From the NCBI GenBank assembly GCA_024518585.1, contig JANIHI010000002.1:1-64000 (forward strand): a stretch of 64,000 bases of DNA, written 5' to 3'. Position numbers and translations under genes: made by a program. Positions within the stretch are counted from its first letter, which is position 1; the number at the start of each line of letters is the position of its first letter. Of the stretch, positions 1-64,000 are shown in pieces. The stretch is from Methanolinea sp. Its GTDB lineage: Archaea; Halobacteriota; Methanomicrobia; Methanomicrobiales; Methanospirillaceae. The notes under the pieces are model-generated. The model ran no database searches. It saw nothing but the letters and a program-made list of their open reading frames with translations, and had not been told where the DNA came from.

Positions 1-2
1 TC

Positions 3-107
3 AAACCGCATTCCAGTCTCGATTATGACGAACCCTATCATGCGTTCTGGTATCGATTACCTCCTGAACGAATCCTGGGATATGTGAAGGAGTGGTTTTA
101 TGTGTAA
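3..107 (+). pseudogene. C-terminal tail of an integrase-core (rve) transposase
   Basis: The frame opening at the window edge reads 34 residues to a TAA. It begins KPHSSLDYDEPYHAFWYRLP and ends WFYV. The KPHSSLDY segment followed by an aromatic-rich tail is typical of the end of DDE integrase-core transposases of the IS481/IS3 kind. The rest of the gene would lie left of the window, so it may be complete or already truncated. It is the left-most of two adjacent transposase remnants. Confidence 0.6.
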
Positions 108-118
108 ACTAAATTCAG

Positions 119-394
119 GATTACACAGCATCAGAATCGGAACGAAAGAAGTATAAGGATCAGGCCTGGAACATCGAGGAATACCACCGGGGGATCAAGC
201 AGTACTGCGGGATAGAGAGGTGTCAGGGACGGAAAGAGACCGTCCAGCGGGGCCATATTCTGCTCTCGATCCTCGCGTTCCTCCGCCTGGAATCCCACCG
301 CCTAAAGACCGGTGTGAGCTGGCACGAATCGAAACGATCGATCCAGCGGTCGGCCATCTCACTCTTCATCACTCAGCCGGTGTTCTCGGACTGA
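119..394 (+). pseudogene. C-terminal fragment of an IS4/IS701-like DDE transposase
   Basis: An open frame without a start codon runs from about 119 to a TGA at 392-394. It contains WNIEEYHRGIKQYCGIERCQ, the Y-(2)-R-(3)-K-like region carrying the catalytic Glu of IS4-type DDE transposases, then RGHILLSILAFLRLE. Only about 90 residues of a normally 300-400 residue protein are present, and no terminal inverted repeat was found. It begins 12 bases after the tail of a different transposase, so the left edge is an insertion hot spot of nested dead elements. Confidence 0.6.
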
Positions 395-604
395 ACTCTT
401 CTCTATCGGTTTAGAGCAAAAATGACCGTACTTAAGTATCTCTCGTTAACTCAACCGCGTAAGTCCTACCTGAAATCAATCCTGAAACAGGCAGGGATTG
501 ATGTCGATACCCTGCTTTCGGTCCTTCCTCTTTTATAGGAACATCATGGCCCTTCTGTGATGACCTGGGAAAAATCCTCCGCATGCAGGAAAATGTTGTT
601 CTTC

Positions 605-1561
605 GGCCAGCACTACGATCCCGGGATGTCGGACGTTTAGGAGCTCGCGATCTCGGAACCGGATTACCACCTCGGGGTGGGTTCCGGTCCGCACGGGAAG
701 CAGACCGGCGAGATCCTTGCCCGGGTTGAGGAGGTGCTGGTGAAAGAGAGGCCTGACCTCGTGATCGTCTTCGGCGACACCAACTCCACCCTGGCCGGAG
801 CACTCGCGGCCGTGAAGCTGCACATCCCTGTCGCCCACGTCGAGGCCGGGTTGCGGAGCTTCGACCGCACGATGCCGGAGGAGATCAACCGGGTGGCCAC
901 CGATCACGTCTCGGACCTGCTCTTCTGCCCGACTGAAACAGCGGTCCGGAACCTTCGGAATGAAGGGATCACGAAAGGGGTTCACCTGGTGGGCGACGTG
1001 ATGGTGGATGCACTGGAGTATAACAAGGGGATTGCCGCGAAGAAGTCCCGGATACTTGAGAAATTCGGACTCTCCCGGAGAGGGTACCTGGTCGTCACCG
1101 TCCACCGCCCGGCAAACACCGACAACCGGGGGAACATGGAAGCAATCCTCTCGGCACTCGGGGAATCGGGCTTCCCTGTCCTCTTTCCCGTCCATCCCCG
1201 GACGAGAAAGGTGCTGGAGGGATATGGCCTCCGGGAACGCCTTTTGGGAAATGTGATTGCGATAGAACCCTTAGGCTACCTGGACATGCTCCAGGCCATG
1301 GCCCATGCCAGGACAATCCTCACCGATTCAGGGGGGATGCAGAAGGAGGCCTACCTGCTGGGCGTGCCGTGTATTACCTTGCGGGACACGACAGAGTGGG
1401 TGGAGACGGTCGGGGATGGGTGGAACATGCTGGTGGGGGCGAATCGGGGGAGGATCGTGAAGGCGATCAGGATGTGTACGCCTGAGAACGAGAGGAGCAT
1501 GATCTTCGGGGAGGCGGGGGCGAGCAGGAGGATTGCGGGGGTGCTAGGGGAACCGGGGTAG
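605..1561 (+). pseudogene. Decayed UDP-N-acetylglucosamine 2-epimerase (WecB/WbpI-like)
   Basis: Most of a UDP-GlcNAc 2-epimerase is readable: GDTNSTLAGALAAVKLHIPV, HVEAGLRS, VTVHRPANTD, TDSGGMQKEA and ETVGDGWN. It is a close homologue of the intact gene at 10403-11479. The first 30 or so codons are missing, and an in-frame TAG lies at 638-640 inside the recognisable N-terminal part (GQHYDPGMSDV, then stop). A re-start at ATG 677 would lack the N-terminal Rossmann segment, so the product is unlikely to be active. The C-terminus differs from the intact copy, ending GVLGEPG. I read this as an old duplicate of the 10.4 kb gene, truncated on its left by the transposon debris. Confidence 0.8.
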
Positions 1562-1944
1562 CGGGAGCGATGCGACCCTGGGGTGTGTGGTCCTCACGAG
1601 GAGACAGAGCGCTCCCTCCGGGAAGGAGGCGGGAAGGGTATCGACTCCGTGCAGGTCAAGAGTGGTCGTAGAACCAACATCGTATTCATATAAGGAAGGT
1701 ACATCCAGGAGAGAGGATGTGGGAAAGAGGCACCGCCATGTCTATCTCGGCATACTCCGCACTGCGTGTGAACTTCTGGCCCAGAATGGTAAATTCGCTG
1801 AGGTGACATTCGCACTCGACCCAGACGTCACGTACCAGTGAGTCGGGTGTTCGGCACGGGTGCGGTCGTGCCGGGCAAGCAGGAGAAGCCAGTACAATGC
1901 CGTCCGGTGTCCCTGCACAGTGACATTTGAGTATGTCGATTCAG
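1562..1944. other. Gene-free stretch
   Basis: No coding region, RNA or repeat recognised. Short open frames on both strands have no family motif and no sensible promoter or ribosome-binding site. It separates the dead 2-epimerase from the HicB-like fossil. Confidence 0.5.
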
Positions 1945-2085
1945 ATGTTCAGGGAGAAGGAGATCACCTTCATTGTGGAAGCATCTCCCGAAGGAGGGTA
2001 CGAGGCCTGATCGCCTGGTCATTCCACATATGCCGAGGCGGATACTCGTAAGGATCTTCGCATACATGGTACATGATGCAGTCTC
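1945..2085 (+). pseudogene. Fossil of a HicB-like (UPF0150) antitoxin
   Basis: From ATG 1945 the frame reads MFREKEITFIVEASPEGGYE, then hits TGA, then continues with GHSTYAEADTRKDL. Shortly afterwards the homologous frame shifts to one reading MVHDAVSW. HicB-like partial RNase H-fold proteins have the order IxFxVEExPEGGYxA...ADTxEELxxMVxDAV, which matches across one stop and one frameshift. No HicA partner was recognised on either side. It abuts the end of the PIN-domain gene on the opposite strand. Confidence 0.55.
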
Positions 2086-2106
2086 CTGGCCGGGTCTCTT
2101 GTGGGA

Positions 2107-2538
2107 TCAGGCGAACGGATTGACAGGGATACAACCCGGCACCTTGCGAAATCCCTGGTCTTCCGTATAGATCCGGGAGATTCCATGCTCCTGCATCGTG
2201 GCCACGAGAAGGGCATCCCAGAAATGAAGGGTATATCGCTCTTTTATCGCGATTGCATCGGTGATGGTGGACCCCTGGTATGCAATCTTTGTCCATCCCT
2301 CAAACCTGACAATCGAATCGATAAATGTCTTCACCACGGAAAAAGGCAGGGGGGACTCGACTTTTTCTGTCACAACCACGGCGAACTCGGCAAGATTCTG
2401 GACGGAGACAGCGTACCGCACCTCCCCCTTCCAGCACCGTGCCAAAAGATTCCTCGAGATTACACGTTTGTCGGCGGCATCCGCATCGAAGATATACCCG
2501 AGGATATTGGTGTCGACCAGGGCCTCAGGTTCGCTCAT
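2107..2538 (-). CDS. vapC: VapC-type PIN-domain toxin (probable ribonuclease)
   Basis: This 143-residue PIN-domain protein would cleave RNA with a metal ion held by acidic residues. The four expected acids are visible: D9 (ALVDTNILGY), E51 (QNLAEFAVVV), D108 (FWDALLVATM) and D127 (YTEDQGF). The ATG at 2538 was chosen because it overlaps the antitoxin stop by 14 bases (ATGAGCGAACCTGA) and has a GGAAGG-like purine run upstream. An earlier ATG at 2574 would overlap by 50 bases and add 12 residues with no PIN homology. It is the second gene of a VapBC operon and appears intact. Confidence 0.85.
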   Translation of the reverse strand: MSEPEALVDTNILGYIFDADAADKRVISRNLLARCWKGEVRYAVSVQNLAEFAVVVTEKVESPLPFSVVKTFIDSIVRFEGWTKIAYQGSTITDAIAIKERYTLHFWDALLVATMQEHGISRIYTEDQGFRKVPGCIPVNPFA

Positions 2539-2767
2539 GGAGATCCTTCCGGCTGGAGTAAAGGCGTTTTCCAAGATGGTATTCCTGACTCATGAGTTCC
2601 AGTGCAGTGCGGGCAATCTCGTTCTGGGTTTTCTCGCGTATCCACAGTTCCATGGCCTCCGTGACTGCCCGCCCAAGGAACCCTTTCCGGTCGCCAATCA
2701 CCGTTTTTGCCGTTTCACGGAATTTTTTTTCCACCTCGTCATCCACATTGATGGTGATGGTTGCCAT
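2525..2767 (-). CDS. vapB: VapB-like ribbon-helix-helix antitoxin
   Basis: This 80-residue protein is upstream of and overlaps the PIN toxin. The N-terminus ATITINVDDEVEKKFRETAK looks like the beta strand plus first helix of a ribbon-helix-helix DNA-binding domain. The charged C-terminal half (about residues 45-80) would be the toxin-neutralising arm. Antitoxins of this type usually repress their own operon, and an AT-rich promoter lies directly upstream. The assignment as antitoxin rests on gene order and fold-like pattern. Confidence 0.75.
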   Translation of the reverse strand: MATITINVDDEVEKKFRETAKTVIGDRKGFLGRAVTEAMELWIREKTQNEIARTALELMSQEYHLGKRLYSSRKDLHERT

Positions 2768-2786
2768 GAAAGTATGTATATGTGTA

Positions 2787-2800
2787 TAATATTTAAATGT
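2787..2800 (-). promoter_or_regulatory. Probable TATA box of vapBC
   Basis: Read on the minus strand, the 40 bases before vapB contain ACATTTAAATATTATAC, a good archaeal TATA element about 20-33 bases before the ATG at 2767. A very short leader is expected. Confidence 0.5.
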
Positions 2801-3123
2801 TTTATAGATCTAAATACAAAGCTGCGGGCGTATGGGGAAGGCAATGGCTTTGAAACGGATTCTTGAGACGGGAGGAGCATTGGCGGCCCAGAATTTTTCC
2901 AATCGAATGTTCGGATACAGAGGGATACCGGGAGAAGGGACCAGAAGGGGAATGAAGGCAGATCCTCCCACTCTTTCCTTGTATCCTCTTCAATCACATC
3001 TACCGCTTCACATGAATTTTCCACATTTTTAGGCCCGGAAATCTCCTATAATGAAAGGAAATACTTATCATAGCCCAAATACCAGACTGAATTATTATTC
3101 CATCGATATAACTGGGCAGAATC
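2801..3123. other. Gene-free stretch upstream of epimerase fragment
   Basis: No gene recognised. The last 60 bases (3060-3120) resemble the AT-rich promoter region before the intact epimerase at 12817, with a decayed TATA-like stretch near 3105-3115. Confidence 0.45.
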
Positions 3124-3222
3124 ATGAATTACGTCGTCACCGGCGGTGCCGGGTTCATCGGGTCGCACATCACGGAATACCTTGTCGGTCACGGGCATGA
3201 TGTGACAGTGGTCGACACCTCC
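3124..3222 (+). pseudogene. 5' fragment of an NAD-dependent sugar epimerase
   Basis: ATG 3124 opens [16 protein letters not shown], then [14 protein letters not shown], nearly the same as the first 32 codons of the intact epimerase at 12817-13758. After VVD the sequence switches within a short shared CGACA motif to the upstream region of the UDP-ManNAc dehydrogenase, and the frame ends at TGA 3226. Only the dinucleotide-binding GxxGxxG start survives, so it cannot be functional. Confidence 0.85.
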
Positions 3223-3560
3223 CGGTGACAAGGGGACTTGATTTCTGCAGCATTTTATCACGGAAGTCTCCGGACCAGGGGAGCGTGGTTTATCCCTGGC
3301 GGTTATGAAACTGCAGAGAAACGTCGTGCATGGGAGATATCCTTTCTCCCCCCTACAACCAACAAAGTATATCGTCTCTTTTCCATCATACTATTCTTAA
3401 GAGGACATGTCACACACGCCCAGGAAAGAGATTAAAGACATGACCGTCTGCGTCGTCGGGCTCGGCTACGTCGGCCTCCCCCTCGCCGAGGCATTCGCCA
3501 GGCACCTGAAGGTAATCGGCTACCGCCGGAACCAGGAAGCGGTGGATGAACTCAACAGGA
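3213..3560 (+). repeat. 348-bp direct repeat, copy A (copy B 14843-15190)
   Basis: Both copies start CGACACCTCCCGGTGACAAG and end CTCAACAGGA, with equal length and only scattered substitutions. Each holds 194 bases upstream of the UDP-ManNAc dehydrogenase start plus the first 50 or so codons. Copy A is joined to an epimerase fragment on its left and to unrelated sequence on its right; copy B leads into the intact gene. Confidence 0.9.
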
Positions 3561-3715
3561 ACATGAAGCAAAAATTTCCAGCACTCTTTGTATCAAGCTT
3601 AACAGAGAATTCGCTCATTGGAATGGATGTTCAGAACGGTTTGGTAGAGCCCCCGTTTCTGGAAAAAAATGCATATGAAAAGGCAGAACCATCGGAATTC
3701 ATGATGTTGCCGTGA
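3407..3715 (+). pseudogene. Truncated UDP-N-acetyl-D-mannosaminuronate dehydrogenase
   Basis: The first 50 or so codons match the intact gene at 15037 (MTVCVVGLGYVGLPLAEAFA, then RHLKVIGYRRNQEAVDELNR). Homology stops at 3560, after the 348-bp repeat. The frame runs on through about 50 unrelated codons to a TGA at 3713-3715. Only the NAD-binding beta-alpha-beta unit remains. The non-homologous tail (KQKFPALFVSSLTENSLIGM...) was not recognised. Confidence 0.85.
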
Positions 3716-3774
3716 AAATCGCATCGACGATTTCATTTTATCTGCACGTATCACGAAAAGGGATTCGTGAGGTT

Positions 3775-4114
3775 TTATTCAACTGGTTCCATTTCATCGT
3801 ACATTGCGCGAATTTTAGGTTCGAGTTCCGGTATCTTATGTATAACCACATCCCAGACAATGTCATAATTTATGGCGAAATATCCGTGGATAATCTTATC
3901 CCGGAGTCCTGCCATGAATTTCCATGGAATCTCCGGGTAATTTCTTGTCACCACTTCCGGAACATTCTTTGCTGCCTCACCAATGATTTCCAATGCCCGT
4001 GTGATGGTTTGCAGTATCCGACTTGAATTCTTCGTAGGTAAGATTTTCACACAGGGAACGAATCAGCCGAATTTCATCAAGGATATGGATAAGGTAGACC
4101 CTGCTATCCTTCAA
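3775..4114 (-). pseudogene. HepT-like HEPN toxin (DUF86), frameshifted
   Basis: Two frames join into one DUF86/HepT protein. The first begins at TTG 4114 (LKDSRVYLIHILDEIRLIRS, then LCENLTYEEFK). The second continues RILQTITRALEIIGEAAKNV, then the HEPN ribonuclease motif RDKIIHGY (R-x4-H). The junction is near 4021, where one extra base (or two lost) breaks the frame. The TTG start overlaps the stop of the upstream nucleotidyltransferase by 11 bases. HepT proteins are RNase toxins neutralised by a MNT-family nucleotidyltransferase. As read, this toxin is broken while its antitoxin is intact. Confidence 0.75.
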
Positions 4115-4460
4115 TCCAGATCACCTCGTCCTCAACCTGGGACCGGATGTACTTGTCAATGCCGGCAACTGTCAGGAGGTCCACCTTTTTTTCGAAGAGA
4201 TCTTCAAGATCATAGGCCAGCTGCATAAAATTGTCAAATGTCGCCTGGCCTGGAGCAAATTCCACAAGTATATCAACATCACTGGTAACCGTTTCATCAC
4301 CACGGGCATACGAGCCGAAGATTCCTATCCGTTTCACCCCATACCTGGCCTTGATTGCGGGCAGGAATTTTTCAAGCCTGGTAAAGACCGGGCTTTTTCC
4401 GTGGGGCTTTTTGCGTGGAGGAACCTGTGATGGCATTATTGTGTTCTCCTCATTACTCAT
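4104..4460 (-). CDS. mntA: MntA-like nucleotidyltransferase antitoxin
   Basis: This 118-residue minimal nucleotidyltransferase has the pol-beta fold signature GIFGSYARGD followed by SDVDILVEF, whose two Asp residues bind metal. In characterised HEPN/MNT pairs this protein AMPylates the HepT toxin and silences it. The first 25 or so residues are charged and poorly conserved, so the true start may be the later ATG of MPSQVPPRKK. It is first in a two-gene minus-strand unit with the frameshifted hepT. The module lies between fragments of a UDP-ManNAc dehydrogenase and an epimerase. Confidence 0.85.
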   Translation of the reverse strand: MSNEENTIMPSQVPPRKKPHGKSPVFTRLEKFLPAIKARYGVKRIGIFGSYARGDETVTSDVDILVEFAPGQATFDNFMQLAYDLEDLFEKKVDLLTVAGIDKYIRSQVEDEVIWIEG

Positions 4461-4743
4461 AGGGAGAATGGCATATAAAAAAGACCCGTTCCCTGGCTTT
4501 CTGTGTCGGGCAAATACGTGGGATACATGAGGACCATTCCCCTATCCCCCCATCCTGTCACCCGGGAGGAAGATACAGCTTTCCTGACGGGATGTCCCGT
4601 CCTCCAAAAGATGTCCGACTTTTTTCCCTCTTCGACATCTCAAGTGGGTACGTTGTATGAATGGTTTATAGCCTCTCTCTGGTTTGAGCTGGTTAATCCA
4701 AAAAATATCGACTAAATGCGAAATGAATGATGAAACCGACGTC

Positions 4744-4847
4744 GGGGCGCCGTTTTGGGGGCGGCGGAACTATCCTCATATGAGGGTGCGAGGGCGAGGC
4801 AGCCCCCACTTTGGTTCCCGTCCACCCATTCAAAATAGCGAAGAGCC
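4744..4847 (+). repeat. About 104-bp dispersed repeat, copy 1 (inverted copy 36949-37052)
   Basis: The stretch from GGGGCGCC through a run of GC-rich sequence to CAAAATAGCGAAGAGCC is closely matched by the reverse complement of 36949-37052. Copy 1 ends exactly where the epimerase fragment begins; copy 2 interrupts a hepT gene. It has no obvious coding capacity. Confidence 0.85.
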
Positions 4848-4855
4848 GGAAAATT

Positions 4856-5085
4856 TCCGGCATTTATGTTCCAATCCTTATTTTCACTTTGTGCAGGGGA
4901 GCATCACCGATCCCGGTCTCCTGAAAGACACCTTCATGAATGCGGAAGGGATCTTTAACCAGGCTGCGATCCCATCTGTCCCGCGTTCGATACGGGACCA
5001 GGATGTGCCACGAACGAGGTGAACGTGAACGGGAAAATTGCGATGCTCGTGGTTGCATGGGATGTGTGGGAAAAATGGAATTTCC
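4856..5085 (+). pseudogene. Internal fragment of the NAD-dependent epimerase
   Basis: This stretch aligns to codons about 45-120 of the intact epimerase (12950-13165). Recognisable are FHFVQGSITDPGLLKDTF, then IPSVPRSIRD and NEVNVNG in a shifted frame. It has lost both ends and carries at least one frameshift near 5010, where CGGGACCAGGATGTGCC replaces GGGACCCGGTGGCC. Together with the 3124 fragment it shows that a second epimerase copy once lay here and was split by the HepT/MntA module and the dispersed repeat. Confidence 0.8.
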
Positions 5086-5167
5086 CACCACTGTTGGCTC
5101 CAGAGGATACCGGGAAGATGCCATGGAAAGAGGACACCATCGGTCGAGAAGTTACCCCTTCCGCGCC

Positions 5168-5860
5168 ATGAATGGGATACCCGCTTCGTTTTTCCACAAG
5201 AATTATCTTTCAATCCCTGATACATATAGAAAAAAGGACATAATTCGGGGGATTTTCCTGATCCAGTTTGGTACATGCTCCGTTGGCGAGGGCTGCCAGG
5301 TCTTTGACCCGGTCACGATAGGGTTTCCCTCGCGGGAATTCTTGGGGAGGGGAGAATATCCGGGGACAATCATCGGGAAGAACGCGGTTCTCCGCCCGGG
5401 CCTTACCATCTATTGCCAGGTCGAGATCGGTGACGATTTCCAGTCGGGCCACAATGTCCTGATCCGTGAGAAGATGCGGATCGGGAACAACGTCTCCATC
5501 GGATCGTCGAGCATCATCGAGGGGTACGGCACGATCGGGGACAACGTGCGGATCCAGAGCATGGTCTTTGTCCCGACGCACACGACCATAGGGAATGGAG
5601 TCTTCATCGGGCCCTCAGCCGTCCTCACGAATGACCGCTACCCCCCGACAGGAAAGCCTGAATTGCGGGGGCCCAAGCTTGGGGACGATGCCGTGATCGG
5701 GGCCAATGCAACGGTGATGCCCGGTATCACAATCGGGGAGGGGGCCTTTGTTGCCGCGGCAGCGGTCGTGACCCGGGACGTCCCCCCCGGCATGATGGCA
5801 ATCGGTGTGCCGGCACGGATCCGGGACATCCCTCCCGGGATGAGGAGGGAGAGGGGATGA
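5168..5860 (+). CDS. Hexapeptide-repeat N-acetyltransferase (WbpD-like)
   Basis: A left-handed beta-helix acyltransferase with many [LIV]-G-x4 repeats: IGKNAVLRPG, VEIGDDFQSGHNVLI, MRIGNNVSIGSSSIIEGYGT, TTIGNGVFIGPSAV and LGDDAVIGANATVMPGITIG, ending in the typical GVPARI element. Position at the head of aminotransferase, oxidoreductase and dehydrogenase genes suggests it N-acetylates the 3-amino group of a UDP-2-acetamido-3-amino-uronate using acetyl-CoA. The stop overlaps the next start (ATGA). The start is uncertain: ATG 5168 is used, but the first 35 or so residues look unrelated to the family, and a TATA-like CATATAGA at 5221-5228 would place transcription start inside the frame. The original 5' end may have been replaced by the rearrangement just upstream. 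Confidence 0.8.
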   Translation: MNGIPASFFHKNYLSIPDTYRKKDIIRGIFLIQFGTCSVGEGCQVFDPVTIGFPSREFLGRGEYPGTIIGKNAVLRPGLTIYCQVEIGDDFQSGHNVLIREKMRIGNNVSIGSSSIIEGYGTIGDNVRIQSMVFVPTHTTIGNGVFIGPSAVLTNDRYPPTGKPELRGPKLGDDAVIGANATVMPGITIGEGAFVAAAAVVTRDVPPGMMAIGVPARIRDIPPGMRRERG

Positions 5861-6945
5861 TCCCGATCGGAAAGCCCTGTCTTTCCGGCGAGGAGGAGGA
5901 GGCCGTGATCCGGGTTCTCCGGTCGGGAATGCTTGCCCAGGGCCCCGAGACGGGCGCTTTTGAGAGAGACTTTGGACGGTACTGTGGCACTGACCACGCG
6001 GTCGCGGTCAGTTCCGGGACGGCAGCCCTCCATGCGACCCTCCATGCCCTCGGTATCGGGGAGGGCCACGAGGTGATCGTCCCGTCGTTCACCTTCTTTG
6101 CGACCGCATCAGCGGTCTGCATGTGCGGAGCAAGACCCCGGTTCGGAGATATCGACCCCGATACATTCAACCTGTCGACCGGGAGCGTCCAGGAACTCCT
6201 CTCTTCCCGGACACGTGCCGTCATCGGGGTCCACCTGTTCGGGCAGCCCTGTGACGCAACTCCCCTGCGCGAGATATGCGCAGATGAGGGGATCTTTTTC
6301 ATCGAGGACGCAGCCCAGGCCCATGGTGCGGAATACCACGGAAAGAAGGTGGGCGGCCTTGGGACTGCCGCGTGTTTCTCCTTCTACCCGACCAAGAACA
6401 TGACCACCGGGGAGGGGGGAATGGTGACCACGAATGACCCTGACCTTGCAAGGAGGATCCGGGTCTTTTCCAACCACGGCCAGGAGGAGAAATACCTGCA
6501 CACCTCCGTTGGGTACAACTACCGCATGACCGACATCGCGGCAGCCATCGGGAGGGAACAACTGAAGAAACTCGACGGGTTCAACCGGCGCCGGCAGGAG
6601 ACCGCAGGATACTACGATTCCCACCTGCCCCGGGAGGGAATCGTCTGCCCGTACGCAAGTCCGGGAGTGGTCCACGTCTACCACCAGTACGTCATCAGGG
6701 TCACCGGGGAATCCCGATTCACGAGGGACGAGCTCGCGCAATACCTTCGGGACAGGGGAATCGGGACGGCAGTCCACTATCCAGTCCCCCTCCACCGGCA
6801 ACCCGCGTTCGTCGCCCTCGCCCGGGATGCCCGCTGCCCGGTGGCAGAGGAGTGCGCAGCGACCGTGCTCTCCCTCCCGGTCCACCCGGGAGTGACCGAT
6901 ACCGAGCGCGATCGTGTCTGCAGGGCGATTGCCGAGGTGGCATAA
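5857..6945 (+). CDS. DegT/DnrJ/EryC1 sugar aminotransferase (WbpE-like)
   Basis: A 362-residue PLP-dependent nucleotide-sugar aminotransferase. The PLP Asp lies in IEDAAQAHGAEY, the Schiff-base Lys is K180 in SFYPTKNMTTGEGG, and VSSGTAALHATLHALGIG forms the cofactor phosphate site. In this operon it would transfer an amino group, normally from glutamate, to C3 of UDP-2-acetamido-3-keto-glucuronate made by the next gene. It overlaps the acetyltransferase by four bases and the oxidoreductase by one base (TAATG), so translation is probably coupled. Length is normal for the family. Confidence 0.88.
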   Translation: MIPIGKPCLSGEEEEAVIRVLRSGMLAQGPETGAFERDFGRYCGTDHAVAVSSGTAALHATLHALGIGEGHEVIVPSFTFFATASAVCMCGARPRFGDIDPDTFNLSTGSVQELLSSRTRAVIGVHLFGQPCDATPLREICADEGIFFIEDAAQAHGAEYHGKKVGGLGTAACFSFYPTKNMTTGEGGMVTTNDPDLARRIRVFSNHGQEEKYLHTSVGYNYRMTDIAAAIGREQLKKLDGFNRRRQETAGYYDSHLPREGIVCPYASPGVVHVYHQYVIRVTGESRFTRDELAQYLRDRGIGTAVHYPVPLHRQPAFVALARDARCPVAEECAATVLSLPVHPGVTDTERDRVCRAIAEVA

Positions 6946-7859
6946 TGGACGTTGGTGTCATCGGCGTCGGCGTGATGGGAAGGAACCACGTCCGCGTTTA
7001 CTCGGAGCTGAAGCAGGCAGGGGAGGTCTACGTGTATGACCGGGACGGTGACGCCACGAGGGATGTCGCACTCGCGTACGAGGTGACTCCCTGCCCGACA
7101 GTAAAAGAGCTCCTGGGAAAGGTCGATGCCGTCAGCGTCTGCGTCCCGACTCCGTTTCACAGGGCCGTCGGCGAGGAGGTACTTGCAGCGGGCGTGCACA
7201 TGCTGATGGAAAAGCCCCTCTGTGCCACCGCTGCAGAGGCCCGGGAGCTGATGGAGAAGGGAGGGGACGGCCAGGTCGTGGGCGTTGGGCACATCGAGCG
7301 TTTCAACCCGATCGTCGCCGAGGTTCAAAGGATTATCCGGGATCCGGTTTTTATCGAGATGAACAGGCACAACCCTGCGTCTTTGCGTCCCATGGGCTCG
7401 TCTGTGATCGAGGACCTCATGATCCACGACCTTGACATCCTCCTCCACGTCCTGCTCGGGGAGGGATACGAGCTCTCTGCCGCAGGGAACCTTGACGCGG
7501 CCTCGGCCCTCTTCCGGTACGATGGGACGGCGGCATTCGTCTCGGCGAGCCGGAAGGCGTCCAAGAAGATCCGGCGGATCTACATCGAGGAGGACGACTT
7601 CACGCTCGAGGGCGACTTCATGAACCAGGAGGTCTTCACCTACTACAGGCCGGAGCAGTATGGTATCGAGAACGAGCGGTACGTCCAGGAGAACATCATC
7701 GAGAAGGTGATGGTCAACAAGGTCGAGCCCCTCAAGCTCGAGCTTGCCACGTTCCTTGACTGTGCACGGAAGGGAACGCCTTTCCCGGTCACCATGGAGC
7801 AGGCTGCCAGGGACCTCGTCCTCTGCGAGCAGGTGCGTGCCCTCATCGGGGGGAGGTAG
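6945..7859 (+). CDS. Gfo/Idh/MocA oxidoreductase (WbpB-like 3-dehydrogenase)
   Basis: A 304-residue NAD(P)-dependent oxidoreductase with an N-terminal Rossmann motif (MDVGVIGVGVMGRNH) and the family EKP motif (MLMEKPLCAT). The ATG at 6945 shares a base with the preceding stop and places the Rossmann motif at residue 4, as usual; longer frames upstream are inside the aminotransferase. Flanking genes suggest it oxidises C3 of UDP-GlcNAc-uronate before amination. The next gene starts immediately after its TAG. Confidence 0.87.
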   Translation: MDVGVIGVGVMGRNHVRVYSELKQAGEVYVYDRDGDATRDVALAYEVTPCPTVKELLGKVDAVSVCVPTPFHRAVGEEVLAAGVHMLMEKPLCATAAEARELMEKGGDGQVVGVGHIERFNPIVAEVQRIIRDPVFIEMNRHNPASLRPMGSSVIEDLMIHDLDILLHVLLGEGYELSAAGNLDAASALFRYDGTAAFVSASRKASKKIRRIYIEEDDFTLEGDFMNQEVFTYYRPEQYGIENERYVQENIIEKVMVNKVEPLKLELATFLDCARKGTPFPVTMEQAARDLVLCEQVRALIGGR

Positions 7860-9299
7860 ATGGAACCGCGACTCGTGCAGGCCTTTGCCGCCCGGGGCCC
7901 CATCCGGACCATCGGGGTCGTGGGGATGGGGTACGTGGGTATCCCGTCGGCCGCCCTCTTTGCCGATGTCCCGGCATATTCCCGCGTTATCGGGTTCCAG
8001 CGGGACTCGCCGACATCCGGGTACAAGATTGCGATGCTCAACCGCGGCGAGTGCCCGCTCGTGGGGGAGGAACCGGGGCTTGCAAACTTGATCAGAAAGG
8101 TCGTCCGGGCGGGGAAGTTCTCCTGCACGGCGGATTTCTCGCGTATTTCAGAGTGTGATGCCGTCACGCTTGCCATCCAGACACCGTTTCGGAACCCCCG
8201 GGACCTCGAACCGGACTTTACCCCGCTCTTTTCGGCCATCCGGGCGACCGGCCGCCACCTTACGGAAGGCTCGCTCGTCGTTCTCGAGTCGACCGTCACA
8301 CCTGGGACGACGGCAGGGATCGCCCGCGAGATCCTCGAGACCGAGTCCGGGCTCGTTGCGGGGAAGGACTTTGGCCTTGCCCATGCCCCCGAGAGGGTGA
8401 TGGTCGGGCGACTCCTCCGGAACCTGCGGGAACACGACCGTGTCGTCGGGGGGATCGATGGCCCGAGTACCGGGAGGGCCCGGGAGCTCTATCTCCCCAT
8501 CCTCACGAAGGGACGCGTGATCACCATGACGGCAACCGCCGCCGAGGTCGAAAAGACCGCCGAGAATACCTTCCGTGACCTGCAGATCGCGGCCGTCAAC
8601 CAGCTTGCACTCTACTGCGAGGCCATGGGGGTCAACGTGTACGAGGTGCGGGAAGGGATCGCAAGCCTCAGGGAGGAAGGCGTGACACGGGCCATCCTCT
8701 GGCCGGGTGCAGGGGTCGGGGGCCACTGCCTCACGAAAGACACGTACCACCTGGAGCGGGGAGTTGCGCTCCGGTCTGCCGACCTCGACTGGCCGGAGGG
8801 GGAAAAGTCTCTGTACCTCACGGCCCGGGCGATCAACGACTTCATGCCTCACCACATGTTCCACCTGACCGAGTCCGGGCTCGCACGGGTCCACAAGAGT
8901 GTGCGGGGCTCCACGGTGGCCATCCTCGGCTGGGCATTCATCGCGAACTCGGGGGACGCCCGGAACACGCCCTCCGGGGTGTTTCGGGACCTCGTGGTCG
9001 CTGCCGGGGGAGAGGCGGGAGTCCACGATCCGTGGGTGGACACCGAGCCCGGCGTCGAAATCTCACGCGACCTTGACGCGGTGATTGGGGGAGCGGATGC
9101 AGTCGCCATCTTCACCGGGCACCGCGAGTACTCTGCACTCGACCCTGCCCGGCTCCGGGCAGTGACAGGCAGGGTGCACCCCGTCATCGTGGACGGGAGA
9201 AACGTCATCGACCCGGACGCGTTCATCCGGGCGGGCTGGGTCTACAAGGGTATCGGGAGAGGGGACAGGAACGGGCACGCCATTGTCACCCCGAAGTGA
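7860..9299 (+). CDS. Nucleotide-sugar 6-dehydrogenase (WbpA/WecC family)
   Basis: A 479-residue UDP-glucose/GDP-mannose dehydrogenase family enzyme. Seen: NAD-binding GVVGMGYVGIP at residues 19-29, VLESTVTPGTT, the central helix AEVEKTAENTFRDLQIA, and the catalytic Cys near residue 290 in GVGGHCLTKD (GGHCIPVDP in the paralogue at 15037). It oxidises C6 of a UDP-HexNAc to the carboxylate using two NAD+. Context with the 2-, 3-amino- and 3-keto-genes makes UDP-GlcNAc the likely substrate. The N-terminus carries about 15 extra residues before the Rossmann fold. It directly follows the oxidoreductase with no gap. Confidence 0.88.
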   Translation: MEPRLVQAFAARGPIRTIGVVGMGYVGIPSAALFADVPAYSRVIGFQRDSPTSGYKIAMLNRGECPLVGEEPGLANLIRKVVRAGKFSCTADFSRISECDAVTLAIQTPFRNPRDLEPDFTPLFSAIRATGRHLTEGSLVVLESTVTPGTTAGIAREILETESGLVAGKDFGLAHAPERVMVGRLLRNLREHDRVVGGIDGPSTGRARELYLPILTKGRVITMTATAAEVEKTAENTFRDLQIAAVNQLALYCEAMGVNVYEVREGIASLREEGVTRAILWPGAGVGGHCLTKDTYHLERGVALRSADLDWPEGEKSLYLTARAINDFMPHHMFHLTESGLARVHKSVRGSTVAILGWAFIANSGDARNTPSGVFRDLVVAAGGEAGVHDPWVDTEPGVEISRDLDAVIGGADAVAIFTGHREYSALDPARLRAVTGRVHPVIVDGRNVIDPDAFIRAGWVYKGIGRGDRNGHAIVTPK

Positions 9300-9538
9300 G
9301 CGAATCCTTTCTTCGCCGGGAATCCCGTGCCACCAGGTTAATGAAAAGTGCATGCAGACAGTGAGTCACCAGGGAATTCTTCCCACCAAGCATCCTGCTC
9401 CCGTGCTTTTTCATATACCCGGTGCAGGAAAGTTCCACCTCCAGGATACCGGCAGGGACCTGGGGATAGTGCGATATTGACCCTAGACAGCGTGCGGAGA
9501 GGATCATCCGGTACATTGGCACACGGAACCGTCAGGCC

Positions 9539-9618
9539 ATGAAAGTCGTCACGATCGTCGGGGCACGGCCCCAATTCGTTAAGTGCGCCCCCCTCTCGCG
9601 GGAACTGCAAAAAGAGCA
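9539..9618 (+). pseudogene. 5' fragment of the UDP-GlcNAc 2-epimerase
   Basis: About 75 bases (KVVTIVGARPQFVKCAPLSR, then EL) are almost identical to the start of the intact gene at 10403, after which similarity ends. The fragment uses ATG where the intact gene uses GTG. It lies just before the AbrB/RelE pair, so that pair sits between a stub and the full gene. Confidence 0.85.
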
Positions 9619-9657
9619 CATCGGCCGACCGTTACCCATATCCTCATATAGGATTAC

Positions 9658-9673
9658 GTAAGACGTATCTTAC
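9658..9673. promoter_or_regulatory. Inverted repeat before the AbrB antitoxin gene
   Basis: GTAAGA-CGTA-TCTTAC has perfect 6-bp arms and ends 8 bases before the antitoxin ATG, downstream of an AT-rich TATA-like stretch (9643-9652). This is a plausible autoregulatory operator for a swapped-hairpin antitoxin. Confidence 0.4.
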
Positions 9674-9681
9674 CGATTTGC

Positions 9682-9948
9682 ATGGATATTGGCATCATCA
9701 GGATGAGTTCCAAGGGACAGATCGTTATTCCGGCGTCCATGAGAAACGGTCTTGCGGAAGGCGAACAGCTTCTTGTGATCAGGGAAGGCGATCGTTTTAT
9801 CTTAAAACCCCTCGACACACTTGAGCCATCAGTCAAAGAGGACATTTTGTTTGCGGAGAAGACTGAAAGGGCATTCCTTGAATTTCAGAAGGGGAATTTT
9901 TCGAGGAAGAAAGGTGAAGACTTTATCGATGACCTGAAATCATGGTGA
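9682..9948 (+). CDS. AbrB/MazE-type swapped-hairpin antitoxin
   Basis: An 88-residue protein. Residues 3-48 show the AbrB/SpoVT pattern: IIRMSSKGQIVIPASMRNGL followed by EGEQLLVIREGDRFILKPL. The acidic C-terminal half (EKTERAFLEFQKGNFSRKKG) would bind the toxin. It overlaps the RelE-like gene by 7 bases, the classic antitoxin-first order. A short inverted repeat precedes the start and may be its operator. Confidence 0.85.
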   Translation: MDIGIIRMSSKGQIVIPASMRNGLAEGEQLLVIREGDRFILKPLDTLEPSVKEDILFAEKTERAFLEFQKGNFSRKKGEDFIDDLKSW

Positions 9949-10191
9949 CCGTTGCTTTTGGTCCATCCTTCGAAAAAAAGGATCAGGAAAATCAGGGATA
10001 AACGGACCAAAGAACGGTTAAAAGCGCAGATCATCAGGATTGTCGCAGATCCCGAAATTGGGAAACCGATGCGGTACAGCCGTAAAGGTACAAGGGAAGT
10101 TTATATACCTCCGTTTCGTCTCTCGTATTATTATGACAGGGAAGACGATCTGATCGTTTTTCTCGCATTGTATCACAAGGATGACCAATGA
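9942..10191 (+). pseudogene. RelE/ParE-type toxin, frameshifted at an A7 run
   Basis: The full protein needs two frames. ATG 9942 gives MVTVAFGPSFEK, then after the A7 tract (9973-9979) the frame one base on continues RIRKIRDKRTKERLKAQIIR, then IVADPEIGKPMRYSRKGTRE and YIPPFRLSYYYD. This is a typical RelE/ParE mRNA-interferase/gyrase-toxin fold. Removing one A restores it fully. A TTG at 9952 could start an N-terminally altered 79-residue version. The frame break may be real inactivation or a homopolymer error. Confidence 0.7.
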
Positions 10192-10385
10192 AGACATACT
10201 CGCAAGCAGATTCAAGAAACACCCAGATCAAACCTGATGCCTGCCGTATCCTTTTTCAACTTTTCATGTATTCCGCTTCATCCGTCTGTAACCTTCACAT
10301 TTTTCCCACGATTCCTCTTCTGGGGTTAAAGATCGACCGATTCCAGGCCGTGTATGCATCACGGGGAGTGGATGTTCATCTGCAT

Positions 10386-10394
10386 GGAGGGGAG
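10386..10394 (+). promoter_or_regulatory. Strong ribosome-binding site fixing a GTG start
   Basis: GGAGGGGAG ends 8 bases before GTG 10403, supporting that start for the 2-epimerase; the protein then begins with the family-typical MKVVTIVGARPQ. Confidence 0.6.
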
Positions 10395-10402
10395 AAACGG
10401 AC

Positions 10403-11479
10403 GTGAAAGTCGTCACGATCGTCGGGGCACGGCCCCAGTTCGTCAAGTGCGCCCCCCTCTCGCGGGAACTGCGGAGGGAACACACCGAGGTCCTGGTGCA
10501 CACCGGCCAGTACTACGACCCGGAGATGTCCGAGGTCTTCTTCTCCGAGCTGGAGATACCCCGGCCTGACTACAACCTCGGCGTCGGTTCCGACCCGCAA
10601 GGGATGCAGACGGGCGAGATCCTTGCCCGGGTCGAGGACGTCCCGCTCAAGGAGAAGCCCGGCATGGTGATCGTCTTTGGTGATACCAATTCAACTCTGG
10701 CCGGGGCCCTTGCCGCCGCCAAGCTCCATATCCCCGTCGCCCACGTCGAGGCAGGCCTCCGGAGCTTTGACAGCACCATGCCCGAGGAGATCAACCGCGT
10801 CGTGACCGACCACCTATCGGACCTCCTCTTCTGCCCGACCAAAACCGCGGTCCGGAACCTCGCCCACGAGGGGATCACGAAAGGGGTCCACTTGGTCGGG
10901 GACGTCATGGTCGATGCCCTCCTCCACACCAGGGAGGTGGCTGCACGCCGTTCCCGGGTCCTGGAACGGTTCGGCCTGTCCGGACAGAAATACCTCGTCC
11001 TCACCGTCCACCGGCCGGCAAACACCGACAACCGGGAGAACATGGAGTCTATCTTGGCGGCACTCGGGGATGCCGGAGTCCCGGTCCTCTTTCCCGCCCA
11101 TCCCCGGACGAGGAAGGTGCTCACGGAATACGGGTCCTGGGACCACCTGCCGGCAAACGTCATTGCAACGGAACCGCTCGGGTACCTCGACATGCTCCAG
11201 GCCATGGCCCATGCGGACACGATCCTCACGGACTCGGGGGGTGTCCAGAAGGAGGCATACCTGCTCGGCGTGCCGTGCATCACGCTCCGCGACACGACCG
11301 AGTGGGTGGAGACGGTCGGTGACGGCTGGAACGTGCTCGTCGGTGCAGACAGGAAGAGGATCGGGGAGGCGATCAGGACGTTTAGGCCAAGGAAGGAGAG
11401 GAGCATGATCTTTGGGGAGGAGGGGGCGAGCGGGAGGATCGTGGCTCACCTTTCTCGTCTGTGCGATAGAAAGTGGTGA
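10403..11479 (+). CDS. wecB: UDP-N-acetylglucosamine 2-epimerase (WecB/WbpI-like)
   Basis: A complete 358-residue non-hydrolysing 2-epimerase of the GT-B-like fold: VTIVGARPQFVKCAPLSREL, GDTNSTLAGALAA, HVEAGLRSFD, MPEEINRVVTDH, VHRPANTDNRENM, TDSGGVQKEAYLLGVPC and TEWVETVGDGWN. It interconverts UDP-GlcNAc-type and UDP-ManNAc-type sugars at C2. Here it may act on UDP-ManNAc precursors for the 15037 dehydrogenase or on the diacetamido-uronate made by the 5.2-9.3 kb genes (WbpI role); sequence alone does not decide. Two partial copies exist, at 605-1561 and 9539-9618. Confidence 0.9.
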   Translation: MKVVTIVGARPQFVKCAPLSRELRREHTEVLVHTGQYYDPEMSEVFFSELEIPRPDYNLGVGSDPQGMQTGEILARVEDVPLKEKPGMVIVFGDTNSTLAGALAAAKLHIPVAHVEAGLRSFDSTMPEEINRVVTDHLSDLLFCPTKTAVRNLAHEGITKGVHLVGDVMVDALLHTREVAARRSRVLERFGLSGQKYLVLTVHRPANTDNRENMESILAALGDAGVPVLFPAHPRTRKVLTEYGSWDHLPANVIATEPLGYLDMLQAMAHADTILTDSGGVQKEAYLLGVPCITLRDTTEWVETVGDGWNVLVGADRKRIGEAIRTFRPRKERSMIFGEEGASGRIVAHLSRLCDRKW

Positions 11480-11872
11480 TGGGATTTGGCCATGGAAACG
11501 CCTGCCGCAGTCGTTCCTGGAGGAGAAGAGGGAGATGGTGCCTTGAGTGTCCGGGGGGTGGAACTGCCCGGCCATAAAGCAACAATCGGGGAAGCGGTAT
11601 CCAGCCTGGAAGGAGCATTCCGGGAAGTATTCCCGCACATGGATGAACGGCGATCGTTCATCACCACCTCCGGGCTGGTTCCGGCTGCTCAAAAAAGAGA
11701 AAATTATCAGGAGAAAAGGTTGATAAAATCCCCTGTAACACGTTTGACTTTTCCGTTTTTCCCAGGATGAAGGATAAAAATGACCGGTCAGAGACAGAAA
11801 GACTTCTGCGGGGTATGATGAAGCGAGGGATGGTTCACGGGAGTATCAGGCCTGCACGAATGAGCCCAAAAA
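11480..11872. other. Gene-free stretch
   Basis: One plus-strand open frame (11492-11770) reads VRGVELPGHKATIGEAVSSL but has no recognisable family, promoter or partner. Nothing else is supported. Confidence 0.4.
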
Positions 11873-11977
11873 TACGCCGTTGTCAAAGGCGGTGCCGGGT
11901 TCATCGGGTCGCATATCACGGAATAACTGCCCGACCAGGGCCATGACGTGATAGTCGTCGATAATTTCTTTCCGGGA
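11873..11977 (+). pseudogene. Second 5' fragment of the NAD-dependent epimerase
   Basis: The sequence reads [16 protein letters not shown], then an in-frame TAA (11924-11926), then LPDQGHDVIVVDNFFPG, matching codons 2-38 of the intact gene at 12817. It ends at a short TCCGGGAC shared with the truncated hepT on the opposite strand, so the joint looks like a microhomology recombination. It is more decayed than the copy at 3124. Confidence 0.8.
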
Positions 11978-12146
11978 CATGTTTTGATGCCTCTCCGATG
12001 ATCTCGATTGCTCTCACGGTTGCATAGAGTGTCTTGTCATCGGTAAGGAACTCATCAATGGTCATACCACAGGAGAATGCCTCTGCCTTCTCTATAGCAC
12101 CGATGATATCGTTCAGATAATCAATCGATTGACGCGGGGCTTTCAT
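11916..12146 (-). pseudogene. HepT-like HEPN toxin, C-terminally truncated
   Basis: The first 53 or so residues are HepT/DUF86 (KAPRQSIDYLNDIIGAIEKA, then AIEIIGEASKHVPE). Beyond about 11985 the frame runs antisense through the epimerase fragment, giving an unrelated tail. The HEPN R-x4-6-H catalytic motif would be in the missing part, so the toxin should be inactive. Its ATG overlaps the upstream mntA stop by four bases. Confidence 0.8.
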
Positions 12147-12463
12147 ACCGGTATAGCCTCGCGAAGGATTCGGGTTCCAATCACCGGTTTGAGTGATCCT
12201 TTCATCACGAGGTCTACTTTCAAGCCCAGGCGAGTGCTCAGTTCCTCTTCAAGAGTAAGGAATGAGATGAGACCTGGAGGCTCAGTGAACTCCACGAGTA
12301 TGTCCAGGTCGCTTGCATCGGTCTGTTCTCCCCGGACCCATGATCCAAAGAGAGAAAGGGAGGCTACCTGGTAACGTTCCTTCAGCGAGGGCATCATGTC
12401 ACGAAGATCCTCAAGAATTGGTTTGATTGTGGAAGGAGGGTGTGCACGTTTCACCAGAATCAC
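12143..12463 (-). CDS. mntA: MntA-like nucleotidyltransferase antitoxin
   Basis: A 106-residue minimal nucleotidyltransferase with SLFGSWVRGEQTDASDLDILVEF; the GSW and D-x-D positions match the catalytic site. The C-terminal VDLVMKGSLKPVIGTRILREA is the usual end of this family. It precedes and overlaps a truncated hepT, so the antitoxin survives without a working toxin. The whole module lies between a stub and the complete copy of the epimerase gene. Confidence 0.85.
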   Translation of the reverse strand: MILVKRAHPPSTIKPILEDLRDMMPSLKERYQVASLSLFGSWVRGEQTDASDLDILVEFTEPPGLISFLTLEEELSTRLGLKVDLVMKGSLKPVIGTRILREAIPV

Positions 12464-12816
12464 CTCGATTATGTGATTTCTTTCTGTTATACTCAGAAAG
12501 ACGATGTATCTATTTAGGTTTTCTCTCTTCTCTCACAGACTGCCGATAAAGAACGAAAAATACTCCCTCCTCTCTCTCGTAGTTTAGAGTACCATCACCC
12601 CAATCACCAGTGAATATTCCCCGCTCTTTCATCATGTAGGCGGGTACACAAGTCATGATACTGAATCCGAGTATAAAGAGGGGGAGGGTCATAGTGCCTC
12701 ATTCTTCATGTATGCCCATTTTTCACCATGAAATCCCCTAAGAACCCACGGATATTTTTATTATTCCCTGGATACCAGTGTAATTTGCGATTTCAACACG
12801 ATAATCCGGGGAAAAC
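12464..12816. other. Gene-poor stretch with the epimerase promoter
   Basis: No convincing gene. A 60-codon minus-strand frame at 12510-12692 starts with a hydrophobic segment but has no homologue I recognise. An AT-rich promoter lies at 12750-12766 (see separate entry). Confidence 0.45.
12751..12766 (+). promoter_or_regulatory. TATA-like element before the epimerase gene
   Basis: ATATTTTTATTATTCC lies 50-66 bases before ATG 12817. A similar but weaker stretch precedes the 5' fragment at 3124, so promoter and gene were copied together. Confidence 0.4.
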
Positions 12817-13758
12817 ATGAACTACGTCGTCACCGGCGGTGCCGGGTTCATCGGGTCACACATCATCGAGTACCTGGTCGATCACGGGCATGATGTAACG
12901 GTGGTCGACAACCTTTTTTCCGGGAAGAAGGAGAATATCCGGCATTTACTTGACCATCCTCGTTTTCACTTCGTGCAGGGGAGCATCACCGATTCCGGCC
13001 TCCTCGACGACACCTTCAGGAATGCGGACGGCATCTTCCACCAGGCCGCCATCCCATCCGTCCCGCGATCCATTCGGGACCCGGTGGCCACGAACGAGGT
13101 GAACGTGAACGGGACGCTTGCGGTGCTCATGGTGGCGAAGAAATGCGGGGTGAGGAAAGTGGTGTATGCGTCTTCTTCATCGGTGTACGGCGACACCCCG
13201 ACCCTGCCGAAGGTGGAGACAATGACACCCCATCCGAAATCGCCGTATGCAGTCTCGAAACTGGCAGGGGAGTATTACTGCCGGGTGTTCTCCGAAGTGT
13301 ATGGCCTCAAGACAGTGGCATTGCGGTACTTCAACGTATTCGGTCCAAGGCAGGACCCGGAATCGCAGTATGCGGCAGTCATTCCACGGTTCATCACCCG
13401 GGTCCTTGCCGGGCAGCCGCCGATCATCTACGGTGATGGCACCCAGACCCGTGATTTCACGTACGTAAAGGACGTGGTGCAGGCGAATGTAAAAGCCATG
13501 GAGAGTACCGCCGATGGAGTGTTCAATGTGGCATATAACCAGAGGATCTCGATCCTCTCACTGGTCGATATCATTGCAGAAGAGACAGGGATGAAAGTGA
13601 GTCCAGTCTTTGAACCTCCCCGGCCGGGGGACATCCACGACTCCCAGGCGGATATAACCGCTGCACAGAAGGCGTTTGGATATGCACCTGACTACACGGT
13701 GAGGTCGGGTCTCAAGGAGACGATTGCATGGTACAGGAGAAACGTTGCGATGCCGTGA
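12817..13758 (+). CDS. NAD-dependent UDP-sugar 4-epimerase (extended SDR)
   Basis: A 313-residue extended short-chain dehydrogenase/reductase. It has the NAD site [11 protein letters not shown] at residues 6-16, SSSSVYGDTPTLP, the catalytic YAVSK (Y-x3-K), RYFNVFGPRQDP and DGTQTRDFTYVKDV. This pattern is typical of UDP-GlcNAc/UDP-glucose 4-epimerases of the WbpP/GalE-like group, so it probably supplies a galacto-configured or GalNAc-type precursor. Three partial copies lie at 3124, 4856 and 11873. The HEPN/MNT pair following it has its own start 51 bases downstream. Confidence 0.85.
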   Translation: MNYVVTGGAGFIGSHIIEYLVDHGHDVTVVDNLFSGKKENIRHLLDHPRFHFVQGSITDSGLLDDTFRNADGIFHQAAIPSVPRSIRDPVATNEVNVNGTLAVLMVAKKCGVRKVVYASSSSVYGDTPTLPKVETMTPHPKSPYAVSKLAGEYYCRVFSEVYGLKTVALRYFNVFGPRQDPESQYAAVIPRFITRVLAGQPPIIYGDGTQTRDFTYVKDVVQANVKAMESTADGVFNVAYNQRISILSLVDIIAEETGMKVSPVFEPPRPGDIHDSQADITAAQKAFGYAPDYTVRSGLKETIAWYRRNVAMP

Positions 13759-13809
13759 TAATTCATAGAACAATCATTTTATGTATTGAATGATCATTTC
13801 TCTAAATGA

Positions 13810-14355
13810 ATGATAAGTGAATTCAATACATTTGTGGGGAACAGGATGCTGGGATGGTTCCTTGCCCATCCCACAAAGAGACCTCATATCAACCAGCTTG
13901 CCCGTGAACTTGGGATCTCTCCCGCGAGCGTGAAGAGATACGCGGATCTCTTCGTCAAGGAAGGAATTCTTAGGGCGACAAGTGCCGGTACAGCACGTCT
14001 CCTTTCGCTTGACAATGAAACCGTAATGGTGAAGGAGATGAAACGGCTCTACATGGTTATTCTTCTTCTTGAGGCTGGAATCACCGGCATTGCAAGAAAT
14101 GCCATATCCCTGGTCATGTATGGAAGCGCATCAGCCGGCACATTTGATGAACAGAGCGATATCGATATTCTCGTCCTTGGGAACGAGAGTGATGTTGATT
14201 TTGAGCGTGTGGCAGAAATTGAAGGAATAGTGGGGCACGAGCTCCAGGTCACGGTCATCCCATGCTACCGGTGGGAGGAGATGAAACAGCGGGGGGATGC
14301 ATTTGTTGCAGGCGTAATTTCACGCCACGTTCTTTTCCATGGGGCAGAACCATGA
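13810..14355 (+). CDS. Winged-helix plus MNT-domain nucleotidyltransferase
   Basis: A 181-residue two-domain protein. Residues 10-65 form a winged helix (RPHINQLARELGISPASVKR, then VKEGILRATSAGTARLLSL). Residues 95-150 form a minimal nucleotidyltransferase (ISLVMYGSASAGTFDEQSDI, then DILVLG). The DNA-binding part suggests autoregulation; the catalytic part would modify the HEPN partner. The stop overlaps the downstream HEPN start (ATGA). Both genes of this module look intact. Confidence 0.82.
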   Translation: MISEFNTFVGNRMLGWFLAHPTKRPHINQLARELGISPASVKRYADLFVKEGILRATSAGTARLLSLDNETVMVKEMKRLYMVILLLEAGITGIARNAISLVMYGSASAGTFDEQSDIDILVLGNESDVDFERVAEIEGIVGHELQVTVIPCYRWEEMKQRGDAFVAGVISRHVLFHGAEP

Positions 14356-14777
14356 ACTGGGCCACCTGCATTGAAGAACACCTCATTCGTAAAGACCATC
14401 TCGCAAAAGCCAGGGTCCCGGCATCAATTGATGCAGCTGAACGGTTTGTTCATTCCGCAGAAAGGACGCACGGTATCGGAGAGTATGAACTCTCTCACCT
14501 GGCCGCATATACCAGCGCGTTTCATAGCGCGAGAGCACTTCTCTTCTCCCGGGGTTACACAGAAAGAAGCCATATATGTGTCGTCCTCATGCTCCGCCAC
14601 GTATATGCCGACGACCTGCCACTCCCGCATCTCCTCGCAACACTGGATAAAATGAGAATTTCGCGGCATAATGTCCAATATGGCGTCCAGCAGGTGTCCA
14701 GGGAAGAGGCAGCATTCACCATTCAGTTTACCGGGAAATTTCTTCTTCTTGCGAAGGAGCGGATTGCAAAGGTATGA
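14352..14777 (+). CDS. HEPN-domain protein, partner of the wHTH-MNT gene
   Basis: A 141-residue mostly helical HEPN protein: DAAERFVHSAERTHGIGEYE, SHLAAYTSAFHSARALLFSR, then RISRHNVQYGVQQVSREEA. The R-H-N-x-Q-Y end is typical of the HEPN group that pairs with wHTH-MNT proteins. ATG 14352 overlaps the preceding stop. HEPN proteins of such pairs are candidate RNases, but a clear R-x4-6-H is not obvious here, so it could be a non-RNase member. The 348-bp repeat copy B begins 66 bases downstream. Confidence 0.75.
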   Translation: MNWATCIEEHLIRKDHLAKARVPASIDAAERFVHSAERTHGIGEYELSHLAAYTSAFHSARALLFSRGYTERSHICVVLMLRHVYADDLPLPHLLATLDKMRISRHNVQYGVQQVSREEAAFTIQFTGKFLLLAKERIAKV

Positions 14778-14842
14778 TCGAGCCAGTGCCGGCCCCGGAG
14801 ATCGCGACCGGTTTTTCGCGACGGCAGGATGCCACAGAAGGA

Positions 14843-15190
14843 CGACACCTCCCGGTGACAAGGGGACTTGATTTATGCATCATTTTATCGCGGCAGTCTC
14901 CGGACCCAGAGGAGCGTGGTTTATCCCTGGCGGTTATGAAACTGCAGGGAAACGTCGTGCGTGGGAGATATCCTTCTCCCCCCTACAACCAACAAAGTAT
15001 ATCGTCTCTTTTCCATCATACTATTCTTAAGAGGACATGTCACACACGCCCAGGAAAGAGATAAAGGACATGACCGTCTGCGTCGTCGGGCTCGGCTACG
15101 TCGGCCTCCCCCTCGCCGAGGCATTCGCCAGGCACCTGAAGGTGATCGGCTACCGCCGGAACCAGGAGGCCGTGGACGCACTCAACAGGA
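14843..15190 (+). repeat. 348-bp direct repeat, copy B
   Basis: Upstream region and first 50 or so codons of the intact UDP-ManNAc dehydrogenase, duplicated at 3213-3560 with the same length. Conservation of the 194 non-coding bases suggests they include the promoter (AT-rich near 14990-15030). Confidence 0.9.
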
Positions 15191-16296
15191 CGTTGGAGGG
15201 CGACTTTTTTGCCACTACCAACCCGGCTCACATCAGGGAAGCGGACATCGTTATCATCTGTGTCCCCACCCCCGTCACGAAGAACAAGCAGCCGGACCTC
15301 GGGCCCATCATCGACGCCACCACCACCGTCGGGCGAAACCTGAAGAAAGGGGCCATCGTCGTCGGCGAGTCCACCGTCTGGCCCGGCCTCACCGAGGAGG
15401 TCATGGTCCCCCTCCTCGAACGGGAATCCGGCATGAAGTGCGGGAGAGACTTTGCAGTCGGTTACTCCCCCGAACGCGTCAACCCCGGCGACGACGAGCA
15501 CACCATCGACAAGATCACCAAGATCGTCGCCGGCATGGACGAAGAGACCACGAAGATCCTCGCCGATCTCTACGGCCTGATCACGAACGTCTATATCGCC
15601 AGGGACATCCGGACCGCCGAGGCCGCGAAAGTCATCGAGAACGTCCAGCGGGATTTGAACATCGCCCTCTTCAACGAACTCTCAATCATCTTCCACAAGA
15701 TGGGCCTCGACACCAAAGCCGTCATCGATGCCGCCGCGACCAAGTGGAACTTCATCCGGTTCTCCCCCGGCCTCGTCGGCGGTCACTGCATCCCCGTCGA
15801 CCCCTATTACCTCGTCCACAAGGCTCAGGAGCTCGGCTACCACCCCCAGGTCATCCTTGCCGGCCGGGCCATCAACGATTATATGCCCGAGCATGTTGCG
15901 ATGCTGACTATCAAGGGGTTGAATGAAGTGGGAAAGGTGATCAAGGGATCGAAGGTCTTGATCATGGGACTGACCTACAAGGAGAACGTCCCGGATACGA
16001 GGGAGACACTGGTGGTGGAGATGATCAGGGTGCTGAAGGAGTTCGGGGTAGAGGTGTACGGGTACGACCCGTTGTTGTCGATTGATGAGGTGGCAGGATT
16101 CGGCGTGGAGCCGGTGGATGGGCTGAGGGAGGGGATGGATGCAGTGGTGGTTACGGTGGGGCATCGGGAGTTTGGGGGGATATCGCTGGAGGAGATTGCA
16201 GGATCGATGAGGGGGAGGCCGGTGGTCGTGGATGTGAGGGGGGTGTATGGAGAGGAAGAAGCGATGAGATTGGGAATACATTATTTGATACTCTAA
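15037..16296 (+). CDS. wecC: UDP-N-acetyl-D-mannosaminuronate dehydrogenase (WecC-like)
   Basis: A 419-residue UDP-sugar 6-dehydrogenase: VCVVGLGYVGLPLAEAFA, VGESTVWPGLTEEV, GYSPERVNPGDDEHTIDKI, AEAAKVIENVQRDLNIALFN, and the catalytic Cys in GGHCIPVDPYYL near residue 256, then GLTYKENVPDTRETLV. The NPGD and NIALFN features fit UDP-ManNAc dehydrogenases. Product: UDP-ManNAc-uronate, with UDP-ManNAc from the 2-epimerase at 10403. The start may instead be ATG 15070 (MTVCVVG), which puts the Rossmann motif nearer the N-terminus. Codon use in the last 400 bases is more AG-rich than in the first part. Confidence 0.9.
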   Translation: MSHTPRKEIKDMTVCVVGLGYVGLPLAEAFARHLKVIGYRRNQEAVDALNRTLEGDFFATTNPAHIREADIVIICVPTPVTKNKQPDLGPIIDATTTVGRNLKKGAIVVGESTVWPGLTEEVMVPLLERESGMKCGRDFAVGYSPERVNPGDDEHTIDKITKIVAGMDEETTKILADLYGLITNVYIARDIRTAEAAKVIENVQRDLNIALFNELSIIFHKMGLDTKAVIDAAATKWNFIRFSPGLVGGHCIPVDPYYLVHKAQELGYHPQVILAGRAINDYMPEHVAMLTIKGLNEVGKVIKGSKVLIMGLTYKENVPDTRETLVVEMIRVLKEFGVEVYGYDPLLSIDEVAGFGVEPVDGLREGMDAVVVTVGHREFGGISLEEIAGSMRGRPVVVDVRGVYGEEEAMRLGIHYLIL

Positions 16297-16303
16297 TTAT
16301 TAC

Positions 16304-17671
16304 ATGGCGATATATTTCTTTGAAAAATTAAAAAGCGATTTTTCACAGTATACTTTTAGTGCTCTGGCATTCCTTTATCAAAAAATATTCCGGGAAAAAA
16401 TAGACGATGAGATAAAAAAATTTATTAAAAACCTTTCATATGTAGGTTTTGGGACAATATTTTCAACATTATTCTCTTTTTTATTTAACATTCTTGCCGG
16501 GAGAATACTAGGTCCCGGTGGGTATGGGCAATTCATTCTCGTCCAATCCATTGGGATGATGCTCTATATCCCGATGATGCTCGGATTTAATACAGCAATG
16601 ATAAAATATTGTGCGGAAAATCGAGATGATGATCAATTAAAACGGATTATATCAACGACTTTTTTTCTGATATTTACTTTAATTATTTTATCTGTCATGG
16701 TTTATGGATTATTCGTCAATCTATTAATTGCGTTTTTTTCCGTCAATATGAAAATAATCTGGTTTTCAATAATTTTTGCAGTCTTGTTTGTGCTCTTCAC
16801 GCTCGTAACATCCACATTGAGGGGTTTACACCAGATGGAAAAATTTGCATTATTTCAATCACTATTCGGGATTGTTTTATTGTTGTCGTTTCTAGCCTTT
16901 TTATTTGTTCAATTTGTTACTTTTGAAGCAATGGTCTATGCATATTATATTGCGTATGGAGTGATTTTTTGTGTTATTGTAAGCATTTCTCTCAAGAAAT
17001 ATCTCTCATTTCAGGTTGATCGTATATGGTTGTCAAAAGTGTGGAAATATAGTGGTTATGCCCTTATTGGAGGACTTTCTTTTACACTATACACGAACAT
17101 CGACCGGATTTTGATCAATTATTATATGGACATTGGAAGTGTCGGAATATATGGAGTCTATTATTATGCATCTTTTGCAGTCATCGGACTTTTTTCAGGT
17201 ATTTTTGTGACGGTTTTTTTCCCGACAGCATCAAAGGTCATCAATAAAGAATTGTTATATATAAAACTGAAAAAACTTATTCCTCTCTTATTCATTATTG
17301 GAATTCCAGGGACTATGGTGAGCGAATTTGTTATATTACGATTTTTTGGAAAGGAGTATCCTGTTGATCTCTCTCTTATGTTTATTTTTGCACTTACTGC
17401 CGTGCTTGTCACCACCTATACCATATTCGCATGGTTTTTCAATGCAGAAGGTATGTTAGGTGCCAGATTGACTGTTTCTGGAACAATGATAATCGCAATA
17501 GTCAATGTAATTTTTAATATCCTTTTTATTCCCATATTTGGACTTTATGGTGCGATTGGAGCCACCCTTATTGCTTTTATCCTGGGTTTATGGTATAATT
17601 ATTATTTTGGGAAAAAAATTTTTGAACAGGCATTTGGTCTATCAAGGGTAAATCATCATGAAAAAAATTGA
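16304..17671 (+). CDS. Wzx/MOP-family oligosaccharide flippase
   Basis: A 455-residue integral membrane protein with about 12-14 hydrophobic segments. The N-terminal LSYVGFGTIFSTLFSFLFNI and LAGRILGPGGYGQFILVQSI are typical of polysaccharide transporters of the MATE/MOP superfamily. It would flip lipid-linked glycan across the membrane. The gene begins 7 bases after wecC but is sharply AT-rich (long runs of A and T), marking entry into a foreign-looking block. The stop overlaps the ligase gene by 14 bases. Confidence 0.85.
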   Translation: MAIYFFEKLKSDFSQYTFSALAFLYQKIFREKIDDEIKKFIKNLSYVGFGTIFSTLFSFLFNILAGRILGPGGYGQFILVQSIGMMLYIPMMLGFNTAMIKYCAENRDDDQLKRIISTTFFLIFTLIILSVMVYGLFVNLLIAFFSVNMKIIWFSIIFAVLFVLFTLVTSTLRGLHQMEKFALFQSLFGIVLLLSFLAFLFVQFVTFEAMVYAYYIAYGVIFCVIVSISLKKYLSFQVDRIWLSKVWKYSGYALIGGLSFTLYTNIDRILINYYMDIGSVGIYGVYYYASFAVIGLFSGIFVTVFFPTASKVINKELLYIKLKKLIPLLFIIGIPGTMVSEFVILRFFGKEYPVDLSLMFIFALTAVLVTTYTIFAWFFNAEGMLGARLTVSGTMIIAIVNVIFNILFIPIFGLYGAIGATLIAFILGLWYNYYFGKKIFEQAFGLSRVNHHEKN

Positions 17672-19001
17672 AAATGGCATTCGAAAAATCTGGTTTAATA
17701 GTGTAAGAAAAAGATTTGAAAAGGAGTATTTAGAAATATCGACTCTGCGTAACAGCGATTCACTTAATAATTTCATAACTCAAAAACGAAATAACCTGTA
17801 TATCCACGCATTTAATCATTGCCGGTATTATCGTAAAGTTTTTGAACAAATCGGTCTCATACAAAAAGAATCTGTTGATGAATCCCTTATCGATGAAATT
17901 CCTATTTTAACGAAAGATATCATAAGAAAACATTACCAGGATATCATATCTGATGACTATCAGACGAGAAAATGGTTCTATAATTCCTCCGGAGGCTCCA
18001 CCGGGGAACCCATCAGATTAGTTCAGGATGATATTTATTCAAAATGGGGGTCTGCAACAAACTATTATTATTTTAAAAATGTTCTTGGTATTGATGAACC
18101 ATTAGAAAAGAAAGTTATTCTCTGGGGATCTGAAAGAGATCTTTTTAAAGGAGGAATGGAATATAAAGCAAAGATTCAGCATTGGTTCTCTAATACAATT
18201 TTTTTAAATAGCTTTAAAATGTCGGAACAGGATATCGAACGATATATTCGCATCATCAATTCTTTCAAACCAGAAATTATCAGGGGCTATGCAGGATCAC
18301 TTTTTGAATTATGCAGATATGCGGAACAGAAAAAAATAATGCTCTATTCCCCGAGAATTGTTGTTAGCGCAGCTGAAAATTTAACCAATACAATGAGAGA
18401 TGTCATCGAATTAAATTTTAGCACGAAAGTGTATAATTTCTATGGATCAAGGGAAGTAAGCAATTTGGCAGGTGAATGTAAGAATGGCTTATTGCATTTA
18501 TTTCAATTCTGGAATTATGTCGAAGTGTTAGATAAAGACAATCAACCGGTTCGAGAAGGAGAGGAAGGAAGAGTTGTTGTAACCAATCTTTTTAATAATT
18601 CCATGCCCATGATTCGATATGAAATTGGGGATATGGCTATTCTTGGACCGAAAATATGCTCTTGTGGACAAATTCTGCCAACGTTAAAAAAGGTGACAGG
18701 AAGAATTACTGACCATTTTATTTTAGAAAATGGCACTATTATTCATGGCGAATATTTCACACATCTTTTTTACTTGAAAGATTGGGTTAAAGCTTTTTGT
18801 GTTATTCAAGAGGACTATTCAAAAATTGGAATACAGATTGTTATCAATAGCACTATTAACCGCTTAGACCAAGTAGGTATTGAGAAAAAAATAAAGCTTG
18901 TCATGGGTTCGAATTGTAAAATCACATGGAATATTGTTGAGGATATTCCAAAAACACCGAGTGGTAAGTATCTCTATACAAAGTCCTTAATAAGGAGATA
19001 A
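17658..19001 (+). CDS. PaaK/CapK-like AMP-forming acyl ligase
   Basis: A 447-residue adenylate-forming enzyme of the phenylacetate-CoA ligase/CapK group. Seen: the phosphate-binding loop YNSSGGSTGEPIRLV near residue 112, VYNFYGSREVSNLAGECK near 260, MIRYEIGDMA near 318, GRITDHF, and the C-terminal PKTPSGKYLY with the catalytic Lys. It would activate a carboxylic acid as an acyl-AMP and probably pass it to CoA or a sugar amine. In capsule clusters such proteins accompany glycan acylation. Zinc-like Cys residues occur at CSCGQ. The substrate is unknown. The neighbours are a flippase and a DUF362 protein. Confidence 0.8.
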   Translation: MKKIENGIRKIWFNSVRKRFEKEYLEISTLRNSDSLNNFITQKRNNLYIHAFNHCRYYRKVFEQIGLIQKESVDESLIDEIPILTKDIIRKHYQDIISDDYQTRKWFYNSSGGSTGEPIRLVQDDIYSKWGSATNYYYFKNVLGIDEPLEKKVILWGSERDLFKGGMEYKAKIQHWFSNTIFLNSFKMSEQDIERYIRIINSFKPEIIRGYAGSLFELCRYAEQKKIMLYSPRIVVSAAENLTNTMRDVIELNFSTKVYNFYGSREVSNLAGECKNGLLHLFQFWNYVEVLDKDNQPVREGEEGRVVVTNLFNNSMPMIRYEIGDMAILGPKICSCGQILPTLKKVTGRITDHFILENGTIIHGEYFTHLFYLKDWVKAFCVIQEDYSKIGIQIVINSTINRLDQVGIEKKIKLVMGSNCKITWNIVEDIPKTPSGKYLYTKSLIRR

Positions 19002-19006
19002 AAAAA

Positions 19007-20452
19007 ATGGATGGAGCTATTGTTCAAAGTCCCCTATTAAAGTATCCTCATGAAGCTCCGTTTCATCCATCGTGCAAATATCCAGAATATTCATTCCAGA
19101 ATCTAAGCGGCACAAATGCAGTGTATGAGTCTGTGCGAACATTGTTGTTTCGTCTTGGTCTGGATACAGAGCACTACAATACAGAAGACTGGAACCCTCT
19201 CGGCTCAATAATTTTTCCAGGAGATACAGTTGTCATAAAACCTAATCTTGTCCGTCATTATAACCCGCTTGGTAGCATGGATGCAATGATAACACATGGG
19301 TCAATTATCAGGGCAATCCTTGACTATGTTTACATCGCACTTAAAGGAAAGGGAACAATCACAATTGGTGATGCACCGATACAGAGCTGCAATTTTGAAA
19401 AGGTAATTGAGATCGCTGGTTTAGATAAGATAGTGGAGTATTATCAGAAAAACACTGCGATTAAAATAAACCTTGTTGATTTTAGGAAAAGTGCAGGATA
19501 CCCCCAGAAGACCGGATTAATTAACCGTATCGATCTCCCTGGTGATCCAAAAGGGTATACACTGGTTAATTTAGGTCAATTCTCTGAATTTTATCCCATT
19601 CAAGACGATTTTGATAAATTTCGGGTTACAAATTATGATAAGGAGAAAATGCGGCAATATCACAATGTTGGTGACCACTATTATCTTATTGCAAATAGTG
19701 TCCTCCACGCCGACGTGGTCATCAATCTCCCAAAATTAAAAACCCACCGGAAGGCCGGAATGACCGGCTCTCTAAAAAATATTGTTGGGATCATCGGTTC
19801 AAAGGATTGTCTCCCCCATCACCGGAGCGGGTCACAAGAGGAAGGGGGAGATGAATACCTCCATCGGGATTTCCGCAAAAGACTGATCACAGGATTGCAT
19901 GAACACTGTGATACTTCAAAAAATCCGATAACTGGAATTCTGGGCAGAATTTGTCAAAGTTTCATTCTTGGGACTCAAAGGATTATCCCTCCTTCTGATA
20001 AGTATTTCGAAGGGAGTTGGTATGGAAATACTACAATACCCCGAACCATCATGGATCTCAATAAAATTATTTTATTTGTCGATAAAAATGGTGTATTAAA
20101 GGATAACCATCAGCGAAGAACATTGACCATAGTTGATGCCATTATTGCAGGAGAGAAGGAAGGTCCGTTGAACCCAAGCCCTAAACATATCGGGACGTTA
20201 ATTGCCGGGGAAAATCCGGTCATTGTTGATCTTATCTGTAGCCAGATCATGGGTTATGACTACTGGAAGATCCCGACATTGAAAAATGCACTGACTTCGC
20301 AAACTCATTGCATATGTAAAAAAAACATTGATGAATTACAAATACAAGCGGATGAAAAAATCAGATTTGAAAATATTCATACACATTATGGGCATCATTT
20401 CACCCCGGCATCAGGGTGGAAGGGGCATATAGAACATGACAATTTGAACTAA
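19007..20452 (+). CDS. DUF362 family protein
   Basis: A 481-residue DUF362 protein. Family features: VVIKPNLVRHYNPLGSMDAM, ITIGDAPIQSCNFEKV, VINLPKLKTHRKAGMTGSLK, then NIVGIIG and GEKEGPLNP. No CxxCxxC iron-sulfur motif is evident, unlike ferredoxin-fused members. The biochemical role is unknown to me. Its pairing with the CapK-like ligase (6-base gap) and a second DUF362 gene at 25851 in the same glycan block suggests a shared step in sugar or lipid-carrier modification. AT-rich like its neighbours. It is long for the family, with an extra loop around residues 260-340. Confidence 0.75.
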   Translation: MDGAIVQSPLLKYPHEAPFHPSCKYPEYSFQNLSGTNAVYESVRTLLFRLGLDTEHYNTEDWNPLGSIIFPGDTVVIKPNLVRHYNPLGSMDAMITHGSIIRAILDYVYIALKGKGTITIGDAPIQSCNFEKVIEIAGLDKIVEYYQKNTAIKINLVDFRKSAGYPQKTGLINRIDLPGDPKGYTLVNLGQFSEFYPIQDDFDKFRVTNYDKEKMRQYHNVGDHYYLIANSVLHADVVINLPKLKTHRKAGMTGSLKNIVGIIGSKDCLPHHRSGSQEEGGDEYLHRDFRKRLITGLHEHCDTSKNPITGILGRICQSFILGTQRIIPPSDKYFEGSWYGNTTIPRTIMDLNKIILFVDKNGVLKDNHQRRTLTIVDAIIAGEKEGPLNPSPKHIGTLIAGENPVIVDLICSQIMGYDYWKIPTLKNALTSQTHCICKKNIDELQIQADEKIRFENIHTHYGHHFTPASGWKGHIEHDNLN

Positions 20453-20548
20453 GGAAGTAATTCAGAGGGTTCAACCAGGATTTGATGGGTTATATGTAAT
20501 GGAACCAGATTGATTTTATTCATTATCAACGCATGGTGGAGTTAAAAA

Positions 20549-21637
20549 ATGAAAATCGCAGTTCTTGTAAATCTTTTTCCTCCAAAATGGCTAGCAGGAA
20601 CAGAACTGGCAACATACAATTTGGCAAAACATTTAGCAAAAAGAGGCCACGAAATCCATGTGATAACGTCCCACGATAAAGGGCTGCCGAATTTCGATAA
20701 AGAGAATGGATTCTATGTTCATCGGTTAGCGTGGCCAAAGATACGAATTATTGGAGTTCTTTTATTTTGGTTAAAAATATTTCTTAAAATCCGTACAATT
20801 AAACCAGAGATTGTGCAGGCTCAAGATCTTAGCATGGGTATCCCTTCCTTGATGATTAAAAAAGTATTAGGAATGCCGTACATCGTTTGGGGCCAAGGCT
20901 CTGATATCTACCTGCCAGGGCGGGTTATAAAAATTACAAGAAGTTCAATACTCAAGAATGCTGATGCAATTCTTGCATTAACTGAAGATATGCGAAAAAA
21001 AATGAAAGAAATTACCTCTCATGAAATTTTTGTTGTACCTAATGGAATTGATCCGGAATTATTTTGCATCGAATCTCAAAGCATAGTAAAATATAATAAA
21101 TCAAATATTATTTTGTTTGTTGGGAGACTCTACCCGATTAAAGGTATCCATTATTTATTAATGGCCTTCAAAGAGATCCATGATATAATAAAAGATGCAG
21201 AATTGGTTTTAGTGGGGGATGGTCAGGAAAGAGAGCGATTAGAAGCGCTCTCTGTGCAAATAGGAATTCAAGATTATGTTCGATTTATTGGAAAAGTTCC
21301 TCATACAGAGGTTAAAAAATACATGCAACAAGCCGATATATTTGTTCTTCCCAGTTTATCCGAAGGTCTTCCCAATGTAATTCTTGAGGCGATGGCCTGT
21401 GGTTTACCGATTGTTGCTAGCCGGGTTGGGGGTATTCCTGATGTTATCGAGGACGGGGTTAATGGATATTTAGTCACTCCAAAAAGACTGGATGAGATTG
21501 CAGAAAAAATCGTGATACTTCTACAAAATGATAAATTAAGGGAGAAGATCTCAAGAAATAATTTAATAAAAATTAAAAGCTATCGATGGGAAAATATCAT
21601 ACTAAATTTAGAAAAATTATATTTAATCATTAAATAA
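20549..21637 (+). CDS. GT4-type glycosyltransferase
   Basis: A 362-residue GT-B-fold retaining glycosyltransferase. The N-terminal PPKWLAGTELATYNLAKHLA, then the donor domain motifs LFVGRLYPIKGIHYLLMAF and SEGLPNVILEAMACGLPIVA (E-x7-E), then VGGIPDVIEDGVNGYLV are classic GT4. It would transfer a hexose-type residue from a nucleotide sugar on the cytoplasmic face. AT-rich; the last plus-strand gene of the block, convergent with the next gene. Confidence 0.88.
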   Translation: MKIAVLVNLFPPKWLAGTELATYNLAKHLAKRGHEIHVITSHDKGLPNFDKENGFYVHRLAWPKIRIIGVLLFWLKIFLKIRTIKPEIVQAQDLSMGIPSLMIKKVLGMPYIVWGQGSDIYLPGRVIKITRSSILKNADAILALTEDMRKKMKEITSHEIFVVPNGIDPELFCIESQSIVKYNKSNIILFVGRLYPIKGIHYLLMAFKEIHDIIKDAELVLVGDGQERERLEALSVQIGIQDYVRFIGKVPHTEVKKYMQQADIFVLPSLSEGLPNVILEAMACGLPIVASRVGGIPDVIEDGVNGYLVTPKRLDEIAEKIVILLQNDKLREKISRNNLIKIKSYRWENIILNLEKLYLIIK

Positions 21638-21651
21638 ATGTTATTGATATT

Positions 21652-23478
21652 TTAATGTACATTAATTTCCAATACTTCAGTTTCGTCATTAGAATAGATT
21701 AAATTTACATTTAAATCAGACTTTAACCTTATAAAATCAATGTTATAAAATTGTTTTATTTTGTGACGTCTTTCAGCGGGGACAGCAAAAGGAAGTAATC
21801 GCATCTCTTCTGTTGTTATCATATAAACCTTATTATCAGGAAGATAGTCAAATGTCTTTGAAATTGTCAAATTAGATTGATAGCCAAAATTTGAAGGGAT
21901 GATATCTCTATAATATTTTAAATAAGTAATGGTTTTAAAACCTTTTAATCCATAATAATAAACTGGGTATTGAGTTGTATAATCTTCTCTTAAAAGCGGT
22001 ATTTCTGTTTCTTTATAGTCTAAAATCCAATCAAGTCCTTTTTTATCTTTATAAGTGAATGCGGTATTTGCTCCACCAGTCCAGGGGCTGGAGTATAAAT
22101 TAAAAAAACAAGAGAGGGTTATTAATGAGAGAATTAATGTAAAAAGCAAAGTATATTTAATTTTTTGTTTTTCAATATTTACTGAAATTAAAATTCGATA
22201 AAAATATATTCCACAGATTATTGTAGAAAAAAGAATCCCATAACTTAAAGCTCTGATTGGTTCAAAAATAACAAAATAACTAAAAATCATTGCAATTCCG
22301 ATTAATAATGAACTAATAAATTGAATTATATAATAAATATCGTTTATTATAATTTTATTTTTTTGATAGTAATTTCTTATTAAATATATTACAAATAAAA
22401 ATGAAATTAAAAAATAAATGGTAATAGGACCATATACTTTTAAGTAACGGTCAATGATAAGCCATATTGATGCATCTGACTTTGAAATGATGTCAATTTG
22501 ATAATCGAATATTGTAATTGTTTCATATTGTCCTAAAAGAGCTTTAATTATATTACTTAATGTCTTCAATAATGACATGAAATGAATAATCCAAAAAGAA
22601 AAAACGATAAATAATATTGTTATTAAATTAATCGCTATAATTTTTCTATATTGTGTTGAATTTTTAAACCTAGACCATATCTCCAAAATTATAAAAATTA
22701 AAAATGTAATTATAAGTAAAATTGTTATCAACGGATGACAATAAACAATGAAAAATAAAGGAAATATTAAACAAATATAGAATTCACCTTTAATATGAGT
22801 TGAAATTATTTTTTGATATAAAAAAAGAATTAAAGGAATTGTTAATATAGCATAAAAGAAAGGATAAAAAGCATAGTAAGAAAAAGAAAAAATGAGAGGA
22901 ATCCCAAAGATAGATATGAATATGCCACCTTTTTTTGAACCAATCAAGATTTTACCAAAAATATATAAATAAATTATATAGAATAAAAAAAACAAAATTA
23001 TAATAATATTTACTAATTCATTCTCATTTAATAAAGAAATATTTAAAATAGAAAGTAATATGTGCATTATAGGATATATGTCTGATTGTAATAAAAATCC
23101 TGAATTTGATATAATATTGGTAGCAAAGAAATGATAATAGATATCCCCCCCACCACGATTCATTGAATAATAACCTCTTATAGTTGGTAGTAATAAAAAT
23201 ACAATTTCTAGCAACAATATTGAAAAATAACCAAAAATCCAAGTTTTTGATATTTTATAAAAAGAATGAAATATTGCATAAAAACTGAAAAAAATATTAA
23301 TTGAGACCAATATCCACAATGATACGGGATATGCCTCATAAATTGATAGTTCATATCCCGTTGCTGGTGGTGTGATAGCGATAATAAGTAATGAAAAAAG
23401 CAATGTGATTACGATAATAAGCGGAAGTGCTCGTTTTTTTACTTCAGGATTCTGGTAAAATAATATTTGAGAATTCAA
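21652..23478 (-). CDS. Large polytopic membrane protein of the glycan cluster
   Basis: A 608-residue protein with about 12-14 transmembrane segments over residues 15-470. A soluble C-terminal domain of about 130 residues begins near TYKDKKGLDWILDYKE and ends EVLEINVH. The architecture resembles GT-C-type glycosyltransferases or archaeal glycan-cluster membrane proteins with a periplasmic-side tail, but I see no diagnostic catalytic motif, so no function is assigned. It is the most AT-rich gene in the window. A 16-bp perfect palindrome and a TATA-like stretch lie upstream. Convergent with the GT4 gene, 14 bases apart. Confidence 0.7.
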   Translation of the reverse strand: MNSQILFYQNPEVKKRALPLIIVITLLFSLLIIAITPPATGYELSIYEAYPVSLWILVSINIFFSFYAIFHSFYKISKTWIFGYFSILLLEIVFLLLPTIRGYYSMNRGGGDIYYHFFATNIISNSGFLLQSDIYPIMHILLSILNISLLNENELVNIIIILFFLFYIIYLYIFGKILIGSKKGGIFISIFGIPLIFSFSYYAFYPFFYAILTIPLILFLYQKIISTHIKGEFYICLIFPLFFIVYCHPLITILLIITFLIFIILEIWSRFKNSTQYRKIIAINLITILFIVFSFWIIHFMSLLKTLSNIIKALLGQYETITIFDYQIDIISKSDASIWLIIDRYLKVYGPITIYFLISFLFVIYLIRNYYQKNKIIINDIYYIIQFISSLLIGIAMIFSYFVIFEPIRALSYGILFSTIICGIYFYRILISVNIEKQKIKYTLLFTLILSLITLSCFFNLYSSPWTGGANTAFTYKDKKGLDWILDYKETEIPLLREDYTTQYPVYYYGLKGFKTITYLKYYRDIIPSNFGYQSNLTISKTFDYLPDNKVYMITTEEMRLLPFAVPAERRHKIKQFYNIDFIRLKSDLNVNLIYSNDETEVLEINVH

Positions 23479-23522
23479 TGCGGCTCACCCATATCATGAA
23501 CATACCAGATTTTACAATTCTC

Positions 23523-23534
23523 ACTTAAATATAA
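23523..23534 (-). promoter_or_regulatory. TATA-like element for the membrane protein gene
   Basis: Plus-strand ACTTAAATATAA lies about 45-56 bases before the minus-strand ATG at 23478. It is the only strong AT element in this intergenic region. Confidence 0.4.
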
Positions 23535-23546
23535 GCAATTTCCCCT

Positions 23547-23562
23547 TTACATACGTATGTAA
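23547..23562. promoter_or_regulatory. 16-bp perfect palindrome
   Basis: TTACATACGTATGTAA is a perfect palindrome. It lies 12 bases upstream of the TATA-like element of the minus-strand membrane protein gene and 23 bases after the stop of the next gene in the same direction, a fitting place for an activator or repressor site. Confidence 0.45.
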
Positions 23563-23584
23563 CCGGTATGAGGAATGATACTGT

Positions 23585-24706
23585 TTATTGGATTTCCCCC
23601 AATATCTTCCTCCACCTCTCCACCGCCTTCTCGAACGTAAACTCCTCCTCCACAAACCTCCTCCCCCGCTCTGCAATCCTCTCCAGGTCAGGATGGTTTA
23701 ACGCCCGCAGCACATTCCTCGCAATACATTCCGGTGAGTTGTCCTCCATGATAAAACCCGTCTCGCCATCGCGGATCACGTCCGGTATCGCCCCGACCGG
23801 TGTGGCAAGCACCGGTGTGCCGCAGGCCATGGCCTCGAGCATGATGTTGGGGAGTCCCTCGGTGTAGGAGGGGAGGACGAGGAGCCGGAGCTGATTCAGG
23901 TATTTCGGGAGGTCATCATGAGAGATCCAACCCGGGAGGTCAACTCTGGTAGTGATATTTTCTTTATCCAGCGATGTTTCAATACTCATTTTCAGCTGCC
24001 CATCCCCGCCGATGAGCACGCGGAGGTCCTGCTGTTCGCTGAGGATGGCGGGCAGGGCCTGGACAAAATGCTGGACACCCTTTTCTGCACTCAGGCGGCC
24101 GATGTAACCGATGAGAGGGGGGCGGTCGGGGAATGAGGTGGTGACGGTGAAGGTGGTGAAGTCGATAAAGTGTTCGTGGGCGATGAGGATTTTGTGGCGA
24201 TAGGGGGTGAGGTGATAATCGTGAATGAGTAATTTTGAGTAAACAATTATTGTATTTGCAAAATGGAGACATGGATGTCGAAGAATTCTTAAACCTGATG
24301 TTAAAGGATCATTAAAAGATTGATGAGTTTTAATAGAAGAACCTGCAAGTAACAAAATGACTTTCTTATTTAATATTTTGGTAAATATAACTGGAAGTAA
24401 TAATGTATCCCCTCCAATTAAGAAAATCAATATATCTATTTTATTTCTTGAATTGAATATTCTTTTTGTGATTTTTATTTGCAGGAGTAAATAGTTAAAA
24501 ATTCTTAAAAAAATATTGTAATTTTTTTTGTTTGAGATACAATGGATGACTAAATTTTTATCTTCTTTATAGTGATAAAATTCATATTTACCCATAATAA
24601 GATGAATTGAAGGGGTTATAACACTTAAAATTTTAATTAAATTTCTTAAAGGTGTTAGATTGGTTGTATTTGGATGATTAATAATGCAAATTTGCATGGT
24701 AATCAA
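23585..24706 (-). CDS. GT4-type glycosyltransferase, mosaic in composition
   Basis: A 373-residue glycosyltransferase. The C-terminal half has IGYIGRLSAEKGVQHFVQAL, YTEGLPNIMLEAMACGTPVL (E-x7-E) and PVGAIPDVIRDGETGF, typical GT4. The N-terminal half (codons 1-155) is very AT-rich, with Lys/Ile/Asn-heavy protein; from about position 24230 toward the 3' end the gene is GC-rich like the core genome. The break lies near the linker between acceptor and donor domains. This looks like domain exchange between a foreign acceptor domain and a native donor domain. It overlaps the upstream gene by four bases. Confidence 0.85.
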   Translation of the reverse strand: MITMQICIINHPNTTNLTPLRNLIKILSVITPSIHLIMGKYEFYHYKEDKNLVIHCISNKKNYNIFLRIFNYLLLQIKITKRIFNSRNKIDILIFLIGGDTLLLPVIFTKILNKKVILLLAGSSIKTHQSFNDPLTSGLRILRHPCLHFANTIIVYSKLLIHDYHLTPYRHKILIAHEHFIDFTTFTVTTSFPDRPPLIGYIGRLSAEKGVQHFVQALPAILSEQQDLRVLIGGDGQLKMSIETSLDKENITTRVDLPGWISHDDLPKYLNQLRLLVLPSYTEGLPNIMLEAMACGTPVLATPVGAIPDVIRDGETGFIMEDNSPECIARNVLRALNHPDLERIAERGRRFVEEEFTFEKAVERWRKILGEIQ

Positions 24707-25854
24707 TCATTTTTTATATTATCGATAACATGTCGATAACATACTTTGATATTGTCCACAATTGCATCAAGATTAAGTTTATCATTCACCAGCATCTTTC
24801 CCATTTTAGAAAATTTTTCCCTCAATACCTCATCAAGAACAATCTTCTTTATTGCCTCTGCTAATTCAACAGGATCTCGCTCAACTACTATTCCCGCCTT
24901 TTCAACCACATCTGCAATATGGCATCCAGTTGTTACAATAACTGGCGTTCCGCATGCCCAAGATTCCAATATGGTATTAGCAAATACCTCATATCGTGAT
25001 GGAAGGACATATACATCAGCATCTACGTATGCAGATAATTTTTCTTGATCATATAAAGGACCGGTGAACAATGGCATTTTTCCAGGTTTTAATTCCCGAA
25101 TTTGTTTTTGTAATGCAGAAATATAGTTATCATCAGGCCCTGCAATAACAAGCCTCGCGTTCGGAATTTCTTTTAACACTTCAGCATATGCTTCAATTAA
25201 GAGATCTATTCCTTTAATTTTATGAATCCTCCCCAAAAAAAGAATAATCTGTTCATTATCGGAAATTTTATATTTTGATCGAAAGGTTCCTCTTTCAGGA
25301 AGGTTCGAGAATTGCGATAAATCCAGACCATTAGGAATGATTACAATCTTGTTTTCTGGAACACCCATCTTGATATATTGGTCTGATTCGGTCTTTGTGA
25401 GCGCAATGCATTTTGCAGCATTTTTTAGAATTTCATTTCCCCACATCATGTCAAAAGCTTGTTTTAATAATTTTTTTTCGAAGAAAGGCAATACCGAACC
25501 ACGTGCCTGGAGAATATAAGGAATTCCCATTTTTTTGGCATAGTTACTCACTATGGCATTCTGATACGAACGGAAATTTTGTAAATGAATAATATCATAC
25601 TTCGATATATTTTTAGAAAGCCACGCTTTCATTTTTGGAGAATATAAAAACAACCCTATATGAAGAGAAGATTCTGTGGGAATGACTTCAACATTTTTAA
25701 GTTTTTTCGCATATACAGCATCAAAATGAAAATCAGTTGTTAACACCGTAATGTCATGTCCTCGTTCGGATAATTTTTGACATGTTAAAAAAGTTGAGAT
25801 AACCGATCCCCCAAATTTCGGTGAAAAAAAAGGGATCACCTGTAATATCTTCAT
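24703..25854 (-). CDS. GT4-type glycosyltransferase
   Basis: A 383-residue GT-B glycosyltransferase: PFFSPKFGGSVISTFLTCQK at the N-terminus, ILFLGRIHKIKGIDLLIEAY in the donor domain, and VLPSRYEVFANTILESWACG (an E-x7-E variant) followed by TPVIVTTGCHIADVVEKAGI. The replacement of Pro-Asn by Ala-Asn in the loop is unusual. It overlaps genes on both sides by four bases, so this minus-strand run is a single tightly packed unit. Confidence 0.87.
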   Translation of the reverse strand: MKILQVIPFFSPKFGGSVISTFLTCQKLSERGHDITVLTTDFHFDAVYAKKLKNVEVIPTESSLHIGLFLYSPKMKAWLSKNISKYDIIHLQNFRSYQNAIVSNYAKKMGIPYILQARGSVLPFFEKKLLKQAFDMMWGNEILKNAAKCIALTKTESDQYIKMGVPENKIVIIPNGLDLSQFSNLPERGTFRSKYKISDNEQIILFLGRIHKIKGIDLLIEAYAEVLKEIPNARLVIAGPDDNYISALQKQIRELKPGKMPLFTGPLYDQEKLSAYVDADVYVLPSRYEVFANTILESWACGTPVIVTTGCHIADVVEKAGIVVERDPVELAEAIKKIVLDEVLREKFSKMGKMLVNDKLNLDAIVDNIKVCYRHVIDNIKND

Positions 25855-26852
25855 TTCCAGCCTCGTTTCAACTCATCATTTACGCATTCTTCATCTTGAT
25901 TTCTCAACTTCTTCGCGATGCTGTATATTAACGGCTTCATCGGAGAATCCATGACAATCTTTGCACATATTTCACTGTTGAATAATATCCAGGACAATCT
26001 GTCGATTATTGTTTTATTCACGTTGAACTGCATACCATATTTTCTCCAGTCCTCGTTTATCGCAACCTGGGAGAGAGCAGTAGTCCCCAGCCCTTCCTTT
26101 TCTGCAGTCAGGATATGCTCAACCTTGGAGAGAGGTATCCCCATCACGGCTGTGCCAAGACTGTCGGCGACGACCGGGTTGTTTGCCGTAATGAGTAAAT
26201 CTGCTTTCACTGCCTCACCATACATCGGGCCATGTCCGTCGAGTGCATAGATACCATCGATGAGAACAATTTTGGGATTGAGGGACCGTGTGATCAACGC
26301 AAGTTTCCTACTCAGGTTTTTGTGGTGCAGGCACCGCATGGTATCCGGGTAACAGCCCCAGAGGTTCTTCATGCTCAACGTGACGGTTGTCATGGCATGG
26401 ACCTTCAGGACGGGGACTGAGATGAGACAATCGATATCGTGAAGGAGCATTTTGGGGAGTTGGACACGAACCGTTTTTCCCTGGATGGTATCTTCGACGG
26501 TTTCTGCGGGAATGGTCGAGAGATTGATCAGCTCTGCTCCTGTATCCCTGCAGATCTCGTGCATCCCGTGCCCTTTGAATGCCTGGTCCGCAGTGAAAGA
26601 ATGATTGCCGCCGTCGGATTCGCCGACAATGACCCGTGAAGCACGGTCTTTCAGCAATTCGAGGAGGGATCGGAGGAAGGCCGGATTCGTGGTGATCCCT
26701 TCCTTGTAAAAGGGGTACGTGAAATTTGGCTTGACGAATACCGTGTCATCGTTTTTCACATGCTCTTCCCACCGGATGAATGAGAGACTGTCAGAGATAT
26801 CCTGTTTCAAATCCCGTATTTTCGTGATATAGGCACGGTATTCAGTGGGCAT
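25851..26852 (-). CDS. DUF362 family protein (second copy)
   Basis: A 333-residue DUF362 protein: DTVFVKPNFTYPFYKEGITT, VIVGESDGGNHSFTADQAFK, LISVPVLKVHAMTTVTLSMK, NLWGCYPDTMR and DGIYALDGHGPMYGEA. It is shorter than the protein at 19007 and not a close duplicate. No ferredoxin domain. It overlaps the GT4 genes on both sides (4 and 11 bases). Two divergent DUF362 genes in one glycan cluster argue for sequential or distinct substrates. Function unknown. Confidence 0.78.
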   Translation of the reverse strand: MPTEYRAYITKIRDLKQDISDSLSFIRWEEHVKNDDTVFVKPNFTYPFYKEGITTNPAFLRSLLELLKDRASRVIVGESDGGNHSFTADQAFKGHGMHEICRDTGAELINLSTIPAETVEDTIQGKTVRVQLPKMLLHDIDCLISVPVLKVHAMTTVTLSMKNLWGCYPDTMRCLHHKNLSRKLALITRSLNPKIVLIDGIYALDGHGPMYGEAVKADLLITANNPVVADSLGTAVMGIPLSKVEHILTAEKEGLGTTALSQVAINEDWRKYGMQFNVNKTIIDRLSWILFNSEICAKIVMDSPMKPLIYSIAKKLRNQDEECVNDELKRGWK

Positions 26853-28032
26853 GAACCATTCCTCTCAGGGTCTCTTCGAAACGGTTTGTGATCGTTTCCC
26901 AGTCATTTTGTTTCACAAAAGCTCTCGCCTTCTCACCGAGGTGCATCATCGATCCGTTTTGAGAGATTATCACTGCGTTCCGGACGACTCCTTCCGCATT
27001 TTCGACGTAGACGACGCCGTTGTCGGTGCCGAATTCCTTCATGATGCCCGGTAATTTTGTCGCAATCACGGGTTTTCCTGCCGCCATATACTCGTACATC
27101 TTGATGGGGACGATGTTTCGCATGATCTCGTTGTTCTGTGCCGGGAGGATGCAGATATCGGAGGCGGCAAGGAAATCGGGGATCGAAGCGTAGGGTTGCC
27201 ACCCGACAGTGATGATTCTGCCTTTCACGTCGGGAGTCGATTTCAATTTCTGCAGGTCGTCCCAGAGGTCGCCTTCCCCGACGACGAGGAGTTTCAGATG
27301 GCCCGGGGCATCTTCTTTCACGAGTGCAGATGCGACCTCCCGTATGCCGGAGAACTCGTAGAGCCAGCCCATGAAAAAGAGGACAATGTCATCCGGGGAG
27401 ATCCCGAGTTCTTCCCGCTTCTTTTCGCGGTCAGCATGTTTCAGCCAGTCGAGGTCGATTCCTGCCCGGATAACCCGTGTCTTCTCCGGGGAAGCCCCCA
27501 TCCCGATGGTATAGTCCCGCAATGCTTCGTTGATGGAGAGGACGAGATCAGAGCGTTCATAGTTCGATCGTTCGATCGAGCGGGCAATGCCCTGGAAAAA
27601 AGGTTGTGGGACGAGCCGGTGCAGTTCATCGATGATGTAGTACACAAACGGGATACCCCTCGAACGGCACTGGGAGATCGCGATCTTTGCGTTTAAAATA
27701 CCGAATCCCACCACCACATCAGGTTTGAAGGTCTCCATCTGGTAGATGATCTCCTTCCTGTGTGAGGTGAGGAGCGAGAGATACTCGATGACAGGAAGCT
27801 GGACAATCCCGGGCCTGACCACCGTAATGGCTGCCCCAGGGATCGCTTTCGGTGGTGCCTGTACCTCGAGGCGGGATGAGAGAATTTTCCGCTCCGGGTC
27901 CCTGCGCCAGACGATGTCAAAATCGATCACCCTGACATCGTGCCCCCGGGAGACCAGGCGTTCCATCAGGTGGTGGCTCTGGTGCGGCCCTTTTGCGATC
28001 CAGTTTGATTCCTGAACGACGAGGATCCTCAT
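26842..28032 (-). CDS. GT4-type glycosyltransferase
   Basis: A 396-residue glycosyltransferase of the GT-B fold. N-terminal IAKGPHQSHHLMERLVSRGH, donor domain VLFFMGWLYEFSGIREVASA, then DICILPAQNNEIMRNIVPIK followed by MYEYMAAGKPVIATKLPGIM. The latter form (KMYEYMAAGKPVIA) is seen in GT4 proteins related to mannosyl- or fucosyl-transfer; specificity cannot be read. Composition is GC-richer than the genes before it. It overlaps the methyltransferase by four bases and the DUF362 gene by eleven. Confidence 0.85.
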   Translation of the reverse strand: MRILVVQESNWIAKGPHQSHHLMERLVSRGHDVRVIDFDIVWRRDPERKILSSRLEVQAPPKAIPGAAITVVRPGIVQLPVIEYLSLLTSHRKEIIYQMETFKPDVVVGFGILNAKIAISQCRSRGIPFVYYIIDELHRLVPQPFFQGIARSIERSNYERSDLVLSINEALRDYTIGMGASPEKTRVIRAGIDLDWLKHADREKKREELGISPDDIVLFFMGWLYEFSGIREVASALVKEDAPGHLKLLVVGEGDLWDDLQKLKSTPDVKGRIITVGWQPYASIPDFLAASDICILPAQNNEIMRNIVPIKMYEYMAAGKPVIATKLPGIMKEFGTDNGVVYVENAEGVVRNAVIISQNGSMMHLGEKARAFVKQNDWETITNRFEETLRGMVHAH

Positions 28033-28763
28033 CGGGATCCCTCAATTATTGCAACATTTCCAAAAAAATTGCCAAATGATTTGTGTGTTAATAAAAATTG
28101 ACTGAAGATAAGGGATATCATGAATAGAGATCGAGAAACTATCTCTCTTTTTCCATAATATGGGGGAATAAAATAGAATTGGACGTTCATTTGTATCTTT
28201 TTCTCATGAAAAATTGATTGAATATCTGAAATATCGATTCGGTTTGGTTCTATTCCACACCATTCCTTCTTAAAAAAACCAAATTTTGTTAATATTCGGG
28301 TGATTGTACAATTCATGATATCAATGAAAATGACGTCATGTGAGATTCTAAGTATCTCTTTTACTGCTTTTTCATGGCTGGGAAAGTGATGTAACGCCAT
28401 AAAAATAATTCCGAGATCAAATGCATTGTCTTTGAATGGTAAATTTTCTGCATCTCCACAGAATAAATCAAGGTGATTAATATCCTTTTGAATAATTCTT
28501 ATTTTTGCACTATCCAGCTGTCCTTTTGCGATATCAAGCAATGCAACATGACGAGCTCCATTTTCCAGAAAAAATTCAGCCTCCTTCCCATGGCCCCCGC
28601 CAACATTGACAATTTTTTTATTTTTTATTCTTTCAAGAATTCCTTTATTATTTAACAAATAATCATCCCATTTTTCCGAGTATCCCTGAGATTTGATAGT
28701 ATGATCCACGGGACCTTTCCATGATCTCCTCTCAATCTCTTTGGTACTTGAACCGATGACCAT
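28029..28763 (-). CDS. SAM-dependent methyltransferase (class I)
   Basis: A 244-residue class I methyltransferase when started at ATG 28763: VNVGGGHGKEAEFFLENGAR is the SAM-binding motif I, followed by DLFCGDAENLPFKDNAFDLG and IIFMALHHF (motifs II and III). The start was chosen 2 bases after the epimerase stop; longer frames lie inside the epimerase gene. It is AT-rich although flanked by GC-rich genes, so it was probably acquired separately. A sugar O-methylation role is inferred only from context. Confidence 0.78.
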   Translation of the reverse strand: MVIGSSTKEIERRSWKGPVDHTIKSQGYSEKWDDYLLNNKGILERIKNKKIVNVGGGHGKEAEFFLENGARHVALLDIAKGQLDSAKIRIIQKDINHLDLFCGDAENLPFKDNAFDLGIIFMALHHFPSHEKAVKEILRISHDVIFIDIMNCTITRILTKFGFFKKEWCGIEPNRIDISDIQSIFHEKKIQMNVQFYFIPPYYGKREIVSRSLFMISLIFSQFLLTHKSFGNFFGNVAIIEGSR

Positions 28764-28765
28764 TG

Positions 28766-29773
28766 TTAAAATTCCGCACTCTTCGCAATGTTCTCCCAGT
28801 TCTCGACGAACCACCGGTGCGTCTCCCGCAGCCCCTCTGCAAAGGTCGTCTTCGGCTGGTACCCGAGCAACCTCTGCCCCTTGGCGATACACGAGAGAAG
28901 GTGCGCCTTCTTGTCCCAGTCACGCCGTTCCCGGTAGACGATACCGGCCCTGCTCCCGGTGAGGGTGAGCACGGTGTTTGCCATGTCGATCACCCGCTGT
29001 TCTTCGCCCGAGCCGAGGTTGAACGCCTCGCCGATCGCCTCCTCCCGCACACCCATGGCGAGGAGGCCGTTGACGATGTCGCCCACGTAGGTCCAGTCGC
29101 GGGTCTCGGTGCCATCGCCGGTGATGGGGAGCGGTTCGCCCTTCATCGCCCAGTAAAAGAAGTTCGGGATGACGTTCCGGTACCTGCCGGGGACTTCGCC
29201 GGGACCGTAGGAGTTGAAGAACCGGGCGTTGACGATGGGGAGCTGGTAGAGGTTGTAGAAGTAGTTCGTGTAGAGTTCGCCGAGGAGCTTTGTCACCTGG
29301 TAGGGGGTGAAGAGCCGGATGGAGACGTCGTGCTCCTCGAACGGCATCTTCGAATCGAGGCCGTAGACACCGCAGCCGGAGGAGGAGTAGACGAAGCGTT
29401 TCACGCCGGTGAGGTGGGCGTACTGGAGCACTTTCAATATCCCCATGCCGTTGACCAGGAGATCGGTCTCGGGATTGTCGACCGAGTTCTGGTTGGCAAA
29501 GTGGGCGGCGAGGTGGAAGACGTACTCGGGTCTCTCCTTGAATACACGCCTGAGTGCCTCGTCATCGAGGATGTCCCCCTTCACGAACACGATGTTTGAT
29601 GCCCGTGGTATGTTCCACTCGTAGGACGAGGCGAGGTTGTCGAGGATGATGACTTTCTTTACGTTCAGGTCGGCAAGTCTCCTGCAGAGGTTCCCGCCGA
29701 TGGCACCCGCGCCACCGGTGACGAGAATGGTGGAATCCTGATAAAATTCATCGAAATTTTTCATTTCTTTCAC
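28766..29773 (-). CDS. NAD-dependent sugar epimerase/dehydratase (extended SDR)
   Basis: A 335-residue extended SDR: ILVTGGAGAIGGNLCRRLAD near residue 15, YSSSGCGVYGLDSKMPFEEH, the catalytic YQVTK (Y-x3-K), ARFFNSYGPGEVPGRYRNVI and GDGTETRDWTYVGDIVNGLL. Candidate activities are 4-epimerase, 4,6-dehydratase or UDP-glucuronate decarboxylase-like. The gene is GC-rich. An array of three 11-bp repeats lies 43-75 bases before its start. The methyltransferase gene follows 2 bases downstream. Confidence 0.82.
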   Translation of the reverse strand: MKEMKNFDEFYQDSTILVTGGAGAIGGNLCRRLADLNVKKVIILDNLASSYEWNIPRASNIVFVKGDILDDEALRRVFKERPEYVFHLAAHFANQNSVDNPETDLLVNGMGILKVLQYAHLTGVKRFVYSSSGCGVYGLDSKMPFEEHDVSIRLFTPYQVTKLLGELYTNYFYNLYQLPIVNARFFNSYGPGEVPGRYRNVIPNFFYWAMKGEPLPITGDGTETRDWTYVGDIVNGLLAMGVREEAIGEAFNLGSGEEQRVIDMANTVLTLTGSRAGIVYRERRDWDKKAHLLSCIAKGQRLLGYQPKTTFAEGLRETHRWFVENWENIAKSAEF

Positions 29774-29815
29774 CTTTGCGTGGAATCATTGAGAATTGTG
29801 GTGAGATTTTGGATG

Positions 29816-29848
29816 GCATTTGCATCGCATTTGCGTCGCATTTGCGTC
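29816..29848. repeat. Three tandem 11-bp units, upstream of an epimerase gene
   Basis: GCATTTGCATC followed by two copies of GCATTTGCGTC. They fill the 78-base gap between the AlbA_2 gene stop (29852) and the epimerase start (29773). An 11-bp period is one turn of B-DNA, so all units face the same side of the helix. Confidence 0.8.
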
Positions 29849-29851
29849 GCA

Positions 29852-31231
29852 CTACGACAGGACATAGTAGGTCCCCCTGCCCACTCCCCGACGTTGGATA
29901 ACGCGCCTGGAAAGAAGGGCGGTCAACTCCCGCAGCGCAGTATCCTTGGAGACTCCCAGGACATCCACGCAGGTGGTTCTCGTGATGGTACCATGTTCTT
30001 TCAGATACGCCATGATTGCACGTTGCCTGTCGTTCAGGAGGTCCCAATGCATCTCACCAAACTTCTCTTTGGTGGAAAATATCGTGACCTGCACGCTGTT
30101 TTTGCCGGTGATGATCTCGGGCATCCTTGGTTTGAGTGGGTGGTTTCGGTGCTCTTCGAGGATCTTGTCCCACCCTTCGCCCATCTCTTCGATGTAATTT
30201 ACTTTCGAAAGCAGGCTGGTGATGACGGGATTGCGTGAATACTGTGCATGCACGATATTTTTTGCGGTGACACCCCTGGGTAGACCGCCAATGTTGAAAA
30301 ATTCTATCCTGTCGTCGAACATCTTGATGATGATCTTCCCGCCCTGGTCTTCATAGTCCCGGTGGCACACCGCGTTCGTGACCAGCTCCCGGAGAGAGAA
30401 CCTTCCATATTCGGGAATATCATCCCTTGTGAGGGTGCCGGCAGAAAGTCTTGACATTAATGCAGTGTGCTCCACCAGGTAGGTATAGCACCTGTCTATC
30501 TGCGAAAAGAGGTTTCCCCGGAAAACCTTGAAGTCACGCTTCTCCCCTCCGACGCCAGTGCCTGCATACCTGGCCAGGGCGATGTAGGAATTGGGAAAAA
30601 ATTTCTGGGGATCTTTGCCGAATAATAAGATTCCCGCATTCAGAGGCGTTTCGTTCTGTATCGTGCGTGCCGCTCTCAAAAATTCAAGAGGCGATGAAGC
30701 AACCTTCTTTTTTGAAATTCGTTCGTAAAGAGGGATTAGTTCCTCCGTCACAAATGCCCAGTCGATATCATCAAGAGTGGCACCTTCGCAGAGCCGTTCG
30801 TCCCATGTCACCTTTCTCTTCTCTTCCTTTGCCATTTTCCGGATCTCGTGCGAGGATATCCTCTGGTTGCTCCTCCCCACACGTTTAAACGCCTTGTCGT
30901 GAAAAAACACGGGTTTTTCCGGGTTCTCCTTCACCTGGATCAAGAGTAGGGTTCTGTTTTGGAATTGGACAGTCTGCGGGGAGGGATACACGGGGGGATC
31001 AGCGTTGCGCTTTATATACCCGGCAAGATCTTCAAGGGTACTCCTGCCCACATCAATTCCTGTCGCATCCCCAGTATCGGTTACACCGACCAGGATGGTC
31101 CCGCCGCGGGTGTTGGAAAACGCAGACACACACTCCATGATCTTATCTTTCTGTGAAAGTGAAGGTTTGAACTCCACCTGTTCGTTCTCTCCACCCAAAA
31201 TCAACCGGGGAATGTCTGCCGCGATATCCAT
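29852..31231 (-). CDS. Schlafen/AlbA_2-domain putative DNA-binding regulator
   Basis: A 459-residue protein. Residues 10-130 form an AlbA_2 (Schlafen-type) domain: ENEQVEFKPSLSQKDKIMEC, SAFSNTRGGTILVGVTDTG and FKRVGRSNQRIS. Residues 270-360 match the HATPase_c_4-like part (SLRELVTNAVCHRDYEDQGG, then EFFNIGGLPRGVT). Residues 395-459 are a winged helix (LNDRQRAIMAYLKEHGTITR). Such proteins are annotated as ATP-binding transcriptional regulators, and related ones occur in defence contexts. It sits between two sugar epimerase genes with no obvious partner. Confidence 0.82.
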   Translation of the reverse strand: MDIAADIPRLILGGENEQVEFKPSLSQKDKIMECVSAFSNTRGGTILVGVTDTGDATGIDVGRSTLEDLAGYIKRNADPPVYPSPQTVQFQNRTLLLIQVKENPEKPVFFHDKAFKRVGRSNQRISSHEIRKMAKEEKRKVTWDERLCEGATLDDIDWAFVTEELIPLYERISKKKVASSPLEFLRAARTIQNETPLNAGILLFGKDPQKFFPNSYIALARYAGTGVGGEKRDFKVFRGNLFSQIDRCYTYLVEHTALMSRLSAGTLTRDDIPEYGRFSLRELVTNAVCHRDYEDQGGKIIIKMFDDRIEFFNIGGLPRGVTAKNIVHAQYSRNPVITSLLSKVNYIEEMGEGWDKILEEHRNHPLKPRMPEIITGKNSVQVTIFSTKEKFGEMHWDLLNDRQRAIMAYLKEHGTITRTTCVDVLGVSKDTALRELTALLSRRVIQRRGVGRGTYYVLS

Positions 31232-31237
31232 TCTCTT

Positions 31238-32176
31238 TCAGTTCATCCTGTAATAGTGTTTCATCCAGTCTGCGGTCCTTCGAATCCCTTCTTCCGGCGG
31301 TATCCTGGGGTTGTGCTTGAGGTCCCGGATCGCCTTTGAACAGTCGATGGTCTTCACCTTCGTGGTGAATGGTTCCGCGTCTTCATACGTAACGATCGAA
31401 TCATCTCGCCCGACGGCAGCAAGCACGAGGTCCGAGTACTCCTTGATGTCTTTCTCCCATTCGGGCCGTCCTGCAACGTTGTAGACTTCCCCGGGGATGA
31501 AATTGTCCACGATGTTTGCCCAGGTCCGGCAGGAGTCCTCCACGAAATCGATGATCCTCTTGTGACCCTTGAACACGGTGTAGGGTTTGCCATGGAGCGC
31601 GTGGTAGATGAACTTCGGGATGAACCCGCGGTAGGGCGTGTAATGTTCGTGCGGGCCGTAGCAGTTGACCGGGCGGACCCGCACCGTCTCCGTTCCGAAC
31701 ATCTTTGCCGAGTTCATGCACATCAGTTCTCCTGCCCACTTCGTGATGGCGTAATCGTTCATCTGGTAGGTATCGCGGATGGGGTTCTTCTCCATCACGT
31801 CCTCGGTCATCACGCCCTCGTAATCCCCGTAGACTTCGGCACTGGAGAAAAAGACCATCCGGAACTTAAGCCTCTCCTGGAGCCGGAGCAGGTGCTTTGT
31901 CCCGATAACGTTCGTCTGCCAGAGGTTCTCGTAGTAGTCTTCACCGTTCCACCGGCCGTACTCGGCGGCGAGGTGGTAGACGTAATCAAAAGACTGCCTC
32001 TCGAATACCCGCTCGAGCTGGCGGTAATTCCTCACGTCGGCCCGGGAATAATGTTCACGCTCGGTATTGTACAGGTCGACGGCAAAGACCTCGTGGCCAC
32101 GGGAACAAAGCTCGTTGATGAGGTTCGTCCCGATGAACCCCGCACCGCCCGTCACAAGGATCCGTTTTGTGCCCAT
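31238..32176 (-). CDS. NAD-dependent sugar epimerase/dehydratase (extended SDR)
   Basis: A 312-residue extended [63 protein letters not shown], catalytic YAITK, VRPVNCYGPHEHYTPYRGFI and RIIDFVEDSCRTWANIVDNF. The protein is only distantly similar to the other two epimerases here. The product is likely a modified UDP- or dTDP-hexose for the glycan. It lies 6 bases upstream of the AlbA_2 gene and 9 downstream of the GT2 gene. Confidence 0.82.
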   Translation of the reverse strand: MGTKRILVTGGAGFIGTNLINELCSRGHEVFAVDLYNTEREHYSRADVRNYRQLERVFERQSFDYVYHLAAEYGRWNGEDYYENLWQTNVIGTKHLLRLQERLKFRMVFFSSAEVYGDYEGVMTEDVMEKNPIRDTYQMNDYAITKWAGELMCMNSAKMFGTETVRVRPVNCYGPHEHYTPYRGFIPKFIYHALHGKPYTVFKGHKRIIDFVEDSCRTWANIVDNFIPGEVYNVAGRPEWEKDIKEYSDLVLAAVGRDDSIVTYEDAEPFTTKVKTIDCSKAIRDLKHNPRIPPEEGIRRTADWMKHYYRMN

Positions 32177-32185
32177 GTCTTCCCG

Positions 32186-33331
32186 TCACGCCCTCCCCAT
32201 CTTCACGACCTGCACCAGGCTATTCAAAATCAGCCCCGTCGTCACGAGCAGCAGTCCCAGGATCAGGAGCGTGATGCCGCCGATGAACAGGATCGAGTGG
32301 AAGGGCCCGCCCGCGACCAGATCGGAGACGGCATAGAGGGAGGCACCGATCCCGGCGAGGGTCAGGACGCTGCCCGGCACCCCGAAGGAGAGGAGCGGCC
32401 GCCGGTACCCGACGATCCCGATGATGTGGGAGAGCACGTCGAGACCGTGGGCGAGGGGGTGTTTCTTGTGGCCGTTGGAAACCGCGTAGGTGACGCCGAT
32501 GGGGACTTCGCTGATGGCAAGGCCCCGGCTTGCAAAGTGTGCGAGCATGTCGGACTCGATGTTGTAGCCCTCGGAGTAGAAGTCGAGGTTCTCGAGGGCA
32601 CGGCGGCCGAGGACCCGGAACCCTGACTGGGTATCTGAGCAGGAGACGCCGGCGCTTGCCTTCGTGGCAAGATCGAGGGTCTTTTGGCCAAGGACGCGGT
32701 AGGGGGGGATGGCATTCCTGCCGTTGAGGAAGCGGGACCCGATCACCAGGTCTGCCCTGCCGGCAAGGACGGGCTTGACGAGCTCGGGGATCTCGGCAGG
32801 GTCGTGCTGGCCGTCGGCGTCGAGCATGACGACGGCGAGGGGACCGTACTGCCTGGCACGGGCAAAACCCTTCATGAGGGCCTGGGCCTTGCCGAGGTTG
32901 ATGGAGTGTGCGAGGACTTCGGCGCCGGCAAGGGAGGCGATGCGTGCGGTCTGGTCGGTGGAGCCGTCGTCGACGACGATGACGTGGTCGACGTGCTGGC
33001 GGGTCGAGAGGACGACGGTGCCGATGGAAAGCTCCTCGTTGTAGGCAGGGATGACCGCGATGATCCTCTTTGGGAGTTCTTCCGGTGAAAAGAGGTCTTC
33101 AGGTTCGGTATCGTCTGCATACCCTTTCCCGGGGATGACCTGGGAGAAGAGGGGGCGGGGGGAGGGACGGGGGGAAGGCTGCAGGGGCCTGACCGCCCCC
33201 TTCGCCGTGTTCATGCCAAGCATCTCCTCGAACTGGAAATAGTGGGCAAGCAGCGAGGAAATGGCGCTTTCTCCGATACGGATCTCGGGATCTCCGGCGG
33301 TTCTGTCAGGGCGCTCGTCGGGGTGCATCAT
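32186..33331 (-). CDS. Membrane GT2 glycosyltransferase (DPM1/AglJ-like)
   Basis: A 381-residue family-2 glycosyltransferase. The catalytic domain starts near residue 88 (IAVIPAYNEELSIGTVVLST), with VVDDGSTDQTARIASLAG, MLDADGQHDPAEIP (the DxD motif) and GSRFLNGRNAIPPYR. Two or three transmembrane segments at about 300-375 anchor it. The first 85 residues are a low-complexity Pro/Arg-rich extension, so the true start may be later. Proteins of this shape transfer the first sugar to dolichyl phosphate in archaeal N-glycosylation. It is the first gene of a minus-strand run. Confidence 0.82.
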   Translation of the reverse strand: MMHPDERPDRTAGDPEIRIGESAISSLLAHYFQFEEMLGMNTAKGAVRPLQPSPRPSPRPLFSQVIPGKGYADDTEPEDLFSPEELPKRIIAVIPAYNEELSIGTVVLSTRQHVDHVIVVDDGSTDQTARIASLAGAEVLAHSINLGKAQALMKGFARARQYGPLAVVMLDADGQHDPAEIPELVKPVLAGRADLVIGSRFLNGRNAIPPYRVLGQKTLDLATKASAGVSCSDTQSGFRVLGRRALENLDFYSEGYNIESDMLAHFASRGLAISEVPIGVTYAVSNGHKKHPLAHGLDVLSHIIGIVGYRRPLLSFGVPGSVLTLAGIGASLYAVSDLVAGGPFHSILFIGGITLLILGLLLVTTGLILNSLVQVVKMGRA

Positions 33332-33802
33332 CTCGTCCTCGGGGGCGGATTTCCGTGATCAGGATGATCAGGGTACCCGGATTTCCGATCTGCCCGAGTA
33401 TATCCGGTATTCTGGTCGAAACGTATTTCTTTTATGAAATAAAAACTTTTCGCCGTTTTTTTGGAAAAAGTGGGTTTTGGATGGCGGTGGAGAAGAATGG
33501 GGGGAGTATGTGCGGGTTTCAGTGTGGGGGGGGATCGCAGGGAAGTACGTGTCTGACCACGCCCACCCGCCCCCGCCGCCCGCCCGACCGGAGGGGATGA
33601 GAGTGCCTGGGTGAGCACCATGCCCGGGTCCCTATGACAGGAAAGATGAGGGAAGATAGGTACGCACCAGGAGATAGTACCCATTGGATTTTCCCCGTTA
33701 TCACCGGAGAAATGCGGAGAAATCCCGGCGCATGAGCCGTATTCCCCTCCAGAATCATTATATGGATTTTCATACAATGTCTGGTGAGATAGGTGAGTTG
33801 GG
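33332..33802. other. Intergenic region with promoter and a 56-bp repeat
   Basis: No gene supported. An AT-rich stretch at 33425-33450 (read on the minus strand TTTTATTTCATAAAAG) is a candidate promoter for the GT2 gene. Positions 33572-33627 are an exact repeat of 36209-36264. Confidence 0.55.
33572..33627. repeat. 56-bp repeat, copy 1 (copy 2 at 36209-36264)
   Basis: Begins CCCGCCGCCCGCCCGACCGG and ends GAGCACCATGCCCGG. The two copies appear identical and in the same orientation, both beside HEPN/MNT genes. Origin unknown. Confidence 0.85.
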
Positions 33803-34098
33803 GTGTCACGCCTGCGACATCTGCTCCAGGAGAAACGTGAAGGCATTCTCTCGTATTGCGTCACAATACGATGTAACCAATGTCCGCGTGTTCGGATCGG
33901 TGCAACGGGATGAGGATACGGAAGGGAGTGATGTGGATCTTCTCGTCGACTTTGAGCGAGGGAGGAATCTCCTTGACCAGGTGGGATTAAAAACAGGATC
34001 TCGAAGATTCGCTCGGATGCAGGGTGGATGTCGTCACGGAGGCTGGTTTGCACTGGTATATACGGGACAGGGTCCGAAAGGAGGCAAGGGCATTGTGA
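33803..34098 (+). pseudogene. MNT nucleotidyltransferase, frameshifted
   Basis: Three frames together give one MNT protein: VSRLRHLLQEKREGIL from GTG 33803, then RIASQYDVTNVRVFGSVQRD, EDTEGSDVDLLVDFERGRNL and LDQVGLK. After the A5 run at 33989-33993 a shift leads into QDLEDSLGCRVDVVTEAGLH and WYIRDRVRKEARAL, then TGA. The GS...DVD catalytic core is complete. The frame breaks are near 33848 and at the A5 tract; each could be real decay or an indel error. No HEPN partner follows. Confidence 0.75.
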
Positions 34099-34185
34099 AA
34101 GATGACCTCCTTATATCTTATCACTATGCGAATATATCTGTACATTCCTATGATAACCCAGTGTGAATCAGCAAGGTGGTAGAAG

Positions 34186-34512
34186 GTGACAAAAAAAGCT
34201 CTCCGTATGAAAGTGAGGTCAATCGAGGAAATACGATGCGTTCTACGGGAGCATATCGCAGAATTATCGAGAAAATATAGAATACTCTCCCTTGAGTTGT
34301 TCGGATCTTATGTCCGCGGGGAACAGAAGAGGAGTAGTGACATCGATATACTTGTGGAATTCAGCCAAGGAAGGTCTCCAACGCTGTTTTCCTTTATAGC
34401 ACTTGAGCAGGAACTTACCGATCTGCTCGGTGTAAAGGTCGACCTGGTCGAGAAACGTACGCTCAAACCAGGGCTTCGCAACCGCATCTTACACGAGGCA
34501 GTCCCAATATGA
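34186..34512 (+). CDS. MntA-like nucleotidyltransferase
   Basis: A 108-residue minimal nucleotidyltransferase with LELFGSYVRGEQKRSSDIDI and LVEFSQG as catalytic core, and VDLVEKRTLKPGLRNRILHE at the end. The start may be GTG 34186 or ATG 34207. Its last 24 bases overlap, in convergent orientation, the 3' end of a truncated hepT on the minus strand, and no HEPN partner follows on its own strand. It is therefore an orphan antitoxin abutting another broken module. Confidence 0.8.
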   Translation: MTKKALRMKVRSIEEIRCVLREHIAELSRKYRILSLELFGSYVRGEQKRSSDIDILVEFSQGRSPTLFSFIALEQELTDLLGVKVDLVEKRTLKPGLRNRILHEAVPI

Positions 34513-34671
34513 GTCCTCCGAGAGAATTAAGGCAGGGATCTCGAAATCTCCTGCAATGGCATCCTGTGTCTTTCTGTCATTCAAGTACTGTTCAAATGAA
34601 TATCCCTGTACATAATGCTCGATAGTGAGAATGGCATCCTCGCATATCCTCGAGTGCCTCCAATGGATCAC
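34489..34671 (-). pseudogene. HepT-like HEPN toxin, truncated at its C-terminus
   Basis: GTG 34671 opens VIHWRHSRICEDAILTIEHY, then VQGYSFEQYLNDRKTQDAIA and GDFEI, matching the N-terminal half of HepT/DUF86. Homology ends near 34530, where the frame runs into the antisense of the convergent nucleotidyltransferase. The HEPN catalytic motif is absent. GTG overlaps the stop of the upstream MNT remnant (GTGA), the normal mntA-hepT arrangement. Confidence 0.75.
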
Positions 34672-34974
34672 GCGTTGACATATATCACATCACGGGTCAG
34701 GGCCTGGAACAACCGGGGACGATGAGTGATACCTCCCTTTTGAAATGAGCTCGACCCTGTGGGAAAGGCGGTCTTCGAGGTATTCCTTCAGATCAACGAC
34801 TTCCCACTCTATCGGCTCGGAAAAGTCCACCAGGATATCGATATCGCTCTCCTCCGTCTCCTCTCCCCGGGCATATGAACCAACAGTGCCGATCTCCGCG
34901 TACTTTGAAACGGTCTTGCAAATAAGGCAAGGGATCGGCAAGGACCTGCAAGAATGAGTCAAGCGAAGGAACAT
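34668..34974 (-). pseudogene. MntA-like nucleotidyltransferase, frameshifted twice
   Basis: The pieces are FLQVLADPLPYLQDRFK, then in another frame AEIGTVGSYARGEETEESDI, DILVDFSEPIEWEVVDLKEY and RVELISKG, then in a third frame GITHRPRLFQALTRDVIYVN and A with TGA at 34668-34670. The core catalytic site is present. Indels near 34908 and 34735 break the gene. The stop overlaps the GTG start of the truncated hepT, so this was a normal module that has lost both functions. Confidence 0.72.
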
Positions 34975-35363
34975 TGCGATCCTTTTGAGCATATGGGGAC
35001 AAGCGTATTGTGGATAAATAGTGCGTATCAGGGCAATGGATCTTTTCCCCCTGAACTCGGGGTTTCCTCATGTCAGCTGCCCGTAAAGGATGAGTGTGTC
35101 AGGTGTATCTTTGTATCAGGCAGTAACCGGTTAGAGCAAGTCCTTATCCCGGCCCGCCATCCATCCCTCCGCCACCCCCCCCACACACATAGGATGATAA
35201 GAAGTCTCGATGGGGTTTCTTCTCCGACAGAAGATGGCTCAATTGCGTCCCACACCGTACGGCAGGAGGTGCTGGCAGCGTCCAAAACCGGGGAAATGGT
35301 CCCTTTTTCGATCGGGAATCTCCAGCACAATCGGCATCAGGGATCGCAGAGCCAGAAAGGAGA
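34975..35363. other. Gene-free stretch
   Basis: No gene, repeat or promoter recognised between the broken mntA and the intact HEPN/MNT pair. Confidence 0.45.
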
Positions 35364-35708
35364 TTAAAGTTCCCGCCCTTCGCTGAGCACTTCGGCGATG
35401 AATGGATTCCCTGCGGTGATCAATGCAGCAAACTCTGATGGGGTGTAACAGAGCGGTTCAAGCGGAAGGTCGGACATTTCCCGAACCAGCGACGGCCTCT
35501 CGTGGAAACGAAGCGGGAAATCGCCGACCACGATGAGATCGATATCGCTCCCTTCATGCACCTCTCTCCGGGCATAGGAACCGTGGAGAATGATCCGGTC
35601 GATACGGTACCGCTGACGGAGCGAGCGGGCAAGCAGCTCGAGCTTCGCATCTATTTCTGCATACAGCGCCGGACCGCGTCCAGGATCAAACCTGCAGAGC
35701 GAAGGCAT
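35364..35708 (-). CDS. MNT-domain nucleotidyltransferase of an intact HEPN/MNT pair
   Basis: A 114-residue nucleotidyltransferase with RIILHGSYARREVHEGSDID, then LIVVGDFPLRF. The catalytic G-S and D-x-D are intact. It follows the HEPN gene (HEPN first, unlike the mntA-hepT order elsewhere) and overlaps it by 58 bases if started at ATG 35708; the true start may be a later codon around residue 20. The C-terminal YTPSEFAALITAGNPFIAEV is typical of this subgroup. Confidence 0.8.
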   Translation of the reverse strand: MPSLCRFDPGRGPALYAEIDAKLELLARSLRQRYRIDRIILHGSYARREVHEGSDIDLIVVGDFPLRFHERPSLVREMSDLPLEPLCYTPSEFAALITAGNPFIAEVLSEGREL

Positions 35709-36061
35709 CGATCTGCATCCTCCTTCGTGAAGTATTCAGAGGGAATCATCGAACCGGCGAGCCCGTTGGGATATCGGGAGGTGATATACACATTGTCGAG
35801 GAGTTTTGCCTCCTGTTCAAGGGAGGGCATGCAATCGGCTCTCTTCTGGGATTCCAGGAGCAGCTCATACACCGAATGGGTGAGAATCTTTCGGTATCCT
35901 GCTCCATACAGGAGGGATTTGATTGCTTTTTCGGCTGCCTGCTGTGCCTGGAAGCAAGCCCATTCATAGCGTGCACCCTGCATCGAGACCTGTGCTGCAG
36001 CGAGGTCACATTCAGCCTGGCTAAGCCATCTGGCGGCCTCTTCCCTGTTTCCGCGGGCCAT
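35651..36061 (-). CDS. HEPN-domain protein of an intact HEPN/MNT pair
   Basis: A 136-residue HEPN protein: EAARWLSQAECDLAAAQVSM, WACFQAQQAAEKAIKSLLYG, then KLLDNVYITSRYPNGLAGSM. The sequence R-Y-P-N and the AEKAIKSLL helix are typical of the C-terminal HEPN family that pairs with MNT nucleotidyltransferases. Both genes appear undamaged. Role as toxin or as substrate-binding partner is not settled for this subgroup. Confidence 0.82.
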   Translation of the reverse strand: MARGNREEAARWLSQAECDLAAAQVSMQGARYEWACFQAQQAAEKAIKSLLYGAGYRKILTHSVYELLLESQKRADCMPSLEQEAKLLDNVYITSRYPNGLAGSMIPSEYFTKEDADRCLRSAGLILDAVRRCMQK

Positions 36062-36565
36062 GTATAAAGGGATCAGGGTCGTTTCAGGGTATCAAGGTAT
36101 CGTGGATGAGCACTAGCATGGGGGTGAATGAATACACCCCCTGCTGATACCGGAGTATTCCCTGCTCTTGTCCTGGCAGTCTTGCCAGAGAAGGATTTCA
36201 TACCTCATCCCGCCGCCCGCCCGACCGGAGGGGATGAGAGTGCCTGGGTGAGCACCATGCCCGGCCATTCTCCCGGGATGGAGCATCCTTGCGATCCCCT
36301 TGCGTGGTTATGGGTTCCAGGATAGGGACAGGGGTGGTCGGGCGGGACCTTTCTGTGGCAAGTCACCTTTTCCCGGAAGGTTGGTGGCGTTTCAGCCCTA
36401 TCGGGACAGACCCGCCGCCCCAAAGGGCTTCCCGGTGGTGGTGTTTGGCGACTGGACTTGCATGGGGATAGGAGAGTCCGGTTTAAAAAAAACCCATGAA
36501 GAAAGTGATTCTATAAATAGATAGGGGGTCCTATGAGAATGTAACTGCAAAGGGGAGTTCAGGCT
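36062..36565. other. Intergenic stretch with repeats
   Basis: No gene supported. It contains copy 2 of the 56-bp repeat (36209-36264). A short GC-rich piece near 36402-36440 resembles part of the 104-bp repeat (AGACCCGCCGCCCC). Confidence 0.5.
36209..36264. repeat. 56-bp repeat, copy 2
   Basis: Identical, as far as I can see, to 33572-33627, in the same orientation. Flanking sequences differ on both sides, so the repeat boundaries are sharp. Confidence 0.85.
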
Positions 36566-36858
36566 ATGAAAAATCGGGCAGATATCATGCAACCTTGAAA
36601 AATGCCAGGGAAGACCTGTACAAACGGTTTTCAGTCAGAAAGATAGGTATTTTTGGTTCTGTTGCCCGCAATGAACAGACTGACTCAAGCGATATCGACC
36701 TCCTGGTTGAGTTTGCGCAACCCGTTGGCTGGGTCACCTTCATGCGCCTGGAGACGTACCTGTCCGAAAAACTGGGGAGCAAAGTCGATCTCGTTACTCC
36801 GGATTCGCTGAAACCTGCAATCAGGCATGAAGTCCTCGAGCAGGTCATCGATGTCTGA
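36566..36858 (+). pseudogene. MntA-like nucleotidyltransferase, frameshift near its start
   Basis: ATG 36566 gives MKNRADIMQ and then stops; one base on, the frame reads LKNAREDLYKRFSVRKIGIF, GSVARNEQTDSSDIDLLVEF and VDLVTPDSLKPAIRHEVLEQ, then VIDV. One missing base near 36591 (CAACC where CAAACC is expected) separates the parts. A TTG at 36595 could still start an 87-residue protein that keeps the whole catalytic core, so activity is possible. The stop overlaps the ATG of the following hepT by 8 bases. Confidence 0.75.
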
Positions 36859-37135
36859 ACGAAACGTGAAATTGTATCTGGAGGATATCGATAGTGCGAT
36901 CTCCTCGATAACCGCCTATACCCGGGACATGTCGTATACCGCTTTTTTGGCTCTTCGCTATTTTGAGTGGGTGAATGGGAACCAAAAGTGGGGGCTGATC
37001 GCCCCCACACCCCCACATGAGGATAGACCCGCCGCCCCCGACGGGGCGCCCCCGCGGCGGTTCAACTGGCTCACTTTTCTGATGACCGAAATACTGGTTA
37101 GATGGGATAACTTAGACTATCTTGTGTGCTGGTAA
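36851..37135 (+). pseudogene. HepT-like HEPN toxin, interrupted by a dispersed repeat
   Basis: ATG 36851 opens MSERNVKLYLEDIDSAISSI, then TAYTRDMSYTAFL, the usual N-terminus of HepT. At 36949 the 104-bp repeat begins and the frame continues as unrelated residues to 37135. The catalytic R-x4-6-H region is missing and I did not find it further downstream, so the repeat arrived with a deletion. Confidence 0.8.
36949..37052 (-). repeat. About 104-bp dispersed repeat, copy 2 (inverted)
   Basis: The reverse complement matches 4744-4847 with some substitutions and small indels; the shared end is CAAAATAGCGAAGAGCC. Here it terminates a hepT gene after codon 33. Confidence 0.85.
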
Positions 37136-37300
37136 GATCTTAGCCGATCTTGTGACACAACCAAAATTCTCCCGCATCAGCTCTGGTGAGCCGAACTCCC
37201 CTGCCATCCGGGTCCCTGGGAAGGGCAGTGTATCATGCACCGCGGGTTCCCCTGTGTGGGGAAACATTATGACGTGCCCATTTCCATAATTTCCTATCCC

Positions 37301-37696
37301 ATGGTCCGGGCAGAAGAATTCCTGGCGGAACACCCCGACGTCGCAGAAGTTGTTGGGGATATCCCGAAAGGTGGCGTGATTGCCATCATCCTCTTTGGCA
37401 GCCATGCAACAGGGCGGGCAGGCCCCCTCTCGGACATCGATCTCTGCATCGTGACGGAAAAACCCCTCCCGGGGGAAGAGAAGGATAGTGTCCTCTCCCA
37501 TGCATCACGGAAGATCTCGCTCTCGCTTTTTTGGGACCTCCCCCCGGCAGTCCGGTTCCGGGCACTCAAAGAGGGAGTCCTCCTCTGGGGCACACCAGAC
37601 CTCCGCCTGCAGAGGATAAAAGTCCAGGCGGTCCGGGCATATTTGAATGTCAAACCCCTCCTCGAGCGGCATGCCAAGAAGATCCTCGGGGTATGA
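37301..37696 (+). CDS. MNT-like nucleotidyltransferase antitoxin
   Basis: A 131-residue nucleotidyltransferase: VIAIILFGSHATGRAGPLSD, then IDLCIVTEKPLPGEEKD. The G-S and D-x-D residues are present, and the C-terminus ends VKPLLERHAKKILGV. ATG 37301 was chosen because earlier codons lie in unrelated sequence. It is followed 4 bases later by a DUF86/HepT-like gene, making the last and intact module of this stretch. Confidence 0.82.
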   Translation: MVRAEEFLAEHPDVAEVVGDIPKGGVIAIILFGSHATGRAGPLSDIDLCIVTEKPLPGEEKDSVLSHASRKISLSLFWDLPPAVRFRALKEGVLLWGTPDLRLQRIKVQAVRAYLNVKPLLERHAKKILGV

Positions 37697-37700
37697 TGCA

Positions 37701-38129
37701 ATGGCGTATGACAGGGAACGGATCGGGAGGATAACAGGGCAGATTGAGCGGTATCTCAAGGATCTTGACCTTTTTTCCCCGGATGACCCGTCCCTCCCGG
37801 GAGACAGGATCCGTTTCTATGCCCTTTCCATGGTCCTCTTTTCCCTCCTCGACAGCCTCATCGACCTTGGCTCCGAGATCGTGGCTGCACACGACCTCGG
37901 GATGCCGGCCACGTATCGCCAGACCTTCGCCCTGCTCGCGCAAGGGGGGTTCATTGGAGAGGAGACTCTCCGGACCATGTCAGTCCTCGTTTCGTACAGG
38001 AACCGGCTGGCCCACGAGTACGGAGAGATCACGCCGGCAGACCTCGTCGCGCTCCTCTCCTACCGGGGAGAGATCCGCACGTTCGTTGAAAAAATGAAGG
38101 AGATCGTAAGAGAAGACAAAACCAGGTAG
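37701..38129 (+). CDS. hepT: HepT-like HEPN ribonuclease toxin (DUF86)
   Basis: A 142-residue HEPN protein: DRERIGRITGQIERYLKDLD, FYALSMVLFSLLDSLIDLGS, and the catalytic-type motif SYRNRLAHEYGEI (R-x4-6-H) near residue 105, then YRGEIRTFVEKMKEIV. This is the classical HepT pattern in which HEPN RNase activity is silenced by the adjacent nucleotidyltransferase. It appears intact, with its antitoxin directly upstream on the same strand. Confidence 0.83.
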   Translation: MAYDRERIGRITGQIERYLKDLDLFSPDDPSLPGDRIRFYALSMVLFSLLDSLIDLGSEIVAAHDLGMPATYRQTFALLAQGGFIGEETLRTMSVLVSYRNRLAHEYGEITPADLVALLSYRGEIRTFVEKMKEIVREDKTR

Positions 38130-38229
38130 GGTCCTTTCATCCTTGGTGGCGGGAGGGAAGAGACAAACCCCGGGGGGATATTGGGGCTGTCCAGGCCAAG
38201 AGTGGGCAGGTCCCGAGGGGAAAAAATCC

Positions 38230-39051
38230 TCATTCCCTCCGCCGGGAGGCGAGCACGGCGGGGACGAGGGCAGCGAGGGCAAGGCCGGGGAGGGAGAGCG
38301 GGCTCTTTTCGGCCGGCGGGGGAGTCTGTTCGGTGGTCACTGCCACCGTTTCCGGGGGAGGAGCCATGGGGGTCCTTGCCTCTCCCGGTCCGGGTGTCGC
38401 GGTCGGCGGGGGCAGGGAGAGTTTCTCCTCGAGTTCGTCCGCCCGTGCCTTTCCGTCCAGGGCAGCGGCAAGGCCGGGGTGGATGGCGAGCGCCCTGTCG
38501 AACGCGACCCGTGCCCGGGAGACGTCACCGGTTGTAAGGAAGACCTCGCCCTGCCCGGTCCACGGGTCCGGCTCACCCGGCTTGATCTTCGCAGCCCTGG
38601 CAAACGAGGAGAGGGCGCTATCGAACATGCCAAGGAGAGTCTCGGTCTCCCCCTTCCCCATCCAGGCCGCGAAGGAGGCGGGGTCGGCAGCGACCGTCCG
38701 GTTGTAGGCTGCCAGGGACTCGTTGTATTTGCCCTCGCGGAAGAGGGTGCGGGCCTCCAGGAGCAGGGCCTCTGCAGAGGTCCCCGACGGCCCGGAGGAC
38801 TGGGCACCGGCCCCGCCGGAGCCCGAGTCACCTGACCCCGAGGGCGGGCCATCCGATGACCCTCCCCCGGAAGAAGGCCCGGACGTCCCGCCTGACGATC
38901 CCCCGTCACCCGGGCTCCATCCCCCGGGATCAGGGACATCGGGAAAGTCCGGGAGGCCGCCACAGCCGCAGTCATCGGCCGCGACGATAATGACCAGGAG
39001 AAAGAGGAGGACAAGGGAAAAGACAGCAAGGCGGGTGGACAAGCGTTGCAT
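38230..39051 (-). CDS. Secreted or anchored TPR protein with low-complexity linker
   Basis: A 273-residue protein. Residues 1-25 form a signal-peptide-like segment (LAVFSLVLLFLLVIIVAADD). Residues 27-90 are Gly/Ser/Pro-rich. Residues 92-205 contain about three tetratricopeptide repeats (FREGKYNESLAAYNRTVAAD, MFDSALSSFARAAKIKPGEP, DVSRARVAFDRALAIHPGLA). A Pro/Thr-rich spacer and a C-terminal hydrophobic helix followed by RRRE complete it. The tail resembles archaeosortase-type sorting signals, but no clear PGF motif is present. Likely a surface-exposed protein-binding scaffold. Confidence 0.75.
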   Translation of the reverse strand: MQRLSTRLAVFSLVLLFLLVIIVAADDCGCGGLPDFPDVPDPGGWSPGDGGSSGGTSGPSSGGGSSDGPPSGSGDSGSGGAGAQSSGPSGTSAEALLLEARTLFREGKYNESLAAYNRTVAADPASFAAWMGKGETETLLGMFDSALSSFARAAKIKPGEPDPWTGQGEVFLTTGDVSRARVAFDRALAIHPGLAAALDGKARADELEEKLSLPPPTATPGPGEARTPMAPPPETVAVTTEQTPPPAEKSPLSLPGLALAALVPAVLASRRRE

Positions 39052-39625
39052 GGGGTACTATGGATGGGGCAGGGTAAAAAAAACCTTCTCCCGTCCGGGA
39101 AGGGAGGCAAAACCCCTCCGGGGGAAGGAAGGCAGCACCCTCGTGACGGCCGCGGATGCGGTAATCGCACCACGGTGCGCTGATTTTTCATCAGCCGGAC
39201 CTGGCGCGGGCCGCAATCACGTGTATTTCCCTCCCTTGGGACTGTGCCCCCGGAGAGAATCATGACATTTTTTCCGGGTAATCCGCGGGTGCCAGGACGG
39301 GAAGAGACGTTTTATCCCGGTAGTGCCGGGATTCCAGGTCACGAGGAGGGATGCATCGTTCTCCGCTGCGACCCGGATACTCTTTGCATCACCGTGCAGA
39401 TGGCCCCCTCCCCGTGACATCCACGATTTCTGCAGTGTAATCGGCAAGGAACAGTCCTGCTGAGAGTACCGGGAGGGCGGGACAGAGGATAGTCATACCC
39501 GAGGCCGTGGCATAGGTCTCCCCCCGGGACTCTCGCTCTTTTAAAGGGGCGGTGACCAGAGCGGGGGAGTGGACCCTCAAAATACGCGGGGGATGGTCCC
39601 CGTCACCGGGAGAGGAGGTCCGCGG
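39052..39625. other. Intergenic region with a hairpin and a possible PIN-domain remnant
   Basis: No intact gene. A hairpin (CGCACC-AC-GGTGCG) lies near 39166-39180 and is followed by a short T run, a possible terminator. On the minus strand 39290-39400 reads GDAKSIRVAAENDASLLVTW, which resembles the last part of a PIN domain; with no start and no acidic N-terminal motif, I treat it as a possible remnant only. Confidence 0.35.
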
Positions 39626-40024
39626 TCACGGGGTCCCGGGCGCAAACTTCGTCCCGTAGTGGATGACACCGGACTCCCCGTCGGCAGAGATCCGGCGAAA
39701 CACCGGCCGGACCCGAAGCCCAATCCGTGCCTCCTCCGGCCTGCAGACCAGTTGCGCCGTGAACCGGGGCCCCTCGTCCAGCTGGACCACCGCGAGCACG
39801 TAGGGAGTCATCTGCTCGAACTGCTCACTTGCCGTCCGGATGACGGTGTAGGTCACAACAGTGCCGGTGCCGGCAAAGCGGTGCTCGACAATTTTGCCTG
39901 CCCGGCGGCAGTCGGGGCAGAGGTTGCGGGGCGGGAAGAAGTACCGCCCGCACGTGGCGCACCGCGTCCCGACGAGGTTGTAGCGCTGGGGTATCTTCCG
40001 CCAGAAGCGTGCAACAGAGGACAT
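39626..40024 (-). CDS. DUF35 OB-fold/zinc-ribbon protein, thiolase-HMGS partner
   Basis: A 132-residue DUF35 protein with a rubredoxin-like zinc knuckle (C22, C25, C36, C39 in CATCGRYFFPPRNLCPDC) and an OB fold after it (GTVVTYTVI, VVQLDEGPRFTAQLV). In archaea this protein holds thiolase and HMG-CoA synthase in one complex and forms a shared CoA-binding site, channelling acetoacetyl-CoA. Gene order here, HMGS-thiolase-DUF35 on the minus strand with overlaps or tiny gaps, fits that role. Confidence 0.87.
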   Translation of the reverse strand: MSSVARFWRKIPQRYNLVGTRCATCGRYFFPPRNLCPDCRRAGKIVEHRFAGTGTVVTYTVIRTASEQFEQMTPYVLAVVQLDEGPRFTAQLVCRPEEARIGLRVRPVFRRISADGESGVIHYGTKFAPGTP

Positions 40025-40027
40025 GAT

Positions 40028-41191
40028 TCACACCCCCAGGATGTGGACGGCGACGGTCGCCCCCGTCCCGCCGACGTTGTGGGTCATCCCGATGCGGGCC
40101 CCGTCCACCTGGCGCCGTCCCGCCTCGCCCCGGAGCTGCTGCACGACCTCGCACACCTGCTTGATCCCGGTCGCGCCGACGGGGTGGCCGCAGGCCTTGA
40201 GCCCGCCGGACGTGTTGACCGGGAGGTCACCGCCAAGCGCCGTGACACCCTCCTCGGTCAGCCGTCCCGCCTCGCCCTTCCTGCAGAACCCGAGGTCCTC
40301 GATGGCGCAGATCTCGGCGATGGTGAAGCAGTCGTGGACTTCCACGAGGTCGATGTCCCGGGGAGAGAGCTGTGCCATTTCAAAGGCCCGCTTCCCGGCA
40401 GCGACCGTGGCATCGAGCGTGCTGATGTCCCGGCGGTCGTGGAGCGCGATGGTATCGCTCGCCTGGGCGCTCGCAAGCACGCGGACCGGCGTGTCAGTGT
40501 ACTCCCTCGCCCGCTCGAGCGGGGCGAGCACGACGGCCGCCGCCCCGTCGGTGATGGGCGAGCAGTCGAAGAGGCGGAGCGGGTCGGCAACGAGCGAGGA
40601 GGAGAGGACAGTCTCGATCGTGATCTCCTGGGAGAACTGGGCGATCGGGTTCCTCGCACCGTTGTAGTGGTTCTTCACCGCGACCTGGGCGAGCTGCTCC
40701 CGCGTCAGGGGGTACCGGTTCATGTAGTCGGTCGCTATCATGGCGTAGAGGCCGGGGAAAGTGGCCCCGACGAACCCCTCCCACTCCCGATCGGCGGCGC
40801 CGGCAAGCGCGTCCACGCTCACCCCCGTCCCGACATCCGTCATCTTCTCGACGCCGGCCGCGACCACGATCTCCTCGAGGCCAGAGGCGACCGCGATGAA
40901 GGCCTGGCGGAAGGAGAGCCCCCCGGAGGCACACGCGGCCTCGACCCGCGTCGAGGGGATGTGGGCTGTCGCGAGCCCGGCATAGTCTGCGATCAGCGCA
41001 CCGACGTGCTCCTGCTCGATGAACCTGCCGGCGCTCATGTTCCCGACGTACATGGCCCCGATCTCCTCGCCGGCGACGCCGGCGTCCTCGAGGGCCATCG
41101 TCCCGGCCTGGACGAAGAGGTCGCGGAAGGACGACCCCCACTTCTCGCCGAAGGGTGTGCACCCGATCCCGATCACTGCAACGTCCCTCAT
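40028..41191 (-). CDS. Acetyl-CoA C-acetyltransferase (archaeal thiolase)
   Basis: A 387-residue thiolase-fold enzyme that condenses two acetyl-CoA into acetoacetyl-CoA for the mevalonate pathway. The nucleophile is C87 ([13 protein letters not shown]). [10 protein letters not shown] and the C-terminal [20 protein letters not shown] supply the catalytic His and second Cys. The start overlaps the HMG-CoA synthase stop by four bases, and the DUF35 gene follows 3 bases later. Length and motifs match archaeal SCP2-type thiolases. Confidence 0.9.
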
Positions 41192-42240
41192 TTCTGCATC
41201 ACGATCTTTCCCTTGTGCCGCGCGTACTGCGCGTAGTCGACATAGATGGGGTCTGCCAGGAGCGCTGCAACGCTTGGAGCAGCCTCGCGGCAGAACTCCC
41301 CGGACGCGATCGCATCCGTGACCTCGATATCAAACGCATCGCTCCCTGCCCCGGACCCAAACGACGCCATGAAGATGGTGTCTCCCGGCTTTGCGTGGTC
41401 AAGGGTTGCCGCAAGCCCGATCATCGAGGAGCCGCTGTAGGTGTTGCCGAGGGAGGGCACGACGAGGCCCGGCCGGATCTGGTCGGGCGAGAACCCGAGC
41501 GTCTTTGCGACCCGCTGCGGGAACTTCGCGTTCGGCTGGTGGAAGACGGCGTAGGTGTAGTCTTTTGGGCCCTTCCCGGTCTGTTCCATCAGGAGACGGC
41601 TTGCTCCCTCGATGTGGCGGAAGTAGCCGGGCTCGCCGGTAAACCGGCCACCGTGGCGGGGGTAGTCCTGCCCTTCCCTCCGCCAGAAGTCCGGCGTGTC
41701 CGTGGTAAACGAGCACGTCCGGTGGATAACCGCGATCGGGTCACGGTCCCCGATGAGGAACGCCGCACCCCCGGCGGCAGCGGTGTACTCGAGAGCATCG
41801 GAAGGGGCGCCCTGGGCGACGTCTGACCCGATTGCAAGCCCATACGTCACCATGCCGCTCGCAACAAGGCCCATGCACGTCTGGATGGCGGCCGTGCCGG
41901 CCTTGCAGGCAAACTCGTAGTCGGCCGCCGTCATGACGGGCGTCGCCCCGATCGCCTCCCCGACCGTGCAGGCCGTGGGCTTGACGGCATAGGGGTGTGA
42001 CTCGCTCCCGACGTAGACGGCGCCGATCCCGGCAGGGTCGATTGCCCTCCGCCGGAGGGCGGATCGAGCGGCCTCGACCGCGATCGTGGCCGTGTCCTCG
42101 TCGAGGTCGGGCACGGACTTCGAGTGGACCCCGAGCCCTCCCCTGATGTCATCGGCGTTTGCACCCCAGACCCGGGCGATTTCCTCGACCCTGATCCGGA
42201 ACCGCGGGATGTACACGCCGTACGTGATGATTCCTACCAT
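41188..42240 (-). CDS. Hydroxymethylglutaryl-CoA synthase
   Basis: A 350-residue archaeal HMG-CoA synthase making HMG-CoA from acetoacetyl-CoA and acetyl-CoA. It begins [16 protein letters not shown] at ATG 42240. The catalytic Cys is C112 ([13 protein letters not shown]), and the His lies in [14 protein letters not shown]. Other conserved segments are [18 protein letters not shown] and [12 protein letters not shown]. The start overlaps the end of the regulator gene by 7 bases, so four genes from regulator to DUF35 probably form one operon. Confidence 0.92.
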
Positions 42241-42944
42241 TGTTCCTCCCTTAGTACATGGACGATCTCCTCGACGTCCATACCGGTGCAGAGCACCGTG
42301 ATCCTGTCCTTTTCTGCCATCTTCGGGACGAGCGGGTGGACGAGGGCCGGTTCGATCCCCTGGAGGACGACGGCCCGGGGCTTGAAGGGCGTGACCCGGA
42401 TCGCGACCATCGGCGACTTGCCGGAGGTGACGTCCGTGAATATGAGGGCCCTCTCCGTGCTCCAGCCGTAGATCCTGTTGAACTCGTTTGACGTGAGCTG
42501 GGTGATGGCGTTGATGCTGTTGATCACGGTGTACCCGTAGATCGCCTGGGAGAGCGACCCGCACACGGGCTCACACCGTATCAGCTCGGAAAACCGGCTC
42601 AGCGGCACGGGCGACGGGTAGTCATGGATGTCGTAGATGACATCGTCGTCAACGTCAGAATAGAGGATCTTGCCGAACTTCTTGATGTACTTGCCCCCGC
42701 TGGCCTCGTCGATGGAGAGGATCGTATCGACGATCTTGCCCACGACGGCCGTCCCGGGGCTCTTTCGCCTTCCGCTCTCGTAGTCGGAAATCACGGAAGG
42801 GGAGACGTCCAGGTGCTCGGAGAGGACTGCCTGGGGGATGTTGAAGCTCATCCTCCATTTTTTCAGGGCCTTTCCGGGCGAGTCTGAAAGCGTGATCTCG
42901 CCGGCCATCTTCTCGGCCAGGCGGTTCCGCAAATCAGATTTCAT
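42234..42944 (-). CDS. XRE-family regulator linked to the mevalonate operon
   Basis: A 236-residue protein. Residues 24-82 are a helix-turn-helix of the XRE/Cro type ([20 protein letters not shown], then [20 protein letters not shown]). The C-terminal region of about 140 residues ([20 protein letters not shown], then [20 protein letters not shown]) may sense a ligand. The same protein precedes HMG-CoA synthase in other archaea, so regulation of isoprenoid synthesis is a fair inference. A TATA-like TATTATAAT at 42968-42976 suggests a nearly leaderless transcript. Confidence 0.85.
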
Positions 42945-42966
42945 GGCTCATTATGCGGGCCGGGTA

Positions 42967-42977
42967 GTATTATAATT
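42967..42977 (-). promoter_or_regulatory. TATA box of the mevalonate regulator operon
   Basis: Read on the minus strand, TTAATTATAATACT lies about 24-35 bases before ATG 42944 in an otherwise GC-rich gap. Confidence 0.5.
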
Positions 42978-43028
42978 AACGAATGGGAATTCGACATTTC
43001 ACGAAAATTTCCCTCCCCCCGGATAGCC

Positions 43029-43036
43029 ATAAATAG
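43029..43036 (+). promoter_or_regulatory. TATA box of ribK
   Basis: ATAAATAG sits 23-30 bases before ATG 43059. The upstream in-frame ATG 43038 would lie before the expected transcription start and is therefore rejected. Confidence 0.5.
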
Positions 43037-43058
43037 TATGCATCTCAATTTTGATACT

Positions 43059-43724
43059 ATGATCATGCCCGAGGACCTCCAGTGCCTCAAGGTCATTGCA
43101 CGCATGGGGGGGTGCAGGGGACCGGTCAGGGTCTCCTCGCAGACCCTGGGGGCGACCCTCGGTATCAGTCCCCAGACAGCCTCGCGCCGCCTCCAGTCCC
43201 TGGAGAAGCAGAAGCTCGTGGACCGGGCCCTCACCCCCGAGGGCCAGGACATCATGGTCACGCCGGAGGGAGAAGCCGTGCTCCGCCGCGAATACGAGGA
43301 GTACGTCCGCATATTCGGGGAGGACCACCACCGGTACACGCTCCGGGGCCGCGTGATCACGGGACTCGGCGAGGGGAGGTACTACATGGGCCTCGAACCC
43401 TACAGGGTCCAGTTCTCGCGTTCCCTCGGGTTCGTCCCGTACCCCGGCACCCTGAACATACGACTCGACCCCCGGAGCATCCCGGTCAGGAAGAGGCTTG
43501 AGGCGCTCGAATGGATATCCATCGAGGGGTTCGTGGCAGACGGGAGGACGTTTGGGCCTGTACGCTGCCTCCCCTGCCGGATGGGGGAGACACCGTGCGG
43601 CATCATCGTCCCGGGCAGGACCCATTACCCCGAGGACATCGTGGAGATCGTGGCACCCGTCGGCCTCCGGGATACGTATGGCATCCGGGACGGCGACGGA
43701 GTCGAGGTGGAGGTGGAGAAGTGA
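43059..43724 (+). CDS. ribK: CTP-dependent riboflavin kinase with winged-helix domain
   Basis: A 221-residue protein. Residues 3-75 form a winged helix (GPVRVSSQTLGATLGISPQT, then LEKQKLVDRALTPEGQD). The C-terminal part is an archaeal riboflavin kinase (LRGRVITGLGEGRYYMGLEP, GFVPYPGTLNIRLDP, GRTHYPEDIVEIVAPVGLRD). It makes FMN from riboflavin using CTP. The helix-turn-helix suggests it may also regulate riboflavin genes, as shown for similar fusions. It overlaps ribB by four bases (GTGA). Confidence 0.9.
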   Translation: MIMPEDLQCLKVIARMGGCRGPVRVSSQTLGATLGISPQTASRRLQSLEKQKLVDRALTPEGQDIMVTPEGEAVLRREYEEYVRIFGEDHHRYTLRGRVITGLGEGRYYMGLEPYRVQFSRSLGFVPYPGTLNIRLDPRSIPVRKRLEALEWISIEGFVADGRTFGPVRCLPCRMGETPCGIIVPGRTHYPEDIVEIVAPVGLRDTYGIRDGDGVEVEVEK

Positions 43725-44431
43725 TAAAAGACGCAATCAGGGCATTGAGAGAGGGGCAGTTCATCCTGCTCTACGACTTTGACGAGAGGGAAGGGGAGAC
43801 AGACCTTGCCATCCGGTCCGACGCGGTGACGCCGGCCCACGTCGCACGGATGCGGCGGGACGGCGGCGGCCTCATCTGCACCGCGATCCACCCGGACTCA
43901 GCCCGCGTCCTCGGGCTGCCGTTTGCCACAGATCTCCTCGCCCGCGACCCCTGCCTCTCCCGGTTGCAGGGCGAGGTGCCCTACGACAGGAAGAACCGGT
44001 CGTCCTTCTCGCTCTGGGTCAACCACCGGGACACGTTCACGGGCGTCACCGACAGGGACCGGGCCCTCACCATCAACGCGATCGCGACCCACGTCAGGAA
44101 GTCACTGAACGGCGGGGGAACGGACTTTTTCGCGGACTTCCGGTCCCCCGGCCACGTGGCCATCCTCCGGGCAGCAGACACGCTCCTCTCGCAGAGACGG
44201 GGCCAGACGGAGCTCTCGGTCGCCCTTGCCGTGATGGCCGGGGTCCCCCCCGCCGTCACCATCTGCGAGATGCTCGATGACACGACGGGAAACGCTCTCG
44301 ACAAGGAATCGGCCCGCGCCTATGCCCGGAAAAACGACTTTGTCTTCGTCGAGGGTGAGGAGATCCTCGGGGCGTGGGACAGGTTCCTGAAGGGACCCCG
44401 GGGCAGAGCCCCACGGCACGGGTCCTCGTGA
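43721..44431 (+). CDS. ribB: 3,4-dihydroxy-2-butanone 4-phosphate synthase
   Basis: A 236-residue RibB. It starts at GTG 43721, inside the ribK stop, with MIKDAIRALREGQFILLYDF and DEREGETDLAI. The acidic loop (DFDEREGETD) binds the metal; SFSLWVNHRDTFTGVTDRDR, ALTINAI, FRSPGHVAIL and GQTELSVALAVMAGVPPAVT are core motifs. It converts ribulose 5-phosphate to the four-carbon riboflavin precursor. Adjacent to riboflavin kinase, it makes a two-gene flavin operon; the C-terminal 20 residues are unconserved. Confidence 0.9.
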   Translation: MIKDAIRALREGQFILLYDFDEREGETDLAIRSDAVTPAHVARMRRDGGGLICTAIHPDSARVLGLPFATDLLARDPCLSRLQGEVPYDRKNRSSFSLWVNHRDTFTGVTDRDRALTINAIATHVRKSLNGGGTDFFADFRSPGHVAILRAADTLLSQRRGQTELSVALAVMAGVPPAVTICEMLDDTTGNALDKESARAYARKNDFVFVEGEEILGAWDRFLKGPRGRAPRHGSS

Positions 44432-44449
44432 CCGGGTCGGGGGAGAGCC

Positions 44450-44611
44450 CTATTTCCCGGCAAGCTTTTTAAGGGTATCCTCGGGGAGCATCCGGGCAAT
44501 TGACGCCTTTGTGGGGCAGCGGCCCGGCTTGATCCCTGCACTCTTTGCCGCCTCTTTGAGTGTCTTGAGGTCAAGGTTTTTGATGAGATCCTGGAGCTCT
44601 TCGTCCTTCAT
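44450..44611 (-). CDS. Small conserved protein, SAP-like helices
   Basis: A 53-residue protein from ATG 44611 (or 44617): [20 protein letters not shown], then [33 protein letters not shown]. The two short helices joined by a G-x-x-P turn resemble SAP-type nucleic-acid-binding motifs, but this is not certain. It lies downstream of RPA and its partner gene on the same strand (gap 59 bases), which would suit a DNA-related role. Confidence 0.6.
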
Positions 44612-44670
44612 GACCATCACCAGGACGTGTGTATCCTCCTGCCTGGTAAAAAAAATTTTTGCGAAATGAT

Positions 44671-45267
44671 TCAGAGCTGCAGCTGGGCCAGGGCCTCGTA
44701 CACCATTTTGCGGAACACGGCAGGATCGACCGCGTACTCTCTCCGGGCCCTCTCGCCGTCCGGTGTCCCCGGGGACGTCTCCAGCCGGTCGAGCGTTGCC
44801 CGGGCACAGTCCAGCACCCACTGGTCACGGGTGTCCTTGTCAACAGGCGTGATTGACTCGCACCGGACCGAGATGAGCACGGCCCCGTCCGGTGCCTGGT
44901 ACACGTTGGGCTTGCCGACGACGGCCACGAACGCCGGCGGCTCCAGGCGTGCGATCTGCTGCATGGCATCCGGCTGGTAACTGCCGGCCATCACGAAGAA
45001 CGTGCCGGTGGGGTCAACCACCCGGGCCCGGTAGAAGAGGTTCTGCTCGCCCTGCTTCTTCTTCTCTGTCAGGGTCCCGACGAAAAAGACGCGGTTGCAG
45101 CGTTCTCCGGTGGGGAGGAGGACAAAACTGGGACTTTTTTCGTCCTGCCCCTCCTTGAAATGGATCCGGCTCTCCCGGAGCTCGCCGGCAAAGACCCGTC
45201 GGGCCGGCTCCCTCTCAAAGCCACCCTCCCGCCTCTGCGGCGCGGGGGCCAGAGACCCGTTCGTCAC
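44671..45267 (-). CDS. RPA-associated OB-fold protein (COG3390 type)
   Basis: A 198-residue protein starting at GTG 45267 within the RPA stop (GTGA overlap). It reads [58 protein letters not shown] and [10 protein letters not shown], an OB-fold pattern. Genes of this type directly follow archaeal rpa and their products bind RPA in halophiles and methanogens. Function: probable accessory subunit in single-strand DNA binding. Confidence 0.8.
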
Positions 45268-46490
45268 GGGGACGCACCTGCCCTGTTGAGGAGTTCGGCG
45301 AGCCGTTCCGGCTGGAAACGGAGGGTTGTGCACCCGGAGACGAGGAGCCGGCCATCGATCTCGCGGCCCCTGCAGGAGAAGTAACGGCCGAGGAGGGCGT
45401 CACGGAACCGGAGGAAGATCTCGTCCATGCCAAGCGGCGTGTTCTCGGCGATCTCCTTTGCCTGCTCGAGGCTCATGCCGACCAGATCCTCTGTCACGGC
45501 CCGCGGGACGAGGACCTCCCGCGTCTCCTTCCCGTTGTCCAGCCACCCCTTGATCCGCAGGTCGTATTGGAAATTGGGCTGGATCTCGTGGACGGGGCAG
45601 TAGTTCTGGCGCGAAAGGACGCGGTTGCACCCCTCCACCGGGCACCTCTTGATCAGGCCTGAGCCCGGGGCGAGGTGGACGAAGGCCCCCTCAAAGGTAG
45701 CATCGCCAATACTGACCGCAATGTCGCCCTCCTCAGGGACGACCGTTGCCGTGTTGAGGGTTAAGGAAGGCCTGCCGGAAAAGTCGTCGACCGACGCGTA
45801 GAAGATGGTGTAGACCGTCCCGGGGTTGAGCCGTTCGCGGCCCCCCTCCTTCCAGATCACGAACCGGACGCTCCCGGTCTCGTCGGCGATCAGGCCAGAC
45901 TGGAGGATGCGGCCGGATGTCGGCTCCCATTCCTGGACCACCTTGCCCCGCACGGATGCGATCCCGGGGGAGAGGCTTGCGATGGGCACAAGGGTCGGCC
46001 GGAGCGCCCCGCCACCGGCAACCTCGGTCACCTTTGTCCCGGAGTGGATTTTGAGATTGACCGAGCCCCTGTACTGGTCAACGACGGCGGACTCGAACCG
46101 GTACCATGACCCCTGTTTGAGGACCGGTGCGTTTGCCCGTGACCACACGACGAAACGGACGGCACCGGTACTATCGGCGAGGATGCCGGTCTGCGCGATC
46201 GTGGGCGAGGGGGCAGCCGCAAGCGCGACGACCTTGCACTCCACGGCGACCCATTCCCCGGGCACGAGGGAATCAATGGTCTTTGTCTCCACGGGGCCGC
46301 CGGTCTGGAGCCCCGGGAGGGATAACTCCCGTGCCAGCTCGTTGGTCACCGTGCGCTCGGCCTCGACCGGGGGCACCCCGAACTCTTCCACGAGGCGCCG
46401 GAGCTTTGCCTCGATCGCGGTCATTTCCACGGTGTGGCCGTGGGATGTTACTTTCTGGGAGATTCTTTCAGCTGTTTTTGAAAAATCCAT
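45264..46490 (-). CDS. rpa: Replication protein A (single-stranded DNA-binding)
   Basis: A 408-residue archaeal RPA. After an N-terminal helical region there are at least two OB folds (SLVPGEWVAVECKVVALAAA, DSTGAVRFVVWSRANAPVLK; ASLSPGIASVRGKVVQEWEP, DETGSVRFVIWKEGG). Residues about 285-305 hold a zinc finger (CPVEGCNRVLSRQNYCPVHE). It protects single-stranded DNA in replication and repair. The stop overlaps the RPA-associated gene, so the two are translated together. Confidence 0.9.
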   Translation of the reverse strand: MDFSKTAERISQKVTSHGHTVEMTAIEAKLRRLVEEFGVPPVEAERTVTNELARELSLPGLQTGGPVETKTIDSLVPGEWVAVECKVVALAAAPSPTIAQTGILADSTGAVRFVVWSRANAPVLKQGSWYRFESAVVDQYRGSVNLKIHSGTKVTEVAGGGALRPTLVPIASLSPGIASVRGKVVQEWEPTSGRILQSGLIADETGSVRFVIWKEGGRERLNPGTVYTIFYASVDDFSGRPSLTLNTATVVPEEGDIAVSIGDATFEGAFVHLAPGSGLIKRCPVEGCNRVLSRQNYCPVHEIQPNFQYDLRIKGWLDNGKETREVLVPRAVTEDLVGMSLEQAKEIAENTPLGMDEIFLRFRDALLGRYFSCRGREIDGRLLVSGCTTLRFQPERLAELLNRAGASP

Positions 46491-46580
46491 CGTACATCTC
46501 CAAGAGAGTAGTCATCCGGCGGGGTCACCTTAAAGCATGCGGGTGGGCGGTGAAAATGAAGGGTGTCACCGTGCTGAACC

Positions 46581-46588
46581 TTTATAAG
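46581..46588 (+). promoter_or_regulatory. TATA box before the DUF1858 gene
   Basis: TTTATAAG lies 24-31 bases before ATG 46612, so the transcript is probably leaderless. Confidence 0.5.
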
Positions 46589-46611
46589 TTCCCGTCCGCA
46601 ACGTATAGTGC

Positions 46612-46806
46612 ATGGGACTCACACCAGACAGCACAATTTACGACCTTTTGAAGGCAAAACCCGAATCTGCAGAGGTTTTGTTCAAGTTTGGCATGGGGTG
46701 TGTCGGGTGCGCCATCGCCCGCGGCGAGACCATCAGGGAAGCGGCAATGGCCCACGGGATACCCCTCGAGGAGCTCCTCTCGGCTCTCGGCGTTGACCAG
46801 GGATAA
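46612..46806 (+). CDS. DUF1858 domain protein
   Basis: A 64-residue protein: TPDSTIYDLLKAKPESAEVL, then FKFGMGCVGCAIARGETIRE. The G-x-G-C-x-x-C-x-x-A motif is the mark of DUF1858, found alone or fused to hybrid-cluster and disulfide-related proteins. The two Cys residues may bind metal or a cluster. It is monocistronic, converging with the CbiZ gene one base away. Confidence 0.8.
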   Translation: MGLTPDSTIYDLLKAKPESAEVLFKFGMGCVGCAIARGETIREAAMAHGIPLEELLSALGVDQG

Positions 46807-46807
46807 C

Positions 46808-47674
46808 TTACTTCTTTTCCCGTCTCCTTTTCGCCTTCAGTTCTGCGAGCGACGCCTCCGGGTGCAGGAGGAGGTAGTCCGCGATCGCCGGCTCGTGGAG
46901 AAGCGTGCAGGTGCTGCAGTTCCAGACCAGGCCGTTTGCCGTCGAGCTCTTCACCCACTGCCCGAGTTCCTCGTCCCCGCAGGGATAGAGTGGGCAGTAA
47001 CAGAAATCACACCTCTGGCCCGGAAAGTGGCACGGGTAGTAGGGGCACTCCTCCGGCACCCATTCGACCCAGTGGTCGCCCTGGTACCGGCTGAATATGA
47101 AGAAGGACGGCCTGCCGCGGGGGGGCTGCCCATCCCGTGCCGCCAGGACTTTCCCGGTACCGAACCGGACGGCCTCGCCGATACGCGACCCGATCGCGGA
47201 CGGGGGGGAAGCATCCTCGTGCACGACCACCCCCTCGCACGCCACAACGAAGGTATCCTGCGGGATCCCGGGCGTCCCTGGAACATCCCTCTCGCAGAGG
47301 ACGGCCATCCGTGCCGCAGTTGCCGTCACGAGTGCCCCGAGGAGTGCCGCATCGCTTAAGCCCTCCCCGGAATAGACCACGATGGAAAAGCCGCCGGCCG
47401 GTCCCGGCGCGATAAAGACCATCAGGGAGTCGTACTGGAGGATGCAGAGACGGGAGGGGAGAGGACCGGCAGGGACCCCGAAGATGTCGGGGGAGAGCCC
47501 CTCTCTCTGGACCGCCCGCTCCAGGGCCCGCAGGGAGTCAGCCCCCTCTCCCGGAGGGAGGGGTCCGTGCACGACGATGGTCGGGACGTGCCGGAATCCC
47601 CCGGGGGAACCCGTGCCCGCTGCGCGGAAGTGCCCGCGGAGGAAGAGGGAACCGTTGCGGATATAGTACCTCAT
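46808..47674 (-). CDS. cbiZ: Adenosylcobinamide amidohydrolase (CbiZ) fused to a Cys-rich domain
   Basis: A 288-residue protein. Residues 1-190 resemble CbiZ: GFSIVVYSGEGLSDAALLGA, VTATAARMAVLCERDVPGTP and QDTFVVACEG. Residues 205-265 form a Cys-rich domain (CPYYPCHFPGQRCDFCYCPL, then CGDEELGQWVKSSTANGLVW and CSTCTLLHEP) that is also found fused to CbiZ or next to it elsewhere. CbiZ removes the aminopropanol side of salvaged cobamides so they can be rebuilt. The ThiC-like gene upstream on the same strand may act in the same pathway. Confidence 0.75.
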   Translation of the reverse strand: MRYYIRNGSLFLRGHFRAAGTGSPGGFRHVPTIVVHGPLPPGEGADSLRALERAVQREGLSPDIFGVPAGPLPSRLCILQYDSLMVFIAPGPAGGFSIVVYSGEGLSDAALLGALVTATAARMAVLCERDVPGTPGIPQDTFVVACEGVVVHEDASPPSAIGSRIGEAVRFGTGKVLAARDGQPPRGRPSFFIFSRYQGDHWVEWVPEECPYYPCHFPGQRCDFCYCPLYPCGDEELGQWVKSSTANGLVWNCSTCTLLHEPAIADYLLLHPEASLAELKAKRRREKK

Positions 47675-47795
47675 GGCAGGGGAAAGGCGGGATGCACGTG
47701 ACCCGGCTCACCCGGGCCGGGCAGGGAGGCTCTCAGTGTTGCCGGACAGACGGGAAAAGGGGGAGAGCAGGGCATTCTATCAGGCTGTAGGGTTT

Positions 47796-49065
47796 TCAAT
47801 CCGTTCCAGAAATATCTTTTGAGGAACCGGGTGGAGACCGGGACGCCCTCCCCCGGGACAGGTACTCCCGCATCAGGAGGATGGCACAGAAGTCGCCGCA
47901 CATTGTACATCTCCCGCTTCCACCCCCGATCCTTTTGGCAGAGTCGGGGTCAGGTGCCATGGCGAGCTGCCCTGACCTGTCCAGTTCAGCCCTCATGCGT
48001 GCCATCCGGAGGTCATCATCGTCCCGGCCGAGCCTCACGGTATCACCGACATGGGCGGCTATCCGGAATGCAATCAACCCCTCCCGCACATGGTCGGGCC
48101 GGGGGAGTCCGAGGTGCTCGGTGGGAGTGATGGCACAGAGGTAGTCAGCTCCCGCTGCAGCGGCGGCACTGGCTCCTGCACACCCCGCGATATGGTCGAA
48201 CCCCAGGGCGATGTCTGTAGGGAGGGGGCCGGCCACGAAGAGCGGGAAGCGCGATGCATCGCGGTACCGCCTGATTGTTGGTGCGATCCTGTCATACCGG
48301 ATATGGCCGCCGGCCCCCTCGATGATCACCCCGACCCCGGCCCGGTTCGCAGCCTCCGCGAGCATGACATTCGTCCGGAGTTCTGCCTCCTGGGCAGGGC
48401 CCCACCCGTCCCGGATACACCCGCCCCGTGCCGAGTTTCCCAGGGACAGCACCACGCCATGTCTCCGCGCAATAGCGAGTAACTCCGGGAAACACTCAAG
48501 AAACGGATTTTCACAGTCGTTGTGGAGCATGGAAGCTGCAGTGATCGAACCTCCCCGGGAGACGATCCCGAGGACCCGGTTTTCCCTCCTGCACAGTTCC
48601 AGTACCTCCCTCGTGATGCAGTGAATCACCCATGAACTCACCCCTTCCCTGGCCTGGTCATGAAGAATCGCAAAGACAGAGTCTGCTGTTATTCCCTCTA
48701 TTCCGTGTTCTGATGCAGCCTGGTAGACAGGAACTGTCGTTGGGGGGGACCGCCGTATGGTCCATGATCCTTTGCCTGGTCTCCCTGACGCTCTCTCCCA
48801 TGGAGAGGTCAGAGATGGTATCAGCACCGTATCTCTCGGCAATGACCGCCTTTTCCACCTCCTCTTCGGGTGATGAGTGGTGGTCCGAGGTACCGATGTT
48901 CACGTTGACCTTGACACGGAGTCCTCTCCCGATACCGACTGCACGGGGTCCTCTCCGCATGAGGACGACACTGCCATCCGCGACACGCACGGCGAGTTCC
49001 CGCGGTTCTAAACCCTCGGAAGCGGCAACCGTCTCGATTAGGGAGGGGTCGGAAAGATGATTCAT
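47796..49065 (-). pseudogene. Divergent ThiC-family protein (possible HBI synthase), frameshifted
   Basis: Two frames join at a C7/G7 run (48742-48748). From ATG 49065: MNHLSDPSLIETVAASEGLE, GLRVKVNVNIGTSDHHSSPE, ERYGADTISDLSMGESVRET. One base on: TTVPVYQAASEHGIEGITAD, NPFLECFPELLAIARRHGVV, ADYLCAITPTEHLGLPRPDH, and the C-terminal cluster motif CTMCGDFCAI (Cx2Cx4C). Removing one C restores an intact gene of about 420 codons. Compared with true ThiC it has SLGNSARGG for SLGDGLRPG and GAGGHIRYD for GPGHVPLD, so it is a divergent paralogue. Its neighbour is CbiZ, so a role in anaerobic 5-hydroxybenzimidazole synthesis for cobamides is as likely as thiamine synthesis. Confidence 0.75.
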
Positions 49066-49181
49066 GACAGAATTCACCCGGCCCGATGACCGCATCATCG
49101 CCAGGGTCCTAGTCAAAGGGAGATCGGCATCACGAGGAAAAGGACTTTCTCCCTGCCCCCGTATTCAGAGCAAAAGGCAGC

Positions 49182-49544
49182 CTATGCCAGGGTGTACCGG
49201 ACACGGTCTTTTAATTCCTGCTGCTTGCCGGCGTTCCAGCCCGAGACCTCCTGGAGGTAGCCGGTGACCCTGCTGATCTGGACGACGTCGTGGCTCCCGC
49301 ACTCCGGGCAGACAGGTGCACCGCACAGCGGGCAGTACTCGATGGAAGAGATGATCTCGTGGGAACAGTGGCAATGGTCAAGCGGGCACATGATCTCGAG
49401 GTGCGCCTCACCGCAGACGGGGCAGGGGGTCTCGTCAACGACGAGGTGGCAGGTATGGCACTTGTAGCGCCGCTCGGAGACGGGGATATCCTCGAGGCGG
49501 CGCAGGGATCGGGCCAGTTTCAGCTGTTCTTCGCTCCATTGCAT
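49182..49544 (-). CDS. Stand-alone NrdD-like zinc-ribbon protein
   Basis: A 120-residue protein with many CxxC pairs: YKCHTCHLVVDETPCPVCGE, CPLDHCHCSHE, YCPLCGAPVCPECGSHDVVQ. The end, SRVTGYLQEVSGWNAGKQQE followed by LKDRVRY, matches the C-terminus of anaerobic ribonucleotide reductase (NrdD), but the glycyl-radical loop (RVCGYL) is replaced by RVTGYL. So it looks like the NrdD zinc domain and tail without the catalytic barrel. A regulatory or assembly role is possible. Confidence 0.7.
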   Translation of the reverse strand: MQWSEEQLKLARSLRRLEDIPVSERRYKCHTCHLVVDETPCPVCGEAHLEIMCPLDHCHCSHEIISSIEYCPLCGAPVCPECGSHDVVQISRVTGYLQEVSGWNAGKQQELKDRVRYTLA

Positions 49545-49650
49545 ACAATACGATGGCTATTTTTGGATTTAAACCTTTTGCTTGGGCCTAATCCGCCTCA
49601 GGGACTCATAGGGGTCATCACGGGGATACCGGTTCAGGGCACGGTTCTCA

Positions 49651-50286
49651 TCATCGGCGGAGGAACCCGAGTGCTGCCGCCTCGGCAGCCGGGTCGGCGG
49701 CCTGGTAGACCTGCCTGCCCACGATGATCCCGTCCACGAGCGGGGCAATAACCTTTGGGTCGCCGCCCTGGGCCCCGGCACCCGGCGACCAGATGAGGCG
49801 GTCGCGGACGATCCCGCGCAGGGCCCTGACCCTTTCGGGCCGGGTCGCGGGTGCGATGATCCCGTCTGCACCAAGCGAGACGGCCATCCGGGCAATCCTC
49901 TCCGGGACACCGGCCGAAAAGAAGGTGAGCGCGCCCGGGTGGCTCATCTCGGCAACCACGAAACACCGGCCTCCCTGCCCGTGCGCGGTCTCGACGCAGG
50001 CGAGGACCGAGTCCTCCCCGCAGAACCCGTGGCAGATGATACCGTCAAAACCGGCCGAGAAGACGGCCTCCGCGATCAGGCGGTTGGTGTTCGGGATGTC
50101 GGCGACCTTGAAGTCTGCGACGAGCGGGAGGCCCAGAGAGGAGAGGTCGCGGGTAATGGAGAGCCCCGACCGGAGGACGAGGGGATACCCGAGCTTGATC
50201 GCGTCCAGGTGGGGGGCACAGGCTGTTGCAACAGAGACCGCCCGGCCCGGGTCGGTCACGTCGAGGGCAAGGACGAGGTCCGTCAT
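49651..50286 (-). CDS. pyrF: Orotidine 5'-phosphate decarboxylase
   Basis: A 211-residue TIM-barrel decarboxylase converting OMP to UMP. It begins MTDLVLALDVTDPGRAVSVA at ATG 50286. The catalytic Lys/Asp array is in LPLVADFKVADIPNTNRLIA (D-x-K-x2-D), and the phosphate loop in PLVDGIIVGRQVYQAADPAA. The ATG overlaps the deoxyhypusine synthase stop (ATGA), so pyrF is translated after dys. Confidence 0.9.
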   Translation of the reverse strand: MTDLVLALDVTDPGRAVSVATACAPHLDAIKLGYPLVLRSGLSITRDLSSLGLPLVADFKVADIPNTNRLIAEAVFSAGFDGIICHGFCGEDSVLACVETAHGQGGRCFVVAEMSHPGALTFFSAGVPERIARMAVSLGADGIIAPATRPERVRALRGIVRDRLIWSPGAGAQGGDPKVIAPLVDGIIVGRQVYQAADPAAEAAALGFLRR

Positions 50287-51212
50287 ACCCCGATCCTCTC
50301 CCGCACGGCGGCCACGAGGAGCGGCAGCGTGATCGTCGCGTCCCCGTACACGGTGACCGCACGCGCCGTCGCCGTGATCTTGCCCCACGAACGGGCCTCG
50401 TCGAGCGTTGCACCCGAGAGGCCCCCGAGGTCAGGCCGGTCCCCGGTGAGCTGCACGGCGTAATCGAAACCTCGGGGGGTCATGAGCATCCCCTGGAGGA
50501 TGTAGTTCTTCGGGACCCCGCCGCCGACGATGAGAACGCCGGCGGACCGGGCATCAAAGCAGAGGGAGAGGAGGTCGTTCATGTCAGAGAGGGCATCGAG
50601 AGCGGGCCGGTGCGCCTGGGTAAAGAGCCAGTGCTGGAGGCCGATCATGGAATCGGCAACGGCAGGGCAGAAGACGGGGACACTTCTCCTCGCCGCGGAC
50701 GCGAGGATCCCGGAGGGGAGCGCCAGCCCGAGCTCCGAGAGGAATTCCCTGACCGGAAGGGGGCCCCGGGACGAGAGCGCGTCAAACCTCTCCTGCATGA
50801 ACTCCTCGAACCTGATGAACGACTCGTTGGGGAGGAAGACATCGTAGATCCGGTTGATCTCGGCCTCTCTCAGGTCGACGTCCGAGCAGGAGACCGTCCC
50901 GTGGTAGTGCCGGCACCCGAGGGCCTCGATGATGTCGTGGGTGAGGTTTGCCCCGGTCGAGACCAGGACGTCAACGAAACCCCCATCGATGAGGTCGCTG
51001 ACGATCCTGCCCATGCCTGCCGGGACCATCGCTCCTGCCAGCCCGAGGAACCTGGTCACCTGCCGGTCCCGCAGCATCGCCTCGTAGATATCGGTTGCCT
51101 TTGCCAGCGCCCCGCCGTTGTACGCTCCTGCCCGGCCCATGGCCGCAACGAGTTCCCCGACCGTCATGCCCGGGCGGAGGACCACCTGTTCGACTGGTTC
51201 CCCGCATTCCAT
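50283..51212 (-). CDS. dys: Deoxyhypusine synthase
   Basis: A 309-residue enzyme that builds deoxyhypusine on archaeal initiation factor aIF5A using spermidine and NAD. Seen: VSTGANLTHDIIEALGCRHY, SIGL-like VADSMIGLQHWLF, NDLLSLCFDARSAGVLIVGG and the catalytic Lys in GGGVPKNYILQGMLM. ATG 51212 was chosen; a TATA-like AAAATATC at 51238-51246 (minus strand) gives a leaderless transcript. Earlier codons would extend into low-complexity sequence. It overlaps pyrF downstream. Confidence 0.9.
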   Translation of the reverse strand: MECGEPVEQVVLRPGMTVGELVAAMGRAGAYNGGALAKATDIYEAMLRDRQVTRFLGLAGAMVPAGMGRIVSDLIDGGFVDVLVSTGANLTHDIIEALGCRHYHGTVSCSDVDLREAEINRIYDVFLPNESFIRFEEFMQERFDALSSRGPLPVREFLSELGLALPSGILASAARRSVPVFCPAVADSMIGLQHWLFTQAHRPALDALSDMNDLLSLCFDARSAGVLIVGGGVPKNYILQGMLMTPRGFDYAVQLTGDRPDLGGLSGATLDEARSWGKITATARAVTVYGDATITLPLLVAAVRERIGV

Positions 51213-51282
51213 GGTCAAGGTGTATCGAGGGGAAAGGAGATATTTTTTGGCCGGAACCGTCTGGGGAATCCCGTCTCCCCTG

Positions 51283-52530
51283 TCAGGGGGATGGCGGGCG
51301 GAGAAAATCTTCCCGCACGCCCCGGCAGAGGGGCCGGGCCAGGTGCCGGCGGGCACTCGGCGGGACCTCGTACCACCCGGGGGAGACCGTGCGGGGGAGG
51401 ATCGCTCGTATCGGCCGGTCCGACCGCCCGCCGCACCGGCGGCACTTGTACCCCTTGTCCTTCCCGGCACTCGTCATCCTCTTCCCGCACCTCTCGCAGA
51501 CCGGTGGCCGGGTGAGCGTGATCGGCGGGGCCGAATCGACGGCGAGTTTCTCGAGGTTGATACTCCCCCTCTTGTAACTCCCGCACACCCTGACCACGTC
51601 ACCGGGGAGGAGGGACCGGACGACGTCCCGGAACCCGCGGGTCGGCTCGTAGGCCATGCAGGGCAGGGCCGTCGTGCCATCGGTGATGGTCAGGCAGACG
51701 TGGCCCCCCAGGAACGTCTGCGGGGGGGCACAGACCGTTCCCCCCACGAGGTAGGAGTGGCCCTCAGCGAGTGAGCCGATCGTCCCGGGAACGATGTGGG
51801 CATCCGTCCCCTGGTTCGTGACCCACACCTGCTCGCACGCGGGTCTCTCGGATATCACCCTCTCCCGGGCAAGGGCAATCCACCCCGGGCGTTCCCCCCG
51901 TATCCCGAAGAGGACGGGGTCCGGCGTGTGGGGCACGCAGACGACGAGGTCGTTTCCCCGGTCAACGGTATCCCACGTATGGGGGAACGTCTCCCGGTCG
52001 GCATCAAAGAGGCTCTGGCGGTCGACGGACCGCGGGGTGCCGAACCGGTCGGCACTCCGGTAGACAAGGACCTCGTAGGTTGCGTCATCGAAGCGGCTGC
52101 AGACGGCGGCAGTGGCCCCGATCAGCCCCCTCTTCTCCTTGTACCCACGGAAGAGTGCCCCTGACCCCGCGAGGAGAGCAAGGGCCTCGTCGAGCGTGCA
52201 GAAGCTTTGGACGGCACGGGTATAGAAATCGGGAGAAAGGGGGCCGTCGCTGACCACGACCCCGGGGTGCGTCCGCTCGTGGGAGAGGTCGGCCAGCTCC
52301 TCCACCGCCTCGCACGCGAGCCGGAAGGCGATACGCCGGGACCCCTCGGCAACGAGGCAGACCGCGGCATTTCCCCGGGTCTTTTCCGGGACGTTGGGGT
52401 TTAGGCGGACCAGCCGTGCCTCGTGGACCCTGACCCCTGCCCGTTTCAGCCGGCGCAGGAGGACGGCACCAAGGTAAGTCGTGCACATCCCCCGCGGGGA
52501 ATCGGTATCGTCAATCCCGATGCAGAACAT
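51283..52530 (-). CDS. tiaS: tRNA(Ile2) 2-agmatinylcytidine synthetase
   Basis: A 415-residue TiaS, which attaches agmatine to C34 of the CAU-anticodon isoleucine tRNA so it reads AUA. The N-terminus is MFCIGIDDTDSPRGMCTTYL, with the kinase-like acidic loop. The C-terminal region holds an OB-like segment and a zinc ribbon (CERCGKRMTSAGKDKGYKCR, then RCGG). Length is typical (about 420). The tail past residue 380 is Arg/Pro-rich. Confidence 0.9.
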   Translation of the reverse strand: MFCIGIDDTDSPRGMCTTYLGAVLLRRLKRAGVRVHEARLVRLNPNVPEKTRGNAAVCLVAEGSRRIAFRLACEAVEELADLSHERTHPGVVVSDGPLSPDFYTRAVQSFCTLDEALALLAGSGALFRGYKEKRGLIGATAAVCSRFDDATYEVLVYRSADRFGTPRSVDRQSLFDADRETFPHTWDTVDRGNDLVVCVPHTPDPVLFGIRGERPGWIALARERVISERPACEQVWVTNQGTDAHIVPGTIGSLAEGHSYLVGGTVCAPPQTFLGGHVCLTITDGTTALPCMAYEPTRGFRDVVRSLLPGDVVRVCGSYKRGSINLEKLAVDSAPPITLTRPPVCERCGKRMTSAGKDKGYKCRRCGGRSDRPIRAILPRTVSPGWYEVPPSARRHLARPLCRGVREDFLRPPSP

Positions 52531-52542
52531 CAGCCCTCACCT

Positions 52543-52553
52543 GAGTATTTATA
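52543..52553 (+). promoter_or_regulatory. TATA box in the divergent tiaS/HTH gap
   Basis: GTATTTATACC sits 31-41 bases before ATG 52584. Its complement GGTATAAATAC is also a good TATA sequence, so it could work in both directions. Confidence 0.5.
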
Positions 52554-52583
52554 CCAGGTCAGGCTAAATCCATTCGTAGTGCG

Positions 52584-53495
52584 ATGCCGCAGGAACGCCT
52601 CCTCTCGACGGTGACAAGCGTCTTACTGATGGGTGGGTTCCGGGTCTCGGAGACCTACAGGATGAGGCCCCGGAGCTTTGACATGATCGCGAGGAAGAAG
52701 AACGTCATCCTCGTCATCAAGGCAGTGACCCACATCGACAGCGTCAGCGAGGAGATTGCCCGGGACCTGGACCACGTCGCCCGCTACCTTAAGGGCGCTC
52801 CCCTCATCATCGGGGAGCGGGCCCGCGATGCCGACCTCGAGCGGGGGGCAGTCTACGTCCGGTACGGGATCTTTGCCATCAGTTCCGCGACCCTGTACGA
52901 TGCATTTGTCGAGGGCATCCCCCCCCTCGTGTATGCCTCGCCCGGCGGCCTGTACGTGACCATCAACGGCGAGACCCTCCGCGAATTGCGCGAGAAGAGG
53001 GCTCTTTCGCTCGGTGACCTCGGGACGATGCTCGGGGTCTCCCGGAGGACCATCTCCAAGTACGAGAGCGGGATGGGGACAACGCTCGAGGTGGCACAGA
53101 AGATGGAGGAGATATTTGATGCACCCCTCGTCCAGGCCATCGACCTGCTCTCCTACACATCCCTCTTTTCTGAAGAGGAGGGCAGACCGGAGGAGACCCC
53201 AATGGGGTTCCTCGAGCGAATCGGGGTCAGGCTCCACGCGATGCACAGGGCCCCGTTCCAGGCCCTCATCGAGATATCGGACGAGTCCATCCTGACGGGG
53301 TACGGCTCCTCGCAGAAAGTCGTCAAACGCGCTGCCCTGATCGGAAACATCTCCCAGGTGGCAGGCATGCATGCCATGTGCGTGCTCACGGACTACGCCA
53401 AACAGAAGAAGATCGGCAGGACCCTCGTGATCGGGGAAGAGAGGCTCCAGGGGCTCCGGGACGGCGAAGAACTGATCGACCTGGTCTGCAAATAA
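52584..53495 (+). CDS. Archaeal HTH-type regulatory protein
   Basis: A 303-residue protein. Residues 1-110 resemble a restriction-endonuclease-like or holiday-junction-type fold (LSTVTSVLLMGGFRVSETYR, FDMIARKKNVILVIKAVTHI). Residues 133-185 are an XRE-type helix-turn-helix (LRELREKRALSLGDLGTMLG, VSRRTISKYESGMGTTLEVA). The C-terminal domain is conserved but of unknown function. Members of this family are annotated as putative archaeal transcription regulators. The thermosome gene starts 54 bases downstream with its own promoter. Confidence 0.82.
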   Translation: MPQERLLSTVTSVLLMGGFRVSETYRMRPRSFDMIARKKNVILVIKAVTHIDSVSEEIARDLDHVARYLKGAPLIIGERARDADLERGAVYVRYGIFAISSATLYDAFVEGIPPLVYASPGGLYVTINGETLRELREKRALSLGDLGTMLGVSRRTISKYESGMGTTLEVAQKMEEIFDAPLVQAIDLLSYTSLFSEEEGRPEETPMGFLERIGVRLHAMHRAPFQALIEISDESILTGYGSSQKVVKRAALIGNISQVAGMHAMCVLTDYAKQKKIGRTLVIGEERLQGLRDGEELIDLVCK

Positions 53496-53500
53496 TAATT

Positions 53501-53508
53501 TTTATATA
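53501..53508 (+). promoter_or_regulatory. TATA box of the thermosome gene
   Basis: TTTATATA lies 42-49 bases before ATG 53550 in a clear AT-rich gap; GGTGAAT just before the ATG can serve as a ribosome-binding site. Confidence 0.65.
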
Positions 53509-53549
53509 GAACCACAAACCAATTTTATCGCTACACGTGGTGAATAGAA

Positions 53550-55208
53550 ATGTCACAGCAACTCGGAGGACAACCGATTCTCATCCTCAAGGAAGGAAGT
53601 TCACGCACCCGTGGACGTGATGCACAGGGCATGAACATCACTGCTGCCAAGGCGGTTGCCAGTGCAGTGCGAACGACGCTCGGGCCCAAGGGCATGGACA
53701 AGATGCTCGTGGATACCATCGGCGACGTCGTGATCACGAACGATGGCGTGACAATCCTCAAGGAGATGGATATCGAGCACCCGGCCGCAAAGATGATGGT
53801 CGAGATCGCAAAGACCCAGGACGACGAGGTCGGCGACGGGACAACGACCGCCGTGGTCATTGCCGGGGAGCTCCTGAAGAAGGCAGAAGACCTCCTCGAG
53901 CAGGACGTCCACCCGACCGTGATCGCCCACGGGTACCGCCAGGCGGCCGAGAAGGCCCAGGAGATCCTGCAGAACATCGCGGTCACCATCAAGCCGAAGG
54001 ACACGGCCATGTTGAAGAAGATCGCAGAAACCGCCATGACCGGCAAGGGTGCCGAAGCCTCCCGTGACAAGATCTGCGACCTTGTCGTCAAGGCCGTCAC
54101 CATGGTCGCCGAGGAGGACGGCACCGTGGACAAGGACTACATCAAGGTCGAGAAGAAGGTCGGCGGCTCGATCGACGACTGCGAGATCATCGAGGGTGTC
54201 GTCATCGACAAGGAGCGTGTCCACCCCGGGATGCCCAAGAAGGTGACAAACGCCAAGATCCTCCTCCTGAATGCGGCCGTCGAGTTCAAGAAGACAGAGG
54301 TGGACGCCGAGATCAACATCACGAGCCCGGACCAGCTCCAGGCCTTCCTCGACGAGGAAGAGCGGATGATCAAGAACATCGTCGACAAGATCGTTGACTC
54401 CGGGGCAAATGTCCTCTTCTGCCAGAAGGGTATCGATGACATCGCCCAGCATTACCTTGCCAAGGCAGGGATCCTCGCGATCCGCCGGGTCAAGAAGAGC
54501 GACATGGAGAAGCTCGTTCGCGCGACAGGCGGGAGCATGGTCTCGAGCATTGATGCCATTGCAAAGGAGGAACTGGGATACGCGGGCCTCGTCGAGGAGC
54601 GCAAGATCTCCGGTGAAGAGATGATCTTTGTCGAGGGCTGCAAGAACCCGAAAGCCGTCTCCATCCTGGTGCGTGGCGGGACCGAGCACGTCGTTGACGA
54701 GCTCGAGCGTGCAATCGAGGACGCCCTCCGCGTGGTCTCTGTCGTCTACGAGGACAAGAAGCTCGTGGCAGGTGGCGGCGCACCCGAGATCGAGCTCTCG
54801 CTCCGGCTGAGGGAGTATGCTGCAAGCGTCGGCGGACGTGCCCAGCTCGCCATCGAGGCATTCGCCAACGCGCTCGAGATCATCCCCCGGACCCTGGCAG
54901 AGAACGCCGGGCTTGACCCGATCGACATGCTCGTCGAGCTGCGTGCAGCCCACGAGAAGGGCAAGAAGACCTACGGCCTCAACGTCTTCGAGGGCAAGGC
55001 CGAGGACATGCTGAAATCGGGCGTCGTCGAACCCCTCCGGGTCAAGACCCAGGCAATCGCGAGTGCGGCCGAGGCAGCGACCATGATCCTCCGCATCGAT
55101 GACGTGATCGCCGCGTCCAAGAGTGCACCGCCGGCCGGCGGACCCCAGGGCGGTCCCGGCGGCATGGGCGGCATGGGCGGAATGGGCGGCGACATGGGCG
55201 AGTTCTGA
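53550..55208 (+). CDS. Thermosome subunit (group II chaperonin)
   Basis: A 552-residue chaperonin. Motifs: [51 protein letters not shown] (ATPase site), [55 protein letters not shown] and the C-terminal GGM-rich tail. It forms a double-ring ATP-driven folding chamber in the cytoplasm. Strong TATA box upstream and T6 run (55230-55235) downstream suggest a monocistronic, highly expressed gene. Confidence 0.95.
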
Positions 55209-55229
55209 AGAACCACATACCCCTCTCCC

Positions 55230-55235
55230 TTTTTT
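55230..55235 (+). terminator. Oligo-T terminator after the thermosome gene
   Basis: T6 in a pyrimidine-rich stretch 22 bases after the stop; archaeal RNA polymerase terminates at such runs. Confidence 0.4.
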
Positions 55236-55400
55236 CTCCCCAAAATCACTCCGTTCATTTGATCATCGGTCTCCGGCCACGCGATTGGCATCGGCGGGGG
55301 CCGGTGGGAAGAAGGCCTTGCCATACCGCATCTCTCCGGGTCCCGGGTCTCATCATTGCGGTATTGTCCGGGAATCACTCCATGGACGGGGGGGAGGGAG

Positions 55401-55409
55401 ACTTATATC
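55401..55409 (+). promoter_or_regulatory. TATA box of the small zinc-ribbon gene
   Basis: ACTTATATC lies 23-31 bases before ATG 55432, giving a leaderless transcript. Confidence 0.5.
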
Positions 55410-55431
55410 CGGGGGGGTCGATACTGACTCC

Positions 55432-55800
55432 ATGCAGGACCGGTTCATCTTCACGCGGCACAGGACGACGTGCTACCACTGTGGGAAGGAAGCAGACCAG
55501 GTCATCAAGGCCGTCCCATACCAGGCCCAGGTCGTGTGCAGCAACTGCGGGGCGACCCGCATCTTCGTCCCCCGCATCGAGGACGTGAGTAAACCGGGAA
55601 GTTACACGAGGATTGGGTGCTACGACCTCTGGACCCTCGTCTCAGACGCACGGTGCAGGAACTGCGGCGTTACGGGTCCCCATGACCTTGCCATCGGGTG
55701 TAACCACTTCACGGTGCGGTGCAGGAACTGCGGCTTTACGCACTTTTACAAGTTCAGCCTCGAGTACATCGCCCAGTGCCCCATCGAAGAAGAGTCGTGA
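55432..55800 (+). CDS. Small protein with four zinc knuckles
   Basis: A 122-residue protein with four CxxC pairs: TCYHCGKEADQ, VCSNCGATRIF, RCRNCGVTGP and RCRNCGFTHFYKFSLEYIAQ. The spacing suggests two zinc ribbons. ATG 55432 is the first start after a good TATA box; upstream codons in the same frame are not conserved-looking. Possibly a nucleic-acid-binding or assembly factor. Not recognised as a named family. Confidence 0.7.
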   Translation: MQDRFIFTRHRTTCYHCGKEADQVIKAVPYQAQVVCSNCGATRIFVPRIEDVSKPGSYTRIGCYDLWTLVSDARCRNCGVTGPHDLAIGCNHFTVRCRNCGFTHFYKFSLEYIAQCPIEEES

Positions 55801-55905
55801 GGAGAGCAGGCTCCGGGGGTTGCACCTTGGGTCCTCTTTCCCGGGGCTTTGCGACAGTGGTCCCGGCCCGGTGACCCCGGTGGGACGCCGGGAAGGAGGG
55901 AGGTG

Positions 55906-56157
55906 TTACTTATCCTCCCTTTCCATGGTGATTGCCGATTTCGGGCACTCGTTTGCGCAGATGCCACAGCCCTTGCAGAAGTCGTAATCGATTGCGAGGT
56001 CTTCGCTGATGACCGCATCGGGGCAGTACATCGCGCAGATACCGCAGGCATTGCACTTCTCCCGGTCTATCCGTGGGCGGAAGACGCGCCAGGAACCAGT
56101 CTTCCCGCAGGCACCCGTTACCGGCCGGCTGATGGCGAGGCGGTGTCGGCCCTTCAT
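55906..56157 (-). CDS. porD: Pyruvate:ferredoxin oxidoreductase delta subunit
   Basis: An 83-residue ferredoxin-like subunit. It contains TGSWRVFRPRIDREKCNACG, the usual PorD lead-in, then two Cx2Cx2Cx3C motifs (CNACGICAMYCP, CKGCGICANECP) for two [4Fe-4S] clusters. These carry electrons from the thiamine-diphosphate site to ferredoxin. It is the last gene of the minus-strand por operon and overlaps porC by four bases. Confidence 0.88.
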   Translation of the reverse strand: MKGRHRLAISRPVTGACGKTGSWRVFRPRIDREKCNACGICAMYCPDAVISEDLAIDYDFCKGCGICANECPKSAITMEREDK

Positions 56158-56681
56158 GCCACCAGCTCCCTGTACGCTGCCTCGGCGGCAGACACGTTGC
56201 GCGGGTCGGAAAACATCTCGGTGATTGCTGACTTTGCAGACTCCATGGTGATGATCCCCATCTTTGCGAGGGCACCGAGCACAGGGGTGTTGAGGATCGG
56301 GCTCCCCGCGACCTCGAGTCTCTCCCGGAGCGCAATGCCTGTCAGGTCAACGGTAAAGACCGGGTGACCCGCCATGTCCCGGGGTTCCCTCGCGTTGAGG
56401 AGGACACGCCCGGAGGGCTTGATCCCCTGGAGGACATCGACGACGTCCATCACGCTCGGGTCGAGCACGACCACGAGGTCCGGCCTCCGGATCTGGCTGG
56501 AGACCCTGATAGCACGGTCATCGATCCGCACGAACGAGACGACCGGTGCACCCCGGCGCTCGGCACCGTAAAACGGGCAGGCCGTGGCATACTTCCCGTC
56601 ACGGACCGCCGCGAGGGCGAGCAGGCGGGCCGCGGTCACACCGCCCTGCCCGCCGCGGGAGTGGATGCGGACCTCAAACAT
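56154..56681 (-). CDS. porC: Pyruvate:ferredoxin oxidoreductase gamma subunit
   Basis: A 175-residue gamma subunit: FEVRIHSRGGQGGVTAARLL, CPFYGAERRGAPVVSFVRID, IRRPDLVVVLDPSVMDVVDV and PVLGALAKMGIITMESAK. This domain binds CoA or helps close the active site of 2-oxoacid oxidoreductases. It overlaps the alpha gene by eight bases and delta by four. Confidence 0.88.
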   Translation of the reverse strand: MFEVRIHSRGGQGGVTAARLLALAAVRDGKYATACPFYGAERRGAPVVSFVRIDDRAIRVSSQIRRPDLVVVLDPSVMDVVDVLQGIKPSGRVLLNAREPRDMAGHPVFTVDLTGIALRERLEVAGSPILNTPVLGALAKMGIITMESAKSAITEMFSDPRNVSAAEAAYRELVA

Positions 56682-57786
56682 CGTTGGTCACCCCAAACCA
56701 CGTCTCTTTACCCGGTTCGCGGTCCCGGACAAACCCGGCGATATCCTCGTAGGTGACCTCCTGGCCCCCGAGCCCGGCGATCACGCTTGTGGGATTGACC
56801 CCCGTTGTTGCGGCGATGCTCCGGGCAAGGATGCCCCCGAACCCAAAGGAGTAGTCCCGGTCGATGACGACGACGTCCCGGCCGGAGAGGTCGAGGCGGG
56901 GGAACGGGCGAAGCCACCTGATCCGCATGCTCCCGGCCCGCACCCCCTCTTCCCGGAGCAGGTCGACGGCGACTTCGGCTTCCCGGCCGAGCGTCCCCAC
57001 GGCAACGACGACCACGTCGGCGTCCTCGCACCGGTACTCCTCGACCATGTCGTACCGCCTCCCGAACCGCTGGAAAAACCTCTCCTGCGTCTCCCGTATC
57101 ACGGAAACAGCGTCCCGCATGGACCGCTCGATGTCCCACCGCAGGGCAAAGTAATTGTCCGGCCCGGTGAGAGTCCCGTATCCCCCGGGGTTCGCCGGGT
57201 CAATGGCGTGGGGCAGGTGGAGCGGCGGGATGAAGTCCCCAACCGGGGTTACGTCGAAAGGCTGCATGGTGTGGGAGAGGAGGAACCCATCGAGGTTGAC
57301 CATCACGGGGAGCAGGACGCGCTCGTCCTCTGCAATGCAGAACGCCATCAGCACGGCGTCGTACGCCTCCTGGACGGAGCCGACATACACCTGGAGCCAC
57401 CCGGTATCCCTCTCCTGGAACGCATCGGTGTGTTCAGCCCAGATGTTCCAGCCCGGCCCGAGAGCACGGTTGACGTTGGCCATCACGATGGGGAGGCGTG
57501 CGCCCGCTGCCCAGTTGACCATCTCGTGCATGTAGTGGAGGCCGTGGGAACTGGTCGCCGTGAACGTCCGGGCACCGGTCACGCTGGCCCCGATGCAGGC
57601 GGCCATCGCGGAGTGCTCGCTCTCGACCGGGATGTACTGGCTCTTGAGCTCTTTCGCGGCCACGTACTCGGCGATCTGCTCCACGATCTCTGTCTGGGGC
57701 GTGATGGGGTAGGCGGCGACGACGGCCGGGGCGGCTTCCTTCACGGCGGCCGCCACCGCCTTGTTGCCGGTTGCGACCGTCAGCAT
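56674..57786 (-). CDS. porA: Pyruvate:ferredoxin oxidoreductase alpha subunit
   Basis: A 370-residue alpha subunit. AAYPITPQTEIVEQIAEYVA, YIPVESEHSAMAACIGASVT, GARTFTATSSHGLHYMHEMV, ERDTGWLQVYVGSVQEAYDA and VLDRD-like VVIDRDYSFGFGGIL are all present. The S-E-H-S and T-S-S-H-G segments shape the substrate site. Closest in pattern to pyruvate enzymes, but other 2-oxoacids are not excluded. It overlaps the beta gene by seven bases. Confidence 0.85.
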   Translation of the reverse strand: MLTVATGNKAVAAAVKEAAPAVVAAYPITPQTEIVEQIAEYVAAKELKSQYIPVESEHSAMAACIGASVTGARTFTATSSHGLHYMHEMVNWAAGARLPIVMANVNRALGPGWNIWAEHTDAFQERDTGWLQVYVGSVQEAYDAVLMAFCIAEDERVLLPVMVNLDGFLLSHTMQPFDVTPVGDFIPPLHLPHAIDPANPGGYGTLTGPDNYFALRWDIERSMRDAVSVIRETQERFFQRFGRRYDMVEEYRCEDADVVVVAVGTLGREAEVAVDLLREEGVRAGSMRIRWLRPFPRLDLSGRDVVVIDRDYSFGFGGILARSIAATTGVNPTSVIAGLGGQEVTYEDIAGFVRDREPGKETWFGVTNDV

Positions 57787-58661
57787 ACGCCCTCCTCCTC
57801 CCTTTGGAGCCGCTGTGCAACTGCCATGGCCTCGTCTTTCATCCGGGCGACCGTCTCGGGGGCGATCCCCTTAAACCTGCCCTGGGCAGAGAGGTACTCC
57901 TCGACGGGGAGTGGTTTTACCATTGCAGCCCTGGAAGGGCCGTTGATCGTCACCTTGCCCTGTTCCCGCTCGTACAGGATCCACATGCCGGTTCGGACGG
58001 CCAGTTTCCCTATCTCCACGGTCTTTTCGGACGGGAACCGCCAGCCCGGGGGGCACGGTGAGAGGATGTGGATGAAGGTAGGGCCACGGGTGGAGAGGGC
58101 CTTTTGGACTTTCTGGAAGAGGTCCTTGGGGTAGGCGGAACAGGCTGTGGCCATGTAGGGGGGCCGGTGGGCGGCAACAATCGCGTCCAGGTCCTTCTTT
58201 GGCTGGAGTTTTCCCTCCGGGGTCGTGGTCGTCCGTGCACCGAGGGGTGTTGCCCCTGACCGCTGCATTCCCGTGTTCCCGTAGGCCTCGTTGTCGTAGC
58301 AGATGTAGAGGAAGTCTGTTCCCCTCTCCAGTGCACCCGAGAGTGCCTGGATACCGATGTCAACCGTCCCGCCGTCACCGGCATACACGATGACATTGGT
58401 CTTTTTCCCGGCCGCACGCAGGGCTGCGCTCATCCCGGATGCACAGGCGGCCGCTGCGGCGAACGCAACGTTGTAGACCGGGACGTTGAAAGCAGTGTGA
58501 GGGTATATGCCCTGGATCACGCTCGTGCAGCAGGCGGGCACGACGAGCACGGTATCGGGCCCTGCGGCCTTGAGGACGTAGCGCAGGGCAAGTGTATCAC
58601 CGCAGCCGGCACAGGCCGATGTACACTTCAGGATGTAGTCTTCCCGGGGGATCTCCGTCAT
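57780..58661 (-). CDS. porB: Pyruvate:ferredoxin oxidoreductase beta subunit
   Basis: A 293-residue thiamine-diphosphate-binding beta subunit: SACAGCGDTLALRYVLKAAG (cluster Cys pair), VIVYAGDGGTVDIGIQALSG (ThDP motif GDG), ICYDNEAYGNTGMQRSGATP and FIHILSPCPPGWRFPSEKTV. It reversibly converts pyruvate and CoA to acetyl-CoA, CO2 and reduced ferredoxin; in methanogens mainly in the biosynthetic direction. First gene of the operon, preceded by ATAAATAA at 58693-58700. The gene order beta-alpha-gamma-delta differs from the common gamma-delta-alpha-beta. Confidence 0.87.
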   Translation of the reverse strand: MTEIPREDYILKCTSACAGCGDTLALRYVLKAAGPDTVLVVPACCTSVIQGIYPHTAFNVPVYNVAFAAAAACASGMSAALRAAGKKTNVIVYAGDGGTVDIGIQALSGALERGTDFLYICYDNEAYGNTGMQRSGATPLGARTTTTPEGKLQPKKDLDAIVAAHRPPYMATACSAYPKDLFQKVQKALSTRGPTFIHILSPCPPGWRFPSEKTVEIGKLAVRTGMWILYEREQGKVTINGPSRAAMVKPLPVEEYLSAQGRFKGIAPETVARMKDEAMAVAQRLQREEEGVC

Positions 58662-58691
58662 CGGACTTCAGCCATTCAGGTTATCTGCCAT

Positions 58692-58701
58692 CATAAATAA
58701 G
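58692..58701 (-). promoter_or_regulatory. TATA box of the por operon
   Basis: On the minus strand CTTATTTATG lies 31-41 bases before ATG 58661. Confidence 0.5.
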
Positions 58702-58896
58702 GGTATTTTACTAAGAATCCACGGGAACCGGGCCTGCGATGCGTGCGGGCAGGAGGGAAGTGCCAAAAAAGCGCGCCATGGGGGACCCCACGTTTCCCCG
58801 GGGGATTGCCTGGTACCGGGGGGTAATTTCGGGGATCTTTCCGGTCGGGGAATAAGACGGATCCCCCTTCCGGTGAAGAGTCTTTCGGGTGAGAGG

Positions 58897-60522
58897 TCAG
58901 AGCGCTGCTTCGGGGGTCTTGCCCGGAGAGGAAACACCGCCCTCCTCGGGTGGCATGGCACTCAGCACCTCGGGTACTGTTCCCATGGCCACGATCTTTC
59001 CCCCCCTCATCCAGGCAACGCGGTCACACAGCTCCCGGACAAAGTCCATGTCATGGGAGACCACGATGAAAGTCTGGTCCATCTCCTGGCGGGCGTGGAG
59101 GATGGAGTGCTTGACGTCCCTCTTGGTGAGCGGGTCCATTGTGCCGGTCGGCTCATCCAGGATCACCATGCGGGGTTCGCGGATCAGGACCTGGGCCAGG
59201 GCAACCCTGTGCCTCTCCCCCTCGGAGAGCTGGTCAGGGTACTTGGAGAGGATGTCCCCGCTCACCTTCTCCGAAAATCCGGCCATCGCAAGGGTGATCC
59301 TGGCCTTCCTGACAGCGAGTTCCTTGGGGAACTCGAGCCCGATTGCATCGGTGAGGTTGTCAAGGACCGTGCGGTGGGGGTAGAGGTCATACTCCTGGTG
59401 GAGGAGGCCGATGTATCCCTTTGCCCTGCCGCGGTTCTCGATGCCTGGTTTTGTCATGTCGACCCACTCCTCACCGACCAGGAAATTCATCTCGCCAGCC
59501 GTCGGCTCGATGATACCGGCGATGATGCGGGAGAGCGTGGTCTTTCCTGCCCCGCTCTTCCCGATGATCCCAAAGATCTCCCCCCGGTTTACCTTGAACG
59601 AGACACCATTGACCGCCCGGATCAACCCCCTGTCGGCCGACATGTAGCGCTTGGCAACGTCCCGCGCCACCAGGATCTCCTCGCCGAAGGTAAGGGGAGA
59701 TTCGTCCTCGTCGCGTGAATAGTCCCGCAGAAAATGGGATATGACGTCCTTTGGAGCCCCTATCTTCTCGATCCGGCCCTCTTCGAGGAGGATTGCGCGT
59801 GCAGCAGTGTCCTCGATGACCCTGGAGAAGTGCGATGTAATAACAATACCCATCCCCGAGCTCTTCGAGGCCGAAAGGAGCATCTGGTGCACGACGTCTG
59901 CGGTCTGGGGGTCGAGGGTGCCGGTCGGTTCGTCGGCAAAGAGGAGGAGAGGATCGCGCGCGAGCTGCCGGGCGAGTACCACCCGCTGTTTCTCGCCACC
60001 CGAGAGGTCGCGGGCGATGTGCATCATCCGGTGCGAGAGCCGGACCTGGTCCAGGAGGTCTGCCGCCCGGTTGATCGCACCCTCCCCGTAGTTGACATCG
60101 TCAAGGGCGCGCAGGACGTTTTCGATGACACGGTCATCCCCGTAGAGGGCAAACGTCCTCTGGAACATGATAGCGGTGCGCCGCATTATGGACTTCTTCA
60201 GACCCTCGTTTTCCGGTCTCCAGAAGTCCACGTCTGCCTTTGCGAGGGTCGTTCCGCAGCGCGGACAGGGTTTACCAGCATCGCTTTGCAGGCGTACGTT
60301 CGAACAGTCCGGGCACAGGCTCACGTGGTAAACGACTGCACCTGCTGTCGGGGGGTCTTCCACCCCCCGGAGGAGGTGGATGAGAACGCTCTTTCCTGCG
60401 CCACTGCGCCCGATGATCCCCATGGTCTCGCCCTCGTATATCTCGAAAGAGAGGTTATCGAGGACTTTTTTTCCCGAGTATTCCATGGAGAGGTTCCGGA
60501 CCGAAATAAACGGGTGGTTCAT
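58897..60522 (-). CDS. atwA: Methyl-coenzyme M reductase system component A2
   Basis: A 541-residue twin ABC ATPase (from ATG 60522). Domain 1: Walker A GRSGAGKSVLIHLL, signature LSGGEKQRVVLARQLA, Walker B LLLFADEPTG. Domain 2: GKSGAGKTTLSRIIAG, LSEGERHRVALAQVL, MVILDEPTG. Between Walker A and the Q-loop of domain 1 lies a zinc-type insert (CPDCSNV ... CPRCGTT). AtwA uses ATP to activate the nickel cofactor F430 of methyl-CoM reductase. Earlier in-frame ATGs at 60591, 60561 and 60537 are possible. A palindrome CTCATATGAG lies just downstream of its TATA box. Confidence 0.92.
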   Translation of the reverse strand: MNHPFISVRNLSMEYSGKKVLDNLSFEIYEGETMGIIGRSGAGKSVLIHLLRGVEDPPTAGAVVYHVSLCPDCSNVRLQSDAGKPCPRCGTTLAKADVDFWRPENEGLKKSIMRRTAIMFQRTFALYGDDRVIENVLRALDDVNYGEGAINRAADLLDQVRLSHRMMHIARDLSGGEKQRVVLARQLARDPLLLFADEPTGTLDPQTADVVHQMLLSASKSSGMGIVITSHFSRVIEDTAARAILLEEGRIEKIGAPKDVISHFLRDYSRDEDESPLTFGEEILVARDVAKRYMSADRGLIRAVNGVSFKVNRGEIFGIIGKSGAGKTTLSRIIAGIIEPTAGEMNFLVGEEWVDMTKPGIENRGRAKGYIGLLHQEYDLYPHRTVLDNLTDAIGLEFPKELAVRKARITLAMAGFSEKVSGDILSKYPDQLSEGERHRVALAQVLIREPRMVILDEPTGTMDPLTKRDVKHSILHARQEMDQTFIVVSHDMDFVRELCDRVAWMRGGKIVAMGTVPEVLSAMPPEEGGVSSPGKTPEAAL

Positions 60523-60620
60523 GACATCCTCACGCATTTTTTCTGGGGTGCGGTCCCGCATGAATGCCCGAAAAAATATTCCGGTATGCAAGACAGGCCC
60601 GGCGAAACCCTCTATTATTT

Positions 60621-60630
60621 CTCATATGAG
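60621..60630. promoter_or_regulatory. Palindrome CTCATATGAG in the atwA promoter
   Basis: A 10-bp perfect palindrome, preceded by ATTT, lies between the TATA element (60637-60644 on the minus strand) and the gene, over the expected transcription start. The same ATTTCTCATATGAG occurs at 61772-61785 before the DUF5320 gene. Confidence 0.5.
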
Positions 60631-60636
60631 TAGAAT

Positions 60637-60644
60637 GGTATAAA
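60637..60644 (-). promoter_or_regulatory. TATA box of atwA
   Basis: TTTATACC on the minus strand, about 46-53 bases before an in-frame ATG at 60591 and 115 before ATG 60522. Confidence 0.45.
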
Positions 60645-60708
60645 CCTGTTGAATTTGTGCGGGAAGGGATTTATAGCAGATATCAAGTAAAAAAGGATGA
60701 AAACAGGT

Positions 60709-61083
60709 TCAGGCTTCCTGCAGGCCCCTGCGGCATCTCCGCGGGCAGTTTCCCTGTTCCCTGCGGGGGCATTTATCTATGCGGAGGCACTTGCCGGTTG
60801 TCAGGGCCTCGGCAACCTTCCTTCGTGCGGTATGCAGATCCCTCCAGACGGTTCTCCGGGAGACCCCGAGGACGGCGGCAGCCTCCTCCTGTTCGAGTCC
60901 CTCGAGATCGATGAGGCGGAGGAGTTCCACCTCTTCGGGAAGGAGCGTGATGGGACGGCCACCCTCGTCCGGTGCGCACTCAGGAATAAAACACCAGGTG
61001 GATGTGGTCTCTCCCAGTACACGTGGCATCCTTGGCCTCCCCCGCCTCCGGTTGGGGCTCCCCGCAAGAACGTCTGTCGACAT
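60709..61083 (-). CDS. DUF134-family putative DNA-binding protein
   Basis: A 124-residue protein. Residues 45-90 form a sigma-like helix-turn-helix (LLPEEVELLRLIDLEGLEQE, EAAAVLGVSRRTVWRDLHTA). The N-terminal RRRGRPRMPRVLG and the Cys-rich end (CLRIDKCPRREQGNCPRRC) fit DUF134 proteins, small regulators often found beside nitrogenase-cofactor-type or DUF5320 proteins. The Cys residues could bind a metal. The start is uncertain. Confidence 0.75.
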   Translation of the reverse strand: MSTDVLAGSPNRRRGRPRMPRVLGETTSTWCFIPECAPDEGGRPITLLPEEVELLRLIDLEGLEQEEAAAVLGVSRRTVWRDLHTARRKVAEALTTGKCLRIDKCPRREQGNCPRRCRRGLQEA

Positions 61084-61193
61084 GATCCCGTGCTCTTTCT
61101 TTGGTCTCTGCCAATATGATGTTAATCTTTGGGTGATGGGCCGGGATTATATGGCCAGGCCTGCAGGAACTCCGGTTCTGATGGAGTGACCTG

Positions 61194-61412
61194 TCAGATC
61201 TCGCCCGTCTCCCTCATCAGCCGGACGATGTCGAGGTACCGGTCAGGCTCCTCGCGGAAAATCTTTCTCCGGGACGACCGGGACCGCTGTCTCTCCCGTG
61301 CTATCTGGAGAGCCGTCCGGAGGGGAATCGACCGTGCGTGTGGTCCGGCTGCAGACTGGTGAACGAAAAGGGAGGAAGGATTGTTGTTCTTCCTCTGCAT
61401 GTCGTCGGACAT
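61194..61412 (-). CDS. Small basic protein beside DUF134 and DUF5320 genes
   Basis: A 72-residue protein from ATG 61412: MSDDMQRKNNNPSSLFVHQS, then a basic helix (IPLRTALQIARERQRSRSSR) and REEPDRYLDIVRLMRETGEI. No family recognised. It lies on the same strand 46 bases after the DUF5320 gene. The upstream in-frame extension is antisense-like and Pro/Gly-rich, so the shorter start is preferred. Confidence 0.5.
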   Translation of the reverse strand: MSDDMQRKNNNPSSLFVHQSAAGPHARSIPLRTALQIARERQRSRSSRRKIFREEPDRYLDIVRLMRETGEI

Positions 61413-61458
61413 GGTATCACCCGTTTTTCCTGTGAGAGGCCGGGTAGGACTCTCTCGT

Positions 61459-61740
61459 TCACCAGAAAAAGCGCCAGCAGCGCCCTCTTCCAAACCCCCT
61501 GCCGCACCCCCAGGGGATGCCGCCACGGCCACGGCCATACACGACGGGGTAACCCCGTGGGGCCGCGGTCCCTGCAGGACCCTGGCCGGGTGGCACCTGC
61601 GTGCCCTGTTCTGCTGGCTGGGCAGCCTGCTGCTGTGCCTGCGGGGGAACGGGAGCAACACCGAAAGGCCTGCAGCGCCCCATCCCCCATCCTGTCATCG
61701 GTCCCCTCCCGAGGGGACCGGTTCCGTCAAGTCCTGGCAT
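61459..61740 (-). CDS. DUF5320 family Gly-rich protein
   Basis: A 93-residue protein. It begins MPGLDGTGPLGRGPMTGWGM (the DUF5320 signature), continues with a Gln/Pro-rich middle and ends with Gly/Arg/Trp-rich GRGRGGIPWGCGRGFGRGRC. Such proteins are often next to NifX/NifB-type (dinitrogenase iron-molybdenum cofactor-like) and DUF134 genes. Function unknown; metal or cluster binding is suspected. ATG 61740 fits the family start. Confidence 0.8.
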   Translation of the reverse strand: MPGLDGTGPLGRGPMTGWGMGRCRPFGVAPVPPQAQQQAAQPAEQGTQVPPGQGPAGTAAPRGYPVVYGRGRGGIPWGCGRGFGRGRCWRFFW

Positions 61741-61775
61741 ATTTTTTAGCCTCCTGTGCTCACGCACATATATTT

Positions 61776-61785
61776 CTCATATGAG
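61776..61785. promoter_or_regulatory. Palindrome CTCATATGAG before the DUF5320 gene
   Basis: A second copy of the palindrome found before atwA, again directly downstream of a TATA-like sequence (minus-strand TATTTATG at 61786-61793) and about 36 bases before ATG 61740. Confidence 0.5.
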
Positions 61786-61853
61786 CATAAATACATCAAA
61801 CTGACGGAAGGGGCAGGCAGCAATCCCAACCGGTGGCGCCGGCATTTTTCCCC

Positions 61854-62345
61854 TCATTTATCGAATATTTCCAGATCGAAGCCGTGGGAGGCAAGGATCC
61901 CGCGGCAGCGGGAGGCGAACTCGTCTCCCGGGAGACCTGCGAGGGGTGCAACGGCATCATTCCAGAGCTGCACGAGACGGGGGTCAGAGGATTCAAGCGA
62001 TGACCTCCCCTTCACCCGGCCGACTTCCTGCCCCGTCCCGTCACGGATGCGCATGGTCATGCACCGGAACTCGTGGCAGATACGCGGGCGGAACGGGTAA
62101 ATGGTGCAGGAAAAGATACCATCGTCCTGCCGCCGGAGGAACGGGCACCACCCCCTCTCCCACGCAGGGGGATCCGTGCGGGAAAAGAGGGCGACGAGGG
62201 ATGGGACGACCTGCACAGGGAGCGTCTCGCGGGTCACACGGACGCTGATGAGAAAAGAGCGGGGAGATGTGGTCCTGATGACCTGGATGTGCCTTCCAAG
62301 GCTCATGCAGCACTTTCCACACCGCGTGCAGGGAAAGACTGTCAC
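61854..62345 (-). CDS. YkgJ-type cysteine-cluster protein
   Basis: A 163-residue protein starting at GTG 62345, which overlaps the truA stop (GTGA). Near the start FPCTRCGKCCMSLGR, and later WCPFLRRQDDGIFSCTIYPF and RPRICHEFRC, give the CxxCxxCC...C...C pattern of zinc/iron-chelating YkgJ proteins (formerly UPF0153). Role unknown; co-translation with truA suggests an RNA-related or housekeeping function. Confidence 0.78.
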   Translation of the reverse strand: MTVFPCTRCGKCCMSLGRHIQVIRTTSPRSFLISVRVTRETLPVQVVPSLVALFSRTDPPAWERGWCPFLRRQDDGIFSCTIYPFRPRICHEFRCMTMRIRDGTGQEVGRVKGRSSLESSDPRLVQLWNDAVAPLAGLPGDEFASRCRGILASHGFDLEIFDK

Positions 62346-63193
62346 GACCTTACACTCCCCTGGTCCGGGCCATCCCCCGCGAGGTGTCCGATGACGCGGG
62401 CCATCACCCGGTGGGACGCAAGTTCCCGGCTGAGGAAGCGCCGTGCCCGGTGACCCGGGTCGACCGGGATGAAGGAAAACCCGTACGCGATCTCCCAGAG
62501 CACAAGCCCCCCGGGTGCCGCAGGGGAGAGGGGCCCGACGGAGGCGCCCTCCAGGCGTGACGCGATCTCGCCTTCGTCCCCCCTGCCTGACCCGACAAGA
62601 GAGAGGGCCTGCGCCATGTACCGCACCATGTGCCAGAGGAAGCTCTCGGCACACACCTCAAAGACGGGGAGACCCCCCTCGGCAAAGACCCGGGCGGACA
62701 GGACCCTCCGGACCGGGTCCCTGCCATCCCGGCGGGCGAACTGCGAGAAGTCGTGCGTCCCCAAAAAGATCCGGGCAGCCCGGTCCATTGCCGGGACGTC
62801 GAGATCCCGGTCTCCAAAGAAGTACCGGTACGTCCTGTGGTGGGCCGCGTGCCGCGGGTGGAAGTCGGGGGGGACCTCTGCGTACCCTGTCACCCACAGG
62901 TCGGAAGGCAGGTGCCAGCGGAGGAGGGAAACCGCCCGACCGGGGAAGGGCGTGGAGATGCAAAAGACCTGTCCCCGTGCGTGGACGCCCCGGTCGGTTC
63001 TCCCTGCCGCCTGGAAACGACCGGACCGGGCGTCGGAAAAGAGACCCAGCCGGAGGCAGGCGGCAAAAAACTCCCCCTCGACGGTCCGCGGACCTGCCTG
63101 GACCTGGGACCCAAAAAAACCATCGCCGATGTACCCGCAGCGGAAAGCGAGCCGTCTTACCTCTGGGAGATCCTGTGCGAGATCCTCTTCCAT
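62342..63193 (-). CDS. truA: tRNA pseudouridine(38-40) synthase TruA
   Basis: A 283-residue TruA-type enzyme. LAFRCGYIGDGFFGSQVQAG leads in; the catalytic Asp is D67 in AAGRTDRGVHARGQVFCIST. Further motifs are HHRTYRYFF, DFSQFARRD and CAESFLWHMVRYMAQALSLV. It isomerises uridines in the anticodon stem-loop. It overlaps the PHP gene by 37 bases and the YkgJ gene by four. Confidence 0.9.
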   Translation of the reverse strand: MEEDLAQDLPEVRRLAFRCGYIGDGFFGSQVQAGPRTVEGEFFAACLRLGLFSDARSGRFQAAGRTDRGVHARGQVFCISTPFPGRAVSLLRWHLPSDLWVTGYAEVPPDFHPRHAAHHRTYRYFFGDRDLDVPAMDRAARIFLGTHDFSQFARRDGRDPVRRVLSARVFAEGGLPVFEVCAESFLWHMVRYMAQALSLVGSGRGDEGEIASRLEGASVGPLSPAAPGGLVLWEIAYGFSFIPVDPGHRARRFLSRELASHRVMARVIGHLAGDGPDQGSVRS

Positions 63194-63825
63194 GTGTTTC
63201 TCAGCGACTGCCGCGTGTAGGTGCGAAGCGGGGTCATTCTCCCGAATGCGTGCGTCTTCCCGGCCCGTATTGCAGCAAGGAGGGACGCCAGGTCAGGAGG
63301 GCTCTCCACGAGCGTCCGGCCATACCCGACAAACCGGGCATTATGGGCATCCGACCCGCCGACACAGGGCTTGCCCAGCCTCCGTGCGACCCGCCCGGCC
63401 TTCCTGTTTGCTGCCCCCACGATGTACCTGCTGTTGAAGACCTCGATCGCATCGACGTCATTGACCCAGGAATCGATCTTTCTCCCAGCCCCGTGCCGCC
63501 AGAGGTGGAAGGGGTGGGGGAGGATCACCAGGCCGCCGGCCGCCCGTGCCAGCCTGACCGTCTCTGCCATGTCAAGGCCCCGGGGGATCGGGGCCGTTAC
63601 ACCGAGCACGAGGAGGTGGCCCTGGAGGGTGGAGACCTCGATCCCGGGGATTATGATGAGCCGCGTGGGGAGTGTGAGGGCGAGGAGTGCCCCGGAAACC
63701 GTGTCGTGGTCTGTGATGGCGATTGCATCCAGCCCGACCGACTCCGCCCGGAAGATGACCTCTTCAACGCTGCTCTCCCCGTCCCGGGAGTGGTTGGTAT
63801 GGACGTGGAGGTCGCAGGCAAGCAT
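63157..63825 (-). CDS. PHP-domain phosphoesterase
   Basis: A 222-residue PHP protein: LACDLHVHTNHSRDGESSVE (H-x-H motif), AIAITDHDTVSG, IIIPGIEVSTLQGHLLVLGV, LVILPHPFHLWRHG and CVGGSDAHNARFVGYG. The metal-binding His/Asp/Glu set is complete. Possible activities include phosphatase or phosphodiesterase on nucleotides or sugar phosphates. It overlaps truA downstream. Confidence 0.85.
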   Translation of the reverse strand: MLACDLHVHTNHSRDGESSVEEVIFRAESVGLDAIAITDHDTVSGALLALTLPTRLIIIPGIEVSTLQGHLLVLGVTAPIPRGLDMAETVRLARAAGGLVILPHPFHLWRHGAGRKIDSWVNDVDAIEVFNSRYIVGAANRKAGRVARRLGKPCVGGSDAHNARFVGYGRTLVESPPDLASLLAAIRAGKTHAFGRMTPLRTYTRQSLRNTWKRISHRISQR

Positions 63826-63867
63826 CTGATCATACCCTTTTTGACCTGTGTGATATTAAGAAGATTT

Positions 63868-64000
63868 ATGCGCATCCTCCTCCCGACCGGCAGGGCAACC
63901 CGGGCGGTGGTGGAAGAGGCAGCAGCAGGCCTGGACGCCCGCGTGGTCGTGACCGGGGAGATCGCCTCGTTCCTCACCCCGGAGAAACTTGCGGCCCTCC
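63868..64000 (+). CDS. Start of a dihydropteroate-synthase-related protein, partial
   Basis: ATG 63868 opens MRILLPTGRATRAVVEEAAA, then DARVVVTGEIASFLTPEKLA to the window edge. This N-terminus resembles the archaeal dihydropteroate synthase-related (DUF6513-type) proteins tied to tetrahydromethanopterin biosynthesis. A TATA-like TGATATTAAG lies upstream at 63850-63860, divergent from the PHP gene. Only 44 codons are seen. Confidence 0.55.
   Translation, partial: MRILLPTGRATRAVVEEAAAGLDARVVVTGEIASFLTPEKLAAL

Follow-up and report, generated by a model that had tools for sequence, protein, structure and literature searches.

The window analysed here is a 64,000-nucleotide stretch of a Methanolinea sp. 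assembly (GCA_024518585.1, contig JANIHI010000002.1, positions 1 to 64,000). Between positions 58,897 and 61,800 it carries a gene for an AtwA protein, a gene for a DUF134 protein and a gene for a DUF5320 protein, together with two copies of a palindromic element, as follows.

58897-60522, minus strand: atwA2, the DUF134-linked gene for MCR system component A2, its start assigned to the ATG that follows GTGAGGATGTC (60591 in the longest frame)
60612-60644, minus strand: candidate operator and TATA of this second atwA, TTTATACC-n-TACTCATATGAGAAATAATAG
60621-60630, no strand: palindromic core CTCATATGAG of the candidate atwA operator, at a position conserved in genus-mates
60709-61083, minus strand: gene for the DUF134 (PF02001) helix-turn-helix protein, a candidate regulator, with cysteines C31, C36, C105 and C113
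61459-61740, minus strand: gene for a DUF5320 protein of 93 amino acids with a Gly/Arg/aromatic tail, its start assigned to the ATG of MPGLDGTGP
61767-61800, minus strand: candidate operator and TATA-like stretch of the DUF5320 gene
61776-61785, no strand: palindromic core CTCATATGAG of the candidate DUF5320 operator

AtwA is the ATPase of the MCR activation complex, and the window gene matched TIGR03269 (component A2) with 823.7 bits against a cut-off of 517.1. The DUF134 (UPF0251) protein matched PF02001 with 70.2 bits and the DUF5320 protein matched PF17253 with 32.4 bits, the cut-off being 27 in both cases. A short minus-strand frame at 61194-61430 (LRTALQIARERQRSRSSRRKIFREEP), which has a counterpart in G008, lies between the DUF5320 and DUF134 genes.

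A sequence-only reading of this DNA had described a 14-mer, ATTTCTCATATGAG, directly downstream of the minus-strand TATA box in two promoters. We found the repeat at exactly 60617-60630 and 61772-61785, each copy preceded by a TATA-like stretch on the minus strand (TTTATACC at 60637-60644 and TTTGATGTATTTATG at 61786-61800); the 14-mer did not arise in any of 100 dinucleotide shuffles of the window. The full assembly (G000; 1,777,328 bases in 27 contigs, 96.5% complete) held just two exact copies, both in the window. Its 10-base core, CTCATATGAG, occurred at six places in the genome, four of them upstream of the genes that we refer to as the module; another, at C1:21423, lies inside a frame that is open across the whole 3 kb examined, and another, at window position 4775, falls in GC-rich DNA within a 116-codon open stretch. 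When one mismatch was allowed, the core was found three times in the window against 1.4 expected and was not clearly rarer than chance, so the evidence for the site comes from the longer match and from conservation. We searched the genome with a longer pattern of the element at up to three mismatches and obtained four places (window 60614-60636 and 61769-61791, C9:8098-8120 and C21:7067-7090), all upstream of module genes, and none with the reversed control.

These four places precede the window atwA, the DUF5320 gene, an operon of one NifX-type and two MinD-type genes, and a NifX gene beside mcrA. Behind the C21 site come a PF02579 gene and a pair of MinD-type genes; the product of the second is 83% identical to its counterpart in a genus-mate, and each of the two MinD-type proteins has two Fer4 stretches. 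On C9, the site precedes a 39-codon DUF5320-like frame, perhaps a remnant, and then NifX1, directly behind mcrA (L066 3489-7748). This mcrA was identified by Pfam (MCR_alpha), and the genes upstream of it resemble mcrG, C, D and B by eye. The same order of mcrA, site, DUF5320 and NifX1 was observed in G005, G011 and G004. G000 contains only two PF02579 genes at E 0.001, and each of them lies behind a site.

Among 41 related genomes, the 15-mer CTCATATGAGAAATA was present in 11, all of which belong to the 13-genome genus. Scanning this genus with TTTAT-n9-CTCATATGAG at up to two mismatches, we found both sites, 1.0 to 1.2 kb apart, in 11 of the 13 genomes, the exceptions being G001 and G006. 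Upstream of atwA, TTTAT-n5-TCTACTCATATGAGAAATA is kept in genus-mates while the neighbouring DNA drifts. In G007, the atwA site has diverged to CTCTTATGAGACATA, and the DUF5320 frame behind the other site has an internal stop. The existence of just two exact copies of the 14-mer in the genome could suggest chance or recently duplicated sequences without function, but each site is kept in those 11 genomes, the element recurs across families, and the DNA flanking the two window copies is dissimilar; we reject this explanation as having almost no likelihood. Other sequences were discarded along the way. Variants of CTCCTATGAG in genus-mates (L047, L048 and L068) look like a reversed ribosome-binding site before ATG, and, among the exact matches to ACTCATATGAGT, those of L071, L072, L074-L080, L082, L091, L092 and L094 looked by eye to be coding or without a promoter setting.

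In its general form, the putative operator reads approximately TRCnCATATGnGYA-ATAAT with AT flanks and directly follows a TATA-like stretch; each window site departs from TRCnCATATGnGYA at one base, with A for Y. We collected 60 stretches of DNA surrounding DUF134 genes in six families (f1-f6), a few genomes contributing two. With at most one mismatch and within 260 bp upstream, the core was found before 28 of 32 DUF5320 genes (recognised by an N-terminal DNA pattern rather than by Pfam), 15 of 30 NifX2 genes and 14 of 22 atwA genes, versus none of the 32, 30 and 22 gene-interior controls. NifX1, which mostly comes second behind DUF5320, had the core upstream in 3 of 29 cases. A set of 111 distinct sites with at most one mismatch to the 14-mer, in which some loci were included twice under two names, covered 65 of 71 DUF5320, 51 of 67 atwA and 29 of 49 NifX2 genes. 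That the core carries high information in this set does not count as evidence, since it served to select the sites; their unselected flanks showed a TATA-like TTAWATATTTA before the core and ATAAT after it. The distance from site to start was 29 to 54 bases for DUF5320 (with one case of 97), 24 to 41 for NifX2 and 26 to 214 for atwA, the last range being less firm because atwA starts are less certain. If the usual archaeal TATA-to-start spacing applies, the dyad would sit at about -18 to -5 relative to the transcription start.

Across the phylum, a strict form of the site was found in 39 of 83 genomes inside Methanomicrobiales versus 3 of 309 outside, which denotes rarity outside the order rather than absence, as this form finds under half of the order and 1 of 8 genomes in the genus. 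Sites before a NifX-NifX-MinD-MinD-DUF134 arrangement in Methanomassiliicoccaceae and Methanomethylophilaceae assemblies (L321 and L280) are possible binning errors and were given no weight. Judged by these sequence comparisons, a conserved operator and regulon of Methanomicrobiales are very likely, and the earlier idea of an operator shared by two promoters and placed directly after TATA has strong comparative support across genus and order.

Several further frames were observed near sites. In Methanoregula (L326 4287-4523; also L298, L322 and L260), a small Cys/His-rich frame lies behind a site and upstream of DUF134; the one in L326 had no Pfam match. At L081 1501 (G018:C35:6586), a promoter-like site is followed, after about 180 bases, by a 148-codon frame of a different type (MDKPVKIGIIICDRYRTCAGGKC...), which is a possible further target. 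In L296, a one-mismatch site lies about 100 bp ahead of an Mrp/NBP35-type gene (PF10609, 297 bits), perhaps a further regulon member in this relative; between this Mrp gene and mcrA there is a frame that by eye resembles radical SAM/SPASM.

We then turned to the linkage between the site and DUF134. The strict form WTRCnCATATGnGYAW was present in 47 of 80 DUF134 loci, versus 0.1 expected from 10 block shuffles of each; the loci were the best 80 of at least 353 DUF134 relatives and were picked regardless of the site. When every one of the 63 alternative palindromic hexamers was tried in place of CATATG, only two loci in total were found. The remaining 33 loci lacked a strict site in the flanks examined and were counted against the linkage, although the strict form undercounts, missing even the window's own two sites (A for Y). 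DUF134 often sits after the NifX/MinD/MinD operon, and the site partners near it vary: atwA in some genera, NifX/MinD in others and mcr genes in some. The gene mcrA lay within the stretch in 7 of the 60 and in 9 of the 80 DUF134 loci. A distance of about 1 kb separates DUF134 from mcrA/mcrG in a Methanocella assembly (L328, 23-316 and 1304-3745), where no strict site was seen.

The window atwA is not the sole general copy of its genome: another lies at C1:69405-70994 and is 70% identical to it. Scoring atwA promoters with TRCnCATATGnGYA, we found the putative operator at up to one mismatch upstream of 16 of 21 DUF134-linked copies versus 0 of 40 others, and at up to two mismatches upstream of 18 of 21 versus 2 of 40. 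Among the three remaining linked copies, those of L138 and L148 lie directly behind NifX1, and that of L186 has a three-mismatch form. The strict site was absent from all 40 other-atwA loci. In a tree of 61 atwA copies, those at DUF134 loci split from the others with two label changes, a number as low in none of 500 shuffles; this separation does not establish one common origin of the linked copies. In family f1, two or more atwA copies were counted by hand in 48 of 66 DUF134-positive versus 1 of 9 DUF134-negative genomes. No other MCR activation gene was observed behind a site. The link between atwA and DUF5320 that had been read from the window holds insofar as both genes share the putative operator; it involves a second copy of atwA, and the regulon is wider than these two genes. 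Upstream of other atwA copies (L332-L334, L338, L341, L343, L345, L348, L349, L355, L357 and L359), we noted a different conserved stretch, approximately AAAAGGTAATATG...CACATTA, possibly a further element of promoter or operator type.

These results bear on the possibility that the palindrome is a variant of the core promoter (TATA/initiator) read by general factors. Its position abutting a TATA-like stretch, with ATAAT where transcription may start, would suit such a role. Yet in G000 the long pattern marks four places, all before one gene set, the signal vanishes when CATATG is swapped for other palindromes, and atwA copies away from DUF134 have no site, its presence tracking DUF134. We consider a core-promoter role very unlikely and, in view of the genome counts, controls and conservation, reject it.

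Co-occurrence of DUF134 and the site was assessed in 199 genomes of the order, of which 156 contained PF02001 and 149 the long pattern. The pattern was found in 138 of 156 DUF134-positive versus 11 of 43 DUF134-negative genomes (Fisher 3e-15), and in 109 of 118 versus 4 of 14 among genomes at least 90% complete (Fisher p 2e-7); both tests ignore phylogeny and treat genomes that are not independent. The reversed control of the three-mismatch pattern was found in 50 of 199 genomes, 42 of them DUF134-positive, and gave 73 rows versus 550 match rows, near-palindromic sites often being scored on both strands in these row counts. As for the four DUF134-negative exceptions of at least 90% completeness, G106 carries its site close to the end of a contig, and a single match with two or three mismatches was found in each of G117, G043 and G101. 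PF02579 genes are absent from seven of eight DUF134-lacking genomes (G016, G117, G171, G033, G043, G039, G026 and G101); the exception, G101, retains a single one that has no site. Module members are gained and lost together, so co-occurrence cannot single out DUF134 as the binder.

This leaves room for a different, unlinked protein that binds the operator, with DUF134 a passenger of the module having another task. The core was found upstream of DUF134 itself in none of 61 cases (up to one mismatch, 260 bp), the interior control giving 7 of 61 where the stretch overruns the short gene into the next promoter, and a DUF134 without a site of its own fits the passenger role, as does its loss together with PF02579. 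Against this, DUF134 is the regulator-like gene noticed beside the sites while their partners change, and a helix-turn-helix protein fits a palindrome. We regard an unlinked binder as improbable. The proposal of DUF134 as candidate regulator, already made from the window, gains strong comparative support from the 47 of 80 loci, the co-occurrence and the atwA comparison, and DUF134 is likely the regulator of the operon set and a putative binder of the dyad.

We aligned 39 of 66 DUF134 sequences, leaving out near-copies, the short L103, L114, L137, L149 and L190, and some divergent sequences (including L157-L161). RGRPR, the helix-turn-helix, C31, C105 and C113 were invariant, and C36 was conserved in at least 90%. 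All four cysteines, which may hold a cluster or metal, were complete in 54 of the 66 sequences; the set was incomplete or absent in the five short sequences, L156-L160, L166 and L188. They are not needed for the site, since L157 and L160 lack the full set and still have sites. The five short sequences represent a type with a QPTFHRL helix and without the cysteine pattern; we did not see NifX genes beside L137, L149 and L190, and a DUF5320-like frame lies near L190. The structure model of DUF134 was confident at about residues 41-100 (block means 86-97), a region that contains the helix-turn-helix, and poor elsewhere. Region 4 domains of sigma factors were its nearest solved folds, with a best E of 0.03 and none under 0.001. 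A search of PDB sequences with the DUF134 profile gave eight matches, all designed TIM barrels by name, which were disregarded.

We propose that the palindrome serves as operator for a regulon conserved in Methanomicrobiales, with DUF134 as its most likely regulator, repressing an Fe-S-type module together with a spare AtwA; we hold this reading as a whole to be probable. A DUF134 dimer with a sigma-70-region-4-like helix-turn-helix would bind the half-sites TRCnCAT/ATGnGYA. Repression is the probable sign of regulation, because the site lies between TATA and transcription start, where bound DUF134 would block polymerase loading. The repressed set would comprise the spare AtwA, a NifX-like gene with two genes for [4Fe-4S]-motif MinD-type ATPases behind it, and the gene of the Gly/Arg-rich DUF5320 protein, often with a second NifX-like gene (NifX1) next in line. 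This module would store or deliver Fe-S and, following iron, sulfur or redox stress, would help MCR to resume activity; we consider both an Fe-S or redox signal and a part in re-activating MCR plausible.

More tentatively, and with the odds rather against it, DUF134 might itself be an Fe-S/redox-sensing repressor that couples the iron-sulfur pool to methanogenesis. When clusters are short or damaged, it would release a split storage/delivery module resembling IssA and ORP (see below) along with the spare AtwA, and these would let cluster-dependent MCR activation restart. This coupling would extend to the pair of targets next to mcrA in Methanolinea and to the mcr genes found close to DUF134 in several genera. 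Cysteines are not present in every DUF134 with nearby sites, which lowers our confidence both in this sensing role and in the regulon proposed above.

A passage of PMC7565180 mentions DUF134 and DUF5320, but only among function-unknown proteins in which a quadruplex-binding motif is possible. MCR makes nearly all biological methane (PMC12176620). Among the open-licence PMC papers listed on these two families, on NifX with AtwA and on palindromes of methanogen regulons, no title or abstract opening dealt with the regulon. With the present analysis, DUF134, so far a function-unknown family, gains a probable operator, a target set and a physiological field, and the AtwA, NifX-like, MinD-like and DUF5320 proteins gain a common regulatory context. 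A duplicated, separately switched AtwA would offer a direct handle on the control of MCR activation.

Finally, we compared the putative regulon with known systems. Tfx of Methanothermobacter is likewise a methanogen helix-turn-helix protein and was reported to bind near a promoter; in contrast, DUF134 matched no Tfx family among the seven Pfam families found at E 0.001. In the ORP system of Desulfovibrio, Orp3 and Orp4 are MinD-type ATPases. They carry two [4Fe-4S] motifs each, Orp8 consists of a single Di-Nase (NifX-type) domain, the ORP genes form a cluster under dedicated control, and MrpORP passes on Fe-S clusters (PMC6345978). Similarly, we found the ORP-type core of a NifX-type (PF02579) gene beside two ferredoxin-motif MinD/ParA-type genes, complete in G000:C21. 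ORP differs in having sigma-54 promoters with a cognate regulator, versus a TATA promoter and a CATATG dyad near DUF134 here, and DUF5320 and atwA are not ORP components.

The thioferrate storage protein IssA of Pyrococcus furiosus combines a NifX-type domain (IPR003731) with a Gly-rich cationic aromatic tail that has 15 Gly, 14 aromatic and 7 cationic residues out of 70 and a pI of 10.7 (PMC5524996). The last 50 residues of 43 DUF5320 proteins contained on average 27% Gly, 16% Arg+Lys and 8% aromatic residues, as calculated without a composition control; these tails resemble that of IssA by composition, with the same pI of 10.7, but have fewer aromatics. Moreover, the tail-like DUF5320 and the NifX-like domain, whose PDB relatives (searched with NifX1) include MTH1175 and PH0822, are encoded by separate genes here rather than fused in one chain. 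Two IssA homologs were increased in FeS2-grown Methanococcus voltae (PMC8516115). In the MCR activation complex, cluster density suggests [8Fe-9S-C], probably made with NifB (PMC12176620); the window gene encodes a full component A2 like that of the complex and differs in being a second copy with a putative operator of its own. By analogy, the likenesses to ORP, IssA, FeS2 growth and the MCR cluster together point to Fe-S storage or delivery as the likeliest theme of the module.
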